The translations under genes were made by a program, and so were the position numbers. DNA of 64,000 bases from Sphingomicrobium sediminis (GTDB taxonomy: Bacteria > Pseudomonadota > Alphaproteobacteria > Sphingomonadales > Sphingomonadaceae): assembly GCF_023805295.1 (NCBI RefSeq), contig NZ_JAMSHT010000001.1, positions 806,001 to 870,000 of the forward strand. The letters run 5' to 3'. This document shows, in pieces, positions 1 to 64,000 of this stretch (the stretch's first letter is position 1; the number at the start of each line of letters is the position of its first letter). The notes under the pieces were generated by a model, which saw nothing but the letters and a program-made list of their open reading frames with translations, was not told the DNA's origin and did not search any database.

Positions 1-2912
<2,912 letters not shown>

Positions 2913-2980
2913 GCACACCCTCCCCAATAACCCTTCGCCTCGACCCTAAGCCGACACGCAGTCTTGCACAACCAGAGGCT

Positions 2981-3811
2981 CTAGTGCCCCGCCCGTTCGA
3001 GCAGTCGCCGCGCCGAGGCGAGATGCATTTCCTCGACCATCTCGCCCTCGAAGTTGATCGCGCCGCCCCGTTCCGCAGCCGCCGCAAGCATGCGCTCGGC
3101 GCGCTCAATATCTGCGTCGCTTGGCGCGAAGGCCTCCTGACAGGGTGCGATATGGCTCGGATGGATCAGCGTCTTGCCATCGAAGCCCAAAGAAGCGCTT
3201 TCGGCTGCCTCTTCTGCAAACCCTTCGGCATCGTCGATCCGATTGAACACGCCATCATAAACGGCGACCCCGCGCGCTCGCGCAGCCAGCACGACACGCT
3301 GGATCGCATGGCTCATCGCACCGCGCCCCGATGAACTCGGAAGTCGCAAATCCGCCGCAAGATCGTTGGTCCCGACGATCAGCATTGCAGCGACCTTGGC
3401 GATGTCGGGCGCCGCCAACACGCCGCGCGCCGTCTCGACCATCGCGGCGACGGGCTGCGTCGCTTTTTCGGCGACCGCTGCGATTTCCTCGGCGCAGCCG
3501 ACCAGCGGCACCACAAGGAAATCGGCGGCCGACCCGCATAAGGCGGCCACGTCCGCTGCATGATGGGGTGACCCGATCGCGTTCATCCGGATTCCGACGG
3601 GCATCGGCCATTCCTCGGCAACGGCAGCGACTGCAGCATCGCGTGCCGCTGCCTTGTCCGCTTCCGCTACCGCATCTTCCAGATCGAAGATGACCATGTC
3701 CGCGCCGCTGTCTTTCGCCTTGGCGACCGCGCGCTCGCGCGATGCCGGGCAGAACAGCACTGCCGGTCGGTCGAAAAGCGCCGCACGGCGGGCGAATTTT
3801 CTTTGCGTCAT
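2981..3811 (-). CDS. HpcH/HpaI aldolase / citrate lyase beta-like protein
   Basis: A 276-residue TIM-barrel protein of the CitE-like superfamily, which cleaves or hydrolyses acyl-CoA thioesters such as malyl- or citramalyl-CoA using Mg2+. Seen motifs are FDLEDAV near residue 42, VETARGVL (metal-binding Glu), GTNDLAADL and GFDGKTLIHPSHI. No citrate lyase alpha or gamma subunit lies nearby, so it is more likely a stand-alone CoA lyase/thioesterase than part of citrate lyase. Its upstream end is 56 bases from the divergent SPFH gene, so the two promoters must share that gap. The substrate is undetermined. Confidence 0.8.
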   Translation of the reverse strand: MTQRKFARRAALFDRPAVLFCPASRERAVAKAKDSGADMVIFDLEDAVAEADKAAARDAAVAAVAEEWPMPVGIRMNAIGSPHHAADVAALCGSAADFLVVPLVGCAEEIAAVAEKATQPVAAMVETARGVLAAPDIAKVAAMLIVGTNDLAADLRLPSSSGRGAMSHAIQRVVLAARARGVAVYDGVFNRIDDAEGFAEEAAESASLGFDGKTLIHPSHIAPCQEAFAPSDADIERAERMLAAAAERGGAINFEGEMVEEMHLASARRLLERAGH

Positions 3812-3867
3812 GGGCTCCCCTTCGCCATCATGTCGGACATACCAAATCCACGTGGGGGACCCGGTCC

Positions 3868-4830
3868 ATGGAAATCATTCTCGGCGCTATCGCCTTCTTC
3901 GTTTTTCTCTACTTCGCGGCAGCGATCAAGATCGTGCGGCAGGGTTATCGTTACACGATCGAGCATTTCGGGCGTTTCACGCGCACCGCGCAGCCGGGCT
4001 TCAACTTCGTGCCGCCGATTTTCTATCGCGTCGGGCACAAGATCAACATGATGGAGCAGGTCGTCGATATTCCGGGCCAGGAAATCATCACCAAGGACAA
4101 TGCCATGGTGAGCGTCGACGGCGTGGTCTTCTTCCAGGTGCTCGAAGCCTCCAAGGCGGCCTATGAAGTGTCCGACCTCTATTCCTCGCTGATGGCGCTT
4201 TCGACCACCAACCTGCGCACCGTGATGGGGTCTATGGACCTCGACGAAACCCTGTCGAAGCGCGACGAAATCAACGCCCGCTTGCTGAGCGTCGTCGACC
4301 AGGCGACCGAGGCCTGGGGCGTCAAGATCACCCGCGTCGAGATCAAGGACATCCGCCCGCCCAGCGACATCGTCAACGCGATGACCCGCCAGATGAAAGC
4401 GGAGCGTGAAAAGCGCGCCGCCATCCTCGAAGCCGAGGGACATCGCGCCAGCGAAATCCTCCGCGCCGAAGGCGAAAAGCAGGCGCAGATTCTCGAGGCC
4501 GAGGGCGAACGCGAAGCCGCCTATGCCGAGGCCGAGGCCCGCATCCGCTTGGCCGAAGCCGAGGCCAAGGCGACCGAAGCAGTCTCCAACGCCATCGCGT
4601 CGGGTGACAAGCAGGCGATCAACTACTTCATCGCGCAAAAGTATGTCGACGCGATCGGCAAGTTCGCCACCTCGCCCAATGCCAAGACCATCCTCTTCCC
4701 GGTCGAGGCGACCAACCTCATCGGCTCGCTCGGCGGGATTGCCGAACTGTCCAAGGAAGTGCTCGGCAAGGATGGCGACGTTGCCGCGCGGATTTCCGGG
4801 TCGGGCGCGCCCAAATCGGGCCGCGACTGA
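3868..4830 (+). CDS. SPFH/band 7 membrane protein (QmcA/stomatin-like)
   Basis: A 320-residue membrane scaffold protein: one N-terminal hydrophobic helix (MEIILGAIAFFVFLYFAAAI), an SPFH domain (VEHFGRF-like start, DIPGQEIITKDNAMVSVDGV) and a long C-terminal Ala/Glu-rich coiled coil (about residues 180-260, repeated AEGE and AEAEA runs). Stomatin-like proteins assemble on membrane microdomains and usually partner with NfeD proteins or FtsH. The next gene, an NfeD protein, overlaps its stop by one base, which supports that pairing. The ATG at 3868 is chosen because the frame upstream reads across the divergent promoter gap and GTGGGGGA stands just ahead of it. Confidence 0.9.
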   Translation: MEIILGAIAFFVFLYFAAAIKIVRQGYRYTIEHFGRFTRTAQPGFNFVPPIFYRVGHKINMMEQVVDIPGQEIITKDNAMVSVDGVVFFQVLEASKAAYEVSDLYSSLMALSTTNLRTVMGSMDLDETLSKRDEINARLLSVVDQATEAWGVKITRVEIKDIRPPSDIVNAMTRQMKAEREKRAAILEAEGHRASEILRAEGEKQAQILEAEGEREAAYAEAEARIRLAEAEAKATEAVSNAIASGDKQAINYFIAQKYVDAIGKFATSPNAKTILFPVEATNLIGSLGGIAELSKEVLGKDGDVAARISGSGAPKSGRD

Positions 4831-5291
4831 TGGACCTGTCGAGCATTCCGCCCGGCGGCTGGTGGCTGATCGGCGGCTTCCTGCTGCTCGCCATGGAGCT
4901 GATGGCACCCGGCGTCTTCCTCGCCTTCGTCGGCGCGGCAGCCATTGCGACCGGGGTCTTCACCTGGGCCTTCGACCTGGGCGTGACCCACCAGATCATC
5001 CTGATGATCGTCTACACTGCTGTCGCCGTCCTGATCGGCAAGCGCATGTATGCCCATCCGGCGCATGACGAGAGCGACGGGATGATGAATGACCGCGCGC
5101 GTCAACTCATCGGCCGCAAGGTCACCGTGAAGAGCGATTTCGTCGACGGCGAAGGCCGCGTCGTGCTCGGCGACAGCGAATGGAATGCCCGCGCCGCCTA
5201 TGATGCGGAAGCTGGCGACCGCATGGTGATCACGAAGGTCGAAGGCACGCGCCTCGTTCTCGAAGCTCCGAAAATGCTCCCTAAGAGCTGA
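4830..5291 (+). CDS. NfeD family membrane protein
   Basis: A 153-residue short NfeD protein: two or three hydrophobic helices in the first 75 residues (GGWWLIGGFLLLAMELMAPG; IILMIVYTAVAVLIGKR) and a C-terminal OB-fold-like domain (GRKVTVKSDFVDGEGRVVLG). It lacks the long periplasmic protease domain of the large NfeD type. Its ATG overlaps the SPFH stop (TGATG), so the two are translationally coupled. Family knowledge says such proteins act with SPFH scaffolds in membrane quality control; the direct role here is inferred from that pairing. Confidence 0.9.
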   Translation: MDLSSIPPGGWWLIGGFLLLAMELMAPGVFLAFVGAAAIATGVFTWAFDLGVTHQIILMIVYTAVAVLIGKRMYAHPAHDESDGMMNDRARQLIGRKVTVKSDFVDGEGRVVLGDSEWNARAAYDAEAGDRMVITKVEGTRLVLEAPKMLPKS

Positions 5292-5336
5292 CGCTCCTTC
5301 GGGGCGATCATCGCTTCCAAGCAAAACGCCCTTCCT

Positions 5337-5361
5337 TTTTGCGCTGCGCGACGGCGCAAAA
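5337..5361. repeat. Inverted repeat downstream of nfeD-like gene
   Basis: TTTTGCGC and GCGCAAAA face each other across a nine-base loop, between the NfeD stop and the DUF3597 start. It could be a weak terminator or attenuator, since the T-run lies on the 5' side for the plus strand. Function uncertain. Confidence 0.35.
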
Positions 5362-5436
5362 GGCCATGCTCGTGCGTTGGATGGCTAGCGAACGACAGCG
5401 ACGATGTGTCGCGTCGAGTTAGTAGGGAGCCAGCAA

Positions 5437-5826
5437 ATGGGGATTTTCAGCAAGATCAAGGACGCGATCTTCGGCAAGAAAGCCGAAGCCAAGGAAACCG
5501 GCAATGTGCAGATTGGCGGCGGCAGCGGCGGATTCGAGCGCACCCAGCCTGCCCCAACTATCGGCGGCGGCAGTGTCGATGTCGATGCGGTGCTCGCGGC
5601 CAAGGCGGCACAGACCGATCAGGAACTCAATTACCAGACGTCGATCGTCGATCTCATGAAGCTGCTGGATCTCGATTCCAGCTATGACAATCGCAAGGAA
5701 TTGGCGCAGGAAATGGGCAATAGCGACTATTCGGGCAGCGCAGAGGACAACATGCTGCTTCACCGCCTCGTCATGCTCGAACTCGAGAAGAATGGCGGTC
5801 AGGTTTCAGACAAGCTCAAAAACTAG
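5437..5826 (+). CDS. DUF3597 domain protein
   Basis: A 129-residue soluble protein beginning MGIFSKIKDAIFGKK, an amphipathic, lysine-rich N-terminus, followed by a Gly/Ser-rich linker and a helical domain (QTSIVDLMKLLDLDSSYDNR; KELAQEMG) typical of DUF3597, which has a LysM-adjacent relative in some bacteria. Function is unknown. The start follows AGTAGGGAG at good spacing. It has its own strong terminator right after the stop, so it is probably a single-gene unit. Confidence 0.8.
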   Translation: MGIFSKIKDAIFGKKAEAKETGNVQIGGGSGGFERTQPAPTIGGGSVDVDAVLAAKAAQTDQELNYQTSIVDLMKLLDLDSSYDNRKELAQEMGNSDYSGSAEDNMLLHRLVMLELEKNGGQVSDKLKN

Positions 5827-5849
5827 TCCGGGGTTTGCGCCACAGAAAA

Positions 5850-5884
5850 CGGCCCGCTTTCCGGCATTTCCGGAAGGCGGGCCG
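5850..5884 (+). terminator. Rho-independent-type hairpin after DUF3597 gene
   Basis: A 15-bp stem with one mismatch (5850-5864 with 5870-5884) and a five-base loop, G+C-rich, followed by CTTCATTT on the plus strand and by TTTT on the minus strand. It stands 24 bases after the DUF3597 stop. Confidence 0.75.
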
Positions 5885-5996
5885 CTTCATTTGACGCAGG
5901 CGCGCTGGCTTGCGACACTATGGGCACGGCTCCTCCGCCGGATGCATGTCCGGCTTTGTCCCGATGCCGCAATTTTCAGATCCCCAAAGGATAATC

Positions 5997-6434
5997 ATGA
6001 CTTCAGCAAAGACGGGTGACACCGTATCCATCGACTTCGTCGTCCAGAAGGCCGACGGCACCGTCGTCGGCAATACCGAACAGAGCGGCCCGCAGACCGT
6101 CACCCTTGGCCAGAACCAGATCTTTCCGCAGGTCGAAGAGGCCCTTCAGGGCATGAGCGTCGGCGAAGAGAAGAAGGTCGCGGTCGATAGCGACAAGGGC
6201 TTCGGTCCGCGCCGCGACGAACTCGTCATCGACATTCCGCGCGCCAACCTGCCCGCCGATCCGGCCCCGCAGCCCGGCATGGGCCTCCAGGCGCAGAACC
6301 AGCAGGGCCAGCCCATCAACCTCGTCATCATCGAAGTTGGCGAGGAAAGCGTGAAGGCCGACGGCAATCATCCGCTGGCCGGCGAAGATCTCGTCTTCGA
6401 CGTGACCTTGCGCGAGATTAAAGACGCCGCATAA
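5997..6434 (+). CDS. FKBP-type peptidyl-prolyl isomerase (SlyD-like)
   Basis: A 145-residue cytoplasmic prolyl cis-trans isomerase and chaperone. It has the SlyD arrangement: an FKBP half (GDTVSIDFVVQKADGTVVGN), an inserted flap domain (ALQGMSVGEEKKVAVDSDKG and a Gln/Pro-rich part) and a return to the FKBP fold (HPLAGEDLVFDVTLREI), which is the diagnostic NHPLAG(K/E)xLxF motif. There is no His-rich metal tail. The ATG at 5997 is chosen over the upstream in-frame ATG because AAAGGA stands six bases ahead and the protein then begins at the conserved domain. Confidence 0.9.
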   Translation: MTSAKTGDTVSIDFVVQKADGTVVGNTEQSGPQTVTLGQNQIFPQVEEALQGMSVGEEKKVAVDSDKGFGPRRDELVIDIPRANLPADPAPQPGMGLQAQNQQGQPINLVIIEVGEESVKADGNHPLAGEDLVFDVTLREIKDAA

Positions 6435-6455
6435 GGCGCAACTGATCGAATGAAA

Positions 6456-6489
6456 AAGGCCCGGCCTCCCCTAGGAGGTGCCGGGCCTT
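6456..6489. terminator. Bidirectional terminator between convergent FKBP and pckA genes
   Basis: AAGGCCCGGC at 6456-6465 pairs with GCCGGGCCTT at 6480-6489, extended by CTCC/GGAG inside. On the minus strand it is followed by five Ts, making it a good pckA terminator; on the plus strand it is followed by a CT-rich tract. Confidence 0.85.
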
Positions 6490-6541
6490 CCTCTCTCCTG
6501 ACGGGGCCGAAGACGGCTGACCGTCGGGTCGCGAGCGGTCG

Positions 6542-8146
<1,605 letters not shown>

Positions 8147-8309
8147 GCTGTTTCCTTTCGCTAACTCGCTCTAACGCGCCCGTTTTTCGGGCGGCGCATA
8201 CGTATGCAGTGGGGCTATAGGGAGCGCACCGGAATGGGTCAAAGCTGTGAACGTTCCCAATTTAAGAAACTTGTCATGATGCGCCCTTTGCGCGACAGGA
8301 CGAAGGGAT

Positions 8310-9029
8310 ATGAGCCAAGTGATCGCCCTCGTCGACGACGACCGGAACATCCTGACCTCGGTCTCCATCTCGCTGCAGGCGGAAGGCTTCGTGACCCGGG
8401 TCTATACAGATGGCGCATCGGCGCTGAAGGCCTTTGCCGACGATCCGCCCGACCTTGGCGTCTTCGATATCAAGATGCCGCGCATGGACGGGATGGAGTT
8501 GCTCCACCGGGTCCGCGAGGCCCCCGCTCCCGTCGGGACGATGCCGGTGATCTTCCTGACCTCGAAGGATGACGAGACCGACGAGGCAGAAGGCCTTGCC
8601 TCGGGTGCAGACGATTATATCACCAAGCCCTTCTCGCAGCGCCTCCTGATCGCTCGCATCCGCGCCATCCTGCGTCGCCAAGAATTGGCGGCAGGGCGCG
8701 ACAATGAGGAGGCGAGCGAGGCCAGCGACCTCATGATCCGTGGCCGGCTCGAAATGGACCCGCAGCGTCACAAGGTCAGCTGGGACGGCAAGCCGGTCAC
8801 GCTCACCGTGACCGAATTCCTGATCCTTGAAACGCTGGCGCAGCGGCCTGGCGTAGTGAAGAGCCGCAACCAGTTGCTCGATGCGGCCTATCAGGACGAC
8901 GTGTTCGTCGATGATCGCACCATCGACAGCCATATCAAGCGCATCCGCCGCAAGTTCAGGAGCACCGACAAGGAATTCGATATGATCGAAACCCTGTACG
9001 GCGTGGGCTACCGGTTCGGCGAGGAATGA
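8310..9029 (+). CDS. chvI: Response regulator ChvI, OmpR family
   Basis: A 239-residue two-component regulator. The receiver domain (residues 1-120) has the acidic pair in [10 protein letters not shown], the phosphoacceptor Asp53 in [11 protein letters not shown] and the switch lysine in FLTSKDDE. The winged-helix DNA-binding domain follows ([37 protein letters not shown]). In alphaproteobacteria ChvI answers acid or envelope stress through the sensor ChvG. The kinase gene overlaps its last four bases. Confidence 0.95.
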
Positions 9030-10606
9030 CGAGCCGTTCCAAGCGACGATTGGTGATGCCTTTTCGCGAAAAAGGCGCACCGGCCTTCTGGCGGTTCTGG
9101 ATGCTCGTCCACCGCATCCTCGCGGTGAATATCCTGCCGATCCTCTTGTTCACGGTCGGCGTGATCTGGCTCGACGCCTATCGCAACCAGCTGCGCGACG
9201 AGCGTGTAGCCCGCCTCGCCGACAATGCAATCGCCGCAGCCGAGGCCAGCGTCCGCGTCGATGCCGACGAACAGGGACAATTGCTCGCCGCGCTCGGCCG
9301 CGCCGAAGGGGTGCGGTTCCGCCTTTATGGTGCGGACGGCATACCACTGGCCGACAGCTGGAATGCCGGCCCCGTCACATACGAATTGCGGGACCCTGAT
9401 CTGTTGCCGTGGCACCTCAAGGCCGCACGGATCATCGACCGAGGCTTCAACGGGCTGGTGGGTGCTCCCTCGCTCGAGCCGTTCGCGGAACCAGAAGTAG
9501 ATCGAGCCGTCGCATGGCCTGAGATCAGCGCGGCGCTGCAGGGCGAACGCATCCAGACAAGGGTCCGCGAGGCACCGGAAAGCACGCCGGTCTTTTCGGC
9601 CGCCGTCCCCTTGGGCGATGGCAGCGCTTTGCTCGCGACGATCAACGATCGCGACTATACCGACATGGTCCGCCGCGAGCGCAGTTCCCTCGCCATCATG
9701 ATGGCGGGCGCGCTGCTTCTGTCGGTTCTGCTCTCGCTCTTCCTGGCGCGCACCATCGCACGTCCGTTGCGCCGCATCGCGCTCGCTGCGCAGCGCGTTC
9801 GTGCCGGTCGGTCGCGCGAAGTCCGCGTGCCGCGCCTGCCCAATCGCTATGACGAAATCGGTGCCCTTGCCCGTGCCGTGGGCGACATGAGCCAGGCACT
9901 GGCCGACCGCATCGACAAGATCGAGGCATTCGCCGCGGATGTCAGTCACGAACTCAAGAACCCCCTCGCCTCGCTCCGCAGCGCTGTCGACAGCCTCGAG
10001 CGAATCGACGATCCCGAGCTCAAGAACCAACTGCTCGACGTGGTGCGGCAGGACATTACCCGCCTCGACCGCCTGATTAGCGATATCAGCGAGGCGGCGC
10101 GCACCGACGCGCAGCTCACCCGCACGCCGTTCGAACCGATCGACTTGTCCTCGCTCATCGGCAACCTTGTCGATGACTGGCGCGAGCGGCGCGAGACAGG
10201 CAACGCCTATCTGGAGGTCAACGACCGCACCAACGGCCGCGCCATCGTGCAGGGCGAACCGATCCGCTTAGCCCGCGCGATCGACAATCTGCTCGACAAT
10301 GCCATCAGCTTCTCGCCGCCCGAATCCACGGTCCGGCTCACGCTGTCGCGCGACGAGGACCTCATCTACATCCAGGTCGTCGACGAAGGCCCCGGCGTGC
10401 CCGAGGAACAGCGCGACGCCATCTTCCACCGCTTCCATTCGCATCGCCCCGACACCAGCGAGTTCGGGCGCCACTCCGGATTGGGGCTTGCCATCGCCCG
10501 CGCCATTATCGAGGGACATGAAGGCACGATTTCGGTATGCGACCGCAAGGATGGCAAGGAAGGAGCCTGCTTCATGCTGACACTGCCCGCCGAGGCAAGC
10601 CTGTGA
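9026..10606 (+). CDS. chvG: Sensor histidine kinase ChvG
   Basis: A 526-residue inner-membrane kinase: a first transmembrane helix near residues 33-55, a periplasmic sensing domain of about 160 residues, a second helix near 215-240 ([18 protein letters not shown]), HAMP, HisKA with the phosphoacceptor in [13 protein letters not shown], and a HATPase with [21 protein letters not shown] and [11 protein letters not shown]. Its ATG overlaps the chvI stop (ATGA). In related bacteria the small periplasmic protein ExoR restrains the sensor; no exoR was seen in this window. The following hprK gene overlaps its stop. Confidence 0.95.
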
Positions 10607-11037
10607 GCACGGTATCGACCGAAAGCTTTCACGCGACCACCGTCGCCAAGGGCCGCCGCGCCGTCATGATCAAGGGCCCGTCAGGTTCGGGCAAATCCGA
10701 CCTCGCGCTCCAATTGATCGACCGTGGCTATGTCCTCGTCTCCGACGACCAGACGCTGATCGCCAACAAGGACGGCGTCCTGCGCGCCAGCGCGCCGCCC
10801 TCGATCGAGGGCAAGATGGAAGTGCGCGGCCTCGGCATCATCGAAATGGCGGTGGTGAGCGACGTCCGCCTGATCCTGTGCGTCGAATTGCAGGATGATC
10901 CCGAGCGACTGCCACTCGACCCGCAGGTCGAGACCATCTTCGGCATCGAGCTTCCCAAGCTGTGCGTGCGCAGCCATGCCGCCTCCGCCCCCGTCATCGT
11001 CGACATCGCCATGACGCGGATCGAGGAGGACCAGTGA
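10603..11037 (+). CDS. hprK: HPr kinase/phosphorylase, short alphaproteobacterial type
   Basis: A 144-residue protein containing only the P-loop kinase domain of HprK; the N-terminal domain found in Firmicutes is absent, as is usual in alphaproteobacteria. The P-loop is GPSGSGKS at residues 25-32, followed by DLALQLIDRGYVLVSDDQT with the catalytic acidic residues. It phosphorylates HPr on a serine. The GTG at 10603 overlaps the chvG stop (GTGA); the upstream in-frame ATG would put 22 unrelated residues inside chvG. Confidence 0.93.
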   Translation: MSTVSTESFHATTVAKGRRAVMIKGPSGSGKSDLALQLIDRGYVLVSDDQTLIANKDGVLRASAPPSIEGKMEVRGLGIIEMAVVSDVRLILCVELQDDPERLPLDPQVETIFGIELPKLCVRSHAASAPVIVDIAMTRIEEDQ

Positions 11038-11927
11038 GCGACAAGCGCCGCCTGCTGATTGTCACGGGCATGTCGGGCGCGGGCAAGTCCACCGTGCTCG
11101 ATACGCTCGAGGATTGGGGCTGGGACATTGTCGACAATCTCCCGCTCGACCTCGTCGAACCGTTCGTGTCGGACGGGCTTGAGGCGGACGGGGAAGCACC
11201 CATGGCCATCGGCATCGACATGCGCAGCCGCGGCTTCTCGCCCGAGGGCGTGCTTCATGCGGTCCGCGAATTGTCGGGCGTGCGCGCAGAAATCCTCTTT
11301 CTCGATTGCTCCTCCGTGGAATTGGTCCGGCGCTTCGACGAGACTCGGCGTCGCCATCCGCTAGCTACCGATCGTCCCGCCGAGGACGGAATCTGGCTCG
11401 AACGGCGCTTGCTCAAACCATTGCGTCGTCAGGCCAATGCCATCATCGACACCACCGCCTTGAAGCCGGTCGAATTACGCGACGACCTGCAAAGCCGCTT
11501 TCGCGAAGGCCGGGACAAGCCGGTCATTACCGTCGCCAGCTTCGGATTCGCGCGCGGAGTCGCGCGTTCTGCGGACCTCACTTTCGACATGCGCTTCCTC
11601 GACAATCCGCATTGGGATCCCGAACTGAGACCGTTAACGGGCCGTGACGATCCCGTGAAAACCTACGTTTCCAGCGATCCGGCCTTTGGTTCGACCATGG
11701 AAAAAATCGAGGACTTGGTCCGCGACCTCATTCCGCGCTATTGGGAGGCGGGCAAACATTATCTGACCATCGCTTTTGGTTGCACCGGGGGACGCCACAG
11801 ATCAGTGGCAGCAGCCGAAGAGATGGCCCGTCGCCTGAGCGGAGACGGGCTGGACGTGTCGATCCGACATCGGGACCTCAAGACCGAGCCTGATGACAAG
11901 ATCGAAAAGAAGGGCCAGAAGGCCTGA
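11034..11927 (+). CDS. rapZ: RNase adapter / nucleotide-binding protein RapZ
   Basis: A 297-residue protein with an N-terminal P-loop (TGMSGAGKST, residues 11-20), an early VDNLPLDLVEP motif and a C-terminal domain with CTGGRHRSVAAAEEMA. In E. coli RapZ directs RNase E to an sRNA that sets amino-sugar metabolism; in alphaproteobacteria it commonly sits between hprK and the PTS genes as here, where its target is not established. The GTG at 11034 overlaps the hprK stop (GTGA), so this start is preferred. Confidence 0.95.
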   Translation: MSDKRRLLIVTGMSGAGKSTVLDTLEDWGWDIVDNLPLDLVEPFVSDGLEADGEAPMAIGIDMRSRGFSPEGVLHAVRELSGVRAEILFLDCSSVELVRRFDETRRRHPLATDRPAEDGIWLERRLLKPLRRQANAIIDTTALKPVELRDDLQSRFREGRDKPVITVASFGFARGVARSADLTFDMRFLDNPHWDPELRPLTGRDDPVKTYVSSDPAFGSTMEKIEDLVRDLIPRYWEAGKHYLTIAFGCTGGRHRSVAAAEEMARRLSGDGLDVSIRHRDLKTEPDDKIEKKGQKA

Positions 11928-11948
11928 AGAAGGATTGAGAGCGGTTTT

Positions 11949-12359
11949 ATGATCGGTTTGGTTCTGGTGACCCATGGTCGGCTCGCCACCGAGTTCATTT
12001 CAGCGATGGAACATGTCGTCGGCCCCCAGGATGCCATCGAAGGCATCAGCATTGGCCCCGACGAGGATATGGAATTGCGCCGGCAAGACATTGCCGCGGC
12101 AATCGAACGCAACGACCAGGGCGATGGCGTCATCATCCTTACCGACCTGTTCGGCGGTACGCCCAGCAACCTTGCCATCAGTCTGATGGGCGAGACGCAG
12201 TGCGTCGAAGTCATTGCCGGCATCAACCTGCCGATGCTCATCCGTCTCGAAAGCGCGCGCAAGACGATGGGCGTGCACGAGGCCGTCGCGGCGGCCCGCG
12301 AGGCCGGCCAGAAATATATCTCGGTCGCCTCCGAAGTCCTCGGCGAAGCAGCGGCCTGA
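11949..12359 (+). CDS. PTS EIIA component, mannose/sorbose type (regulatory)
   Basis: A 136-residue EIIA of the mannose family. The phosphoacceptor is His9 in LVLVTHGRLA, and the LTDLFGGTPSN motif near residue 64 is typical. No EIIB, EIIC or EIID gene accompanies it, so like other alphaproteobacterial copies it is expected to act as a regulator fed by HPr rather than in sugar transport. It is 21 bases downstream of rapZ and 10 bases upstream of HPr. Confidence 0.93.
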   Translation: MIGLVLVTHGRLATEFISAMEHVVGPQDAIEGISIGPDEDMELRRQDIAAAIERNDQGDGVIILTDLFGGTPSNLAISLMGETQCVEVIAGINLPMLIRLESARKTMGVHEAVAAAREAGQKYISVASEVLGEAAA

Positions 12360-12369
12360 CCCCACCGGC

Positions 12370-12645
12370 ATGACTCAATCGCGCAAGCTCAAAATCTCGA
12401 ACCGTCGCGGCCTGCACGCCCGCGCGTCGGCCAAGTTCGTCAATCTCGTCCACGAACTGGGCGAGGAAGTGACGGTCGAGGTCGAAAAGGACGGCAATCG
12501 CGTCACCGGCAAGTCGATCATGGGGCTGATGATGCTCGGCGCCGCAATGGGCGACTGCATCACCATCCATGTCGAAGGTGACGAGGCCAAGCCCGCACTC
12601 GACCAGCTCGCCAAGCTGGTGAAGGACAAGTTTTACGAGGATTGA
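12370..12645 (+). CDS. ptsH: Phosphocarrier protein HPr
   Basis: A 91-residue HPr. His16 in NRRGLHARAS is the residue phosphorylated by enzyme I, and Ser49 in GKSIMGLMML is the residue modified by HprK. It relays phosphate to the upstream EIIA. Enzyme I (ptsP or ptsI) is not in the window. It closes the ChvI-ChvG-HprK-RapZ-EIIA-HPr run. Confidence 0.95.
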   Translation: MTQSRKLKISNRRGLHARASAKFVNLVHELGEEVTVEVEKDGNRVTGKSIMGLMMLGAAMGDCITIHVEGDEAKPALDQLAKLVKDKFYED

Positions 12646-12677
12646 GGCCCGGCGCGTTCTGGCCTAGGCCCTCAGCC

Positions 12678-13481
12678 ATGCCGCGCGAAATCACCTCCTT
12701 TTCCAACGCCACCGTCAAACTGATCCGCAGCCTTCGCGACAAGAAGGCGCGTCGGGCCGAGCGCCTGTTCCTCGCCGAGGGTCTGCGCATCGTCACCGAA
12801 GCGCGCGACGAAGGGCAGCTCCCCAAGGTGTTGGCCTTTGCCGAGGCGGGCATGCGCCATCCGCTGGCGCAGGAGATCATCGCCGCGACCGAAGCAGCCG
12901 GCGGCGACACTATCCTCACCAGCCCTGACATCCTCACCAAGATGAGCGGCAAGGATAATCCGCAGGCGCTGATCGCTGCCTATGAGCAGCCCGACACTTC
13001 GCTGGAGCGGATCGATCGCACGGCTGCGGACTTGTGGTTCATCGGCCAGGCGCTCCGCGACCCCGGCAATATCGGCACCATCCTACGCACCGGCGATGCC
13101 GTGGGCGCTGGCGGATTGATCCTATTGGACGACAGCGCCGATCCCTTTGCGGTCGAGACGGTACGCGCCTCGATGGGCGCGATGTTCACTCAGGCGCTCG
13201 CGCAGGCGACGTGGGACGAATTCCTTCCCTGGCTGCGTTCAGGCGAGGGTCAGTTGGTCGGGACCAGCCTCCAGACCAACCATGACTATGCCACCGCGCC
13301 TTATGCGAAGCCCTGCTTCATCCTCATCGGCAATGAAAGCCAGGGCCTGCCCGAAGCCTACGAGGCCGAATGCGACATGCTCGTGAAGATCCCGATGCAT
13401 GGCCGCGCAGACAGCCTCAACGCCGCGATCGCGGCGGCGGTCACCGCATTCCAGGTCCGCAATGTCTGGAGGAAAGCATGA
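12678..13481 (+). CDS. SpoU-family RNA 2'-O-methyltransferase
   Basis: A 267-residue SPOUT enzyme with an N-terminal substrate-binding domain (LIRSLRDKKARRAERLFLAE) and the three SpoU motifs: ALRDPGNIGTILRTGDAVGA, LIGNESQGLPEAY and KIPMHGRADSLNAAIAAAV, which form the knotted AdoMet site. It methylates a ribose in rRNA or tRNA; which nucleotide cannot be told (RlmB/TrmH/TsnR relatives look alike). The ATG at 12678 precedes the conserved region. The downstream lipoprotein gene overlaps its stop by four bases. Confidence 0.9.
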   Translation: MPREITSFSNATVKLIRSLRDKKARRAERLFLAEGLRIVTEARDEGQLPKVLAFAEAGMRHPLAQEIIAATEAAGGDTILTSPDILTKMSGKDNPQALIAAYEQPDTSLERIDRTAADLWFIGQALRDPGNIGTILRTGDAVGAGGLILLDDSADPFAVETVRASMGAMFTQALAQATWDEFLPWLRSGEGQLVGTSLQTNHDYATAPYAKPCFILIGNESQGLPEAYEAECDMLVKIPMHGRADSLNAAIAAAVTAFQVRNVWRKA

Positions 13482-14281
13482 GAGTAGCCGTATTTGCCAT
13501 CCTGCCCCTCGCCCTCGCCGCTTGCACGACCGGCGGTGCCCCTCAGCAGTCGCAGGGACAGCGCATCATCTATCCCGGCGGCGAGCAATTTGCCCCGGAG
13601 CCCTATTACGCCACCAATGGCAGCTGGAGGTTAATCGTCGACGATCGCCAGATGGCGCTGACGCGGATGGATGCCTTTCGCACCAGCCAGTCGACGCCGT
13701 TCCTTAACCCCATGCCGACCGGCTACGTCTATGACGGTCAGCGCTTTGCGGTGGCCATGGAGCGCCGTCCCTGTCGCCTCGAAGGTTCGGACAAGGTCTA
13801 TCCCGACCGCGTGACCATCGACGTCGGTCGAGACCAGTTGATCGGCTGCGGCGGCCCTGCTTCCCTGTTCGACGTGCGACCGCTGGCGCAGCGCCCCGAG
13901 CGCCCCGAGCCCGATCGCTATCCACAAACCGCAAGCGTCCGCTTCGAGCCGTTCGGCGAAGCCTTTCGCGGCGGCGGCACCGAGCCGTTCTGGGGCATCG
14001 AGGTCGACCAGCGCATCATGACTTTCGACCGCGTCGATGGCGGCGATATCAGCGAAAATACGCCGAGCGTCGTCGAAACATTCGATGGCTGGCGTTTCGA
14101 GGGCCGGGACATTCGCGTCGAAATCGTGCCCGGCCTGTGCAGCGACGGCATGAGCGACCGCGACTATCCCTACCATGTCGACGTCGCTGCGGACGGCCGA
14201 GACTGGACCGGCTGCGGTGCGCCAGCCAGCTATTATGTCGACGGTTGGGAAAGCGGCCCGAGCCTGGTGGACCGGCGCTAG
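13478..14281 (+). CDS. Lipoprotein with duplicated COG3650-like domain
   Basis: A 267-residue lipoprotein: the signal MRVAVFAILPLALAAC ends in lipobox LAAC. The mature part has two similar halves. The first carries WRLIVDDRQMALTRMD and IGCGGPAS; the second carries GTEPFWGIEVDQRIMTFDRV and TGCGAPAS. Each half has an earlier cysteine (RPC and GLC) some 35 residues before the CG(G/A)PAS cysteine, suggesting one disulfide per half. The GTEPFW motif is typical of COG3650-type periplasmic proteins of unknown function. It is translationally coupled to the methyltransferase gene (ATGA) and shares its stop bases with rmuC. Confidence 0.75.
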   Translation: MRVAVFAILPLALAACTTGGAPQQSQGQRIIYPGGEQFAPEPYYATNGSWRLIVDDRQMALTRMDAFRTSQSTPFLNPMPTGYVYDGQRFAVAMERRPCRLEGSDKVYPDRVTIDVGRDQLIGCGGPASLFDVRPLAQRPERPEPDRYPQTASVRFEPFGEAFRGGGTEPFWGIEVDQRIMTFDRVDGGDISENTPSVVETFDGWRFEGRDIRVEIVPGLCSDGMSDRDYPYHVDVAADGRDWTGCGAPASYYVDGWESGPSLVDRR

Positions 14282-15675
14282 CCCGCTTTCTTCTCGCGCT
14301 TGCCGCCCGGCAGGCCCTCGACCAGCTTGGTGAGCGCGCGCGGCGCACTGTCGATCTGCGAGACGGACGGAAGCTCTTTCGCGCTGCCGACACCATAGTC
14401 TTCGAAACGCTTGGCCTGCGTCAGCACTTGGCTTTCGAAGCTGCCGACCATCTTGTTGAAGGCATTGTTGGTGCGTGTGAGGTTGGTCTGCATCGAGGCG
14501 ACATGTTCGGCCATGGTCGCGATACGGCTGTGCAACTCCTTGCCCAGCGCCGCGATCTCGCCGGCTTCCTTGGCCATCTTTTCCTGCCGCCAGACACTCG
14601 CCACCGTGCGGGCGATGGCAACGAGGTTGGTCGGCGTAGCGAGCAGCACCTTGCGCTCGAACGCCCAATCCCAGAGCGTATTGTCCTGTTCGAGCGCGGC
14701 GGTGAGGAAATGCTCGCCGGGCACGAACATGATCACATAGTCCGCGCTTTCCTCGAACTGCGCCCAATAGGCTTTCGAGCCCAGTTGCTGCGCATGGTTC
14801 TTGATCGACGACAGGTGCTGCGCCAGCGCCGCGTCGCGCTTTTCGTCATCCACCTCGTCGGCGGCATCGAGATAGGCGTTCAACGAACATTTGGCGTCGA
14901 TGATCAGCTTTCGCCCGCCCGGCAGGTTAACGATCGCGTCGGGACGAAGGCGCCCCTCCTCGGTGTCGACCGACACTTCCTTCTGATAGTCGATATGTTC
15001 GGTGAGCCCGGCCTGTTCGAGCACGTTTTCAAGCGTCTTTTCGCCCCAGCGGCCGCGTGCCTTGGGCTGTGCGCGCAGGGCCTGCGCCAAGTGGCGGGCC
15101 TCGTCGCGGACCTGCCCCTGCCCGGCTTTGACCTCCTCGACGACCGCCTTGAGGCCTTCATAATGGCCAACGCGCTGTTTCTCGACATCCTCGATCTTGG
15201 CCTGCTGCTTGCTGAGCAGTTCCTTGATCGGGTTCACGAGCTGGCTGAGCTTATGCTCGCTCTGCTGGTCGGCTTCCTTGAAGCGGGTCTGCGCTTTCTC
15301 GAGGAATTCGCGCTGCGCCTTGTCGAGCATCATGTCGCCAATCTCGCGGAATTGCGCGACCAGCTTGTCCTTGGTCGCCTCGAGATCGCGGATACGCTCG
15401 TCGACATTGCGCTTGTCGGCCTCGAAGGCCGCATTCTTCTGGAGCGCTTCGTCGCGTTCTGAGGTCACCGCCTCGAGCAGCGACTTCACCTCGTGCATGC
15501 GCTTATTCTCTTCCTGCATCACCGCGACATCGCGATCAGCAACCGCGAGTTTCTCGCGCAGGAAGTCGGCTTCCTTCTGGAGCGGTTCGAGACCGCGCGA
15601 CGCCGCCTTCCAGCCTGCGAACAGGCCAATCCCCAGCGTAACGACGGCAACAAGCGCGATGATCAGCGCGTCCAT
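14278..15675 (-). CDS. rmuC: DNA recombination protein RmuC
   Basis: A 465-residue RmuC: an N-terminal membrane helix (MDALIIALVAVVTLGIGLFA), a long coiled coil to about residue 190, then the RmuC nuclease-like domain (GRWGEKTLENVLEQAGL; LRPDAIVNLPGGRKLIIDAK) with the acidic and lysine residues expected for a PD-(D/E)XK-type fold. It limits inversions at inverted repeats in E. coli. Its stop shares the palindromic CTAG at 14278-14281 with the convergent lipoprotein gene. Confidence 0.95.
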   Translation of the reverse strand: MDALIIALVAVVTLGIGLFAGWKAASRGLEPLQKEADFLREKLAVADRDVAVMQEENKRMHEVKSLLEAVTSERDEALQKNAAFEADKRNVDERIRDLEATKDKLVAQFREIGDMMLDKAQREFLEKAQTRFKEADQQSEHKLSQLVNPIKELLSKQQAKIEDVEKQRVGHYEGLKAVVEEVKAGQGQVRDEARHLAQALRAQPKARGRWGEKTLENVLEQAGLTEHIDYQKEVSVDTEEGRLRPDAIVNLPGGRKLIIDAKCSLNAYLDAADEVDDEKRDAALAQHLSSIKNHAQQLGSKAYWAQFEESADYVIMFVPGEHFLTAALEQDNTLWDWAFERKVLLATPTNLVAIARTVASVWRQEKMAKEAGEIAALGKELHSRIATMAEHVASMQTNLTRTNNAFNKMVGSFESQVLTQAKRFEDYGVGSAKELPSVSQIDSAPRALTKLVEGLPGGKREKKAG

Positions 15676-15867
15676 GGTGAAAGCTCCCTCAACCCAAAAC
15701 CTGCGGTAAATTAGGGTCTAACCCTTACCGCCATCTTTCCAAAGTCCATTTCGGCTTAACCCGCCCGAACATAAGGGAAAGTTTCGCAGCCGTCACTTTT
15801 TACCGGAAAAGCGGGAACCATGCCCGTGCTCTCTCGCTGACAGGAAAACAGGAGGGAGTTTTCTATC

Positions 15868-16260
15868 ATGTCGATCCGCAAGATGATCTCGCTGCACCCC
15901 GACGTTGCCGGCCATAATAACGAGCCGCTCGGCAATGCCGTCCATCACGCAATGTATTGCGCGATGATGTGCATGAGCTGCGCCGATGCCTGCTCGGCCG
16001 AGGACATGGACATGACGCAGTGCGTGCGGACCTGCTCGGACTGCTCCGATGTCTGCTCCGCCACGGCACGCCTCGGCGCCCGCCGCGCCGGATCGAACGA
16101 AGCGGTCCTCAAGGACATGCTGGAGCTGTGCGCCCGCGTTTGCGACGCCTGTGCGCGCGAATGCGAGCAACATGATCACGCACATTGCAAATTGTGCGCG
16201 CAAATCTGTCGTGAATGTGCGGAGGATTGCCGCGAGGCGGCCATGACCATCAGCGCCTAG
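15868..16260 (+). CDS. Cys-rich four-helix-bundle copper-storage-like protein
   Basis: A 130-residue protein with 17 cysteines arranged as repeated CxxC and CxxxC pairs on predicted helices (YCAMMCMSCADAC; CVRTCSDCSDVC; LCARVCDACAREC; CKLCAQICRECAEDC). This is the Csp/DUF326 pattern, in which helix cysteines line a bundle that stores Cu(I). There is no signal or Tat peptide, so it resembles the cytosolic Csp3 type. AGGAGGG precedes the ATG at about ten bases. No copper exporter or regulator is adjacent. Confidence 0.88.
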   Translation: MSIRKMISLHPDVAGHNNEPLGNAVHHAMYCAMMCMSCADACSAEDMDMTQCVRTCSDCSDVCSATARLGARRAGSNEAVLKDMLELCARVCDACARECEQHDHAHCKLCAQICRECAEDCREAAMTISA

Positions 16261-16799
16261 GCTGCAACGCGGCCCTGCTTGCGCATCTTGGCTAGCTTCT
16301 TGAGCACCATGTCCCGCTTCAGCTTGGACAGGTGGTCGATAAAGAGCACGCCTTCGAGATGATCCATTTCGTGCTGGAGACAGACGGCGAGTAGCCCGTC
16401 AATCTCTTCCTCATGCTGCTCGCCATTCTCGTCGAGCCAGCGCGCCTTGATGCGATCGGGGCGCATCACGTCGGCAAACTGCTCGGGAATCGACAGGCAG
16501 CCCTCGGTATAGGGCACGTCATGGTCCGAGGTCTCGATGATCTCGGGATTGATAAAGACCCGCGGATCCTTGACCGGCTCGCCGCCCTCTTCCTCGGGCT
16601 CCTGCAGATCGATGACGAGGATGCGGATCGGATGCCCGACCTGGACCGCCGCCAGCCCGATGCCGGGGGCGTCGTACATGGTCTCGAACATGTCCTTGAT
16701 CAGTTGGCGATGCTCGTCGGTGACTTCCTCGACGGGCGTGGAAATCTGCCGCAGCATATCGTTGCCGTCAGGCGTCTCGTAAATCTTCAAAATGGCCAT
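16257..16799 (-). CDS. def: Peptide deformylase
   Basis: Removes the formyl group from N-terminal formyl-methionine. At 180 residues it has all three metal-site motifs: GIGLAAVQVG, EGCLS with the cysteine ligand, and QHEMDHLEG with the two histidine ligands and catalytic Glu. It shares the CTAG stop at 16257-16260 with the convergent Cys-rich gene. The fmt gene, whose product adds the formyl group, is less than 1 kb away, with recR between. Confidence 0.97.
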   Translation of the reverse strand: MAILKIYETPDGNDMLRQISTPVEEVTDEHRQLIKDMFETMYDAPGIGLAAVQVGHPIRILVIDLQEPEEEGGEPVKDPRVFINPEIIETSDHDVPYTEGCLSIPEQFADVMRPDRIKARWLDENGEQHEEEIDGLLAVCLQHEMDHLEGVLFIDHLSKLKRDMVLKKLAKMRKQGRVAA

Positions 16800-16830
16800 G
16801 GGGGCTATTTAGTGAGGAAATCGAGCGACT

Positions 16831-17427
16831 TCAAGCGACCGGGCGTCGTGCGCGCAGGGCCTGTGCCAGCGTGCCCTCGTCGAGATAGTCGAGTTCACCA
16901 CCGACGGGAAGTCCGTGCGCCAACTGCGTGATTCGTAACGGAAAAGTCTCAAGCTGCTCGGCCAAATAATGCGCAGTGGTCTGGCCCTCCAAGGTGGCAT
17001 TCATCGCGAGCACGACCTCGTCCACGCCGCCTTTCTCGATCCGCGCGACGAGCTGGTCGATGCTGAGATCCTCGGGGCGCACCCCGTCCAGCGCCGACAA
17101 CCGCCCACCGAGAACGTGAAAACGGCCGGAGAACAGCTTCGAGCGATCGAGCGCCCAGAGGTCCGCAACCTCCTCGACCACGCAGATCGCGCTGTCGTCG
17201 CGCCGCGGGTCGGTGCAGATGCCGCACGGATCCGCCGTGTCGACATTGCCGCAGATCGAGCAGGTCGAGAGCTTTTCCGACACCGCTTCCAGCGCCTTCA
17301 AGAGCGGCTCCAGCGTCCCTTCCCGTTTCTTGACGAGATGCAGCACCGCGCGCCGCGCCGAGCGCGGTCCGAGTCCCGGCAGGCGGGCAAGCGCCTGCGT
17401 CAGCGCGTCGAGTTCGGGCGAAGCCAT
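16831..17427 (-). CDS. recR: Recombination mediator RecR
   Basis: A 198-residue RecR, which loads RecA with RecF/RecO at gaps. It shows the helix-hairpin-helix ([18 protein letters not shown]), a four-cysteine zinc site (CSICGN and CGIC) and a Toprim domain ([16 protein letters not shown]). The ATG at 17427 gives the standard length and [11 protein letters not shown] start. Divergent from fmt with a 47-base gap. Confidence 0.96.
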
Positions 17428-17474
17428 GAAAAGGACATAGGAAAAGCCGCGCATTTCCGCCATAGGGCATCAAC

Positions 17475-18380
17475 ATGCGTGTGATCATGATGGGCAGCCC
17501 CGATTTCGCCGTTCCCACTCTCGATGCCATTGTCGAGGCGGGTCATGACGTCGTCGCGGCCTATTGCCAGCCCCCTCGCCCCGCAGGACGCGGCAAGAAA
17601 GAGCAGAAAACCGCGATCCATCAACGCGCCGAGAAGCTCGGCATCCCGGTCCGTCATCCGAAATCGCTCAAGAAAGGAGATGCCCAGACCGAATTTGCCA
17701 GCTTCGAGGCCGACGTCGCGATCGTCGCTGCCTATGGCCTGATCCTGCCCCAGGCGGTGCTGGACATGCCGGCGCGCGGCTGCGTCAACGTCCATGCCTC
17801 GCTCCTTCCCCGCTGGCGCGGCGCTGCGCCCGTCCAGCGCGCCATCATGGCGGGCGATCCGGTGACCGGCGTCACGTTGATGCAGATGGAAGCGGGCCTC
17901 GATACCGGGCCCATGCTGATGATGCGCCAGACGCCGATCGTTTCCAAGAATGCTGCCGAGCTTACCGAAGAACTCGCGCAAATGGGTGGTGAGATGGTGG
18001 TGGAATGGCTCGCCGCGCCGGATGGCTATGAACCGATTGCGCAGCACGAGGATGGCGTCACCTACGCGCACAAGATTGACAAGGCCGAAGCGCGCGTCGA
18101 CTGGTCGCGCTCTGCCGCCGAAGTGCAAGCGCATATACAGGGTCTCTCGCCCTGGCCCGGTGCATGGACCGAAGCATCGGGCGACCGCCTCAAACTGCTC
18201 GAAGCCGAGATTGCCGACGCAACGGGCGAGCCCGGCGAAGTCCTCGACGACAAACTCACTGTCGCCTGTGGGAGCGGTGCGGTTCGGATCCTTCGCGCGC
18301 AGCGTCCCGGTAAAGGCGTGCAAGCGGTCGAGGAAATGCTGCGCGGCTATGCACTGGCGCCGGGCGCCCGTCTCGCATGA
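17475..18380 (+). CDS. fmt: Methionyl-tRNA formyltransferase
   Basis: Transfers a formyl group from 10-formyltetrahydrofolate to initiator Met-tRNA. The 301-residue protein starts [19 protein letters not shown] and carries the catalytic trio Asn105 and His107 ([13 protein letters not shown]) and Asp143 (GLDTGP). A C-terminal OB-like tRNA-binding domain follows from about residue 205. It overlaps truA by four bases (ATGA). Confidence 0.97.
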
Positions 18381-19123
18381 CGCGCTGGCGCCTCACGGTC
18401 GAGTTCGATGGCGGCCCCTTTTCGGGCTGGCAGCGTCAGGATGGCGCGCCGTCGATCCAGCAATCGATCGAGGAAGCCATCGAAAAGATGACGGGCGAGC
18501 AGGTGCGCCTGCATTGCGCCGGCCGCACCGATGCCGGCGTCCACGGCCTTGCCATGACTGCACATGTCGATATCGCCAAGCCGCTCGACGCGCATCGCCT
18601 CCGCGAGGGCGTCAACGCCCTGCTACGCCCCGATCCCATCGCGGTTCTGTCGGCGAGCGAGGTCGATGACGAGTTCCACGCCCGCTTCTCCTGCACCGGC
18701 CGCCGCTATCTCTACCGCATCCTCAACCGGCGCGCGCCGCCGACCCTGTTGCGCGGCCAGGTCTGGCATATCGGGCAGGATCTGGACGTCGAAGCGATGG
18801 CCGAGGCTGCGAAACATCTCGAGGGCAATCACGACTTCACCACCTTCCGCTCGGTCCAATGCCAGAGCGACAGCCCGGTTAAGACCCTCGACAGCCTCAC
18901 GGTCGAACGCGTCGGCGAGGAGGTGCATTTCCATGTCGCGGCGCGCAGCTTCCTCCACCACCAGGTGCGCTCCATGGTCGGTACGCTGAGCCTGGTCGGT
19001 CGTGGCCAATGGAACCCCGCCGACGTCAAAGACGCGTTGGAGGCAAGGGATCGCCAGCAACTCGGCCTCAACGCCCCGCCGGACGGTCTTTATTTCGTGA
19101 AAGCACTCTATCCCGAGGATTGA
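18377..19123 (+). CDS. truA: tRNA pseudouridine synthase A (positions 38-40)
   Basis: Isomerises uridines in the anticodon stem-loop of tRNA. The 248-residue protein has [12 protein letters not shown] and the catalytic Asp52 in [11 protein letters not shown], and ends with [14 protein letters not shown]. Coupled to fmt by ATGA. Its last 16 bases overlap the 3' end of the convergent decarboxylase gene. Confidence 0.97.
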
Positions 19124-20343
19124 GCGAGCATCTCGACGGCCGCAGGCTGCGAGAGGAATTCCTGCGGGCTCGCGGTAAGGCCATAGGCACCGGCACAGAA
19201 GATCGCGATCGTCTCGCCCACCTTCGCGTCCGCAGGCATCGGCACGGCATCGCCCAACAGGTCCAGCGGGGTGCAAAGCCGCCCGACGACATGCGCCGCG
19301 CTGTCGCCCTCTTCGGCGAACCGCTCGGCAAGCTTGATGGGATAATTGCGGCGCAGGAACTGGCCGAAATTGCCCGAAGCAGCGAGCATGTGCTGCAGCC
19401 CGCCATCGGTCACCAGATAGGTCTCGCCCTGACTGACCTTCCGATCGAGAATGCGCGTCAGGTAGATGCCCGCCTCACCGACCAGCCAGCGGCCGAGTTC
19501 GATGACGAATTGCGTGTCGGCAAAATCGCCCGATAGCTCTCCAAGCGCAGCGTCCAACCCCTCGCCGATCGGCGCGAGGTCGAGCGGCTTTTCGCCCGAA
19601 TAATAGGGAATGCCGAAGCCCCCACCCAGGTTTACCTCGGGCGGCGGCGTACCGATTTCGGCGGTAAGCTCGGCGACCAGCTTCAACGTCTCGCGCTGCG
19701 CCTCGAGGATCGCGCTTTCGCTGAGGCTTTGCGAGCCCGCATAGATGTGAAAACCGCGCCATTCGCACTCATGCTCGAAAATGCGCTTCACCAGCGGCGC
19801 GACGAGCGGCGCGTCCATCCCGAACTGGCTCGCCAGCCCGCCCATCTTCATCCCCGCGCCCTTGAGCATGAAGGGCGGATTGATGCGCACAGCCATCTTG
19901 GGCTGGATGCCCAACCGCCGTCCGGCAAGGCAGGCGCGTTCGGCTTCGCTCTCGCTTTCGACATGGATGGTGACGCCAGCCGACAATGCGGCTTCCAGAT
20001 CCTTGTCGCTCTTGCCCGGCCCGGCGAGCGACTTGGGCAGGTCGAGATGCGAGACGCGGGCAATCTCGCCGCGCGAGGCGAGGTCGAACCCGTCCACCAA
20101 TGGTGCGATGAAGTCGAGCAGCGGCCCGAACGGATTGGCCTTCACGGCGTAGTGCAGCGCCAGCCGGTCGGGCATGAGACGACGGAAGCTCTCGACCTGC
20201 GCAGCGACACGCTCGGTATCGTAGAGGAAGATCGGGCTCGAGCCTGCTTTCTCCATCCAATAGCCGACAGGGTGCTCGGCAACGACCAGCGCGCCGCGCT
20301 CGTCTGCCCCATAGCCAGCCGGAATGCTCCCCATCGCCTTCAT
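19108..20343 (-). CDS. PLP-dependent decarboxylase, exosortase A-associated type
   Basis: A 411-residue fold-type III PLP enzyme related to diaminopimelate/ornithine decarboxylases. The Schiff-base lysine is in [10 protein letters not shown] near residue 85; the phosphate-binding Gly motif is [13 protein letters not shown]; the late FCAGAYG motif is present. The order ACP, acyl-CoA ligase, decarboxylase is characteristic of sets found near exosortase (XrtA) and exopolysaccharide loci. It overlaps the ligase gene by four bases (ATGA). The amino acid substrate and the final product are unknown. A lysA-type role is less likely given this neighbourhood. Confidence 0.85.
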
Positions 20344-21803
20344 GCGCTCATCTTCTCCAATGCCTTGCGGTCGACCTTGCCGGTCGCCCCAGTGGGCAAT
20401 GCCTTATGCCAGACGATCCGCCGCGGCATGAAGTGCGAGGGCGCCACCTTGCGAAAATGGGACAATAGAGCCGCTTCGTCGCCATCGCCAACAACGTGAA
20501 GGATGATGGCAGCGCCGCGTTCCGCATCTGCTTCGGCCGTCATCACTGCTTGGTGCACGCCGCCATGCTCCAGGGCCACATCCTCGATCTCGGTCGGGCT
20601 GATGCGATTGCCCGACACCTTGATCATCGCATCGGCGCGAGCGCGGAAGTAGAGAAGCCCATTTGCATCCCGGACGAAGCGGTCGCCCGACCAGACCGCG
20701 GTCCCGCCATAGCTACTGTGCGCAGGCGCCGGACGGAAGCGAGCGGCCGTCTTCTCCTCATTCTGCCAATAGCCCTGCGCGACGAGCGGGCCGGCCTGGA
20801 CCAATTCTCCCTCCTGGCCTGCTTCGGTCGGCGAACCATCGTCGCGCACCACCATCAATTCGGCATGCGGGATCGCCTTGCCCACGCTCCCCGGATTGGC
20901 GTCAGCCAGCGCCGGATCGAGGCTGGCGGCACGGAAGGCCTCGGTCAGGCCATACATGAGATGGATATCCGCCTTGGGGAACGTCTCCCGCAGCTGGCGA
21001 TATAGCGTCTCGGCCATATGCCCGCCCGTATTGGTGAGCGTGCGCAGCGTCTCGCCCTCGCCGTCCCAGTCCAGCGCCATCAATTGGTGCCATAGCGGCG
21101 GGATGCCGGCGAGATAGGTTGCCTTGTGCCTGGCGATGGCCTTCTTGACGTCATTGGGCAGCAAATAATCGAACGGGATAACCGTGCCGCCCCCGCGCCA
21201 CGTCGCGAGCAACTGGTTCTGCCCATAGTCGAAGGCGAGCGGCATCACCGCGAGGTTGCGGGTCTCGGGCGTGATCTTCGTGTAATCCGCCACCGCCTCG
21301 GCACCGTACCAAAGGTTGGCATGGCTCAGCATCACTCCCTTGGGCTTGCCGGTGGAGCCCGATGTATAGAGCAAGGCGGCAAGGCTATCCGGGTCATGGT
21401 CGGACATGCCGAGCGGATCATCGCCATCGGTCCACTCTTCCTGCGCAATCGTTCTCAGCGCGGTATCCAGCCCCTTGAGGCGACCCGTATTCGCGACCAG
21501 CAGCTTTGCCCCGCTATCGGCAAGGATATGCGCCGCCTGCCCGGCCTTCAGCACGGGATTGATCGGGACATGCACCGCCCCTGCCCGCGCGGCGGCGAGC
21601 GGCATGAGGCAGGTCAGCACGTTCTTGCCCATCCAGGTCGCGACCCGGTCGCCGGGGACAATTCCCTCGGCCACCAGCCGCGCCGCGATGCCGCCGACGC
21701 GGGTATCGAGCGCGGCATAGGTCAGCGTCGCACCCTTGCCCTCATAGGCAATGGCATCGCGCTTCCCGAAGCTGGTCAGATGGTCGAGCGGACGGGCATC
21801 CAT
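20340..21803 (-). CDS. AMP-forming acyl-CoA ligase, exosortase A-associated type
   Basis: A 487-residue adenylate-forming enzyme. The P-loop-like A3 motif is LLYTSGSTGKPKGVMLSH; other landmarks are MYGLTEAFRAASLDP, the hinge region FRARADAMIKVSGNRISPTE and a C-terminal GKVDRKALE with the catalytic lysine. It probably activates a carboxylic or amino acid and loads it on the divergently encoded ACP. Coupled to the decarboxylase downstream. Confidence 0.87.
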   Translation of the reverse strand: MDARPLDHLTSFGKRDAIAYEGKGATLTYAALDTRVGGIAARLVAEGIVPGDRVATWMGKNVLTCLMPLAAARAGAVHVPINPVLKAGQAAHILADSGAKLLVANTGRLKGLDTALRTIAQEEWTDGDDPLGMSDHDPDSLAALLYTSGSTGKPKGVMLSHANLWYGAEAVADYTKITPETRNLAVMPLAFDYGQNQLLATWRGGGTVIPFDYLLPNDVKKAIARHKATYLAGIPPLWHQLMALDWDGEGETLRTLTNTGGHMAETLYRQLRETFPKADIHLMYGLTEAFRAASLDPALADANPGSVGKAIPHAELMVVRDDGSPTEAGQEGELVQAGPLVAQGYWQNEEKTAARFRPAPAHSSYGGTAVWSGDRFVRDANGLLYFRARADAMIKVSGNRISPTEIEDVALEHGGVHQAVMTAEADAERGAAIILHVVGDGDEAALLSHFRKVAPSHFMPRRIVWHKALPTGATGKVDRKALEKMSA

Positions 21804-21860
21804 CCCTAGTCCCTAGCGCGCATCTTGCCAGTTGCCCATGCTTTCCCTAGGGGCACTGCC

Positions 21861-22154
21861 ATGACTGCAGATGCCCGCATCGACGCCGATAGCGACCGCG
21901 CCATCGTCGACCGCTCGGTCGACCAACTCCTCGTGGAGATTGTCGGCCTTTCCGCCGACGACGTCGCCGCGTTCGAGGAGAATACCGAATTGTTCGGCGC
22001 GCTTCCCGAATTCGACAGCATGGCCGTCGCGCAATTCCTGACCGCGCTCGAGGAACGGCTCGGCATCCTCATCGAGGACGATGACGTCGAAGCGGAGGAT
22101 TTCCTGACCTACGGCCGGCTCACGGCCTTCGCCGAGCGGTTGGCGTTGGGGTGA
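21861..22154 (+). CDS. Acyl carrier protein
   Basis: A 97-residue carrier protein. The phosphopantetheine serine lies in LPEFDSMAVAQFLTALEERL, with the usual acidic helix II and a late IEDDDVEAEDFLTYG. It is not the fatty-acid ACP (its N-terminus is longer and it stands apart from fab genes). It is divergent from the ligase across 57 bases and most likely carries the ligase product to the decarboxylase or another partner. The ATG at 21861 is taken over an upstream start that would precede the promoter gap. Confidence 0.85.
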   Translation: MTADARIDADSDRAIVDRSVDQLLVEIVGLSADDVAAFEENTELFGALPEFDSMAVAQFLTALEERLGILIEDDDVEAEDFLTYGRLTAFAERLALG

Positions 22155-22164
22155 AATCTACCCG

Positions 22165-22515
22165 TTAAAATCCCCGCCGATATCCTGGTGGGTCGTCGAA
22201 GGCGATAGAGCTCCCGGCCCTACGCACTGACCAGAAATAGTCACCTGTGGAACCACAAACATAGTGCCCCCAGCCCCCTGAACTCCACTGACCGGGAGCG
22301 AGATTTGAGCTTACACGGCATGTCCAGCGGTCATTCTTGCTCTTGAGGCAAAGCCGCATGTCGACAGCGTACTCGTAAGTATTCAGACCCCGCACCGCCA
22401 TCGTGTAACCGTTGTCGTTACAGCGATTATCCCATTTTGTATCGATCGTGGGATTGGCGACAGCCGCAGACGGCAACGTGATCGCGGCCACGGCCAGCGT
22501 CAGCTTCTTGTACAT
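22165..22515 (-). CDS. Small secreted protein, unrecognised
   Basis: A 116-residue protein with a clear signal peptide (MYKKLTLAVAAITLPSAAVA, cleavage likely before NPTID). The mature part has four cysteines (NRC, RLC, WTC, YVC) that could make two disulfides, and is rich in Trp, Tyr and Gly (GQWSSGGWGHYVCGSTGDYF). I do not recognise the family. The ATG at 22515 has GGGGA eight bases upstream. Its 3' end faces the ACP gene at ten bases. Confidence 0.7.
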   Translation of the reverse strand: MYKKLTLAVAAITLPSAAVANPTIDTKWDNRCNDNGYTMAVRGLNTYEYAVDMRLCLKSKNDRWTCRVSSNLAPGQWSSGGWGHYVCGSTGDYFWSVRRAGSSIAFDDPPGYRRGF

Positions 22516-22590
22516 ACTGCTAATCCCCAAAAAAGATCATTGGCCCATACGAACCTGCCACGCTTTCTCGATGGGTTCTAGCGTGCGGCC

Positions 22591-23559
22591 TTACTCCGCT
22601 GCCGCCTTCTCGGCGAATTCCATCTCGGCCAGATACTTTTCCGCATCCAACGCGGCCATGCATCCGGTGCCCGCCGCGGTCACGGCCTGACGGTAATGCT
22701 TGTCCATAACGTCGCCACAGGCGAATACACCTTCGACGCTGGTGCGCGCGGTGCCGGGTTCGACCCAGAGATAGCCGTCACCGTCGATCTTCAGCTGCTC
22801 GGTGAAGAGTTCGGTTGCCGGCGCATGGCCGATGGCAACGAACGCGCCTTCGCACTCGACCCGGCTCACTTCGCCCGTCTTGGTCGACTTGACGTCGAGA
22901 CCGACTAAGGCCTGCGGATCGCCGTCGAGGACGAATTCCTCGACCGTATGATCCCAAAGGATGGTGATCTTCTCATTGGCGAACAGACGGTCCTGGAGGA
23001 TCTTTTCCGCACGCAGGCTGTCGCGGCGGTGGATCAGGGTCACGTCGTCCGAATGGTTGGTGAGGTAGAGCGCTTCCTCGACCGCTGTATTGCCGCCGCC
23101 GATCACCGCGACCTTCTTGCCGCGATAGAAGAAGCCGTCGCAGGTCGCGCAGGCGCTCGCGCCCTTGCCCTTGGCATGTTCTTCGCTCGGCAGCCCCAGC
23201 CACTTGGCCTGTGCGCCGGTCGCGATGACAAGCGTGTCGGCATGGTAGATGGTGCCGCTATCGCCCTTGAGGACGAAGGGCCGCTTGGTCACGTCCACCT
23301 CCATGATGTGGTCCCACACCGCCTCGGTGCCGACATTGGTCGCCTGCGCCTTCATTTCCTCCATCAGCCAGGGGCCCTGGATGACGTCGCGAAAGCCGGG
23401 ATAGTTTTCGACATCGGTCGTGGTGGTGAGCTGGCCGCCCGGCTGAATGCCCTCGACGACGATCGGGTTAAGGCCCGCGCGCGCGGCATAGATGGCGGCG
23501 GTCCAACCGGCAGGGCCGGACCCGAGGACGAGCATCTTGGTGGATTTGATTTCAGACAT
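22591..23559 (-). CDS. trxB: Thioredoxin reductase
   Basis: A 322-residue FAD/NADPH enzyme that reduces thioredoxin. The FAD-binding GSGPAGWTAAIYAARAGL is at residues 13-30, the redox-active CATC at 137-140, the NADPH site GGGNTAVEEALYL follows, and the late FAD motif is GVFACGDVMDKHYRQAVTAA. The length is normal. It lies 35 bases downstream of pyrG and may be co-transcribed. Confidence 0.96.
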   Translation of the reverse strand: MSEIKSTKMLVLGSGPAGWTAAIYAARAGLNPIVVEGIQPGGQLTTTTDVENYPGFRDVIQGPWLMEEMKAQATNVGTEAVWDHIMEVDVTKRPFVLKGDSGTIYHADTLVIATGAQAKWLGLPSEEHAKGKGASACATCDGFFYRGKKVAVIGGGNTAVEEALYLTNHSDDVTLIHRRDSLRAEKILQDRLFANEKITILWDHTVEEFVLDGDPQALVGLDVKSTKTGEVSRVECEGAFVAIGHAPATELFTEQLKIDGDGYLWVEPGTARTSVEGVFACGDVMDKHYRQAVTAAGTGCMAALDAEKYLAEMEFAEKAAAE

Positions 23560-23594
23560 ATCAGCTACCTAGGACGGGGCTCACGCCCATTCAA

Positions 23595-25241
<1,647 letters not shown>

Positions 25242-25323
25242 TTAGGCAAGAGTGGGGCGTGCTGGCAAGCGGTCGAATCGCTGCCAGCGCACTTTTTTGC
25301 GAAATGTGGTGAACGAGCCGCCT

Positions 25324-25671
25324 TTATTGGGCGATCGGCGCGCCTTCATCCTCGGCCGGCGCTTCGGGAGCGGCGGGTGCCTGCTCCTGCTGCGTGGCCA
25401 AAGGTGCGGTCTCGCCGATCAGCGAATCGTCGATCTCGGTACCGTCGTCGCGGGTCGCTGCCACAGCGGCGAGCGCGATCGAGAGCGCCACGAACAGGAA
25501 AGCGAGGATGCCGGTCGAGCGGGTCAGGAAGTCCGCCTGGCCGCGCGCCGACATGAGACCCGACGAGGAACCGCCAACGCCAAGGCCGCCGCCTTCCGAA
25601 CGCTGCATCAGGATGGTGCCAACCAGGGCGGCTGCAACCAACGTCTGGAGAATGAGCAGGAAGGTGAACAT
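25324..25671 (-). CDS. secG: Preprotein translocase subunit SecG
   Basis: A 115-residue inner-membrane subunit of SecYEG. Two hydrophobic helices (residues 2-22 and about 52-72) flank the conserved loop ILMQRSEGGGLG and FLTRSTGILA. The C-terminal tail is Ala/Pro/Glu-rich and acidic, as is often seen in alphaproteobacterial SecG. It lies 94 bases upstream of pyrG on the same strand. Confidence 0.93.
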   Translation of the reverse strand: MFTFLLILQTLVAAALVGTILMQRSEGGGLGVGGSSSGLMSARGQADFLTRSTGILAFLFVALSIALAAVAATRDDGTEIDDSLIGETAPLATQQEQAPAAPEAPAEDEGAPIAQ

Positions 25672-25778
25672 CTTATCGTCTCGCTTTACATCTGAATGTG
25701 CGCCGCTTGCCCCAAGGGCGCGACGCGTGGCGACCTAAACCTTGCGGTGCCGATTTTCAATATGCGCCGATCATGAAA

Positions 25779-25810
25779 AAGGGCCGCGCCCAATTGGAGA
25801 CGCGGCCCTT
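25779..25810 (-). terminator. Rho-independent terminator after secreted hypothetical gene
   Basis: AAGGGCCGCG and CGCGGCCCTT form a ten-bp stem with a 12-base loop, followed on the minus strand by TTTTT. It sits 22 bases after the stop at 25833 and separates that gene from secG. Confidence 0.88.
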
Positions 25811-25832
25811 ATTCTCAAGTCATTCCCAGTGA

Positions 25833-26441
25833 TTACTGGATGCTGGCGCCTTCTGCGGCTTCAGCTTCGACGTCCACGGCAGCTTCAGCGGCCACGTCGC
25901 CTTCGACGGCTTCTTCAACCGGCTCTTCCGGGCGATCGACGGCAATCGCCTGGAGATCGGCAACCTGGTAGAGCGCGATGGCGCCATTCGGATCCTTCTG
26001 GATGCCGTTCGGCGGGATGCGCGAAACCTTACCCGAGTTCATCTCGATCTGGATGTAGTCGGCGGTGATTTCGTCGATCGTACCGACAACGGTCATGTCG
26101 ACCGCCTTGACCGGCGCACCAACAGCGACCGACGCTTCGGCCTTGGCAGCGAGTTCGGCCTGGGCCTGCTCGTGCGCGGTGTTGATCTGCTCCATCGTCA
26201 GGCTGAACAGCAGCATGCCTTCATGCGGCGTGAAGCTGCTGGTCGGATAGGGCACGACATACTTGTCGGTCTTCACGTAGACATAGCCGTCTTCGACCTT
26301 GTCGACGATGCCGACGGTCGATTCGCCAGTGACGATCGGCATGCCCTGGCTGATACCCGCAGGCTGGGCAGCGATGGCCGAACCGGCCGGGACCACCGCG
26401 GCAAGCGAGCCGGCGGCAATAGCAACGAAAAACTTGTTCAT
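25833..26441 (-). CDS. Secreted hypothetical protein with acidic Ala/Glu tail
   Basis: A 202-residue exported protein: the signal MNKFFVAIAAGSLAAVVPAG runs to AIA before AQPAG. The body has two short beta-rich segments of PRC-barrel-like look (VGIVDKVEDGYVYVKTDKYV; VGTIDEITADYIQIEMNSGK) separated by a helix, and a low-complexity tail of Ala, Glu and Val. Function unknown. The ATG at 26441 follows AAAGG; the upstream open frame to 26780 lies inside tpiA and is not credible as coding. It ends at its own terminator. Confidence 0.75.
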   Translation of the reverse strand: MNKFFVAIAAGSLAAVVPAGSAIAAQPAGISQGMPIVTGESTVGIVDKVEDGYVYVKTDKYVVPYPTSSFTPHEGMLLFSLTMEQINTAHEQAQAELAAKAEASVAVGAPVKAVDMTVVGTIDEITADYIQIEMNSGKVSRIPPNGIQKDPNGAIALYQVADLQAIAVDRPEEPVEEAVEGDVAAEAAVDVEAEAAEGASIQ

Positions 26442-26511
26442 GTGGACCTTTCCCTTGAATTTCTGCGGTTTGTTATAGCGTTGGCGAATTACGCCAAGCT
26501 GAATATCCCAT

Positions 26512-27261
26512 TCATCGCGCTTCAGCAGCCTCGACGATCGGCATAAAATCTTCGGCGGTGAGGCTTGCCCCACCGACCAGCGCGCCATCAACCCCCTCGG
26601 TGGTGAAGATTTCGCGCGCGTTCGACCCCTTGACCGATCCACCATAGAGGATGCGGATCGAACTATGACCCTCTCCATAGGTCTGCTCGAGCGCATTGCG
26701 GATGCGATTATGCATCGCGGCAATGTCTCCGACCTCGGCCACCTTGCCCGTCCCGATCGCCCAGATCGGCTCATAGGCAATGCTAAGATGCAGCGGCGCG
26801 GTGACCATGTCGGGCAAAGATGCCTTCAGCTGCTCCTCGACATGACGCAGCGCCTGGCCCGTCTCGCGCACCTTCAGGCTCTCACCGACGCACAGGATGA
26901 CGCGCATCCCCATATTGATCGCCAGTTCCGCCTTGGCGCGCACGTCTTCATTCGTTTCGCCAAGGCCCTCGCGGCGTTCGCTATGCCCGACGATCGTCAG
27001 CTTCGCGCCCGCATCACGCACCATCTCGGCGGACACCGAGCCGGTGAACGCGCCCTTGCTCTCATGATGCACATCCTGCGCACCAATCGTGAAACCGGGA
27101 GCGGCGGCGACGGCGCGCGTAATAAGCGTCGAGGGCACGCACAGCGCGACATCGGTCTGCTTCAGCGTTTCGCAGTCGATGGAAATGGCGGTGATCTGGC
27201 CCACATCTGCGCGTGTGCCATGCATCTTCCAATTCCCCGCGACGAACATGCGCCGGGCCAT
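26512..27261 (-). CDS. tpiA: Triosephosphate isomerase
   Basis: Interconverts dihydroxyacetone phosphate and glyceraldehyde 3-phosphate. The 249-residue TIM barrel has Lys in GNWKMHG, the catalytic His in IVGHSERRE and the catalytic Glu in AYEPIWAIGTGK; the phosphate loop is ILYGGSVKGSN. Divergent from the ppiD-like gene across 186 bases, which hold no other gene. Confidence 0.98.
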   Translation of the reverse strand: MARRMFVAGNWKMHGTRADVGQITAISIDCETLKQTDVALCVPSTLITRAVAAAPGFTIGAQDVHHESKGAFTGSVSAEMVRDAGAKLTIVGHSERREGLGETNEDVRAKAELAINMGMRVILCVGESLKVRETGQALRHVEEQLKASLPDMVTAPLHLSIAYEPIWAIGTGKVAEVGDIAAMHNRIRNALEQTYGEGHSSIRILYGGSVKGSNAREIFTTEGVDGALVGGASLTAEDFMPIVEAAEAR

Positions 27262-27447
27262 ACTCCATTCCCCTATGGCTTAACGTTTGCGGAAAGCGCC
27301 ACTAGCAGCGCAACCGTTAAAATCCAAGCCTGTGGGCCCAACTTTCGGATGAACCGCCCCTCGTCGACGCCCCATTGATTGCGTCGCCAGCCCCGCCTAG
27401 AGAAGCTGCCAAAGCATTCCGACCCATTATCGAGAGAAGTCCCAGTC

Positions 27448-29400
27448 ATGCTGTCGAAATTCCGCAACCTGTCGAAATCGACGGTAGGCACCATCGCCCT
27501 GTTCGGGTTCATGGGCCTCATCGTCGCCAGCTTCGCGCTGGCCGATCTCGCCAATGTCTCCTCGGGCGGTTTCGGGCTTGGCTCGAACACGCTCGCCAAG
27601 GCAGGCGACAAGGAAGTGACCGATCTCGACATGACGCAGGAAATGGAGCGCCAGCTCAACCTCTTGCGCCAGACTAATCCCGAAGCGACCTATGCGGACC
27701 TTGCGGGCGACTTCGATCCGATCCTTCGCCAGCAGATCCAGGATCGTGCGCTCTGGGCCTTTGCCGAAGCCAATGGCCTGCGCATCTCAAAGGCGCTGGT
27801 CGATGCCGAAATTGCGCGATTGCCGGGCGCGATCGGCCTTGACGGTCGCCTGACGCCGGAAAGCTACCAAGCCTTCCTCGCCCGCGCGCGCCTGACCGAT
27901 CAGCAGGTTCGCCGCCTCATTACCGCCGATCTCAACCAGCGCCTGTTGGTCGCACCCGTCGGCGCCGAGCCGCGGCTGCCGACCGCCTTCAGCCGCACCT
28001 ATGCCTCGATGCTGCTCGAGCAGCGCACCGGTCTTCTCGGCCTCATCCCGACGGCCGAAATTGCCGGCGCGATCGACGTGACCGATGCGGAGGTCGAGGA
28101 ATATTACGAGCGCAGCCGCCTCACCTACACCATCCCGCAGCGCAAGGTGCTCCGGATTGCGCAGCTGAATGCCGACCGTTTCTCCGACATGACCGCGACC
28201 CCGCAGGAAATCGCCGATGCCCTCGCCGCGCGCGAAGGCGAATTCGGTGCCCGCGAGATTCGCGTCATCAGCCAGGTCGTCGTTGCCGATCGCGCCACCG
28301 CCGACGCCATCGTCGAGCGCACCCGCAATGACACCTTCGTCAACGCCGTCGCCCCCGAAAACTTCAGCGCAGCCGATATTTCGGTCGGGCCGCAGAACAA
28401 ATCCGAGTTCCGTGACCTTGCCGGCCAGGAAGTCGCCGACGCCGTCTTCGACCCCGATGTCGGTCCCGACAGCGTCGTCGGCCCGATCCGCTCGCCTTTC
28501 GGCTGGCACGTCGTGAAGGTCGACGGGATCACCGTCGAGCAGGGCCAGGACGAAGCCGCCGCCCGCGCCGAAGCCATCGCCGAGATCGAACAGCGCAAGC
28601 GCGGCAATGCCCTTGCCGACCTGATCGTCGATGTCGAAGACGATATTGCAGACGGCTCGACGCTCGATGAAGTGATCGAGCGTTACGACCTTGAACTGCT
28701 GGTCACGCCGCCCATCACCGCGCTTGGCCGTGCGCCGGGCCAGCCCAGCTTCGTGCTTCCGGAAGAGCTGTTCGTCGCGCTGCGCGAATTTGACGACCTC
28801 CTGCCCGAGGACGATCCCGAGACGGTCTCCTACATTGATGGCAATGGCTATGCGCTTGTGAAAGTGGACGAGGTTGTCGAACCCGCGCCGCCGCCGCTTT
28901 CGGAAATCCGCCAGCGTGTCCGCTCGGACCTGGTGACCGAACGCGCCGTCGCGCAGGCCCGCCAGCTGGCCCAGCAAATCCGCGACGCCGTCGCCGACGG
29001 TACGCCGATGGCCGACGCCGTCGCCGAAGTCGAAGCCGAGACCGGCCTCGACCTTCCGGCGCCCGAGGAAACGCAGATGCGCCTCCTCGACCTCACCCGT
29101 TTCGGCCAGAACGCACCGCCGCCGCTGCGCATGCTCTTCCGCCTGTCCGAAGGTGCGGTGCAGCTTGCCGGCGATCCGACCAACCAGGGCATCTTCATCG
29201 TCCAGCTCATCTCCGCAGAACGCGGCGATGCCTCGGCAGCCACCTCGCTGATCGCCGAGACGAATGAAGGCTTCCTGCAGCCGGTCGCCAGCGAGATCCA
29301 GCTCCAGTTCCTCAATGCGCTGGAACAGGATATCGGCGTCACGCGCAACGAAGAGGCCATCGAGGCCTCGCGCACGCGCATCATCGGCGGAGGCAACTGA
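27448..29400 (+). CDS. ppiD: PpiD-like periplasmic foldase (SurA_N / rotamase)
   Basis: A 650-residue membrane-anchored chaperone: cytoplasmic MLSKFRNLSKSTVGT, one transmembrane helix (residues 13-35), a SurA-type chaperone domain (residues 50-200), a parvulin-like domain around residues 265-355 (AREIRVISQVV; SPFGWHVVKVDG) and a C-terminal chaperone half. It assists folding of exported proteins at the Sec translocon. The ATG at 27448 follows GAGAGAAG. Its stop overlaps the presumed CTG start of trpG. Confidence 0.9.
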   Translation: MLSKFRNLSKSTVGTIALFGFMGLIVASFALADLANVSSGGFGLGSNTLAKAGDKEVTDLDMTQEMERQLNLLRQTNPEATYADLAGDFDPILRQQIQDRALWAFAEANGLRISKALVDAEIARLPGAIGLDGRLTPESYQAFLARARLTDQQVRRLITADLNQRLLVAPVGAEPRLPTAFSRTYASMLLEQRTGLLGLIPTAEIAGAIDVTDAEVEEYYERSRLTYTIPQRKVLRIAQLNADRFSDMTATPQEIADALAAREGEFGAREIRVISQVVVADRATADAIVERTRNDTFVNAVAPENFSAADISVGPQNKSEFRDLAGQEVADAVFDPDVGPDSVVGPIRSPFGWHVVKVDGITVEQGQDEAAARAEAIAEIEQRKRGNALADLIVDVEDDIADGSTLDEVIERYDLELLVTPPITALGRAPGQPSFVLPEELFVALREFDDLLPEDDPETVSYIDGNGYALVKVDEVVEPAPPPLSEIRQRVRSDLVTERAVAQARQLAQQIRDAVADGTPMADAVAEVEAETGLDLPAPEETQMRLLDLTRFGQNAPPPLRMLFRLSEGAVQLAGDPTNQGIFIVQLISAERGDASAATSLIAETNEGFLQPVASEIQLQFLNALEQDIGVTRNEEAIEASRTRIIGGGN

Positions 29401-29981
29401 TCGTCCGGCTCCTGGCCCTCGACAATCAGGACAGCTTTACCTTCACCCTCGTCGACTATTGCCGCCGCGCCGGCGCCGACGTCACCGTCGCGCGCTCGGA
29501 CGAGATCGGCCTCGACGAGGCGCTCGAGCTTGAGCGTGAGGCCATCATGGTCTCGCCCGGCCCCGGGCGTCCCGAGGATGCGGGCATTAGTGTCGACCTC
29601 GCGCGCGAGGCCATAGCGAGGCGCATCCCGTTCCTTGGGATATGCCTCGGTCATCAGGCGCTCGCGCTCGCCTGCGGCAGCGAGACTGCGCATGTCGCCC
29701 CCGTCCACGGCAAGGTCGCCAAGGTGCGCCATGACGGCACCGGCCTGTTCTCGGGCCTGCCCTCGCCGCTCGATGCCACGCGCTATCACAGCATTGCCGT
29801 TCCCGAGCCCAAACCGCCGCTCATCGCCAATGCCTGGGCCGAGAATGGTCTCGTCATGGCTATGCGTCACGCCGACGCCCCTGCCCACGGTATCCAGTTC
29901 CACCCCGAGAGCATCGCCAGCAGCCACGGCCTCGACCTCATTGCCGCCTTCGTCGATCGTTGCGCCGCGCAAACGGCTTGA
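29397..29981 (+). CDS. trpG: Anthranilate synthase component II (glutamine amidotransferase), non-canonical start
   Basis: The glutaminase that feeds ammonia to anthranilate synthase (or, as PabA, to aminodeoxychorismate synthase). The class I site is complete: Cys in LGICLGHQALALA, His and Glu in IQFHPESIASS. The N-terminus reads IVRLLALDNQDSFTFTLVDY, which matches the family from its first residues, but there is no ATG, GTG or TTG before codon 51. The best start is the CTG at 29397, overlapping the ppiD stop as CTGA with GGAGG just upstream; ATC at 29400 is an alternative. That gives 194 residues, the normal length. No trpE, trpD or trpC lies beside it. Confidence 0.85.
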   Translation: MIVRLLALDNQDSFTFTLVDYCRRAGADVTVARSDEIGLDEALELEREAIMVSPGPGRPEDAGISVDLAREAIARRIPFLGICLGHQALALACGSETAHVAPVHGKVAKVRHDGTGLFSGLPSPLDATRYHSIAVPEPKPPLIANAWAENGLVMAMRHADAPAHGIQFHPESIASSHGLDLIAAFVDRCAAQTA

Positions 29982-29995
29982 CACGCACTCGCTAA

Positions 29996-30021
29996 GTTCT
30001 TTAGATGTTCCTCGTTCGTTC
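29996..30021 (+). promoter_or_regulatory. Tandem overlapping LexA (SOS) boxes upstream of lexA
   Basis: Three GTTC half-sites start at 29996, 30007 and 30018, each pair separated by exactly seven bases, so two GTTC-N7-GTTC sites share the middle half-site. This is the alphaproteobacterial SOS box. It lies 33 bases before the lexA ATG, as expected for autorepression. Confidence 0.85.
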
Positions 30022-30053
30022 TTTTGGGCGACTTGCAGATACGAGGGGACATC

Positions 30054-30716
30054 ATGCTCACGCCGAAACAACATGAACTGCTGGTTTTCATCCACCAGCG
30101 CCTGAGTGAAACGGGGATCAGCCCCAGTTTCGACGAGATGCGCGCGGCGCTCGATCTCAAGTCCAAGTCGGGCGTCCACCGCCTGATCGGCGCGCTGGAG
30201 GAACGCGAATTCATTCGGCGCCTGCCCAACCGGGCACGTGCGCTGGAAGTGCTCAAGCTGCCCGAAGGCATTGCCGATGCACCCACCAACGACAATGTGG
30301 CGCGCGAGGTCGAGGTCGTGCCCGCCCCCGCCAACGATGTCGTCGAAATCCCGCTCCATGGCCGGATCGCTGCCGGTACACCGATCGAGGCGCTGCAGGG
30401 CAGCGAAGGCTTCGCGGTGCCCGCCACCCTGCTCGGACCGGGCGAGCATTATGCACTCGAAGTGTCGGGCGATTCGATGGTCGAGGAAGGCATTCTCGAC
30501 GGCGACTTCGCGCTGATCCGCCGCGTCGACAGCGCACGCGACGGCGAAATCATCGTCGCCCTGGTCGACGAGGAAGAAGCGACGCTCAAGACCTATCGCC
30601 GCGAAGGGTCGATGGTCCGCCTCGACCCGGCCAATGCGTCCTATTCAGCGCAGCGTTACGAGGAAGGCCGCGTCCGCGTGCAGGGCCGACTCGCCGGTAT
30701 CATCCGGCGCTACTGA
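30054..30716 (+). CDS. lexA: SOS repressor LexA
   Basis: A 220-residue repressor. The winged-helix domain (residues 1-70; [20 protein letters not shown]) is followed by the self-cleavage site Ala107-Gly108 (GRIAAGTP) and the serine-lysine dyad Ser141 ([10 protein letters not shown]) and Lys179 (ATLKTYRR). RecA filaments trigger the cleavage. The two SOS boxes directly upstream indicate autoregulation. The VOC gene overlaps its stop by one base (TGATG) and may be SOS co-induced. Confidence 0.97.
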
Positions 30717-31162
30717 TGCGATCGATTTTCGCTATCGCCCTCGCCAGCGGATTGACCGCTTGCGGGGTAGGAGAAGCTGCGCCTGTTCAGGACGCCGACA
30801 AGGAAGAGAAAATGGCCACTGCCCGCTTCGACTATGTCGAACTGCCTGCCGATGACATTGGTGCAACCCGCGCTTTCTACGAAGAAGCGTTCGGATGGGA
30901 GATGACCGATTTTGGCGGGACCTATATGGCGACTGTCACCGGCGACACCGATGTGGGGATCACCAGCGATGCCGAGAAACCGGCGAAGCCCCTCCCCGCC
31001 ATACGCACCGACGACATCGAGGCCATGCTGCAGCAGGTCATCAATGCGGGCGGACGGCTTGAACGGCCAATCTTCGCCTTTCCGGGCGGGCGCCGCTTCG
31101 AGGCCAGCGACCCTTCTGGCAACCGCTTCGCCGTCTATGAGCCCGATCCGGTCGAGGAATAG
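30716..31162 (+). CDS. VOC/glyoxalase-fold protein with lipoprotein-like N-terminus
   Basis: A 148-residue protein. From residue 33 it is a single vicinal-oxygen-chelate domain (ATARFDYVELPADDIGATRA; a late DPSGNRFAVYEPD), related to bleomycin-resistance/glyoxalase proteins. The first 32 residues look like a lipoprotein signal ([16 protein letters not shown]). A second in-frame ATG at 30812 with AGGAAGAG upstream would give a cytosolic VOC protein. The first ATG overlaps the lexA stop. Metal ligands are not fully clear, so catalysis is not assured. Confidence 0.75.
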   Translation: MRSIFAIALASGLTACGVGEAAPVQDADKEEKMATARFDYVELPADDIGATRAFYEEAFGWEMTDFGGTYMATVTGDTDVGITSDAEKPAKPLPAIRTDDIEAMLQQVINAGGRLERPIFAFPGGRRFEASDPSGNRFAVYEPDPVEE

Positions 31163-31165
31163 CGC

Positions 31166-33304
31166 CTAGCGAGGCGCAAAATCCCAAGGATACTGCGCGA
31201 CCTCTTCGGCCACAGTGACCACGTCCGGTCGTTCGCCGAGCCTGATCGAGACACCGCCTGTCTCCTCCAATTTGCGTCGGTCGAGTTTGAGCCAGCGCGG
31301 TTGGCACCCGTCCGGAAGCCAGCGTTCCGACACCACGATGTCAGCCTGGGCGCAGGCCTCGACCAATGGCACCCAAGCTATGAGATCGCGCGATCTCGTG
31401 GCGAGCAATCGCCATTGCCGCCCATCGCGTTCGATGATCGCCAGGCAGGCGTCGCGATTGCACCGGGCGAAACGGGACGTATCGAGTGGCCCAGCCTCGC
31501 CATCGAACCCCGCACTCTCGCTCAGGACATCGCGGATGAAGTCCCCTGCACGCGCCCGCAGCAGGAAGGGCGTGCCGTCCTCGTCAATGATCGCAAGATA
31601 GCGACCGTCACCAGTGACGAGAATGTCGGGCCGGGGCGCGATTGCAGCGGCGCCGAGCCCCAAAACGATGCCGATTAGCCCTGCGTAGCGCATGGGATGG
31701 CGCCACAGGCAGAGCCACAGCATGCCGAACACGCAGGCCGCAAAAGCCCAACCGGGCATGGTTGGCACCATCGCCACCGCGCCCTTCGCATTCGCAACGC
31801 CGTGGGCCAGCGCAAGCAGGCCGTCGACGGTGATGCCGACGATCCACCAGAAAGGCGCGCCGAGCCCGACAAAATCGAACAGGATTGCAAGCCCCATGGC
31901 CGGCATGATGACGAAGGTGGTGAGCGGAATAGCGATGAGATTGGCGGCAACGCCGTAGAGTCCCGCTTTGTGAAAATGAAACAGCGCGAACGGGATCAGC
32001 GCCAGCTCGACCGCCAAGCCCGTCAGCAATAGCGCAAGGAACCCGCGTCCCAAGCGCCTGAGCCAGCTTTCCTCGCGGGGCCCGATCAGCTTGCGAATTG
32101 CAGGATGGGCATGAAGCGCGATGATCGCCGTCACGGCGGCAAAACTCAGCTGGAAGCTCGCGCCCGCCAGCGCTTCGGGCCGCACCAACATGATGATCGC
32201 CGCGCCGACTGCGACCAGTCTCAGGCTCAATGCATCACGCCCCAGCGCCAAACCAAGCAAGACCAGCAACGCAGCGATACAGGCCCGCACGGTCGGCACC
32301 TGCATGCCCGTGAGCAATGTATAGCCGACCCCAGCCAACGCCCCGACAGCTGCCGACACGATAACCAAATTTGTCCGCAAGGCGAGTTTGGGCGACAATG
32401 CCAGCAACTTGAGCGCCAGCACCATTGTCCCGCCGACGACCGCAGCGATATGCAGGCCGGACACGGCAAGCAAATGCGCGAGCCCGGACCGCCGCATCGC
32501 CTCCGCATCCTCATCCGACACCGCATTCTTGTCGCCCGTGGCGAGCGCGGTGACGATCCCGTCGCCTGTCCCCGGCAATCGCTCGCGGACATGCGCCCCG
32601 AGCGAAGCGCGCACCTTCGACAGACCGCCGGCGCCCGCAGGCTCCAATATCTCGACATTGCCCAATGCCGTGCCGACGCCACCGATGCGGCGGAACCAGG
32701 CATCGCGCGCAAAATCATATCCACCCGGAAGCGCCCGTGCGGGCGGCGGCACGAGCCGCGCCCGAACCCGCAACCGCGCACCCTCGCCCATTTTCGGATC
32801 ATATTGCGCTTCCCTAAGCGACACGCGCAATTTGTCGGGGAGCGACGCCCCTTGATCAGGCGTCAGCGTCAGCCGCCATTTGCCGCGCGCCACCAATGGC
32901 TCGACCTTCGTCACCTCGGCGTCGAATGTCTCGATCGTGACCCGCTCGATCCGCTCGTGCGCGACCGTCTCGCTACGCAGCCAGATCCACCCGCAACCAA
33001 GCGCCAAGGCAAGGCCGATCCCCATCGAAAGATTACCGATACGGCCGCCCGCCGCGCTCCCCGCCGCAGTCAATCCGAAGCCCATCGTCATCACGCCGAC
33101 CCAGGCGCGAGCGTCCGGCAAAGCGAACCATGCGGCTATTCCGCACCCGAAGGCGACGACCACCCATAGGGGAAGCTGCGTCCGCTCGGCTTCGAGCAAC
33201 GCTTCCAGGCTCTTGCGTACGCGCCCCAGCGCCGATACGAGGCCGCCGAGCCGACCCGGTAGCGACAGGGTGCCCACTCTGATAGGGCGACCCCAGCCAT
33301 CCAT
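31166..33304 (-). CDS. comEC: ComEC/Rec2 competence channel protein
   Basis: A 712-residue polytopic membrane protein that in competent bacteria passes single-stranded DNA into the cytoplasm. It has the N-terminal DUF4131-like region (residues 40-200), the Competence domain with SGLAHLLAVSGLHIAAVVGG and several further helices, then a soluble C-terminal part. That tail lacks the HxHxDH metallo-beta-lactamase signature of longer ComEC proteins. The start is uncertain: ATG 33304 is used, leaving 26 bases to the divergent gltX; the frame stays open up to 33340. Confidence 0.85.
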   Translation of the reverse strand: MDGWGRPIRVGTLSLPGRLGGLVSALGRVRKSLEALLEAERTQLPLWVVVAFGCGIAAWFALPDARAWVGVMTMGFGLTAAGSAAGGRIGNLSMGIGLALALGCGWIWLRSETVAHERIERVTIETFDAEVTKVEPLVARGKWRLTLTPDQGASLPDKLRVSLREAQYDPKMGEGARLRVRARLVPPPARALPGGYDFARDAWFRRIGGVGTALGNVEILEPAGAGGLSKVRASLGAHVRERLPGTGDGIVTALATGDKNAVSDEDAEAMRRSGLAHLLAVSGLHIAAVVGGTMVLALKLLALSPKLALRTNLVIVSAAVGALAGVGYTLLTGMQVPTVRACIAALLVLLGLALGRDALSLRLVAVGAAIIMLVRPEALAGASFQLSFAAVTAIIALHAHPAIRKLIGPREESWLRRLGRGFLALLLTGLAVELALIPFALFHFHKAGLYGVAANLIAIPLTTFVIMPAMGLAILFDFVGLGAPFWWIVGITVDGLLALAHGVANAKGAVAMVPTMPGWAFAACVFGMLWLCLWRHPMRYAGLIGIVLGLGAAAIAPRPDILVTGDGRYLAIIDEDGTPFLLRARAGDFIRDVLSESAGFDGEAGPLDTSRFARCNRDACLAIIERDGRQWRLLATRSRDLIAWVPLVEACAQADIVVSERWLPDGCQPRWLKLDRRKLEETGGVSIRLGERPDVVTVAEEVAQYPWDFAPR

Positions 33305-33330
33305 GGTCCCAACCCAAGAGGAAAAGCCGC

Positions 33331-34743
33331 GTGAGCGCAAGCGAAACCCAAGTCGTCACCCGATTTGCCCCGAGCCCGACGGGCTACCTGCACATTGGCG
33401 GGGCCCGCACGGCCCTGTTCAACTATCTGTTCGCCAAGGCGAATGGCGGCAAATATCTCGTCCGCATCGAGGATACCGACAAGAAGCGTTCGACCCCTGA
33501 AGCGATCGACGCGATCCACGACGGGCTCGACTGGCTCGGCCTGTTGGGCGACGAGGAACCGGTTTTCCAGTCGCAGCGCGCGGAGCGTCACGCCGAGGTC
33601 GCGCAGGCGTTGCTCGACAAGGGCGCGGCCTACAAATGCTATCTCACCCCCGAAGAGCTGAAGGAACGCCGCGAGGCCGCACAGGCCACGAAGAAACCCT
33701 TCCGTCTCAACAGCGAATGGCGCGACTGCCAACCCGGCCCCGACCAGGAAGGCCAGCCTTTCGTCGTCCGCCTCAAAACGCCCAATGTGGGCGAGACTGT
33801 CATCGAGGATATGGTCCAGGGCCGGATCGCGGTGAAGAATGAGGAGATTGACGACTTCATCCTGCTGCGCTCGGACGGAACGCCAACCTACATGCTCGCC
33901 GTCGTGGTCGACGATCATGACATGGGCGTCACCCACATCCTGCGCGGCGACGACCATCTCAACAACGCCTTCCGCCAGCTGCCGCTCGTCAAGGCAATGG
34001 GCTGGCCCGAACCCAAATATGGTCACGTCCCGCTGATCCACGGTGCCGACGGTGCCAAGCTGTCCAAGCGCCATGGCGCCTTGGGTGTCGACGCCTATCG
34101 CGACGAGATGGGCCTGCTCCCCGAAGCCGTTTTCAACTACCTCCTCCGCCTTGGCTGGGGCCATGGCGACGAGGAAATCATCAGCCGCGAACGCGCCGTC
34201 GAGATTTTCAGTGCCGAAGGCATCGGCAAGAGCCCGTCGCGCTTCGACACCAAGAAGCTCCTGAACCTCAACGGCCATTATATCCGCGAAGCCGACGACA
34301 GCCGTCTCGCCGACCTGACTGCAGCCGAAGCCGGTGCGACGTCGGAGGATGACAAGGCACTGCTCGTCAAGGCCATGCCCGAACTGAAGGCGCGCGCCCG
34401 TGACCTGCACGAACTGGCCGCCGGCGCGACCTTCCTGTTCAAGACGCGCCCCCTCGAAATGGAGGAAAAAGCCGCCTCCTTGCTCGATGACGATGCCCGC
34501 AAACTTCTCGCCACCGCGCATGCAGCCTTGTCGGCGCTCGACCGTTGGGAAATCGAAGTGCTGGATACGGCTATTCGCGAGGTTGCAGAGCAGCATGATT
34601 TGAAGCTAGGGAAGCTCGCGCAACCGCTGCGCGCTGCGCTAACGGGCAGCAACACATCCCCGGGCATCTTCGACGTCCTCGTCCTGTTGGGTCGCGAAGA
34701 AAGCCTCGCACGCATTGCCGATCAGATGACGGAGCCGAATTGA
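33331..34743 (+). CDS. gltX: Glutamyl-tRNA synthetase
   Basis: Charges tRNA-Glu (and possibly tRNA-Gln). The 470-residue class I enzyme starts with GTG and has the HIGG form of the HIGH motif in [29 protein letters not shown], and KLSKRHGA as the KMSKS equivalent. The helical anticodon-binding domain occupies about residues 320-470. The citrate synthase ATG overlaps its stop (TGATG). Confidence 0.97.
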
Positions 34744-36029
34744 TGAACGACAAGACCGCAACCCTGAATGCCAATGGCCAGGAAACCGAATTTTCGGTCC
34801 TCCCCGGTTCGGTCGGCCCCGAGGTCGTCGACATCCGCAAAATGTACGGCCAGACCGGCATGTTCACCTACGATCCCGGCTTCACCTCGACGGCCAGCTG
34901 CCAGAGCGCGATCACCTATATCGATGGCGGCGAAGGCATCCTGCTGCACCGCGGCTATCCGATCGACCAGCTGGCCGAGAAAGCGCGCTTCCTCGAAGTC
35001 GCCTATCTCCTCCTCCACGGCGATCTGCCCAAGCAGGACGAGTTCGAAGAGTTCCGCCACAACATCACCTATCACACGATGGTGCATGAGCAGCTGGCGC
35101 AGTTCTTCCGCGGGTTCCGCCGCGACGCGCACCCGATGGCGGTCATGACCGGCGTGGTCGGCGCATTGAGCGCCTTCTACCACGATTCGACCGACATCAC
35201 CGATCCGCAGCAGCGCCTGATCGCTTCGCACCGCCTGATCGCCAAGATGCCGACGATTGCTGCCATGGCCTACAAATATTCGGTTGGTCAGCCGTTCGTC
35301 TATCCGCGCAACGACCTCAGCTATACCGGCAACTTCCTCAACATGACCTTCTCGGTCCCGGCCGAGGAATATGAGGTCAATCCGATCATCGAAAATGCGA
35401 TGCGTCGCATCTTCATCCTGCACGCCGATCACGAGCAGAATGCTTCGACCTCGACCGTGCGTCTTGCTGGCTCGTCGGGCGCCAACCCGTTCGCCTGTAT
35501 CGCATCGGGCATCGCCTGCCTGTGGGGCCCCGCCCATGGCGGCGCCAACGAGGCTGCGCTGAACATGCTGCGCGAGATTGGCGAGAGCAAGAACGTCAAG
35601 CAGTATGTCGACCGCGCCAAGGACAAGAACGACCCGTTCCGCCTGATGGGCTTCGGTCACCGCGTCTACAAGAATTACGATCCGCGCGCGAAGGTCATGC
35701 AGCAGACCGCCGAGGAAGTGCTCAAGGAACTGAACATTTCCGATCCGGTCCTCGATGTCGCCCGCGAGCTCGAGCATATCGCGCTCAACGACGACTATTT
35801 CATCGAGAAGAAGCTGTACCCGAACGTCGATTTCTATTCGGGCATCATCCTCTCGGCGATCGGCTTCCCGACCGAGATGTTCACCGCCCTCTTCGCACTT
35901 GCCCGCACCACCGGTTGGGTCGCGCAGTGGAACGAGATGATCTCGGATCCCGAGCAGAAGATCGGTCGTCCGCGCCAGCTCTATGTCGGCGCGACGCAGC
36001 GTGACTACGTCCCGCTCGAAGACCGCTAG
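34743..36029 (+). CDS. gltA: Citrate synthase
   Basis: Condenses acetyl-CoA and oxaloacetate, first step of the TCA cycle. The 428-residue type II enzyme has the catalytic histidines in [13 protein letters not shown] and [13 protein letters not shown] and the usual late Asp region. An in-frame TTG lies directly before the ATG at 34743; ATG is preferred. Coupled to gltX. Its stop shares CTAG at 36026-36029 with the convergent kinase-like gene. Confidence 0.97.
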
Positions 36030-37333
36030 GCTTTCGGCAATTTCAGGGTAAAGCGCGCGCCTTCGCCGGCCGCGCTTTCCAGCAGGATGTCGCCGCCCAT
36101 CGAGCGGGCGAGCCGGCGCGAAATGGCCAGGCCCAGCCCGGCATTGTCGCTGCTTGTCTCGCCAAGGCGCTCGTAACGCTCGAAAATCTTGTTCTGGTCG
36201 GCGCGGGCAATGCCCGGTCCTTGGTCAGCGATGGTGACAAAAGCCCATTGCGCATCCTCGTCGAAGACGATCGCGACGGTCCCGCCATCGGGACTGTGGC
36301 GGATGGCGTTGCCGAGGATGTTGACGAGCACCTGCAAGATGGCGCGCGCTTCGCCCACGGCCGACTTGGTCGGCTCGTCTTCGTCCAGCTCGAAATCGAC
36401 CCCGGCGCGCAGCGCATCGCCGCCCGCCATCGAGGTCGCTTCCTTGGCCAGGCTGACGAGATCGACGATGCCTTTGTCGGGCTGCACTTTCTGGCTCATC
36501 GAGCGGATGACCGACAGCAGGTGGCGCCCTGCCGTGGCGATATCGCCGGCATAATTGGCATAGTCGGAGCGCAGCGGCCCGTCGGAGCGATCGACGATCT
36601 GGTCGGCCGCCTCGATAATCCGGTTTAGCGGCGATCGTAGCGTATCGTTCAGCGATTCCGGTTTTGCCTCTGCCGGCGCATCGCTGTTCAGGATCGTCAT
36701 GACGAAGCCCTTGAGCTCGCCCTCATCATCCAGTTCCGGCTCGCCCGAGAAGGCGAAACGAAAGTCGGCCGAGCGCACGACACCACGTTGGCGCGAAAAG
36801 GCCTCCCCTCGCGCGATAGCGTCGAGAAACGGGATCGTGCCGTCCTTGTTTGGTAGCATCGTCACCAGGTCGGTGAGCGGGCGCGGCAATATATCGAGGT
36901 CGACCCCGAAACGCTGCGCAACGGCCGGCGGCACGTCGACCAGGCGAGCGCGATGATCGACCTTGAAGACATTTGCGGTCGGTTCTTCGGCGCCGGTGAA
37001 GCGGGCCAGCCCACGCGGCCGCGCCGTCCATTGTTCGATCTGGATCGCCACACCGCCATTGTCGGGCGCGACATGGACGCGCAGCTCGAAATCCTGTTCT
37101 TCGCTTGCCGCGATGATGGAACGGCGCAGGCCCGTCTGGCGCTTCAATGCCTCGCGCGTCACGGCGGCCAGTTGCGGGATGGCAAGCGGGTCTCCAAGGG
37201 CGCGTCCGGCTGCCGCCTGAAGCGCATATAGCGCATCGTCGGCCGCAACCAAGCGACCGTCGGCATCCACCGCGCCGCACACCGGAAGGGTGACGGCTTC
37301 GACCTGGATCTCTCCATTCATGGTCGTCACCAT
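36026..37333 (-). CDS. Histidine-kinase-like protein lacking the phosphoacceptor histidine
   Basis: A 435-residue soluble protein. Two PAS-like sensing regions (about residues 15-105 and 120-215) precede a dimerisation helix and an apparently complete HATPase domain: N-box [14 protein letters not shown]1 ADQGPGIA and G2 [13 protein letters not shown]. In the dimerisation helix the sequence reads [13 protein letters not shown] where a HisKA would read HELRTPLN; Asp230 occupies the His position. No response regulator is adjacent. The start is uncertain (ATG 37333 or 37321). It could be a pseudokinase or could act through a non-canonical residue. Confidence 0.78.
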
Positions 37334-37357
37334 AGCGCGAAGAGGGTTAACGCCCCG

Positions 37358-38527
37358 TCAACCGGATCGCCAGTGGACGAGGATGAAGGACAGCGCCGCA
37401 TAAAGCGCCAATCCCGCAAAAGCGGCAAAAAGCTGGCCGACAATGGCCGCAATTGCGACGATTGCCAGAGCGGGTCGCCAATGAAACAGCCATAAGCCCC
37501 ATCGCTCACCGACCGGCCGGCGCACTCGCTCGATCCGTAGTGAACGGGCAAAAATCACCAACGCTGCGCCCAGCATCGCAATCGGCCACCCCCAGGTCGG
37601 CCACAGATACCAACCTGCACTGATCGCGAGGATCAGGCAGGCAATCTGCCGCAGACGATGGAAGATGGGCTCCTGTCCGCGAAGCCAGCGCCGTGCGACC
37701 TGCCGCCCGACCAGATCGGGCAGCAAGGCGAGGATGAGCGCGACTGCTGCCCAATAGTGCCATCCCGCTGCCAAGGTCGCAGCACCAGCAAAGATCGCCG
37801 TCAGGCCGACCAGATGCCATCCGCGGGGCGGGAATTTCCAGCCTGCCGCCTGCTCCACCAGCATGTCCTCGAGCGGCGCCAGCACGAACCGGCTCAGCCA
37901 ATCCCTGCGCTCCGACCGCGCCGCGACCCGCAGGCGCTCGGCATGAGGCGCCGTATCCGCAGCCGTCTCAACCCGGAGCGGCGTCTGGCCACCGATTTCG
38001 TCGAGCGCGACCATGTCGGCCTTTGCCTGCACGAGACGGCGCAGCAAGGTGGAGACGAGGTCCCAATCGCCGACCATCGCCGCGGTCGCGCCGAGCGTGC
38101 CGCCATCGGCCAACGCCAGCCCCGCCCAGCGCCGTTCCAGGTCGATCCGCTCGAAGTCGTCATGCTTCCCATCATCGGGAATGTAGAGAATGGTCGATGC
38201 ATCGCGCGCAGCGAGATCGGAAAGCTGGTCGGGCTCTGGCACGATGCCGTCGCCCACAAGCAGGATCCGGTCCTCGCTCGAGAAGCGTGCCGCTGCCTCG
38301 GCGCCGTCATCGGCGAGAACGACCGGAAATCCCTCGCCCCGCAGGTTCGCAACGACCCGTTCGAGATCCGGGTCGGGGACTTCGGGATAGATGACGATCG
38401 GCATCGCGCCCTGGGCTGCAAGGAGGCGTACCTGCATGTCGATGAGTGGGCGACCGCCTAGCGGCACCAAGGCATGCCGACCATCCGCTCCCTCGCCATT
38501 CGCCCCGATCAGCGCGCCAAGCGCCAT
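37358..38527 (-). CDS. Membrane protein with nucleotidyltransferase-like N-terminus
   Basis: A 389-residue protein. The first 190 residues resemble a sugar-nucleotide transferase fold: HALVPLGGRPLIDMQVRLL, then strands with IVIYPE and DRILLVGDGIV. The second half has about five hydrophobic helices (for example HWRPALAIVAIAAIVGQLFA). This layout recalls bifunctional NTP transferase/CDP-alcohol phosphotransferases of phospholipid synthesis, but I cannot find an intact DGxxAR...GxxxDxxxD motif; LPDLVGRQVARRWLRG is at most a degenerate remnant. Function unknown. The ATG at 38527 follows GGGGACGAGG. Confidence 0.6.
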   Translation of the reverse strand: MALGALIGANGEGADGRHALVPLGGRPLIDMQVRLLAAQGAMPIVIYPEVPDPDLERVVANLRGEGFPVVLADDGAEAAARFSSEDRILLVGDGIVPEPDQLSDLAARDASTILYIPDDGKHDDFERIDLERRWAGLALADGGTLGATAAMVGDWDLVSTLLRRLVQAKADMVALDEIGGQTPLRVETAADTAPHAERLRVAARSERRDWLSRFVLAPLEDMLVEQAAGWKFPPRGWHLVGLTAIFAGAATLAAGWHYWAAVALILALLPDLVGRQVARRWLRGQEPIFHRLRQIACLILAISAGWYLWPTWGWPIAMLGAALVIFARSLRIERVRRPVGERWGLWLFHWRPALAIVAIAAIVGQLFAAFAGLALYAALSFILVHWRSG

Positions 38528-38660
38528 GCCCTCGTCCCCTTTGCTTGCTCTCCACATCTCTTTTGCCGCGCATCCCCTTCCCTCGCCAGACCACGAATCG
38601 GCCCCCACAAAGAAATCTTTGCGCTTTCATGCGCGCGGCTAGGATTGTAGCTTGCCCCGC

Positions 38661-41258
38661 ATGAGTGGACATCCTTTGCGCGGAAATCTTGGCGGTCGCG
38701 GCGGCGGCAGTGGTGACGGTAATGACGGCGACGGCGACGCGCCCAAGAAGAAGCCCGTCATCATCGGCGGCAAGCAGCCGGTCATCAAGCGTACGGCGAG
38801 CGCCGAGGACGACCATCCGCTCGCCCCCAATCTGCGCGGCAGTAGCGAAAGCGAGGAAGCCGCCGAGGAGGCGCCGTTCGAACTCGAATCCGACATGCAG
38901 GTCGAGAATGACGAGACGCCGGTAGAGGTCGAAGAGGCCAGCACGGACGACGACATGTCGTTCGACGAAACGCCCGAAGCGGAACCTGAGCCCGAACCGG
39001 CCTACGAACCGGAGCCGGAGCCTGTTTACGAAGAAGCCGCGTCCGATTCTCAGGAATGGGTCTATGAGCCTACCGAAGACGTCCCGGCTTCGCCCGGCGG
39101 ACGCAAGGTGCTCGCCGCTTTGCTCTCCATCCTCAGCCTCGCTTGGCTCGGCTATGCTGGCTGGTCCGCTGGCCGCGCCCTGTCTTCGACTTCGCTCCTG
39201 AGCCCCGACATTGCCATCTGGGTCGCGGTCGCCTGCGCGCCTCTCGCCCTGTTCGCGCTGGTCTGGATGATGTTCGGGCGCACCCGCCGCAAGGAAGCCG
39301 AAGCCTTCACCCACCAGGTCGCGCTGATGCGCGCCGAGGCCGACGCCCTCACCCATCGCCTCTTCATGATGAGCGACAATCTCGGCCAGAATCGCAGTCG
39401 CCTTGGCGAGTTGGCGGGCGAGCTTGAAGGTCGCGCCGACCAGGCCGCCGAACGGCTGCGCGCAATCGGTGTCGATCTCGAATCCGGCGCCGAGAGGCTC
39501 GCCCATCACGGCTCTAGCCTCGATGCCACCGCCTCGTCGGCGCGCGCAGACATGGCGGCTTTGCTCGAAGCGATGCCTGAGGCCGAAGAGAAGCTCGGCA
39601 GCCTCAGTGCTTCGCTCCAGGGCGCCAGCAGCAGCGTCGTTGAAGATACACAAAAGCTCGAATCCGCCATTGCCAGCCTCGGCGCCCGCGCCAATGAGAG
39701 CGAAACGCGGATGCGCGAGGCCGGCGAAGGCCTCAACCAGCAACTGACCGCGCTCGACGCCGCTGGCGAAAAGGCGCTTGGCAAGATCGACCAGGCCAAT
39801 CGCACCACCGGCGACCTCGTCGACAGCCTGCTGGCGCGCACTGCGGCCTCCTTGGAAGAAATCCGCAACGGTATCTCGACTCAGAGCCAAGCCATCGACG
39901 CGCTGATCAATCGCGCCCAGTCCGGCATCGACCAGACCGGCTCCGGCGCCGCGGCACAATTGTCGGCGCGCATCACCGAGGCCGATGGCGCCCTCACCAA
40001 GCTTGGCGAGCGGATCAGTGAGCATGACGAGCGCGCCCGCGTCATGATCGCCGATATCGACAGCGGCATTGGCGTCCTTGAAGAACGCTTCGGCAAACTC
40101 GCCGAGGATGGCGACAGCCGAGCCCAGACAATCGCCGCAAGCCTGCAAGTCGTGCGCGACCAGATTGCGGCGACCAATGCCGAGAGCAGCGCGCAGGACA
40201 ATATGGTCGAAGCGCTCTCGACCCGGACGCAGGGCATTCGCGAAACGCTGACCGGCCTGTCGCACTTCCTCAACCAGCAGCTTGCCGGTGACATTGGCGG
40301 CGCGCAGGACGCGCTCGACCGCCTGACCAGCGCCAGCGATCGTATCGGCCCGGTCATCACGACCGTGCGCGACCAAGCCGTCGAGGCGGGCGAAAAAGTG
40401 GAAGGCACGGCGAGCCGTATCGAATCAAGCCGCGAGACGCTGGCGACGCTCATGGAAGGCCTCGAAGGCGGCGTCGGCGATGCCGAAAAGCGCCTTGCCG
40501 AGCTCCAGCAGAGCATCTCGATCCTCCAGGACGATGCCAAGAGCCTGACGGTGGAAACCGCACCGCAACTGGTCGACGCCATGATGCAGGTGCGCGAGGC
40601 GGGCCAGCGTGCCGCCGAAAATGCCCGTGCCGCGATCGCCGAAGCCATTCCCGAAGGCGCCGCCAGGCTTGGCAAGGAAAGTCGCGAGGCGGTCCAGAAA
40701 GCGGTGGAGGAAGCGATCCTGGCCCAGCTCCAGGAACTGGACGCCGTCTCGACGCGTGCCATCGAGGCTGCGCGCGGCGCCAGCGATCGACTTTCGGCAC
40801 AAATGCTCTCGATCGGTCAGACCGCCTCTGCGCTCGAAGCGCATATGGAAGAGATCAACGAGACCAATCGCGAGACGGAGAGCGAGCGCTTCGCCAGCCA
40901 GGCCGCCCTTCTCATGGAATCGATGAATTCGGCGGCCATCGACGTCGAAAAGGTTCTTTCCAACGAAGTCGACGAAAAGAGCTGGCAGGCCTATCTCAAG
41001 GGCGAGCGCGGCGTTTTCACACGCAAGGCCGTGCGCCTCCTGTCGACCAGCGAGGCCCGCGAATTGGGCAGCGTCTATGACGAAGATGGTGAGTTTCGCA
41101 CCGCGACCAACCGCTTCGTGCATGACTTCGAAGCGATGCTGCGCCGGGTCATGGCCGAACGCGATGGGGCGATGATGGGGGTCACGCTAATGTCGAGCGA
41201 CATGGGCAAGCTCTACGCCGCACTGGCGCAGGTAATCGATCGCAAGGCCGCCCGCTAG
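38661..41258 (+). CDS. Large coiled-coil inner-membrane protein (TipN-like architecture)
   Basis: An 865-residue protein: a Gly/Asp-rich start, an acidic Pro/Glu-rich cytoplasmic segment (residues 60-145, many EPEPEP repeats), two closely spaced transmembrane helices (about 150-172 and 183-205) and some 650 residues of predicted coiled coil rich in Ala, Glu, Ser and Leu, ending in a more compact C-terminal domain (KSWQAYLKGERGVFTRKAVR; RFVHDFEAMLRRVMAE). Size, paired N-terminal helices and long coil resemble Caulobacter TipN, a new-pole marker. This is an architecture match, not a sequence proof. The ATG at 38661 is chosen over a TTG nine bases earlier. Confidence 0.7.
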   Translation: MSGHPLRGNLGGRGGGSGDGNDGDGDAPKKKPVIIGGKQPVIKRTASAEDDHPLAPNLRGSSESEEAAEEAPFELESDMQVENDETPVEVEEASTDDDMSFDETPEAEPEPEPAYEPEPEPVYEEAASDSQEWVYEPTEDVPASPGGRKVLAALLSILSLAWLGYAGWSAGRALSSTSLLSPDIAIWVAVACAPLALFALVWMMFGRTRRKEAEAFTHQVALMRAEADALTHRLFMMSDNLGQNRSRLGELAGELEGRADQAAERLRAIGVDLESGAERLAHHGSSLDATASSARADMAALLEAMPEAEEKLGSLSASLQGASSSVVEDTQKLESAIASLGARANESETRMREAGEGLNQQLTALDAAGEKALGKIDQANRTTGDLVDSLLARTAASLEEIRNGISTQSQAIDALINRAQSGIDQTGSGAAAQLSARITEADGALTKLGERISEHDERARVMIADIDSGIGVLEERFGKLAEDGDSRAQTIAASLQVVRDQIAATNAESSAQDNMVEALSTRTQGIRETLTGLSHFLNQQLAGDIGGAQDALDRLTSASDRIGPVITTVRDQAVEAGEKVEGTASRIESSRETLATLMEGLEGGVGDAEKRLAELQQSISILQDDAKSLTVETAPQLVDAMMQVREAGQRAAENARAAIAEAIPEGAARLGKESREAVQKAVEEAILAQLQELDAVSTRAIEAARGASDRLSAQMLSIGQTASALEAHMEEINETNRETESERFASQAALLMESMNSAAIDVEKVLSNEVDEKSWQAYLKGERGVFTRKAVRLLSTSEARELGSVYDEDGEFRTATNRFVHDFEAMLRRVMAERDGAMMGVTLMSSDMGKLYAALAQVIDRKAAR

Positions 41259-41267
41259 GCGCCTGAC

Positions 41268-41528
41268 TTAGTTATAGAAATCGAGCCACTCGATCCCGAC
41301 CCAACCATAGATGAAGTTGGCGACGTAGAGTGCAGTGACCGGCAGCGCGAAGATCGCGGCGCGTAAGAGGTGCCTGCCTAGCGAGAATTTGTGCGGCGCG
41401 CTCTCGGCCTGGCCGGGGACCAATTCCTCGCCAACTTCCTCGCCCGTCTTCACGCCGAAGGGTAGCATGATGAAGGCGATCGCGACGAAGAACAGGAAGT
41501 AGATGGCGACCATCGATCCGAATTGCAT
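41268..41528 (-). CDS. DUF1467 family small membrane protein
   Basis: An 86-residue protein with two hydrophobic helices (MVAIYFLFFVAIAFIMLPFG and LRAAIFALPVTALYVANFIY) around a short polar loop containing GVKTGEE. DUF1467 proteins follow ribonuclease J in many alphaproteobacteria, and here it starts three bases after the rnj stop. Function unknown. Confidence 0.85.
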   Translation of the reverse strand: MQFGSMVAIYFLFFVAIAFIMLPFGVKTGEEVGEELVPGQAESAPHKFSLGRHLLRAAIFALPVTALYVANFIYGWVGIEWLDFYN

Positions 41529-41531
41529 GGC

Positions 41532-43166
41532 CTAGTCTCCGGCTACCAGCACTTCGACGATCGGCTTCTTGCCGGTCCAGGCGAAGGCACAGCGGCGGAC
41601 CGCGAGGCGGACCTTTTCGCGCGCCTGCCCGATCTCCGCCTTGGGGTCGAAAGCCTTCTCTGCAGCATCGGCTAGGTCGGCCACGAAATCCTCGGCATCC
41701 GCTTCGACCGGAACCCCCAGCGGGCTCACGGCGGGCGTACCCGCGAGATTGCCGTCAATGTCGAGCGCGAGCGCAACCGCGATCACGCCATTATAGCCAA
41801 GCTTGCGACGCTTGTTCATCGTCTCGCCATCGGCCGGCAGGATAACGTCGCCATCGAGGACGAGCCGTCCGGTACGGACATGATCGACCTTTTCGGGCTT
41901 GCCCGGTGCAAGCTTCAGCACTTCGCCATTCACCTGGAAGACGGCGTGTGGGATCCCGCTTTCGCGGCCCAGCTTGGCTTGCTCGCGCATATGGCGATTC
42001 TCGCCATGGACGGGGACGAGGATATGCGGGCGGATCCACTCGTACATCTGCTTAAGCTCCGGGCGACCCGGATGACCCGACACATGCACATGTGCCTGCT
42101 TCTCTGTGACGATATTCACTTCGAGATCGGACAGGCCGTTCATCACCCGCCCGATCGAGATTTCGTTGCCGGGAATCTGCTTGGACGAGAAGATGACAGT
42201 ATCGCCCGCCGACAGCTTCAGCTCATGATTGCCTGACGCGATACGCGCCAGCGCAGCGCGCGGCTCACCCTGCCCGCCCGTGGCAATGATGAGGATCTTG
42301 TCCTTGGGCAGGCGCATGGCCTCGTCGAAGCGCACCGGTGTCGGGAAATCGAGCAGGTAGCCAGTCGATTGCGCGACTCGGATGATGCGGTCGAGGCTAC
42401 GCCCCGCGACGCAAACCTCGCGGCCGGTTTCCTTGGCGATCCGCCCCAATGTTTCGAGCCGCGCCGCGTTGGACGCAAAGGTCGTGACCAAAACGCGCCC
42501 TTTGGCGGCACCGACGGCCTTGCTCAGCCCTTCGAAGACGCCCTGCTCGCTTCCGCTAGCTTTGTCGTCGAAGACATTGGTCGAATCGCATACCAGAGCG
42601 AGCACGCCTTCATCGCCGATCGCGGCCATGGCTTCGTCGCCCGTGGGCGTACCGAGCACGGGAGTCTCGTCGATCTTCCAGTCGCCCGTGTGAAAGACAT
42701 TGCCATAGGGTGTCTCGATGAGCACGCCATTGCCCTCGGGAATCGAGTGCGACAGCGCGACATAGCGGACATTGAAGGGGTCGAGTTCGACCGAGCCGTC
42801 GCGCTCGATGACGTTGATCTTGACCTGCCCCTGCAGCCCTTCGGCCTCGAGCTTCTCGTTGATGAGACCGGCGGTGAATGGCGTCGCGTAGAGCGGGACC
42901 TTCAACTCGTCGGCAAGGTAGGGAATCGCCCCGATATGATCCTCATGCCCATGTGTCAGGACGATGCCGACAAGCTCCTCCTGCCGCTCCTCGATAAATT
43001 CGAGGTCGGGAAGGATGAGGTCGACGCCGGGATAATAGGGATCGGCAAAGGTGAGGCCGAGATCGACCATCAGCCACTTGCCGCGGCAGCCATAGAGATT
43101 GACGTTCATGCCGATCTCGCCCGAGCCGCCAAGGGCCAGGAACAGCAATTCTTCTTGCGGGCTCAT
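41532..43166 (-). CDS. rnj: Ribonuclease J
   Basis: A 544-residue metallo-beta-lactamase/beta-CASP ribonuclease that matures and decays RNA with 5'-exo and endonuclease activity. The metal motif is [16 protein letters not shown], with the later [16 protein letters not shown] and the beta-[15 protein letters not shown] and [10 protein letters not shown] motifs. Its ATG overlaps the coaX stop (ATGA). Confidence 0.95.
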
Positions 43167-43942
43167 GATGCTTTCGCCTGGTCGTAGAGCTGGATGAGGC
43201 CGCGCAGCGTCAGTTCGAAATCGACATGGTCGAACAGGCCGTCGACATCGTCGAACAAGGCGGCAAGCCCACCGGTGGCGATCACCTTGGCCGGGCGCCC
43301 GATCTCAGCGCGCGTGCGCTCGATCAGCCCCTCGATCATCGAGACATAGCCCCAATAGATTCCGATCAGCATCTGGCCCTGCGTGGTCGTTCCGATGACG
43401 CTGTCATCATCTGGGCGTTCGATCGCGATGCGCGGGAGCTGCGCGGTATTGCCAACCAAGGCATCGAGGCTGAGATTGACGCCGGGGGCGATAACACCTC
43501 CCTTATAGGCGCCCGAATAATCGACCACGTCGAAGGTTGTCGCGGTCCCGAAATCGATGATGATGAGGTCGCCTTCATAGGCGGCATGCGCGGCGATGGC
43601 ATTGAGCGCGCGGTCGGCACCAAGATTTTGAGGCTCCTCGACGTCGAGCTGGAGCGGCCATGCCGCCTTGCCCTGCCCGCCAATGATCAACTCGCACTTG
43701 CAATAGCGGCCGGCCAACTGCTGCAGATTGTAGAGCGCGCGCGGCACGACGGTCGCGGCGATCATGTCGTCAATATCTTCGAGGCTGAGCCCTTCAATCT
43801 CCAGCAATTGCTTGAGCCAGACCGCATATTCGTCGGCCGTACGCCGCGGATCGGTCGCGATGCGCCAGCGCGACCGCACCTTGCCATCTTCGACAAGCGC
43901 GAAGACAAGATTCGTATTTCCAACGTCGACAGCTAGCAGCAT
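43163..43942 (-). CDS. coaX: Type III pantothenate kinase
   Basis: Phosphorylates pantothenate, first step of CoA synthesis. The 259-residue ASKHA-fold enzyme has the N-terminal phosphate motif [14 protein letters not shown], the [12 protein letters not shown] substrate region and [14 protein letters not shown], with [15 protein letters not shown] following. It overlaps rnj by four bases and is nine bases downstream of birA. Confidence 0.96.
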
Positions 43943-43951
43943 TGTCCTATC

Positions 43952-44665
43952 CTACTCCCCGCGGCTTGCCGTGGCGAGCGTGACGTCTCCGGCGCGGATT
44001 TCCAGCATGGTCTCGCCCGTATCCAAGCGGAGCGCGCCGTCCTCGGTCAGCCCGGCAAAACGTCCCTGTTTGACCACGCCGTCCCCATCGTGAACCGACA
44101 GATCGGTGCCGACCGGGTGGCCACGCTGCATCCAGGCCATGATGATCGCCGACGGCTCGCTCGAACGCCATGCCGACAAGAGGCGCGAAAACGCCCCGGC
44201 AAGCAACGGCGCGAACGCTTCGGGGGCAATGACGACGTCATCTTTCAACGACGCGATCTCGCGGCCTTCGATCTCGGGGGCCGCCGCGAGATTGACGCCG
44301 AAGCCCGCGACAACCTTGCCCCCCGACCGCTCGAGCAGGATGCCTGCCAGCTTGGCCCCGCCCAGCAGCAAGTCATTGGGCCATTTGAGCATGAGGTCGG
44401 CCTGCGGCGCGGCCAGTTCAACCGCATCGATCAGCGCCAGCCCTGCGACCAGCGACAAGGTCGCAGCAGGCGGATCGCCATCCTTCAGCTGGACGAGCGT
44501 CGATCCGAAGAAATTGCCGTCCAGCCCCTCCCAATCACGGCCCTGACGACCGCGTCCGGCATCCTGGCGTTTGGCAACGAGCCAATCGCCCTCGACCGCG
44601 TGAATGTCACCGGCAAGGTCCGAATTGGTGGACCCGGTCAGTTCGACGACGCGAATGCGGCTCAG
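43952..44665 (-). CDS. birA: Biotin--[acetyl-CoA-carboxylase] ligase, non-canonical start
   Basis: Attaches biotin to carboxylase carrier domains; this is the short form without a DNA-binding domain. The reading frame contains TGSTNSDLAGD, the biotin-AMP loop AGRGRQGRDWEG, LKWPNDLLLGGAKLAGIL and the C-terminal SH3-like part. The expected N-terminus (SRIRVVELTGSTNSDL) has no ATG, GTG or TTG; the only plausible codon is CTG at 44665, which overlaps the nuoN stop as CTGA. A TTG at 44458 would delete the active-site loop. From the CTG the protein is 237 residues, a normal length. Confidence 0.85.
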   Translation of the reverse strand: MSRIRVVELTGSTNSDLAGDIHAVEGDWLVAKRQDAGRGRQGRDWEGLDGNFFGSTLVQLKDGDPPAATLSLVAGLALIDAVELAAPQADLMLKWPNDLLLGGAKLAGILLERSGGKVVAGFGVNLAAAPEIEGREIASLKDDVVIAPEAFAPLLAGAFSRLLSAWRSSEPSAIIMAWMQRGHPVGTDLSVHDGDGVVKQGRFAGLTEDGALRLDTGETMLEIRAGDVTLATASRGE

Positions 44666-46107
44666 AGGACAGCCCCGGCAGCCTGCGTCGCAATGTCGCC
44701 AAGCGGCCCGATCAGGACGTAGCCGAGCGGCGAGACGATCAGCGCGAAGATGGCGATAAACGCACCTTCAAGCCAGCCACAGGCATAGTGCAGCTCTTTC
44801 TCGCGCTCATCGAAGTACATCACCTTGACGATCTTGATGTAATAGAAAGCGCCGACGACAGCACCAAGGGCCGCTAGCACTGCGAATACCAGCAAACCTG
44901 CATCGACTGCAGCGGTGAACACAAGAAGCTTGGGCCAGAAGCCGAAGAGGGGCGGAATGCCCGCAAGGCTGAACATGAAAATGCTCAAAGCAGCCGCCAT
45001 GCCCGGACGCGATTGCGACAGCCCCTTGAGGTCGGCGATCGCTTCGATGGGCTGGTTGTTCTCGTCCTGAAGATTGAGCACGACGAGAAACGCACCCAGC
45101 GTCATCACCGTGTAGATCGCCATGTAGAAGAGCACCGAGCTCGCGCCCTGCTCCCCGCCGGCGGCGAGGCCGACCAGCACGAAGCCGATATTGTTGATCG
45201 AGGAATAGGCCAGCAGGCGCTTGATGTTGGTTTGCCCGTAGGCGGCAATGGCGCCCAGATAGATGCTCGCCAGCGCGACGAACATGATGATCTGCTGCCA
45301 CGCATCGATCGCCGGTCCCATCGCCTCGAGGCAGACGCGTGCGGTCAGCAGGACCGCGGCAACCTTCGGGGCCGAGGCAAAGAAGGTCGTCACTGGCGTC
45401 GGCGCGCCTTCATAGACGTCGGGCGTCCACATGTGGAACGGTACGGCGCTGATCTTGAAGGCAAGGCCGGCCAGCGTGAAGACGAGGCCGAACAGGATGC
45501 CGAGGCCAAGATCCTCGGTGCCCGCGAAGACGTTGGCGATCCCGACATAGCTGGTCGTGCCGGTGAAGCCGTAGAGCAACGAGATGCCGTAGAGCAGGAT
45601 GCCCGACGCAAGCGCGCCAAGGACGAAATATTTGAGGCCCGCCTCGGCCGACCGCGCATCGGTGCGGCGATAAGAAGCGAGGATGTAGGCCGCGAGGCTG
45701 TTCAATTCGAGGCCCACATAGAGGGTGATGAGGTTGGTCGACGAGACCATCACCGCCATGCCGACCGTAGCGAGCAAGATCAGCACCGGATATTCGGGGC
45801 CATGCTCCTCGTCGCCCCCGAACCAGCGGTCCGCCGCGATGATTGCGACGATAGCCGAGATGAAGATCAGCACCTTGCCATAGACGGCGAAGGGATCGGC
45901 CGAGAGAAGACCGCCGAACAGCGGGCCGGCACTCGACGGCTCGGTGCCGACAAGCGCGGCGATCGTCGCAGCGATAAGCAATGCGACCGTGCCCCAGGTC
46001 GTGATCTTGGTGGCACGCGCGCCCATCGTCGAGGCGGTCAGCATCAGAACCGGCTCACCGAAGATGAGAATGAGTTCGGGCAGGATGGCTGCGAAATTAT
46101 AGGTCAT
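44662..46107 (-). CDS. nuoN: NADH-quinone oxidoreductase subunit N
   Basis: An antiporter-like proton-pumping membrane subunit of complex I, 481 residues with about 14 hydrophobic helices. The conserved charged segments are present: GLELNSLAAYILASYRR, the lysine in FKISAVPFHMWTPDVYEG and TNIKRLLAYSSINNIGFVL. ATGA overlap with nuoM upstream; its stop overlaps the presumed birA start. Confidence 0.97.
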   Translation of the reverse strand: MTYNFAAILPELILIFGEPVLMLTASTMGARATKITTWGTVALLIAATIAALVGTEPSSAGPLFGGLLSADPFAVYGKVLIFISAIVAIIAADRWFGGDEEHGPEYPVLILLATVGMAVMVSSTNLITLYVGLELNSLAAYILASYRRTDARSAEAGLKYFVLGALASGILLYGISLLYGFTGTTSYVGIANVFAGTEDLGLGILFGLVFTLAGLAFKISAVPFHMWTPDVYEGAPTPVTTFFASAPKVAAVLLTARVCLEAMGPAIDAWQQIIMFVALASIYLGAIAAYGQTNIKRLLAYSSINNIGFVLVGLAAGGEQGASSVLFYMAIYTVMTLGAFLVVLNLQDENNQPIEAIADLKGLSQSRPGMAAALSIFMFSLAGIPPLFGFWPKLLVFTAAVDAGLLVFAVLAALGAVVGAFYYIKIVKVMYFDEREKELHYACGWLEGAFIAIFALIVSPLGYVLIGPLGDIATQAAGAVL

Positions 46108-47615
46108 TGCGCAGCCTCCCCAGCTGCTTCGCTTAGGGGCGCGTCAAAGGCGGGCGTGGAGGGCGCGAGCCGCTCGACAAGATAGCCTACATCGGCGCGC
46201 ATCGGCTTCATGAAGCTTTCCGGATAGACGCCCATCCACAGGACGACGGCAGCGATCGGGGCGAGCAGCAGCCATTCGCGGCTGACCATGTCCTTCAATG
46301 CGGCGGCCTCGGCCGTGCGCGCTTCGCCGTAGCAGATGCGCCAGTAGAGGAAGAGCATGTAGCCGGCGCCCAGGATGATGCCCGTGGTCGCGACAACCGC
46401 ACCCCAGGTCGACATTTCATAGGTGCCGACTAGCGCCAGGAATTCGCCAACGAAGCCGCTGGTCCCCGGTAGGCCGATCGAGGCCATGGTGAAGAAGAGG
46501 AAAAACAGGGCGTAGGCCGGCATGTTATTCGCCAGCCCCCCATATTTGGCAATCTCGCGGGTATGCATGCGGTCGTAGATGACGCCGACGCACAGGAAGA
46601 GCGCGCCCGAAACGAGGCCGTGGCTGAGCATGACGATCATCGCGCCTTCGATGCCCTGACGGTTCATCGCGAACAGGCCGAAGGTCACGAACGCCATGTG
46701 CGCGACGGACGAATAAGCGATGAGCTTCTTCATGTCCTTCTGCACTAGCGCGACGAGGCTGGTGTAGACCACCGCGACACCCGACAGGATGAAGACGAGC
46801 GGCACGAAGTCGGCGCTGGCGTCAGGGAACATGGGCAGGCTGAAGCGGATGAAACCGTAGCCGCCCATCTTCAGGAGCACACCGGCCAGGATGACCGAAC
46901 CGGCCGTCGGGGCCTGAACGTGCGCGTCTGGAAGCCAGGTGTGGACCGGCCACATCGGCATCTTCACCGCAAAGCTGGCAAAGAAAGCGAGCCACAACCA
47001 CCACTGCACGTTCGGCGCGAAATCCGCTTCCATCAGGTAGGGGATGTAGGTCGTTCCCGCCGTCTGGATCATGTAGATCATCGCGATCAGCATCAGGATC
47101 GAGCCGGCCAGCGTGTAGAGGAAGAATTTGTAGGCTGCCTTGATCTTATCGGCGCCGCCCCAGATGCCGATGACCAGATACATCGGGATGAGGCCGCCTT
47201 CGAAGAAGATATAGAAGAGGATGAGGTCCTGCGCAGCGAACACACCGATCATCAGCGCTTCGATAAACAGGAAGGCACTCATATATTCGGGCACACGATG
47301 CTGGATCGCGCGCCAGCTGGCACCGATACAGATCGGCATCAGGAAGACGCTGAGCATGATCAGCAGCATGGCAATGCCGTCGATGCCGAGCGCCCATGCG
47401 GGCGTCAGCGGGCTGTCGCCGAGGCTGATATATTCGACATATTGCCAGCGCTCGCCGCCCGGCTCGAAGCCGAGCCACATCATCACGCCCAGCGCGAAGG
47501 TGACGAGCGTGGCGATCAGGGCCGTCCAGCGCGCGCTGTTGGCGCTCATGAACAGGACGACGATGCCCGCAACGAAGGGCAACGCGATCAGCGTCGAGAG
47601 AATGGGAAAGTCCAT
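46104..47615 (-). CDS. nuoM: NADH-quinone oxidoreductase subunit M
   Basis: A second antiporter-like subunit of complex I, 503 residues. Marks are the FFEGGLIPMYLVIGIWGG segment with the key Glu, AVKMPMWPVHTWLPDAHVQA with the key Lys, and KDMKKLIAYSSVAHMAFV. The ATG at 47615 overlaps the nuoL stop (TAATG), so it is taken over a start 12 bases upstream. ATGA overlap to nuoN. Confidence 0.97.
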   Translation of the reverse strand: MDFPILSTLIALPFVAGIVVLFMSANSARWTALIATLVTFALGVMMWLGFEPGGERWQYVEYISLGDSPLTPAWALGIDGIAMLLIMLSVFLMPICIGASWRAIQHRVPEYMSAFLFIEALMIGVFAAQDLILFYIFFEGGLIPMYLVIGIWGGADKIKAAYKFFLYTLAGSILMLIAMIYMIQTAGTTYIPYLMEADFAPNVQWWLWLAFFASFAVKMPMWPVHTWLPDAHVQAPTAGSVILAGVLLKMGGYGFIRFSLPMFPDASADFVPLVFILSGVAVVYTSLVALVQKDMKKLIAYSSVAHMAFVTFGLFAMNRQGIEGAMIVMLSHGLVSGALFLCVGVIYDRMHTREIAKYGGLANNMPAYALFFLFFTMASIGLPGTSGFVGEFLALVGTYEMSTWGAVVATTGIILGAGYMLFLYWRICYGEARTAEAAALKDMVSREWLLLAPIAAVVLWMGVYPESFMKPMRADVGYLVERLAPSTPAFDAPLSEAAGEAAQ

Positions 47616-49627
47616 TAGTTCGCCCACCAGAAGGCCCAGCTTGCCGCGGCGATGAGGCCGAGCAGCATGACCAACGCATAGCTATAGAGATATCCGGACT
47701 GGAGCTTTGCCGTGAGGCCATTGCCCCAGTCGACGACCTTGGCCGCGCCATGCGGGCCGAAACGGTCGATCGTCTGTTCGTCACCACGCTTCCAGAAGAA
47801 GCGACCGATGGCGAGCGACGGCTTCACGAACAGGATGTCGTACAGCTCGTCGAAATACCATTTGTTCTTGAGGAAGCTGTACAGCCCGCCCGTATTGGCA
47901 ACCAGCTTGGCCGGCAGCGACGGATTGCGGATATACATGTTCCAGGCAATGAACAGGCCGGTCAGCATCATGATCGCGGGCGATAGCTTGATCAGGTACG
48001 GCACGTTGTGCGCCGCCTCGACCAGCACTTCGTTATGCACGAGGCTGCCCGCCCAAAATGCGGCACCTTCCTCGGTCCCGAAGAAGGGATAGTAGAAGGC
48101 ATAACCGGCAAACACCGCGCCCAGCGACAGGACGCCCAGCGGGACGAGCATCGTCCACGGGCTTTCATGCGGATGATAGCCGCCCGTCTTGTCTGCGCCA
48201 GCTTGCTCGGGCGTCTTGTGGACGCTGTGCTGGATATGTTCGCTCTCGATCCAGCGCGGCTTGCCCCAGAAGGTGAGGAACATCAGGCGCCAGCTGTAGA
48301 AGCTGGTCATCAGCGCCGCGGTGAGGCCGATGAAGAAGGCGAACATGCCCGCCTCGGTGCCGACCGCATAAGCGCTCTCGATGATCGCATCCTTCGAGAA
48401 GAAGCCGGCAAAGCCGAAATAGCTGCCCGGAATGCCGACGCCGGTAATGGCGAGCGTACCGAGCATCATCGCCCAGAAGGTGATGGGGATCTTTTTCCTG
48501 AGATTGCCATAGTAACGCATGTCCTGCTCGTGATGCATGGCGTGGATGACCGAGCCGGCACCAAGGAAGAGCAGCGCCTTGAAAAATGCGTGCGTGAACA
48601 GGTGGAACATCGCCGCGCCATAGGCGCCGACGCCCGCGGCGAAGAACATGTAGCCGAGCTGCGAACAGGTCGAATAGGCGATGACGCGCTTGATGTCGGT
48701 CTGGACGAGGCCGACCGTCGCGGCGAACAAGGCCGTAGCGGCACCGACGTAAGTGACCAATTCCATCGCGCCGGGCGCTGCTTCGAAGAGCGGCGAGAGG
48801 CGGCAGACCATGAAGACGCCCGCCGTGACCATGGTCGCGGCATGGATCAGCGCCGACACGGGCGTCGGGCCTTCCATTGCGTCCGGCAGCCAGGTGTGAA
48901 GGCCAAGCTGCGCCGATTTGCCCATCGCCCCGATGAAAAGAAGGATGCAGATCAGCGTCAGCGTATCGACGCTCATGCCGGCAAAGCCGATCGAGGTGCC
49001 GACCGCGGTGGGCGCGGCGTCGAGGATGGCGGGAATGCTGACCGTCCCGAACACCAGGAAGGCCGCGAAGATACCGAGACTGAAGCCGAAATCGCCGACG
49101 CGGTTGACGACGAAGGCCTTGATCGCGGCGGCGTTGGCGCTGGGCTTGTGATACCAGAAACCGATGAGGAGGTAGGAAGCGAGGCCCACCCCTTCCCAAC
49201 CGAAGAACATCTGCACCAGGCTGTCGGCAGTCACGAGCATAAGCATCGCGAAGGTGAAGAGCGACAGATAAGCGAAGAACCTGGGCTGCGAGGGATCCTC
49301 CTCCATATAGCCCCAGCTATAGAGGTGGACGAGGCTTGAAACGGTCGTGACGACGACCAGCATGACCGCGGTCAGCGTGTCGACGCGCAGCGCCCAGTCG
49401 ATCTCCATGTCGCCCGAATTGATCCAGTCGAGCACCGGCACGACGGTTGCCGTGTTGGCGCCCGAAAGGAAGCCGATGAAGATCGGCCACGAGAGCGCGC
49501 AGGCGATGAACAATGCACCGGTGGTGACGATCTTGGGCGGCACCTTGCCGATCGCGCGGCCGCCAAGGCCCGCGATGATCGCTGCCAGCAAAGGCAGGAA
49601 GACGATGAGCTTGATCGAAAGGTCCAT
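47615..49627 (-). CDS. nuoL: NADH-quinone oxidoreductase subunit L
   Basis: The distal proton-pumping subunit of complex I with the long lateral helix, 670 residues. Motifs include [40 protein letters not shown], and [18 protein letters not shown]. The C-terminal part (after about residue 570) contains the lateral and anchoring helices. The ATG at 49627 overlaps the nuoK stop (TAATG). Confidence 0.97.
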
Positions 49628-49932
49628 TAGCCCTTCATCCGGTTGACATCATCGACCGCGATCGAGCCGCGGCGACGGAAGAAGATGACGAGGATAGCCA
49701 GACCGATGGCAGCCTCGGCGGCAGCCACGGTCAGCACGAACATCGCGAACACCTGGCCCGTCAGGTCGCCCAGATAGGCGCTGAACGCGACGAGGTTGAT
49801 GTTCACCGACAGGAGGATGAGCTCGATGGCCATCAGCATGAGGATGATGTTGCGGCGATTGAGGAAGATGCCCAGCACGCCGATGGTGAAAAGTACCGCG
49901 GCGACGGCGAGATAATGTCCGAGACCGATCAC
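49627..49932 (-). CDS. nuoK: NADH-quinone oxidoreductase subunit K
   Basis: A 101-residue membrane subunit with three helices. The conserved glutamates lie in [20 protein letters not shown] and [19 protein letters not shown] overlap with nuoJ, TAATG with nuoL. Confidence 0.97.
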
Positions 49933-50531
49933 AGCTCGACCCCCTTGCCGCTTTCCGGCTGCTTGAGTTGGATCGCTTCCTTGGGATCGCGGGCGACCTG
50001 CTTGGAGATCTTCTGCGGACGCTGGTCACCGCGCGAGCGATGCGTCAGCACCACCGCACCGATCAGCGCGACCAGCAGGATCAGGCCCGACAGTTCGAAC
50101 GGCACGAGGAAGCGGCTGTACAGAAGCTCGCCAAAGGCTTCGATGTTGGACTGGCCGGTTTCCGGCGGCGCCTCGGCGATGACCGGGCCCGAGCGACCGG
50201 CAATGACAGCAATGGCCATTTCCGACAGCAAAACGAGCGCGATGAGGATGCCGAAGGGCAAATTCTGCGTGAACCCGCTGCGCAGCGCGGCAAAGTCGAT
50301 GTCCAGCATCATGACGATGAACAGGAACAGCACCGCAACCGCACCCACATAGACGAGGATCACGAGGATCGCGATGAACTCCGCGCCCAGCAGGATCATC
50401 AGGCCCGCGGCATTGAAAAAGGTCACGATCAACCAGAGCACCGAGTGCACCGGGTTGCGCGCGAACACGACGAGGATCGCCGAGAGAATGGCGAGCGTCG
50501 CGAACAGGTAGAAGGATAAGGTTGCGATCAT
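49929..50531 (-). CDS. nuoJ: NADH-quinone oxidoreductase subunit J
   Basis: A 200-residue, five-helix membrane subunit. The conserved third helix ([20 protein letters not shown]), with its bulge near VGAVAVL, is present. It starts 27 bases after nuoI, one of the few uncoupled junctions in the array, and overlaps nuoK by ATGA. Confidence 0.96.
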
Positions 50532-50558
50532 GATCGTCCTGGTCGTTTCGTCGGCGCG

Positions 50559-51041
50559 TTAGCGATAGGCTGCATCGGCGGCAAGGTTGGCGGCAATCGC
50601 CTGTTCCCACTTGTCGCCATTCTCGAGAAGCTTGGCCTTGTCGTAGAGCAGTTCCTCGCGCGTTTCGGTCGCAAATTCGAGGTTGGGCCCTTCGACGATG
50701 GCATCGACCGGGCAGGCCTCCTGGCACAGCCCGCAATAGATGCACTTCACCATGTCGATGTCGTAGCGCGTCGTGCGGCGCGAGCCGTCATCGCGCGGTT
50801 CGGCCTCGATGGTGATGGCCTGCGCCGGGCAGATTGCCTCGCACAGCTTGCACGCAATGCAGCGCTCTTCCCCGTTTGGATAGCGACGCAGCGCATGCTC
50901 ACCGCGAAAGCGCGGGCTCATCGGCGTCTTCTCGTACGGATAGTTGATGGTCGCCTTGGGCTTGAAGAAATATTTGAGGGTCAGCAGGTGCGCCCCCAAA
51001 AATTCCCACAGCGAAAAGGCTTTCAGCGCACGCGCAATCAT
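50559..51041 (-). CDS. nuoI: NADH-quinone oxidoreductase subunit I
   Basis: The 160-residue ferredoxin-like subunit that carries clusters N6a and N6b. Two 4Fe-4S motifs are seen: [13 protein letters not shown] and [16 protein letters not shown]. In this window it is preceded not by nuoH directly but by a 152-residue ORF whose stop overlaps its ATG. Confidence 0.97.
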
Positions 51042-51496
51042 TCTGAGTCACCTTCTTGGGCAAAGGTCCAATCGGACTTGCAATTTGCCTTGGCTACCAG
51101 TCGCTCCGGCAAGGATGCATCATGCGGCGTCGCCTGCGTGAGGACACCGACGCTGCGCGCATTGGGCAAGAGGACGAAATCGAGCCGCATGGTGGGCTCA
51201 TCGTCGAAACGGAAGCGCAGGCTGTAGCGCCGATGCGTTTCGCTTGCCGAAACAAGCCACATGTAGCGACGGCCGGCGAGCGGCGATTCCTGCAAGGTCG
51301 ACACGTCGAGCGGCAGGCCGAAATCGGGCGAATGTTCGGCCGGGAATGTCGGCGCGATACCTTCGACACGAACGCTCTGCCCGTCGATCACCATCGAGCA
51401 TTGAAAGTCGACGCCCGGAACAGGCGGCGCGCCAGGATTGGCCCGCCCTACCATGGCTGGCTGCATCGCGAGTGACAAAGCGATCGCGCTGATCAC
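51038..51496 (-). CDS. Exported hypothetical protein between nuoH and nuoI
   Basis: A 152-residue protein I do not recognise. A short hydrophobic start ([19 protein letters not shown]) looks like a signal peptide. The mature part has two cysteines ([10 protein letters not shown] and [10 protein letters not shown]) far apart and several beta-strand-like segments ([31 protein letters not shown]). It is embedded in the operon: its start overlaps the nuoH stop and its stop overlaps the nuoI start, both as ATGA. An accessory or assembly role for complex I is possible but unproven. Confidence 0.75.
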
Positions 51497-52548
51497 AGCA
51501 TGCCTCCCTCATAGCGGGTCAGCATGAGCCAGCCCGAGACGAGAACGACGAAGAAAATCGAGAGCGGCAGGAAGATCTTCCACCCGAGCCGCATCAGCTG
51601 GTCGTAGCGATAGCGCGGCACGGTCGCCTTCACCCACCCGAAAATGAAGAAGAAGATCCCGATCTTGAGGAAGAGCCAGAGGATGCCCGGGATCGCATAG
51701 AGCGGCGCCCAGTCGATCGGCGGCAGGAACCCGCCCCAGAAGAGCAGCGCATTCAGCGCGCACATCAAAAGCACGTTGGCATATTCGCCGAGCCAGAAGA
51801 GCGCGAAGCTCATCGAGCTATATTCCGTCTGGTGACCCGCGACGAGTTCGCTTTCCGCTTCAACGAGGTCGAACGGCGTACGGAACGTCTCGGCCATCGA
51901 GCTGATGAGGAAGACCACCGCCATCGGGAACAGGATCGGGCTGAAGCCGAAGCCGTTCAGGAAGCCGAGCACGAGACCCTGCTGCGCCAGCACGATCTCG
52001 GTGAGGTTGAAGGTGCCGGCCCACAGCACGACGCCGATGATGACAAAGCCGAGGCTGACCTCGTAGCTCACCATCTGCGCGGCGGCGCGAAGCGCGGAGA
52101 AGAAGGGATATTTGGAGTTGGACGCCCAGCCCGCAATGATCACGCCGTAGACGCCGATCGACCCGATCGCGAGAATGTAGAGCAGGCCGATATTGAGATC
52201 GGCGAGCACGACGCCGACATCGAACGGCACCACCGCCCAGACCAACAGCGCGATCGTGAAAGTGATGATCGGCGCGATGAGGAAGAGCGCCTTGTTTGCG
52301 CTCGATGGGATAATGGTTTCCTTGAGGAAGACCTTGATGCCGTCGGCGAAGCTTTGCAGCAGCCCGAACGGACCGACCACGTTAGGCCCCTTGCGCAGCG
52401 CCATCGCCGCCCAGAGCTTGCGCTCGGCGTAGATGACCATCGCCACCGCGAACATCAGCGGGAAAGCGATGAGCAGGATGCCCGACAGGTGCGCGAAAAA
52501 CCACGCCCAGCCATCGCTCATGCCCAGATTCTGGAAGAAAGCGGTCAT
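51493..52548 (-). CDS. nuoH: NADH-quinone oxidoreductase subunit H
   Basis: The 351-residue membrane subunit at the quinone site. Signature loops are present: [40 protein letters not shown] with YEV following, and [23 protein letters not shown] overlap with nuoG upstream. Confidence 0.97.
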
Positions 52549-54560
52549 TCCGCGGCCTCCGCAATGTCTTCGCCATGGACCAGTTCGGCCGAGCAGCGGC
52601 GCATGGTCGGGCTGTGGCGGCAGATCGGGTTGGTGAGGTAATAATCGGCGATCGGATAGCTGATTGCCCCCTCGCCCTTCGGTTCGATCTTGGTCGGGCT
52701 GAAGGGCAGGTCAACGATCACCCCGTCATCCACGCCCAGCATCGGCACGTCCTTGACCATCGCAGCGCGAAGCTGACCAAAATTGTCAAATTTCAACGGC
52801 TTGCCGAGAATATCGGACACAGCGCGGAAGATCGACCAGTCCTCGCGGGCATCGCCCGGGGCGAAGACGGCCTTCTCGCTGCGCTGCACGCGGCCCTCGA
52901 TATTGACGTAGGTGCCGTGCTTTTCCGCAGGCGCCGCGCCCGGAAGGACGAGGTCCGCCTGCGCTGCGCCCTTGTCGCCATGATGGCCAACATAGACCTT
53001 GAAGGCTTTTGGGAAGGCATCGGCGGAAACTTCGTCGGCGCCCAGCAGGAGGACCAGCTTGGGCTTGGCGTCAATGATGTCGTTGAGGCCGCCCGGCTGC
53101 GCATAGCCGAGCATCAGCCCCGCCATCCGGCTCGCCGCAGTGTGGAGGACGTTATAGCCCTTCCAGCCATCACGCATGACATTGAGGCTGTGCGCTGCGG
53201 CATGGGCATCGCCCTGCCCGCCAGCGGCCAGCACGGCCGGACCGGTGATGAAGACAGGGCGTTCGGCCTTCTCGAACACCTCGACCACGGCCTTGGGCAG
53301 GTTGGTCAGCGTCTTGAGGTCCTCGCCCATCCACTCGACCTTGTAGCCGAGATCGGTTTCGGGCCCGACGGCGTAAATCTTGGCGCCGCGGCGGAAGGCC
53401 TTGCGGACACGCGTGTTCACCAGCGGCGCTTCCCAGCGCAGGTTCGTGCCAGCCAGGAAAATGGCGTCGGCATTCTCGATCTCCGCAATCGGGGTCGAGA
53501 AACGCACCGTGGCGAGATCCGACACGTCATAGTCCATGCCGGTCTGACGACCTTCGAACAGCTTGCCGCGCTGCTGCTTCAGAAGTGCGTGGGCGGCATA
53601 CATGGTCTCGGCGTCGACAAGATCGCCGGAAATCGCCGCGACCTTGGTCTTCGCTTCTGAAAGCTTGCCGGCGAAGAGATGCAGCGCCTCGCCCCAATCG
53701 GCGGCGCGCAGCTTGCCATTTTCGCGAATCCACGGACGGTCGAGGCGACCGCGCACCAGCGCATCGACATGGTGGCGCGCCTTGTCCGAGATCCATTCCT
53801 CATTCACGTCATCGTTGATGCGCGGCAGGATGCGCATGACCTGGCGGCCGCGCACATCCATGCGGATGTTCGAACCGACCGCGTCCATGACGTCGATGCC
53901 CGGCACCTTTTTCAATTCCCATGGACGCGCTTCGAAGCTGTAGGGCTTCGACAGCAGGGCGCCAACGGGGCAGAGATCGTGGAGGTTACCCGAAAGCTCG
54001 GACTGCAGCGCGCTCTCGAGATAGGTCGTGATCTCGCTATCCTCGCCGCGGAAATACATGCCAAGCTCGGCCTTGCCGGCCACTTCTTCGGCAAAGCGCA
54101 CGCAGCGGGTGCACTGGATGCAACGGGTCATCGCCGTCTTGACGATGGGGCCCATATACTTGTCTTCGACCGCACGCTTGTTTTCATCGAAACGGGTGTA
54201 GCCGCGGCCATAGGCCATGGCCTCGTCCTGCAGGTCGCATTCGCCGCCCTGGTCGCAGATCGGGCAATCCAGCGGGTGGTTGATGAGGAGAAACTCCATC
54301 ACCCCTTCGCGCGCCTTCTTGACCATCGGCGTGTCGGTGCGAATTTCCTGGCCCTCGGCAGCCGGCAGCGCACAGCTGGCCTGCGGCTTAGGCGGACCCG
54401 GCTTCACTTCGACGAGACACATGCGGCAATTGCCGGCAATGCTCAGCCGCTCATGATAGCAGAAACGGGGGATTTCCTTGCCTGCCAGCTCGCAGGCTTG
54501 CAGGACGGTGGCACCGTCCGGGACTTCCAGTTCAACGCCGTCGACTTTGACTGTTGGCAT
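52545..54560 (-). CDS. nuoG: NADH-quinone oxidoreductase subunit G
   Basis: The 671-residue iron-sulfur subunit of the hydrophilic arm. It has the N-terminal 2Fe-2S ligands ([16 protein letters not shown] and SCALPAAEG), a His-Cys 4Fe-4S region ([13 protein letters not shown]), the [13 protein letters not shown] ligands and a large molybdopterin-oxidoreductase-like domain without cofactor. The ATG at 54560 starts the conserved [13 protein letters not shown]; another ATG at 54578 would add six residues. Unusually, nuoF is not next to it: five secreted genes and a small ORF intervene. Confidence 0.96.
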
Positions 54561-54583
54561 GCTCGTTCCGCTTTGCATTAACG

Positions 54584-54633
54584 GCGCGCGGAACGGGGTC
54601 CCGCGCGCAATGGCGCCTCTTTGTCCGAGGCGC
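54584..54633. repeat. Two G+C-rich inverted repeats upstream of nuoG
   Basis: GCGCGCGG (54584-54591) pairs with CCGCGCGC (54601-54608), and GCGCCTC (54613-54619) with GAGGCGC (54627-54633). Neither is followed by a T-run on the minus strand, so they are not standard terminators; they may be attenuating or mRNA-processing structures between paralog A and nuoG. Confidence 0.45.
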
Positions 54634-54690
54634 GCGCCAGATGCAACCCGTCAGGCGGGATTTCAGGCCTTTAAAGGGTGAAAAATTGCC

Positions 54691-55524
54691 CTATTCGTCG
54701 GCCGACGCGGCCAGCGGACCGAGCTCATTCCACTTGAACAGCGCCACGGCGAGCGAGGTACGCTGGTAGATGGGCTCCATCTTCGGCCGTTCCGACAAGC
54801 CGCATTCCGGCGTGTTGGCATAGAGCAGTTCGAGCGCGGCGCGCTCTTCCTTACTGTCCGGCGAGGTGAAGAGAACGTCATAGGCAAGGCCCGGCGAATA
54901 GACGACGGCGCATCGTGCGACCGTGTTGATATCGCTCTCGGGCTCGGGGCCGAAGACGAAGTCGGCGGCGCGCGCCGTATCCACCCCCTCAGCGCGCAGC
55001 GGGGGCTGCGGCAAGGCATTGACGACCAGCATTTCGGCGAGCGCGGCATTGACCATATAGACGGGCGCAGCGCGCTGGGCGCTGTTGACGCACTGGGCGT
55101 GACGGCCCTTGAATGCCTTCATGAGGGCTTCGTAATCGGGCTCGGCACTGACATCGACATAGGAAACCGCATCCTCGCCCACGCTGGCAAGCGCGCACTG
55201 CGCCATATAGCCTGCATGCCCGTAGCGGTCGCGAACGCTATTCTTGTTCTGCTCGCGCAGCAGGTAGAGCAGCTGCCAGTCGATCGTGCCGTCCTCGTCA
55301 TTCTGCTGGACGGCATAGAATTCGTCGGGACGCTCGGGATCGCGGCTACCGCGATTGCCGGGGTCGGAAGGCCGCTCGCCGCTGATGACGATCGGCGCCT
55401 CTTCCTCGTCGCCCCCGGCAGGCGGGGCTTCCTGCGCCATGGCGCTTCCCGTTCCCGCGCTGACCGAAAGGATGGCTGCAAGGGCGGCGATACCGGCACG
55501 GCCGGCGGAAACGGAAATCGTCAT
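54691..55524 (-). CDS. Secreted four-Cys paralog A (nuo-embedded family)
   Basis: A 277-residue exported protein, unrecognised. The signal peptide ends near GSAMA before QEAPP. An acidic and Pro-rich segment (residues 32-75) leads to the shared core with cysteines at 110, 145, 205 and 241. Shared marks are MAQCALA, HAQCVNS, ARCAVVYSPG, TPECGLSERP and a closing YQRTSLAVALFKW. Spacing is C-X34-C and C-X35-C for the two outer pairs. AAGGAG stands nine bases before the ATG at 55524. Only 14 bases separate it from paralog B. Nothing suggests an enzyme; a periplasmic binding or structural role is possible. Confidence 0.8.
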   Translation of the reverse strand: MTISVSAGRAGIAALAAILSVSAGTGSAMAQEAPPAGGDEEEAPIVISGERPSDPGNRGSRDPERPDEFYAVQQNDEDGTIDWQLLYLLREQNKNSVRDRYGHAGYMAQCALASVGEDAVSYVDVSAEPDYEALMKAFKGRHAQCVNSAQRAAPVYMVNAALAEMLVVNALPQPPLRAEGVDTARAADFVFGPEPESDINTVARCAVVYSPGLAYDVLFTSPDSKEERAALELLYANTPECGLSERPKMEPIYQRTSLAVALFKWNELGPLAASADE

Positions 55525-55538
55525 GTCGAAATTACTCC

Positions 55539-56312
55539 TTAGGTCAGCCGTACCCACTGTGACAGGCTGTGGCTGAGCGCAATACGCTGATAAAGCGTCG
55601 ACGCATCGGGGCTTTCCGACAAACCGCATTGCGGCATCGACGCATAGAGGGCGTCGAGGCGAGCGGCCTCTTCCTCATTGCTCTCGGCCAGATCGCTGTC
55701 GAGGTACGTCCGCACCGCGCGCGCATTGTTGGCAACCAGGCAACGCGACACCATTTCGATGCTCGCCTCTTCCTCGTCACCCGCGACATAATCGCGCGCA
55801 AGGTCGGGATCGACCATTGCGGTACGGCGCTCGAGGCGCACCGCCTTGTGCGCCATCGCGGCGTGGAGGAAATCGGCCGGGACACTATAGGCCATGGTGT
55901 CGACACAGACGCCGTGATTCTTGCGGATCTCGCGGACCATCTTTTCATAGTCACCCGTGTCGCCGATCAGGACATATTCCATCATCCCCGCACCCTTGGA
56001 GGCGGCAACGCAATCGGCGACATTGATGGCCTGGCGATAAAGCTGCGCCGAGGTGCGATACTCTTCGCCATTGAAGCGCGTGCTGAGCCAGGCAATTTCG
56101 AGATAGCGATTCTGCACCCGACCACGCTCGCCCGAAAAGGCGTTGGGCGCCGGGGGCACGCGAACCTGAAGCGACGGATTGGGCGTGAACAGGCTGCCGC
56201 TATTGCGGGTCGGTGTATTGGTCTGCCCGTTGGAGTTGGACTGCGCCATGGCAGGCGTTGCCAGCCCCAGCGAAACGACGGCCGCAGTCGCGGCGAGCGC
56301 AAGTTTCTTCAT
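55539..56312 (-). CDS. Secreted four-Cys paralog B (nuo-embedded family)
   Basis: A 257-residue exported protein. The signal peptide (MKKLALAATAAVVSLGLATP) cuts near AMA before QSNSN. An Asn/Thr/Pro-rich stretch precedes the core with cysteines at 101, 136, 191 and 229: VADCVAA, HGVCVDT, SRCLVANN and MPQCGLSESP, then YQRIALSHSLSQW. Its first pair is C-X34-C like paralog A; its second is C-X37-C, two residues longer than in the others, and it lacks the Pro of the xSPx motif after Cys3. A GAAC-N7-GAAC element lies about 130 bases upstream. Confidence 0.8.
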   Translation of the reverse strand: MKKLALAATAAVVSLGLATPAMAQSNSNGQTNTPTRNSGSLFTPNPSLQVRVPPAPNAFSGERGRVQNRYLEIAWLSTRFNGEEYRTSAQLYRQAINVADCVAASKGAGMMEYVLIGDTGDYEKMVREIRKNHGVCVDTMAYSVPADFLHAAMAHKAVRLERRTAMVDPDLARDYVAGDEEEASIEMVSRCLVANNARAVRTYLDSDLAESNEEEAARLDALYASMPQCGLSESPDASTLYQRIALSHSLSQWVRLT

Positions 56313-56438
56313 TACTATACCCCTTTACTTGGCCATTGCGTCATGCCCGAGCAGGCAAAGACGGTCGGCTCCGTCCCGAACGCGCAACAACATGGCGAGA
56401 TCGATGATCTTGCTAACATAGATGAAGACAATGCGACT

Positions 56439-56466
56439 GAACATTTTCTGAACGGAGGTTCAGAAA
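56439..56466 (-). promoter_or_regulatory. Possible LexA-type box plus perfect hairpin upstream of paralog B
   Basis: GAAC at 56439-56442 and GAAC at 56450-56453 are separated by seven bases, which on the minus strand reads GTTC-N7-GTTC, the same form as at lexA. The second half-site also lies in a perfect nine-bp inverted repeat (56445-56453 with 56458-56466, loop GGAG). About two such eight-base matches are expected by chance in a window this size, so it is only suggestive. Confidence 0.45.
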
Positions 56467-56493
56467 GCGCCAACTTCCGCCATTCCGGACGAT

Positions 56494-57378
56494 TTACTCG
56501 TCTTCGACTTCGACCGTCCCGTAGCGGTTCGTGCCCCAGTAATAGAGCCCCCCAGCCACCGCAACGCGTTGGAAAATGGGGTCAATATCTTCAGGACTTT
56601 CCTCGAGCCCGCACGATTGGGCGGAGCGATAAAGGCTGTTCAGCGCCTGCAATTCTGCATCCGTCCCTGGCTCGCTTTCGAGTACGCCCAGCGACCTTGC
56701 TGGCGACAGGATCGCGACACAGCGCCCGATAGCGTCGACATCGACCTCGCCATCGCCCTCGATAAAGGCCTGGGCTTGCGCGACTGGAACGCTGCCAAGC
56801 CCGAAGCGCATCGTGTCCATGCCGTTGAGGACCAGCAATTCCATCAACGCGGCATTGAGGACTTCGCCCGGAACGGTCGCAGATTCGTCGGTGACGCAGC
56901 TGCGATGCCTGCGGGCCAGGCCGTTGGCGAGGCGTTCGAACTTCTCGTCCTCGAGCATTGCCCCACCGACCAGTTGATCGGTCTCCTCGCCTGCCCTTCG
57001 ATGAAGGCACTGTGCCACACGCTGCGCCTCCTGCCACATCTTGATGCGGTTTGCGGGCGTGCCCATCGCGGCTTCCATCTGCCGCAGGTAGAATTCGCGT
57101 TCGAACGTCTCGGCATTGGGACGGCGATCCGAATAGCCCGGACAATTATCGCCCGTACAAGGCGGTTCGAAGCCACCGCCCGGATTGCCAATCGGGCGCT
57201 CGGGCGGAGGCGGCGGTGTCGGAGTGGGGGTTGGCGTGGGCGTGGGCTGGTTGAAGGCGGATGCAGACTGTCGCTCGACTGCCAATTCGACATCCTTGCC
57301 GTCGGCATAAGCAAATGCCGACGTGGCCATGGTGGCCGACACCATTCCGAAAAGCGCAGCTGCCGTAAACTCCTTCAT
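56494..57378 (-). CDS. Secreted four-Cys paralog C (nuo-embedded family)
   Basis: A 294-residue exported protein, the longest of the five. After a signal peptide (to about AFA, residue 23) comes a Pro-Thr repeat linker (residues 45-60) and an additional cysteine pair CTGDNC (74 and 79) that the others lack. The core cysteines are at 124, 161, 220 and 256: VAQCLHR, RSCVTDES, GRCVAILSPA, QSCGLEESP, followed by FQRVAVAGGLYYW. Spacing C-X36-C and C-X35-C groups it with paralogs D and E. Another shared mark is VAQAQAFIEG before Cys3. Confidence 0.8.
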   Translation of the reverse strand: MKEFTAAALFGMVSATMATSAFAYADGKDVELAVERQSASAFNQPTPTPTPTPTPPPPPERPIGNPGGGFEPPCTGDNCPGYSDRRPNAETFEREFYLRQMEAAMGTPANRIKMWQEAQRVAQCLHRRAGEETDQLVGGAMLEDEKFERLANGLARRHRSCVTDESATVPGEVLNAALMELLVLNGMDTMRFGLGSVPVAQAQAFIEGDGEVDVDAIGRCVAILSPARSLGVLESEPGTDAELQALNSLYRSAQSCGLEESPEDIDPIFQRVAVAGGLYYWGTNRYGTVEVEDE

Positions 57379-57506
57379 CTCATTCCCCTCTTCTTGTCAG
57401 GCGACCATAGCATGGTCCGCGATGGAGCGCTTGGTCAGGTGAACGCCAAGTGAATATGCACGCCCTTTCCGCCGGAAACTGCCATTTCCGAAGCAAATAG
57501 AAGAAA

Positions 57507-57536
57507 GCGGCGACGCTCCCGATGGAACGCCGCCGC
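57507..57536 (-). terminator. Rho-independent terminator between paralogs D and C
   Basis: A 13-bp stem (two G-U pairs) at 57507-57519 and 57524-57536 with a four-base loop, followed on the minus strand by TTTCTTCT. It is 32 bases after the paralog D stop and would cut the nuo transcript here unless read through. Confidence 0.78.
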
Positions 57537-57568
57537 CTCGATCTTCAATGCAGGTTGGTGAGCGGGAC

Positions 57569-58270
57569 CTAGCTGTCCTGCATCATCCGCCACGCATAGA
57601 GCCCTTCGACCATCGCACGGCGCTGGACCATGTCTTCGATCTCGGGACGTTCGCTGACGCCGCACTGGGGCGCTGACTGATAAGCAGCCTGCAGCGCATC
57701 CTTTTCGGCATCGCTGTTCGACTCGGTGTCCATCACGCGAACGATGCTGGCGGGCGCCAGGACCGCAATGCAGCGACCGACCTTGTCGATCGGCAGGTCA
57801 TCGTCACCGCCGACGATGAAGGCCTGCGCGGCCGCCATGTCGGTGACCGGCTTGGGCGTGACCATTTCCTCGCGCTTGGCAAGGACGATGGTTTCGACGA
57901 GCGCGAGACCGACATAATCGATCGGAAGGCCGCTCGATTCCTCGGTCATGCACTGGCGATACTTGCGGCTGAGTGCGCCGTTGAGCGCGTCATAATCCTC
58001 GTCATCGGTCAGCTCGCCGCCAACCAGATCCATGGCTTCGTCGCCAGCCTGGCGCTGGACGCAACTGGCAACCATCTTCGAACGCTCGAAGACATTGGCC
58101 GATTCACCCGACTCGCCCATCGTCTTGCGGGCTTCGAATTCCTTCTCGAAATATTGCGCATTGGGGCGCAGCGAATTGCCGTCAGGCTGGGCCTGCGCGT
58201 GAGCGGCGGTCGCGCCGAACGTCATGGCAGCGCCCACCATCGCGGTGCGCAGCAAAATGGTCTTGATCAT
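57569..58270 (-). CDS. Secreted four-Cys paralog D (nuo-embedded family)
   Basis: A 233-residue exported protein. The signal peptide runs from MIKTILLRTAMVGAAMTFGA to about AHA before QAQPD. Core cysteines are at 70, 107, 167 and 203: VASCVQRQAG, RQCMTEES, GRCIAVLAPA, PQCGVSERP, then VQRRAMVEGLYAW. Spacing is C-X36-C and C-X35-C. It has almost no linker before the core, so it approximates the minimal unit. The ATG at 58270 has GAGGGGAG upstream; an upstream in-frame start would read through the promoter gap. A terminator follows. Confidence 0.8.
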   Translation of the reverse strand: MIKTILLRTAMVGAAMTFGATAAHAQAQPDGNSLRPNAQYFEKEFEARKTMGESGESANVFERSKMVASCVQRQAGDEAMDLVGGELTDDEDYDALNGALSRKYRQCMTEESSGLPIDYVGLALVETIVLAKREEMVTPKPVTDMAAAQAFIVGGDDDLPIDKVGRCIAVLAPASIVRVMDTESNSDAEKDALQAAYQSAPQCGVSERPEIEDMVQRRAMVEGLYAWRMMQDS

Positions 58271-58393
58271 CGGGTGTCTCCCCTCGTCCCTCGGTAAACT
58301 CAACAATGCGTCATGCTGGTATAGCATAAGCTGGGCGCCATCGGCTTTCGACGGGCAAAACTGTCAGGCCGATGAACGACCGACGAATGTCCG

Positions 58394-59071
58394 CTAGCGG
58401 TTGCTCCAGAGCCACAGTCCGACGGCCAGCGCCGATCGCTGGTAGATTTCGGGAATGGCTTCGGGGCGTTCACGCAGCCCGCATTCTGGCGTCGCAGCAT
58501 AGAGCGCGTCGAGCGCATCTTCCTCGGCATCCGACCCCGCCTCGGTCATCAGCACCTGAATGACGAAGCCCGGCGAGAAGACCGCAGCGCAGCGCCCGAC
58601 GTTCTCCATGCCCGACTGGCCGCGCTGGGGCTGGTAGAAGCTTTGCGCCTGCGCTGCGTTCACATTGGCCGCGCGCGGCACCCAGTCACGATTTTGCGAC
58701 AACAGCAAACGCTCGGCCAGCGCGCCATTGACGAAATAGGGATGCAGACCCCGCGCTCGCGGAGTCTTGCACTGCGCATAGGTCACGGTGACGCCGCGCA
58801 TCAGCCGCGCATATTCGGCATCGTTGGTGCCCGGACCGCCGATCAGGCCGCCGGCACTGTTGCCGCCCGCCCGCACCAGGCAGTCCGCCAGCGTACCCGC
58901 CGCACGAACCATCCCTGCCGCACCGGCAGGGTCATCAAGCAGGTTTGACAGACTGAGATCGGACGCAAAATAGCTGCGGTCTATGTCCGCTTCACCGGCA
59001 GGCTGGGCAGCCGAAGGCGCCGCCAGCATCGCTGCCGTCACCAGACCAAGACCCATATTACGCAAACGCAT
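58394..59071 (-). CDS. Secreted four-Cys paralog E (nuo-embedded family)
   Basis: A 225-residue exported protein, the shortest and first-transcribed of the five. The signal peptide ends near PSAAQ/PAGEA. Core cysteines are at 64, 101, 161 and 197: LADCLVRAGG, AQCKTPRA, GRCAAVFSPG, PECGLRERP, then YQRSALAVGLWLW close to the C-terminus. Spacing is C-X36-C and C-X35-C. It shares VNAAQAQSFY with the AQAQAF of paralog C and AAAQAF of D. Confidence 0.8.
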   Translation of the reverse strand: MRLRNMGLGLVTAAMLAAPSAAQPAGEADIDRSYFASDLSLSNLLDDPAGAAGMVRAAGTLADCLVRAGGNSAGGLIGGPGTNDAEYARLMRGVTVTYAQCKTPRARGLHPYFVNGALAERLLLSQNRDWVPRAANVNAAQAQSFYQPQRGQSGMENVGRCAAVFSPGFVIQVLMTEAGSDAEEDALDALYAATPECGLRERPEAIPEIYQRSALAVGLWLWSNR

Positions 59072-59144
59072 GCATATTCTCCCTTCGGAATCCTCCGAAT
59101 GGTCGGCTTTCTAGCCGGTCAATGCAAGCTGCAGGATGAACGGA

Positions 59145-59384
59145 TTATTCGGCTGTGGGCAACTCGGCCAGCGCGTCGAACAGGTTCTTCATGCTGAATT
59201 CCGCGACTTCGACCGGGCAGAGCGCGAAAGCTGCCATCAGCGACGCTTCGAATGTGTCCTGGCTATCCGCATCTCGGATCGCGGTCGCAGCGTCCATGTC
59301 CTTCTCGGCCACGCACGCAACGAATGCGGCCTCCGGCGTGACGTCCTGGAAAGCAAGCGACAGCGCGATCAGCGAAGCAATCAC
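59145..59384 (-). CDS. Small exported protein coupled to nuoF, unrecognised
   Basis: A 79-residue ORF. Its ATG overlaps the nuoF stop (ATGA), which argues that it is translated. The N-terminus [17 protein letters not shown] is hydrophobic and signal-like, and resembles the start of the 152-residue ORF between nuoH and nuoI. There are two cysteines ([10 protein letters not shown] and [11 protein letters not shown]) 31 residues apart. The rest is acidic and helical. It is not clearly a member of the four-Cys family. Confidence 0.6.
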
Positions 59385-60688
59385 TCGGCAGCGGCCCGCT
59401 CTTCATCGCCATGTTCGGCGATACGGCGCTCCAGCTCGGGGCGGAAGTGACGGATGAGGCCCTGGATGGGCCATGCCGCTGCATCGCCAAGCGCGCAGAT
59501 GGTATGGCCCTCGACTTGCTTGGTGACGTCGTAGAGACGGTCGATCGCGCCGATATCGGCATCGCCCTCAACCAGCTTCTCCATGGTGCGCCACATCCAG
59601 CCCGTGCCTTCGCGGCACGGCGTGCACTGGCCGCAGCTTTCATGCTTGTAGAAGTACGAAATCCGGCTGATCGCCTTCACGATATCGGTCGACTTGTCCA
59701 TGACGATGACCGCCGCGGTACCAAGGCCCGAGCCCTGCTCCTTGAGGCCGTCGAAATCCATCGGGCAGTCCATGATGTCCTTGGCCGGGACCAGCGGGAC
59801 GGACGAGCCGCCCGGGATCACCGCCAAGAGGTTGTCCCAACCGCCGGTGATGCCGCCGCAATGCTTTTCAATGAGCTCGCGGAACGGGATGCTCATCGCT
59901 TCCTCGACCACGCAGGGCTTTTCGACATGGCCCGAAATCTGGAACAGCTTGGTGCCGTGGTTGTTCTCGCGACCGAAGCTCTTGAACCAGGCAGCGCCGC
60001 GACGAAGGATCGTCGGGACGACCGCGATCGATTCCACATTGTTCACGGTCGTCGGGCAGCCATAGAGGCCCGCACCCGCCGGGAAAGGCGGCTTGAGGCG
60101 CGGCTGACCCTTCTTGCCCTCGAGACTTTCGAGCATCGCGGTCTCTTCGCCGCAAATGTAAGCCCCTGCCCCGCGGTGCAGGAACAGGTCGAAATCATAG
60201 CCCGAGCCGCAGGCATTCTTGCCGATCAGGCCCGCTTCATAGGCTTCGTCGATGGCGCGCTGCATGGCAGCGGCCTCGGCGATATATTCGCCGCGAATAT
60301 AGATGTAGGCCGCCCGCGCGCGCATCGCGAAGCTGCTGATCAGCGCGCCTTCGACCAGCTTGTGCGGGTCGTGCCGGATGATCTCGCGGTCCTTGCATGA
60401 TCCGGGCTCGGATTCGTCGGCATTGATCACGAGGAAGTTGGGACGGCCGGGCGTCGGCTGCTTGGGCATGAAGCCCCACTTCACGCCAGTCGGAAAGCCC
60501 GCACCACCGCGGCCGCGCAGGCCTGAATCCTTAACCTCTTCGATGATCGCATCGGGATCGCGCTTCAGGAGCGCCTTGGTATCGTCCCAGTCACCACGCG
60601 CCTGCGCTTCCTTCAGCCCCGGGCTCTGGAAGCCATAGACGTTGGTGAAGATGCGATCCTTGTCGGTGATGCTAGTGATGCCGTTCAT
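59381..60688 (-). CDS. nuoF: NADH-quinone oxidoreductase subunit F
   Basis: The 435-residue NADH-binding subunit with FMN and cluster N3. Seen are [17 protein letters not shown] (NADH/FMN loop), [20 protein letters not shown] and the 4Fe-4S ligands [15 protein letters not shown] plus a later [10 protein letters not shown]. The ATG at 60688 overlaps the stop of the 48-residue ORF (TGATG); a GTG directly before it is an alternative. Confidence 0.97.
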
Positions 60689-60834
60689 CACTTCTTCTCC
60701 AGCAATTTCGTCGCGCCGAGATACACGCCGGCAGCGAGTGCGACCCCGATGAGGAGGCCGAACAGATTTTTGAGGATCGAGAAGGCCAGCAGGATGATGA
60801 TGATCCCGGCGATGATCTTGACGACGTTCTGCAT
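60688..60834 (-). CDS. 48-residue membrane ORF between nuoE and nuoF
   Basis: A very short ORF that fits exactly between nuoE and nuoF: its ATG overlaps the nuoE stop (TAATG) and its stop overlaps the nuoF ATG (TGATG). The product starts [20 protein letters not shown], continues through a Gly/Ala/Leu-rich helix (residues 26-40) and ends TKLLEKK, so it looks like a one- or two-helix membrane peptide with a positive tail. The overlaps on both sides make chance unlikely. Function unknown; it could be a complex I accessory peptide or serve only to couple translation. Confidence 0.7.
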
Positions 60835-61499
60835 TACCACTGACCCCGATAGTCGTAGTTGCGCTCGGTCATTTTCTTGAGCGTCGTCGGGCCACCCGCA
60901 GGTTCCGACGAGGTGCGGCCGACCTGGCTGCCGACCTTGGGCTTCTCGCCCTTTGCCAGCGCATCGAGAATCTTGGTCGTGCTTTCCTCGGTCAAATCCT
61001 CGTAATTATCATCGTTCACCTGCATCATCGGTGCGTTGGCGCAGGTGCCCATGCATTCGACCTCGGTCAGCGTGAACAGACCGTCCTCGGTTGTGTGGCC
61101 CTTCTTCATGCCCTTGGCCTTGCAGGCCTTCATGACATCGTCCGACCCGCGCAGCATGCACGGCGTCGTGCCGCACACCTGGACGTGGTATTTCCCGACG
61201 GGGACGAGATTGTACATGGTGTAGAAGCTCGCCACTTCCATCACCCGCACCACTGGCATGTCGAGCGCCGTCGCAACGAACTCGATCACCGGAATGGGCA
61301 GCCAGCCTTGCGTATCGGTCATCCGCCCGACCTGCCGCTGGGCCAGGTCGAGGAAGGGCAGGCAAGCCGACGCCTGCCGACCCGCCGGATATTTGGCGAG
61401 GATCTTGTCGGCTTCAGGCTGCGCGACATCGTCCCACGCAAAACTGCCCCACTGCTGGCGCAGCGCCTCGGTATCGGCTGCAAAATGACGACCGGCCAT
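60834..61499 (-). CDS. nuoE: NADH-quinone oxidoreductase subunit E
   Basis: The 221-residue 2Fe-2S (N1a) subunit. The thioredoxin-like domain carries the ligands [11 protein letters not shown] and [16 protein letters not shown]. The C-terminal 40 residues ([17 protein letters not shown] and on) are a polar tail often seen in alphaproteobacterial NuoE. ATG overlaps the nuoD stop (TAATG). Confidence 0.97.
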
Positions 61500-62776
61500 T
61501 AGCGATCACACTCCCCGAACACCACGTCGATGGCCGACAGCACCGCGGTGGTGTCCGCCAGCATGTGGCCCTTCATCATGAAATCCATCGCCTGCAAATG
61601 GCTGAACGCGGTCGGCCGGATCTTGCAGCGATAGGGTTTGTTGGTACCGTCGGCGACGAGGTAGACGCCGAATTCGCCCTTGGGGCTTTCGGTCGCGACA
61701 TACACCTCGCCGGCGGGCACGTGATAGCCCTCAGTATAGAGCTTGAAGTGGTGGATCAGCGCTTCCATCGACTGCTTCATCTCCGCGCGCTTGGGCGGGA
61801 AGACCTTGCGGTCGAGGCTGCCGATCGGGCCGACTGGCATTTCCTTGAGGCACTGGCGCATGATACGGGCCGACTGGCGCACTTCCTCGACACGGACCAT
61901 GAAGCGGTCGTAGCAATCGCCATTGGTGCCGACCGGCACGTCGAATTCCATGCGGTCATAGACTTCGTAGGGCTGCGACTTGCGCAGGTCCCACGGAATG
62001 CCAGACGCGCGGATCATCGGGCCGCTAAAGCCCCAGGCCAGCGCATCTTCCTTGCTGACGACGCCGATATCGACGTTGCGCTGCTTGAAGATGCGGTTGT
62101 CGGCGACCAGGCTGATCGCATCCTCGAAAAGCTGAAGGCGCGTATCGAGCCACTCGCCCATTTCGGCGAGCACGCTTTCGGGAATGTCCTGGTGGACACC
62201 GCCGACGCGGAAATAGTTGGCATGCATGCGCGCGCCCGACACCTTCTCGTAGAACTGCATCGTGTCTTCGCGCACTTCGAACAGCCACAGGTTGGGCGTC
62301 ATCGCGCCCACGTCCATGACGTGACTGCCGAGGTTGAGCATGTGGTTGGAGATGCGCGTCAGCTCGGCCATCAGAACGCGGATATATTGCGCGCGCAGCG
62401 GCACTTCGAGGCCCATCAGCTTCTCGACCGCGAGCACGTAGCTATGCTCCATGCACATGGGCGAGCAATAATCGAGTCGATCGAAATAAGGCAGCGCCTG
62501 CGCGTAGGTCTTGTACTCGATTAGTTTCTCGGTGCCGCGGTGGAGCAGGCCGACGTGCGGATCAACGCGCTCGACGATTTCGCCGTCCAGCTCCATGATC
62601 AGGCGCAGCACGCCGTGCGCCGCAGGGTGCTGCGGGCCGAAATTGATCGTGTAGTTCTGGATCGTGTCGTCACCGGCCGTATCGGGCTGGTCGAGATGCA
62701 CGCCATGCTCGCGCGTGGCGTCGAACTCCATCGCACGCTCGTCGGGGAAAGTCTGGATTTCGACCTTGGTCGTCAT
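61499..62776 (-). CDS. nuoD: NADH-quinone oxidoreductase subunit D
   Basis: The 425-residue 49-kDa-type subunit that lines the quinone cavity. It has a 40-residue polar N-terminal extension, then [18 protein letters not shown] with the conserved His, [12 protein letters not shown], and [20 protein letters not shown]. The C-terminus ends in the typical [12 protein letters not shown] overlap with nuoC. Confidence 0.97.
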
Positions 62777-63645
62777 TCGCCCTTCTCCTCACGCGGCTTG
62801 GCCGGCGTGTCTCCGCGCGTTTCGGGCGCGTCCGTATCGGTATCCTTGCCGCCCGCATGGTCGGCCTTGTCGGCAGCGCTGTCGCGTGCTTCTTCCTTGG
62901 CCTTCTCGTTGGTCGGCTTGCCCGCGCCCGTGTCCGAAGGCTTTTCGGTCACCTTGGGGCTTGGCGGCGGTGCTTTGGGGTCGACCTTCTCAGCCGTAGG
63001 CGCCTTGGCCGGCGTCTGCGCGCCGGGCGCATTACCCTCGGCCTTTTCATCACCCGGCAGGCGATATTCGGCGCCTTCCCAGGGCGATAGGAAATCGAAG
63101 GTACGGAAATCCTGCGCCAGGCTCACCGGCTCGTACACGACCCGCTTCTCGGCTTCGGAATAACGCAGCTCGACATGGCCCGTCATCGGGAAATCCTTGC
63201 GCAGCGGATGCCCCTCGAAGCCGTAGTCGGTGAGAATGCGGCGCAAATCGGGATTGCCCGCAAAGTCGACGCCAAAAAGGTCGAACACTTCGCGCTCGAG
63301 CCAGCCAGCCACCGGCCACAGGTCGACGATGCTGGGCACCGGCGTCTTGGCATCGGTTGTCACCTTCACGCGGACGCGATGGTTATGCGTCACCGACAGC
63401 AGGTGGTAATTGACGTCGAACCGCTCGGCCCGCTCGGGATAGTCCGCGCCGGCAATTTCCATCAGCTGTTGATAGCCATATTCATCGCGCAGCAGGCCCA
63501 GCGCCGCGACCAGCGCATCGCGCGTCACTGTAAGCGTCAATTCACCGACATGGTCCTTGGTCTCGACAAGGCCCTTGCCGATGGCTTTCTTGAAGCCATC
63601 GAGAAAATCGTCGCGCGCTTCAATCTTGGGGAAGGACAGGCTCAT
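62773..63645 (-). CDS. nuoC: NADH-quinone oxidoreductase subunit C with low-complexity tail
   Basis: The 30-kDa-type subunit. Residues 1-205 are a normal NuoC ([71 protein letters not shown]). After that comes an extension of about 85 residues made of Ala, Pro, Lys, Glu, Asp and Thr with no hydrophobic core. The total is 290 residues. The ATG at 63645 overlaps the nuoB stop; longer upstream frames lie inside nuoB. Confidence 0.95.
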
Positions 63646-64000
63646 CGCTCGATCGTCCCCTCGCGGCGGATTTTTCGCTGCAACTGCATGATGCCGTAGA
63701 GCAAGGCTTCCGCGGTCGGCGGGCAGCCCGGCACATAGACATCGACCGGCACGACGCGGTCGCAACCGCGAACGACGCTGTAGCTATAGTGATAATAGCC
63801 GCCGCCATTGGCGCAGCTGCCCATCGAGATGACGTAGCGCGGCTCGCTCATCTGATCGTAAACCTTGCGCAGCGCCGGGGCCATCTTGTTGCAGAGCGTG
63901 CCCGCGACGATCATCACGTCGCTCTGGCGCGGACTCGCGCGCGGCGCCGCACCGAAGCGCTCGAGGTCGTAGCGCGGCATGTTCACATGGATCATTTCGA
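63642..64000 (-). CDS. nuoB: NADH-quinone oxidoreductase subunit B, N-terminus cut by window edge
   Basis: The N2-cluster subunit. The visible part starts at [17 protein letters not shown] and includes [39 protein letters not shown] and [18 protein letters not shown], giving three of the N2 cysteine sites. About 119 codons are in view; the first 50-60 residues, including the adjacent cysteine pair, lie to the right. The stop overlaps the nuoC ATG (ATGA). Confidence 0.96.

Follow-up and report, generated by a model that had tools for sequence, protein, structure and literature searches.

Background

Extra genes in respiratory operons are already known, and unidentified reading frames occur inside the nqo/nuo operons of Paracoccus and Rhodobacter. 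In mitochondria, complex I includes NDUFA8 and NDUFS5, intermembrane-space subunits of the twin CX9C type. The supernumerary subunits of alphaproteobacterial complex I, as described for Paracoccus denitrificans, are NDUFS4, NDUFS6, NDUFA12 and a methyltransferase (PMC11522691). The parts of that paper drawn on here mention no supernumerary subunit that is periplasmic or exported with four Cys; they do describe bacterial beta-hairpins stabilising the intermembrane-space-equivalent face of complex I where NDUFA8 and NDUFS5 are missing (PMC11522691). The present case concerns an exported protein family anchored at one junction within an operon in about 20 genera, where it has been gained and lost many times and has repeatedly expanded in tandem.

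Results and discussion

Five exported paralogs between nuoF and nuoG

The window, i.e. the whole 64,000-nucleotide stretch of Sphingomicrobium sediminis DNA analysed here, carries on its minus strand (54691-59071) five exported four-Cys paralogs flanked by nuoF and nuoG (Table 1). An earlier note had proposed five exported paralogs of 225-294 aa at this site, and the open reading frames, their alignment and the N-terminal hydrophobic stretches, found in all five proteins by a crude rule rather than a dedicated signal-peptide program, confirmed this. All five ORFs are intact, and they were the only family copies found in the window's genome.

Table 1. Features of the nuoF-nuoG region, with positions in the window
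Feature	Position	Strand	Basis or remark
nuoF, upstream neighbour	59381..60691	-	ORF; as query matched in 147/147 genomes of the order sample
orf0, 79-aa ORF	59145..59384	-	hydrophobic N-terminus, one C-x31-C; sequence reading
gene A, 225 aa, exported, two Cys-pair modules	58394..59071	-	ORF, alignment, module profile
gene B, 233 aa, same four-Cys family	57569..58270	-	upstream ATG at 58327 would give 252 aa
terminator-like hairpin between B and C	57504..57539	-	16 pairs counted, then T-rich tail
gene C, 294 aa, same four-Cys family	56494..57378	-	ORF, alignment
gene D, 257 aa, same four-Cys family	55539..56312	-	C3-C4 spacing 37, alone among 75 members
gene E, 277 aa, same four-Cys family	54691..55524	-	upstream ATG at 55629 would give 312 aa
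nuoG, downstream neighbour	52545..54578	-	ORF; conserved start at about residue 8 of the ORF

Examined for compositional signs of a foreign source, the five genes have a GC content (0.62-0.66) like that of the operon and a GC3 of 0.70-0.79, compared with 0.78-0.88 for the nuo genes. Gene C has a Pro/Thr-rich N-terminal linker and two additional Cys ahead of the core, and the closest relative of gene E was found in genome G056 (L058:8340-9218). As gene A starts 309 bp past the nuoF stop and gene E ends about 130 bp ahead of nuoG, no coupling of the members to nuoF or nuoG is seen in the window save via orf0. This small ORF, absent from the earlier note, has a GTG start and overlaps the nuoF stop by 4 nt. 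It was considered as a one-module family member and not accepted, its module profile score of 6.1 bits being equalled by 18 of 500 shuffles. The region holds seven terminator-like sites, not clearly more than in shuffles (mean 4.6, sd 2.4).

A duplicated module with paired cysteines

The residues between successive core cysteines number 36/59/35 in A and B, 36/58/35 in C, 34/54/37 in D and 34/59/35 in E, which reproduces in every protein the spacings claimed previously (X34/36, X54-59 and X35/37). The RC, CG, QR and closing W motifs claimed along with them are likewise invariant, as are the four Cys, in the alignment of the five proteins. Across the family, C1-C4 and one Arg are invariant in all 75 aligned members (window included), a count of retention biased upwards by the choice of intact ORFs for this alignment, and no further invariant residues were found among them. 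Spacings range over 32-42 and 35-37 residues, C3-C4 being exactly 35 in 74 of the 75 members. Such regularity of the cysteines, the Arg and the C3-C4 distance argues that the four-Cys core is not a product of chance.

Each protein consists of two copies of a C-x~35-C module of about 80 residues, with one Cys pair per copy. Module 1 aligned to module 2 in hhalign with a probability of 98.75 (E 1.5e-16), whereas none of 30 column-shuffled controls exceeded 3.0. One locus (L065 in G014) encodes a fused protein of 436 aa that contains 8 Cys and matches the module four times. The crude rule detected an N-terminal hydrophobic stretch in 70 of the 75 members. The marks of membership, namely the four Cys with the Arg, C3-x35-C4, the duplicated module and the export signal, are present in all five window proteins, D deviating in its spacing (x37). 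The 75 members contain no CXXC motif, and this, together with invariance limited to Cys and Arg, fits binding better than catalysis. From amphipathic periodicity alone, we infer that the modules may be disulfide-pinned helical hairpins.

A 3-Cys member of G185 stands outside the 75-member alignment. Alignment A2 omits the L064 fragment, the fused L065 and L014 (G029), which had been drawn in by a first loose profile and was dropped because it has no Cys. Alignment A3 took in 30 of 39 further ORFs; the 9 omitted were repeats of genus genomes (L103, L104 and L106), L118:2105 and L105:2873, and ORFs with uncertain starts (L115, L119, L124:1492 and L125).

The earlier note had not recognised the family, and the searches agreed with it. 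At E<=0.01, Pfam, PHROGs and PADLOC returned no family for the 75 members, while NCBIfam returned four families, each hitting a single member (E 4.6e-5 to 0.0033) and without a common theme; a profile search of PDB found no chain at E<=10. Single hits of the window proteins were weak and all below their cut-offs. No match was common to several members in any of these five collections, and no known domain with a set function emerged. For one member, tblastn against 50,697 phage and 72,556 plasmid records gave no match, and the titles and abstract openings surveyed, mainly outside subscription journals, gave no account of this family. By this measure the family appears to be so far unnamed, and it is absent from the libraries searched.

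Association with the nuo operon

In the order-wide sample, with the window's genome excluded, 57 of 68 match rows lay between nuoF and nuoG (in 40 genomes), three between nuoG and nuoH, and one adjoined a nuoF separated from nuoG, so that 61 rows from 20 genera were in or beside the nuo operon. The scatter across genomes without a link to nuo, which the earlier note had named as the outcome that would speak against it, was thus not encountered. All 46 matching genomes of this sample belong to Sphingomonadaceae. Sphingobium sp. SYK-6 also has a member, located between nuoF and nuoG (L147). Among 241 genomes sampled across the class, four gave matches, three of them Sphingomonadaceae (own genome included) and the fourth (G268) weak and partial (E 1.2e-4). 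Many genomes had only 20, 12 or 48 candidates at most scored in first-look searches, and absences there are uncertain; the protein search scored the 8000 candidates sharing most words.

Where the gap between nuoF and nuoG is at least 300 bp, a member was present in 41 of 47 Sphingomonadaceae genomes (window's genome included), and in none of the 36 with a smaller gap. In the order's other families the gap was below 100 bp in 50 of 54 placeable genomes, as expected from the earlier statement that the two genes are normally adjacent. With the nearest in-frame start taken and the off-locus L101 and L116 omitted from overlap counts, 36 of 46 loci have a first member whose frame overlaps the nuoF stop, and in genus g23 (G123 and G185) members lie between nuoG and nuoH with overlaps of 1-4 nt with neighbouring frames. 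By gene position, the family has its home at the nuoF-nuoG junction of the sphingomonadacean complex I operon; its frames there usually overlap nuoF and often nuoG.

We tentatively take the members for accessory proteins of the periplasm that the cell can do without and that are produced together with complex I, a reading to which we give somewhat less than an even chance. They would be made whenever complex I is made and then exported to the periplasm. There they could bind other proteins as dispensable accessory factors on the periplasmic side of the respiratory membrane and, in some conditions, help to fold, protect or tune complex I or its neighbours. They would not be stoichiometric core subunits, and paralog expansion, as in the window, would yield binders with differing specificity. 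Such a partnership is favoured by the same operon in 20 genera, by the overlapping frames and by the nuoG-nuoH members of one genus. It is disfavoured by very fast gain and loss, rapid divergence and off-locus copies, as well as by the occurrence of unrelated genes both at this junction and at those nearby and the lack of a co-varying column in NuoK/L/M/N. Being encoded with complex I across related genomes, as expected of accessory subunits, was indeed observed, though many relatives are without the family; evolutionary coupling to core subunits was not detected for NuoK/L/M/N, where no alignment column was associated with member presence beyond permutation (38-47 genomes, low power). Counted against the accessory reading are also the cytoplasmic location of NuoF and NuoG, the spacing of the window's own members from nuoF and nuoG described above, the off-locus or unplaceable match rows (19 of 69 in the genus, 7 of 68 in the order sample) and the presence of a member at the junction in only 25 of 50 placed genus genomes, window counted.

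Nearly as likely, the genes are passengers whose exported products do work in the periplasm or at the surface that has nothing to do with respiration, and which exploit strong, steady nuo expression and permissive junctions; their place would then persist through descent and through recombination between the conserved genes on either side rather than through a functional link. Passengers would be expected in other highly expressed operons too, yet nearly all rows of the order sample fall in or beside nuo, a point tempered by the genus sample, where the share is lower at 50 of 69 rows (the window supplies 5 of the 50). That one protein family fills most of the wide junctions, and that the g23 genes lie one junction on but still inside the operon, also tells against them. 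In their favour, besides the lack of NuoK/L/M/N co-variation, are the occupants of the same junction in relatives, as read by eye: a lipoprotein-like ORF (L068) and small TM ORFs, ORFs without export signal (L087, L141 and L145), lipoprotein-like ORFs in Brevundimonas (L175 and L195) and Cys-free ORFs in Rhizobiales (L188, L205, L216, L218 and L219). An alphaproteobacterial MAG (L210) has an occupant of its own, and other nuo junctions are likewise variable. At E<=0.01, neither the family profile nor the module profile matched the ORFs from Rhizobiales, Brevundimonas or the MAG. Off-locus copies showed no common neighbour by eye, which fits passengers as well. Of the earlier interpretation, the unfamiliar family, the export signal and the odd place stand, and its two options, partner and cargo, come out nearly equal in likelihood.

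Turnover and selection

On a tree of 48 genus genomes, presence at the junction must have changed 16 times or more; L070 and L092 were omitted from this tree (with both included, the count is also 16). Of 500 label shuffles on it, 283 were as low, a scatter that again suits passengers. The tandem expansions have separate origins. Reciprocal best members share 31-71% identity, compared with 69-93% for nuoG. Horizontal transfer of members between genera was considered and rejected, as cross-genus pairs had no clear excess over nuoG similarity. In three cross-genome member pairs dN/dS was 0.38-0.53, at dS of 0.95-1.86 and hence near saturation; in the window-G056 pair, nuoF and nuoG gave about 0.2. 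The family changes, multiplies and vanishes far faster than the flanking enzyme genes, with selection on its members relaxed but constrained.

Tandem paralogs diverging rapidly around a fixed Cys framework, frequently gained and lost and with the cross-genome dN/dS given above, could also be diversifying binding or immunity-like proteins in an arms race with phage, competitor toxins or inhibitors reaching the periplasm, for which nuo supplies expression only. We consider this improbable, given that none of the six member pairs compared reached a dN/dS of 1, that PADLOC gave no match for the 75 members and the phage and plasmid records none for the one member searched, and that neither toxin partners nor mobile genes were noticed by eye beside off-locus copies. 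Still less probable, in our view, are decaying duplicates, i.e. neutral expansions whose proteins are idle in most genomes. Broken copies do exist (the second copy of L064 and L237 are each split in two ORFs) and turnover is high, but the cysteines are retained throughout the aligned members, with the upward bias given above, dN/dS is below 1 and the five window genes are intact.

Comparison with known systems

The nuoF-nuoG family is a natural experiment that asks whether genes placed in one operon also share a function. Should its members touch complex I, they would add to the bacterial enzyme a layer of accessory proteins on the periplasmic side, one that the consulted parts of PMC11522691 do not describe; otherwise, they would be a warning against function inferred from conserved operon place.

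A bolder form of the accessory reading, which we regard as unlikely, is a convergent counterpart of what mitochondrial complex I has on its intermembrane-space side, with exported proteins built of disulfide-pinned helical hairpins docking in sphingomonads on the periplasmic face of the membrane arm and exchangeable by paralog switching; if true, accessory subunits would turn over while the core stays fixed. Like NDUFA8 and NDUFS5, the proteins would be small, with Cys pairs and possibly helical hairpins, and would share the membrane side. They differ in their signal-peptide-like N-termini and in having no sequence relation to any PDB chain at the threshold used. Identity as twin CX9C (CHCH) proteins was rejected, since the core spacings given above are not the 9 residues of two CX9C motifs.

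With the supernumerary subunits of Paracoccus denitrificans, the family has in common that lineage-specific extra proteins are tied to complex I, but it is dispensable and fast-evolving, and its tie to the complex is one of gene position. The junction genes of Rhizobiales, Brevundimonas and the MAG are alike in being lineage-specific occupants of the same place, whereas the Rhizobiales ORFs have no Cys and those of Brevundimonas and the MAG have three. Finally, the reading frames in the nqo/nuo operons of Paracoccus and Rhodobacter are also extra ORFs between core nuo genes, while in the present case a single exported family with a duplicated module is tandem-expanded at one junction across a bacterial family.

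Family definition and module architecture

Iterated profiles were run over the ORFs of the window, of 50 nuo loci from other genomes in its genus, of the off-locus region L101 (outside the nuo site) and of L014. They recovered 48 ORFs: the five of the window (A-E), two in L101, 40 in nuo loci, and L014, which lacks cysteines and was dropped. Of the 40, 39 lay between nuoF and nuoG, and the remaining one (L100) immediately preceded nuoG, its contig ending before nuoF is reached; those flagged as lying elsewhere merely had an over-long mechanical start inside nuoF. With members from other genera added, the four cysteines (C1-C4) and one Arg were present in all 75 aligned rows, C3-C4 being separated by 35 residues in 74 of them, C1-C2 by 32-42 and C2-C3 by 47-97. 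The first half of the members aligned with the second (hhalign probability 98.75, E 1.5e-16; at most 3.0 in 30 column-shuffled control pairs). Since the two halves are homologous, the unit is a module of about 80 residues, and each four-Cys protein is a duplicate of it. Four modules were present in a 436-aa protein of genome G014 (L065). Hydrophobic periodicity of the module was compatible with helices.

No match common to the members was detected in Pfam, NCBIfam, PHROGs or PADLOC, and none to the family among PDB chains. When 5.8 billion proteins were searched, with scoring of 8000 candidates per search, 4, 10 and 31 matches were obtained, some of them the window's own, and all were without name or 'hypothetical'. 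One protein (L055, genome G013) was identical to P0010, NCBI name Sphingomicrobium sp. XHP0239, of the window's genus. The four-Cys family is real, and new to the libraries and literature searched.

Association with the nuo operon

The tie of the family to the complex I operon was strong but erratic. In an even sample of Sphingomonadales (147 genomes, 55 genera), matches occurred in 46 genomes and 20 genera, every one within Sphingomonadaceae, the window's own family. Outside the window's genome, 68 match rows, some representing pieces of one gene, were located relative to the nuoF and nuoG that each genome carries: 57 (40 genomes) were between nuoF and nuoG, three (G123, G185) between nuoG and nuoH, and one (G168) beside nuoF with nuoG on another contig. 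The other seven were elsewhere, G182 contributing four and G158, G073 and G093 a single row apiece. In G168, the nuo operon may have been split, leaving the four-Cys gene beside nuoF (L234). The NuoH ORFs adjoining the relocated genes of G123 and G185 (L232, L233) are 487 aa long with a long C-terminal extension, and their match to the window's NuoH stops at residue 345. Junction carriers included Sphingobium ummariense RL-3, Sphingobium sp. SYK-6, Novosphingobium sp. Rr 2-17, Novosphingobium sp. MD-1, Aurantiacibacter rhizosphaerae, Sphingomonas deserti and Blastomonas sp. CACIA14H2.

Among 83 Sphingomonadaceae genomes with nuoF and nuoG on one contig, the gap between them was at least 300 bp in 47. 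A member was present in 41 of the 47, counting the window's genome, and in none of the 36 genomes whose gap was shorter. The six long-gap genomes lacking one there were G177, G126, G174, G157, and G123 and G185, which carry theirs at nuoG-nuoH. Outside the family, gaps of at least 300 bp were found in three of 54 placeable genomes, none with a member. In the class sample (Alphaproteobacteria), four of 241 genomes matched, namely three Sphingomonadaceae and one weak partial match. Matches were present in 35 of 61 genomes belonging to the window's genus; compared by hand with nuoG positions, 50 of 69 rows (five of them the window's) were at the nuo site, and the remaining 19 were elsewhere or not placeable.

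Organization of the locus

Features of the window locus
Feature	Position	Strand	Remark
nuoF	59381-60691	-	precedes orf0 and A-E
orf0	59145-59384	-	79-aa ORF, overlaps nuoF stop, one C-x31-C
A	58394-59071	-	four-Cys gene
B	57569-58270	-	four-Cys gene
Hairpin	57504-57539	-	strong, terminator-like; inside gene array, between B and C
C	56494-57378	-	four-Cys gene
D	55539-56312	-	four-Cys gene
E	54691-55524	-	four-Cys gene
nuoG	52545-54578	-	comes after A-E
152-aa ORF	51038-51496	-	hydrophobic N-terminus; 4-bp overlap with ends of nuoH and nuoI

The 4.8 kb between nuoF and nuoG contain orf0 followed by the five exported-type genes, with spacings of -4 (nuoF-orf0), 73 (orf0-A), 123 (A-B), 190 (B-C), 181 (C-D), 14 (D-E) and about 130 bp (E-nuoG). 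A-E are the only family copies in the genome (2.33 Mb, four contigs; search at E<=1). Orf0 was considered as a half-size member and not accepted.

Across loci, the first aligned member overlapped the nuoF stop by 4 nt in 36 of 46 with the nearest in-frame start (34 of 46 with its start picked for a signal peptide). In 24 of 47 loci the last one ran into the start of nuoG, and neighbouring members overlapped in 7 of 25 pairs; these counts refer to aligned members, some loci holding an additional unaligned member or small ORF. The window departs from this pattern: its members have longer spacers, nuoF is overlapped by orf0 only, and the strong terminator-like hairpin separates B from C. From the longer spacers and the hairpin, the last three genes (C, D, E) may be under their own control.

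Evolution

In the member tree, some subfamilies crossed genera, and separate local expansions were also observed: A-E with three G056 genes (support 100/98), four G064 genes (100/98), and the G007 copies. The two off-locus G007 copies were nested among nuo-linked ones, which points to the nuo site as their probable source. Gene E paired with L058:8340-9218 (100/100). On a FastTree phylogeny of NuoD, F, G and H from 48 genomes (24 with junction members), junction presence required 16 changes, not below shuffled labels (mean 16.2). Reciprocal best members were 28-71% identical; in pairs with nuoG available, members were 31-71% identical versus 69-93% for nuoG. For E and its G056 partner, dN/dS was about 0.53; nuoF and nuoG from these two genomes gave about 0.2, and all these values are rough because dS is high.

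Accessory or passenger

The nuoF-nuoG junction also serves as a dock for other genes in other alphaproteobacteria. Five Rhizobiales loci (L188, L205, L216, L218, L219) share a Cys-free ORF there, whose C-terminal part carries a DLKxIxGxGPKLE motif. A single-TM ORF of 44-50 aa with a G(P/S)R(V/I)T motif and charged tail lies between nuoF and nuoG in L072, L073, L076, L079 and L095, at times as sole occupant, at times behind a four-Cys gene (L077, L078). In the window's genus, small membrane or exported ORFs reside at other nuo junctions too (nuoD-nuoE, nuoH-nuoI), frequently with a 4-nt overlap. Those at nuoD-nuoE (e.g. L051, L055, L066, L096) are variable small TM or exported ORFs, starting 4 nt before the nuoD end in 14 of the 19 rows listed. 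At nuoH-nuoI, some relatives have other ORFs with 2-5 Cys, and the window's 152-aa ORF matched no Pfam or NCBIfam family above cut-off. These occupants are the main support for regarding the four-Cys proteins as passengers of the nuo operon, which is quite possible. The feature distinguishing the family from them is persistence at one junction.

Binding to the membrane arm would be expected to leave a difference at the contact between genomes that have a member and those that lack one. Every column of aligned NuoL, M, N and K (46, 47, 45 and 38 genomes, window included) was compared with junction presence; none tracked it beyond permutation (28, 83, 24 and 40 of 100 permutations reached the best column), and no length difference was found in these subunits. 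This argues against an obligate structural subunit, but the test is poorly suited to detecting contacts that are loose or change fast. We lean slightly, and tentatively, towards the members being periplasmic accessories of the respiratory membrane that the cell can do without, rather than passengers. For the four-Cys proteins we infer periplasmic location, disulfides and a helical hairpin; place, sequence and phylogeny come from the analysis itself.

Regarding contact with complex I, the parts consulted of PMC4013037 were uninformative. As described in the portions consulted of PMC11522691 (see also PMC8115037), Paracoccus complex I has the extra subunits NDUFS4, NDUFS6, NDUFA12 and a methyltransferase, and its periplasmic face bears extended hairpins where NDUFA8 and NDUFS5 are absent.
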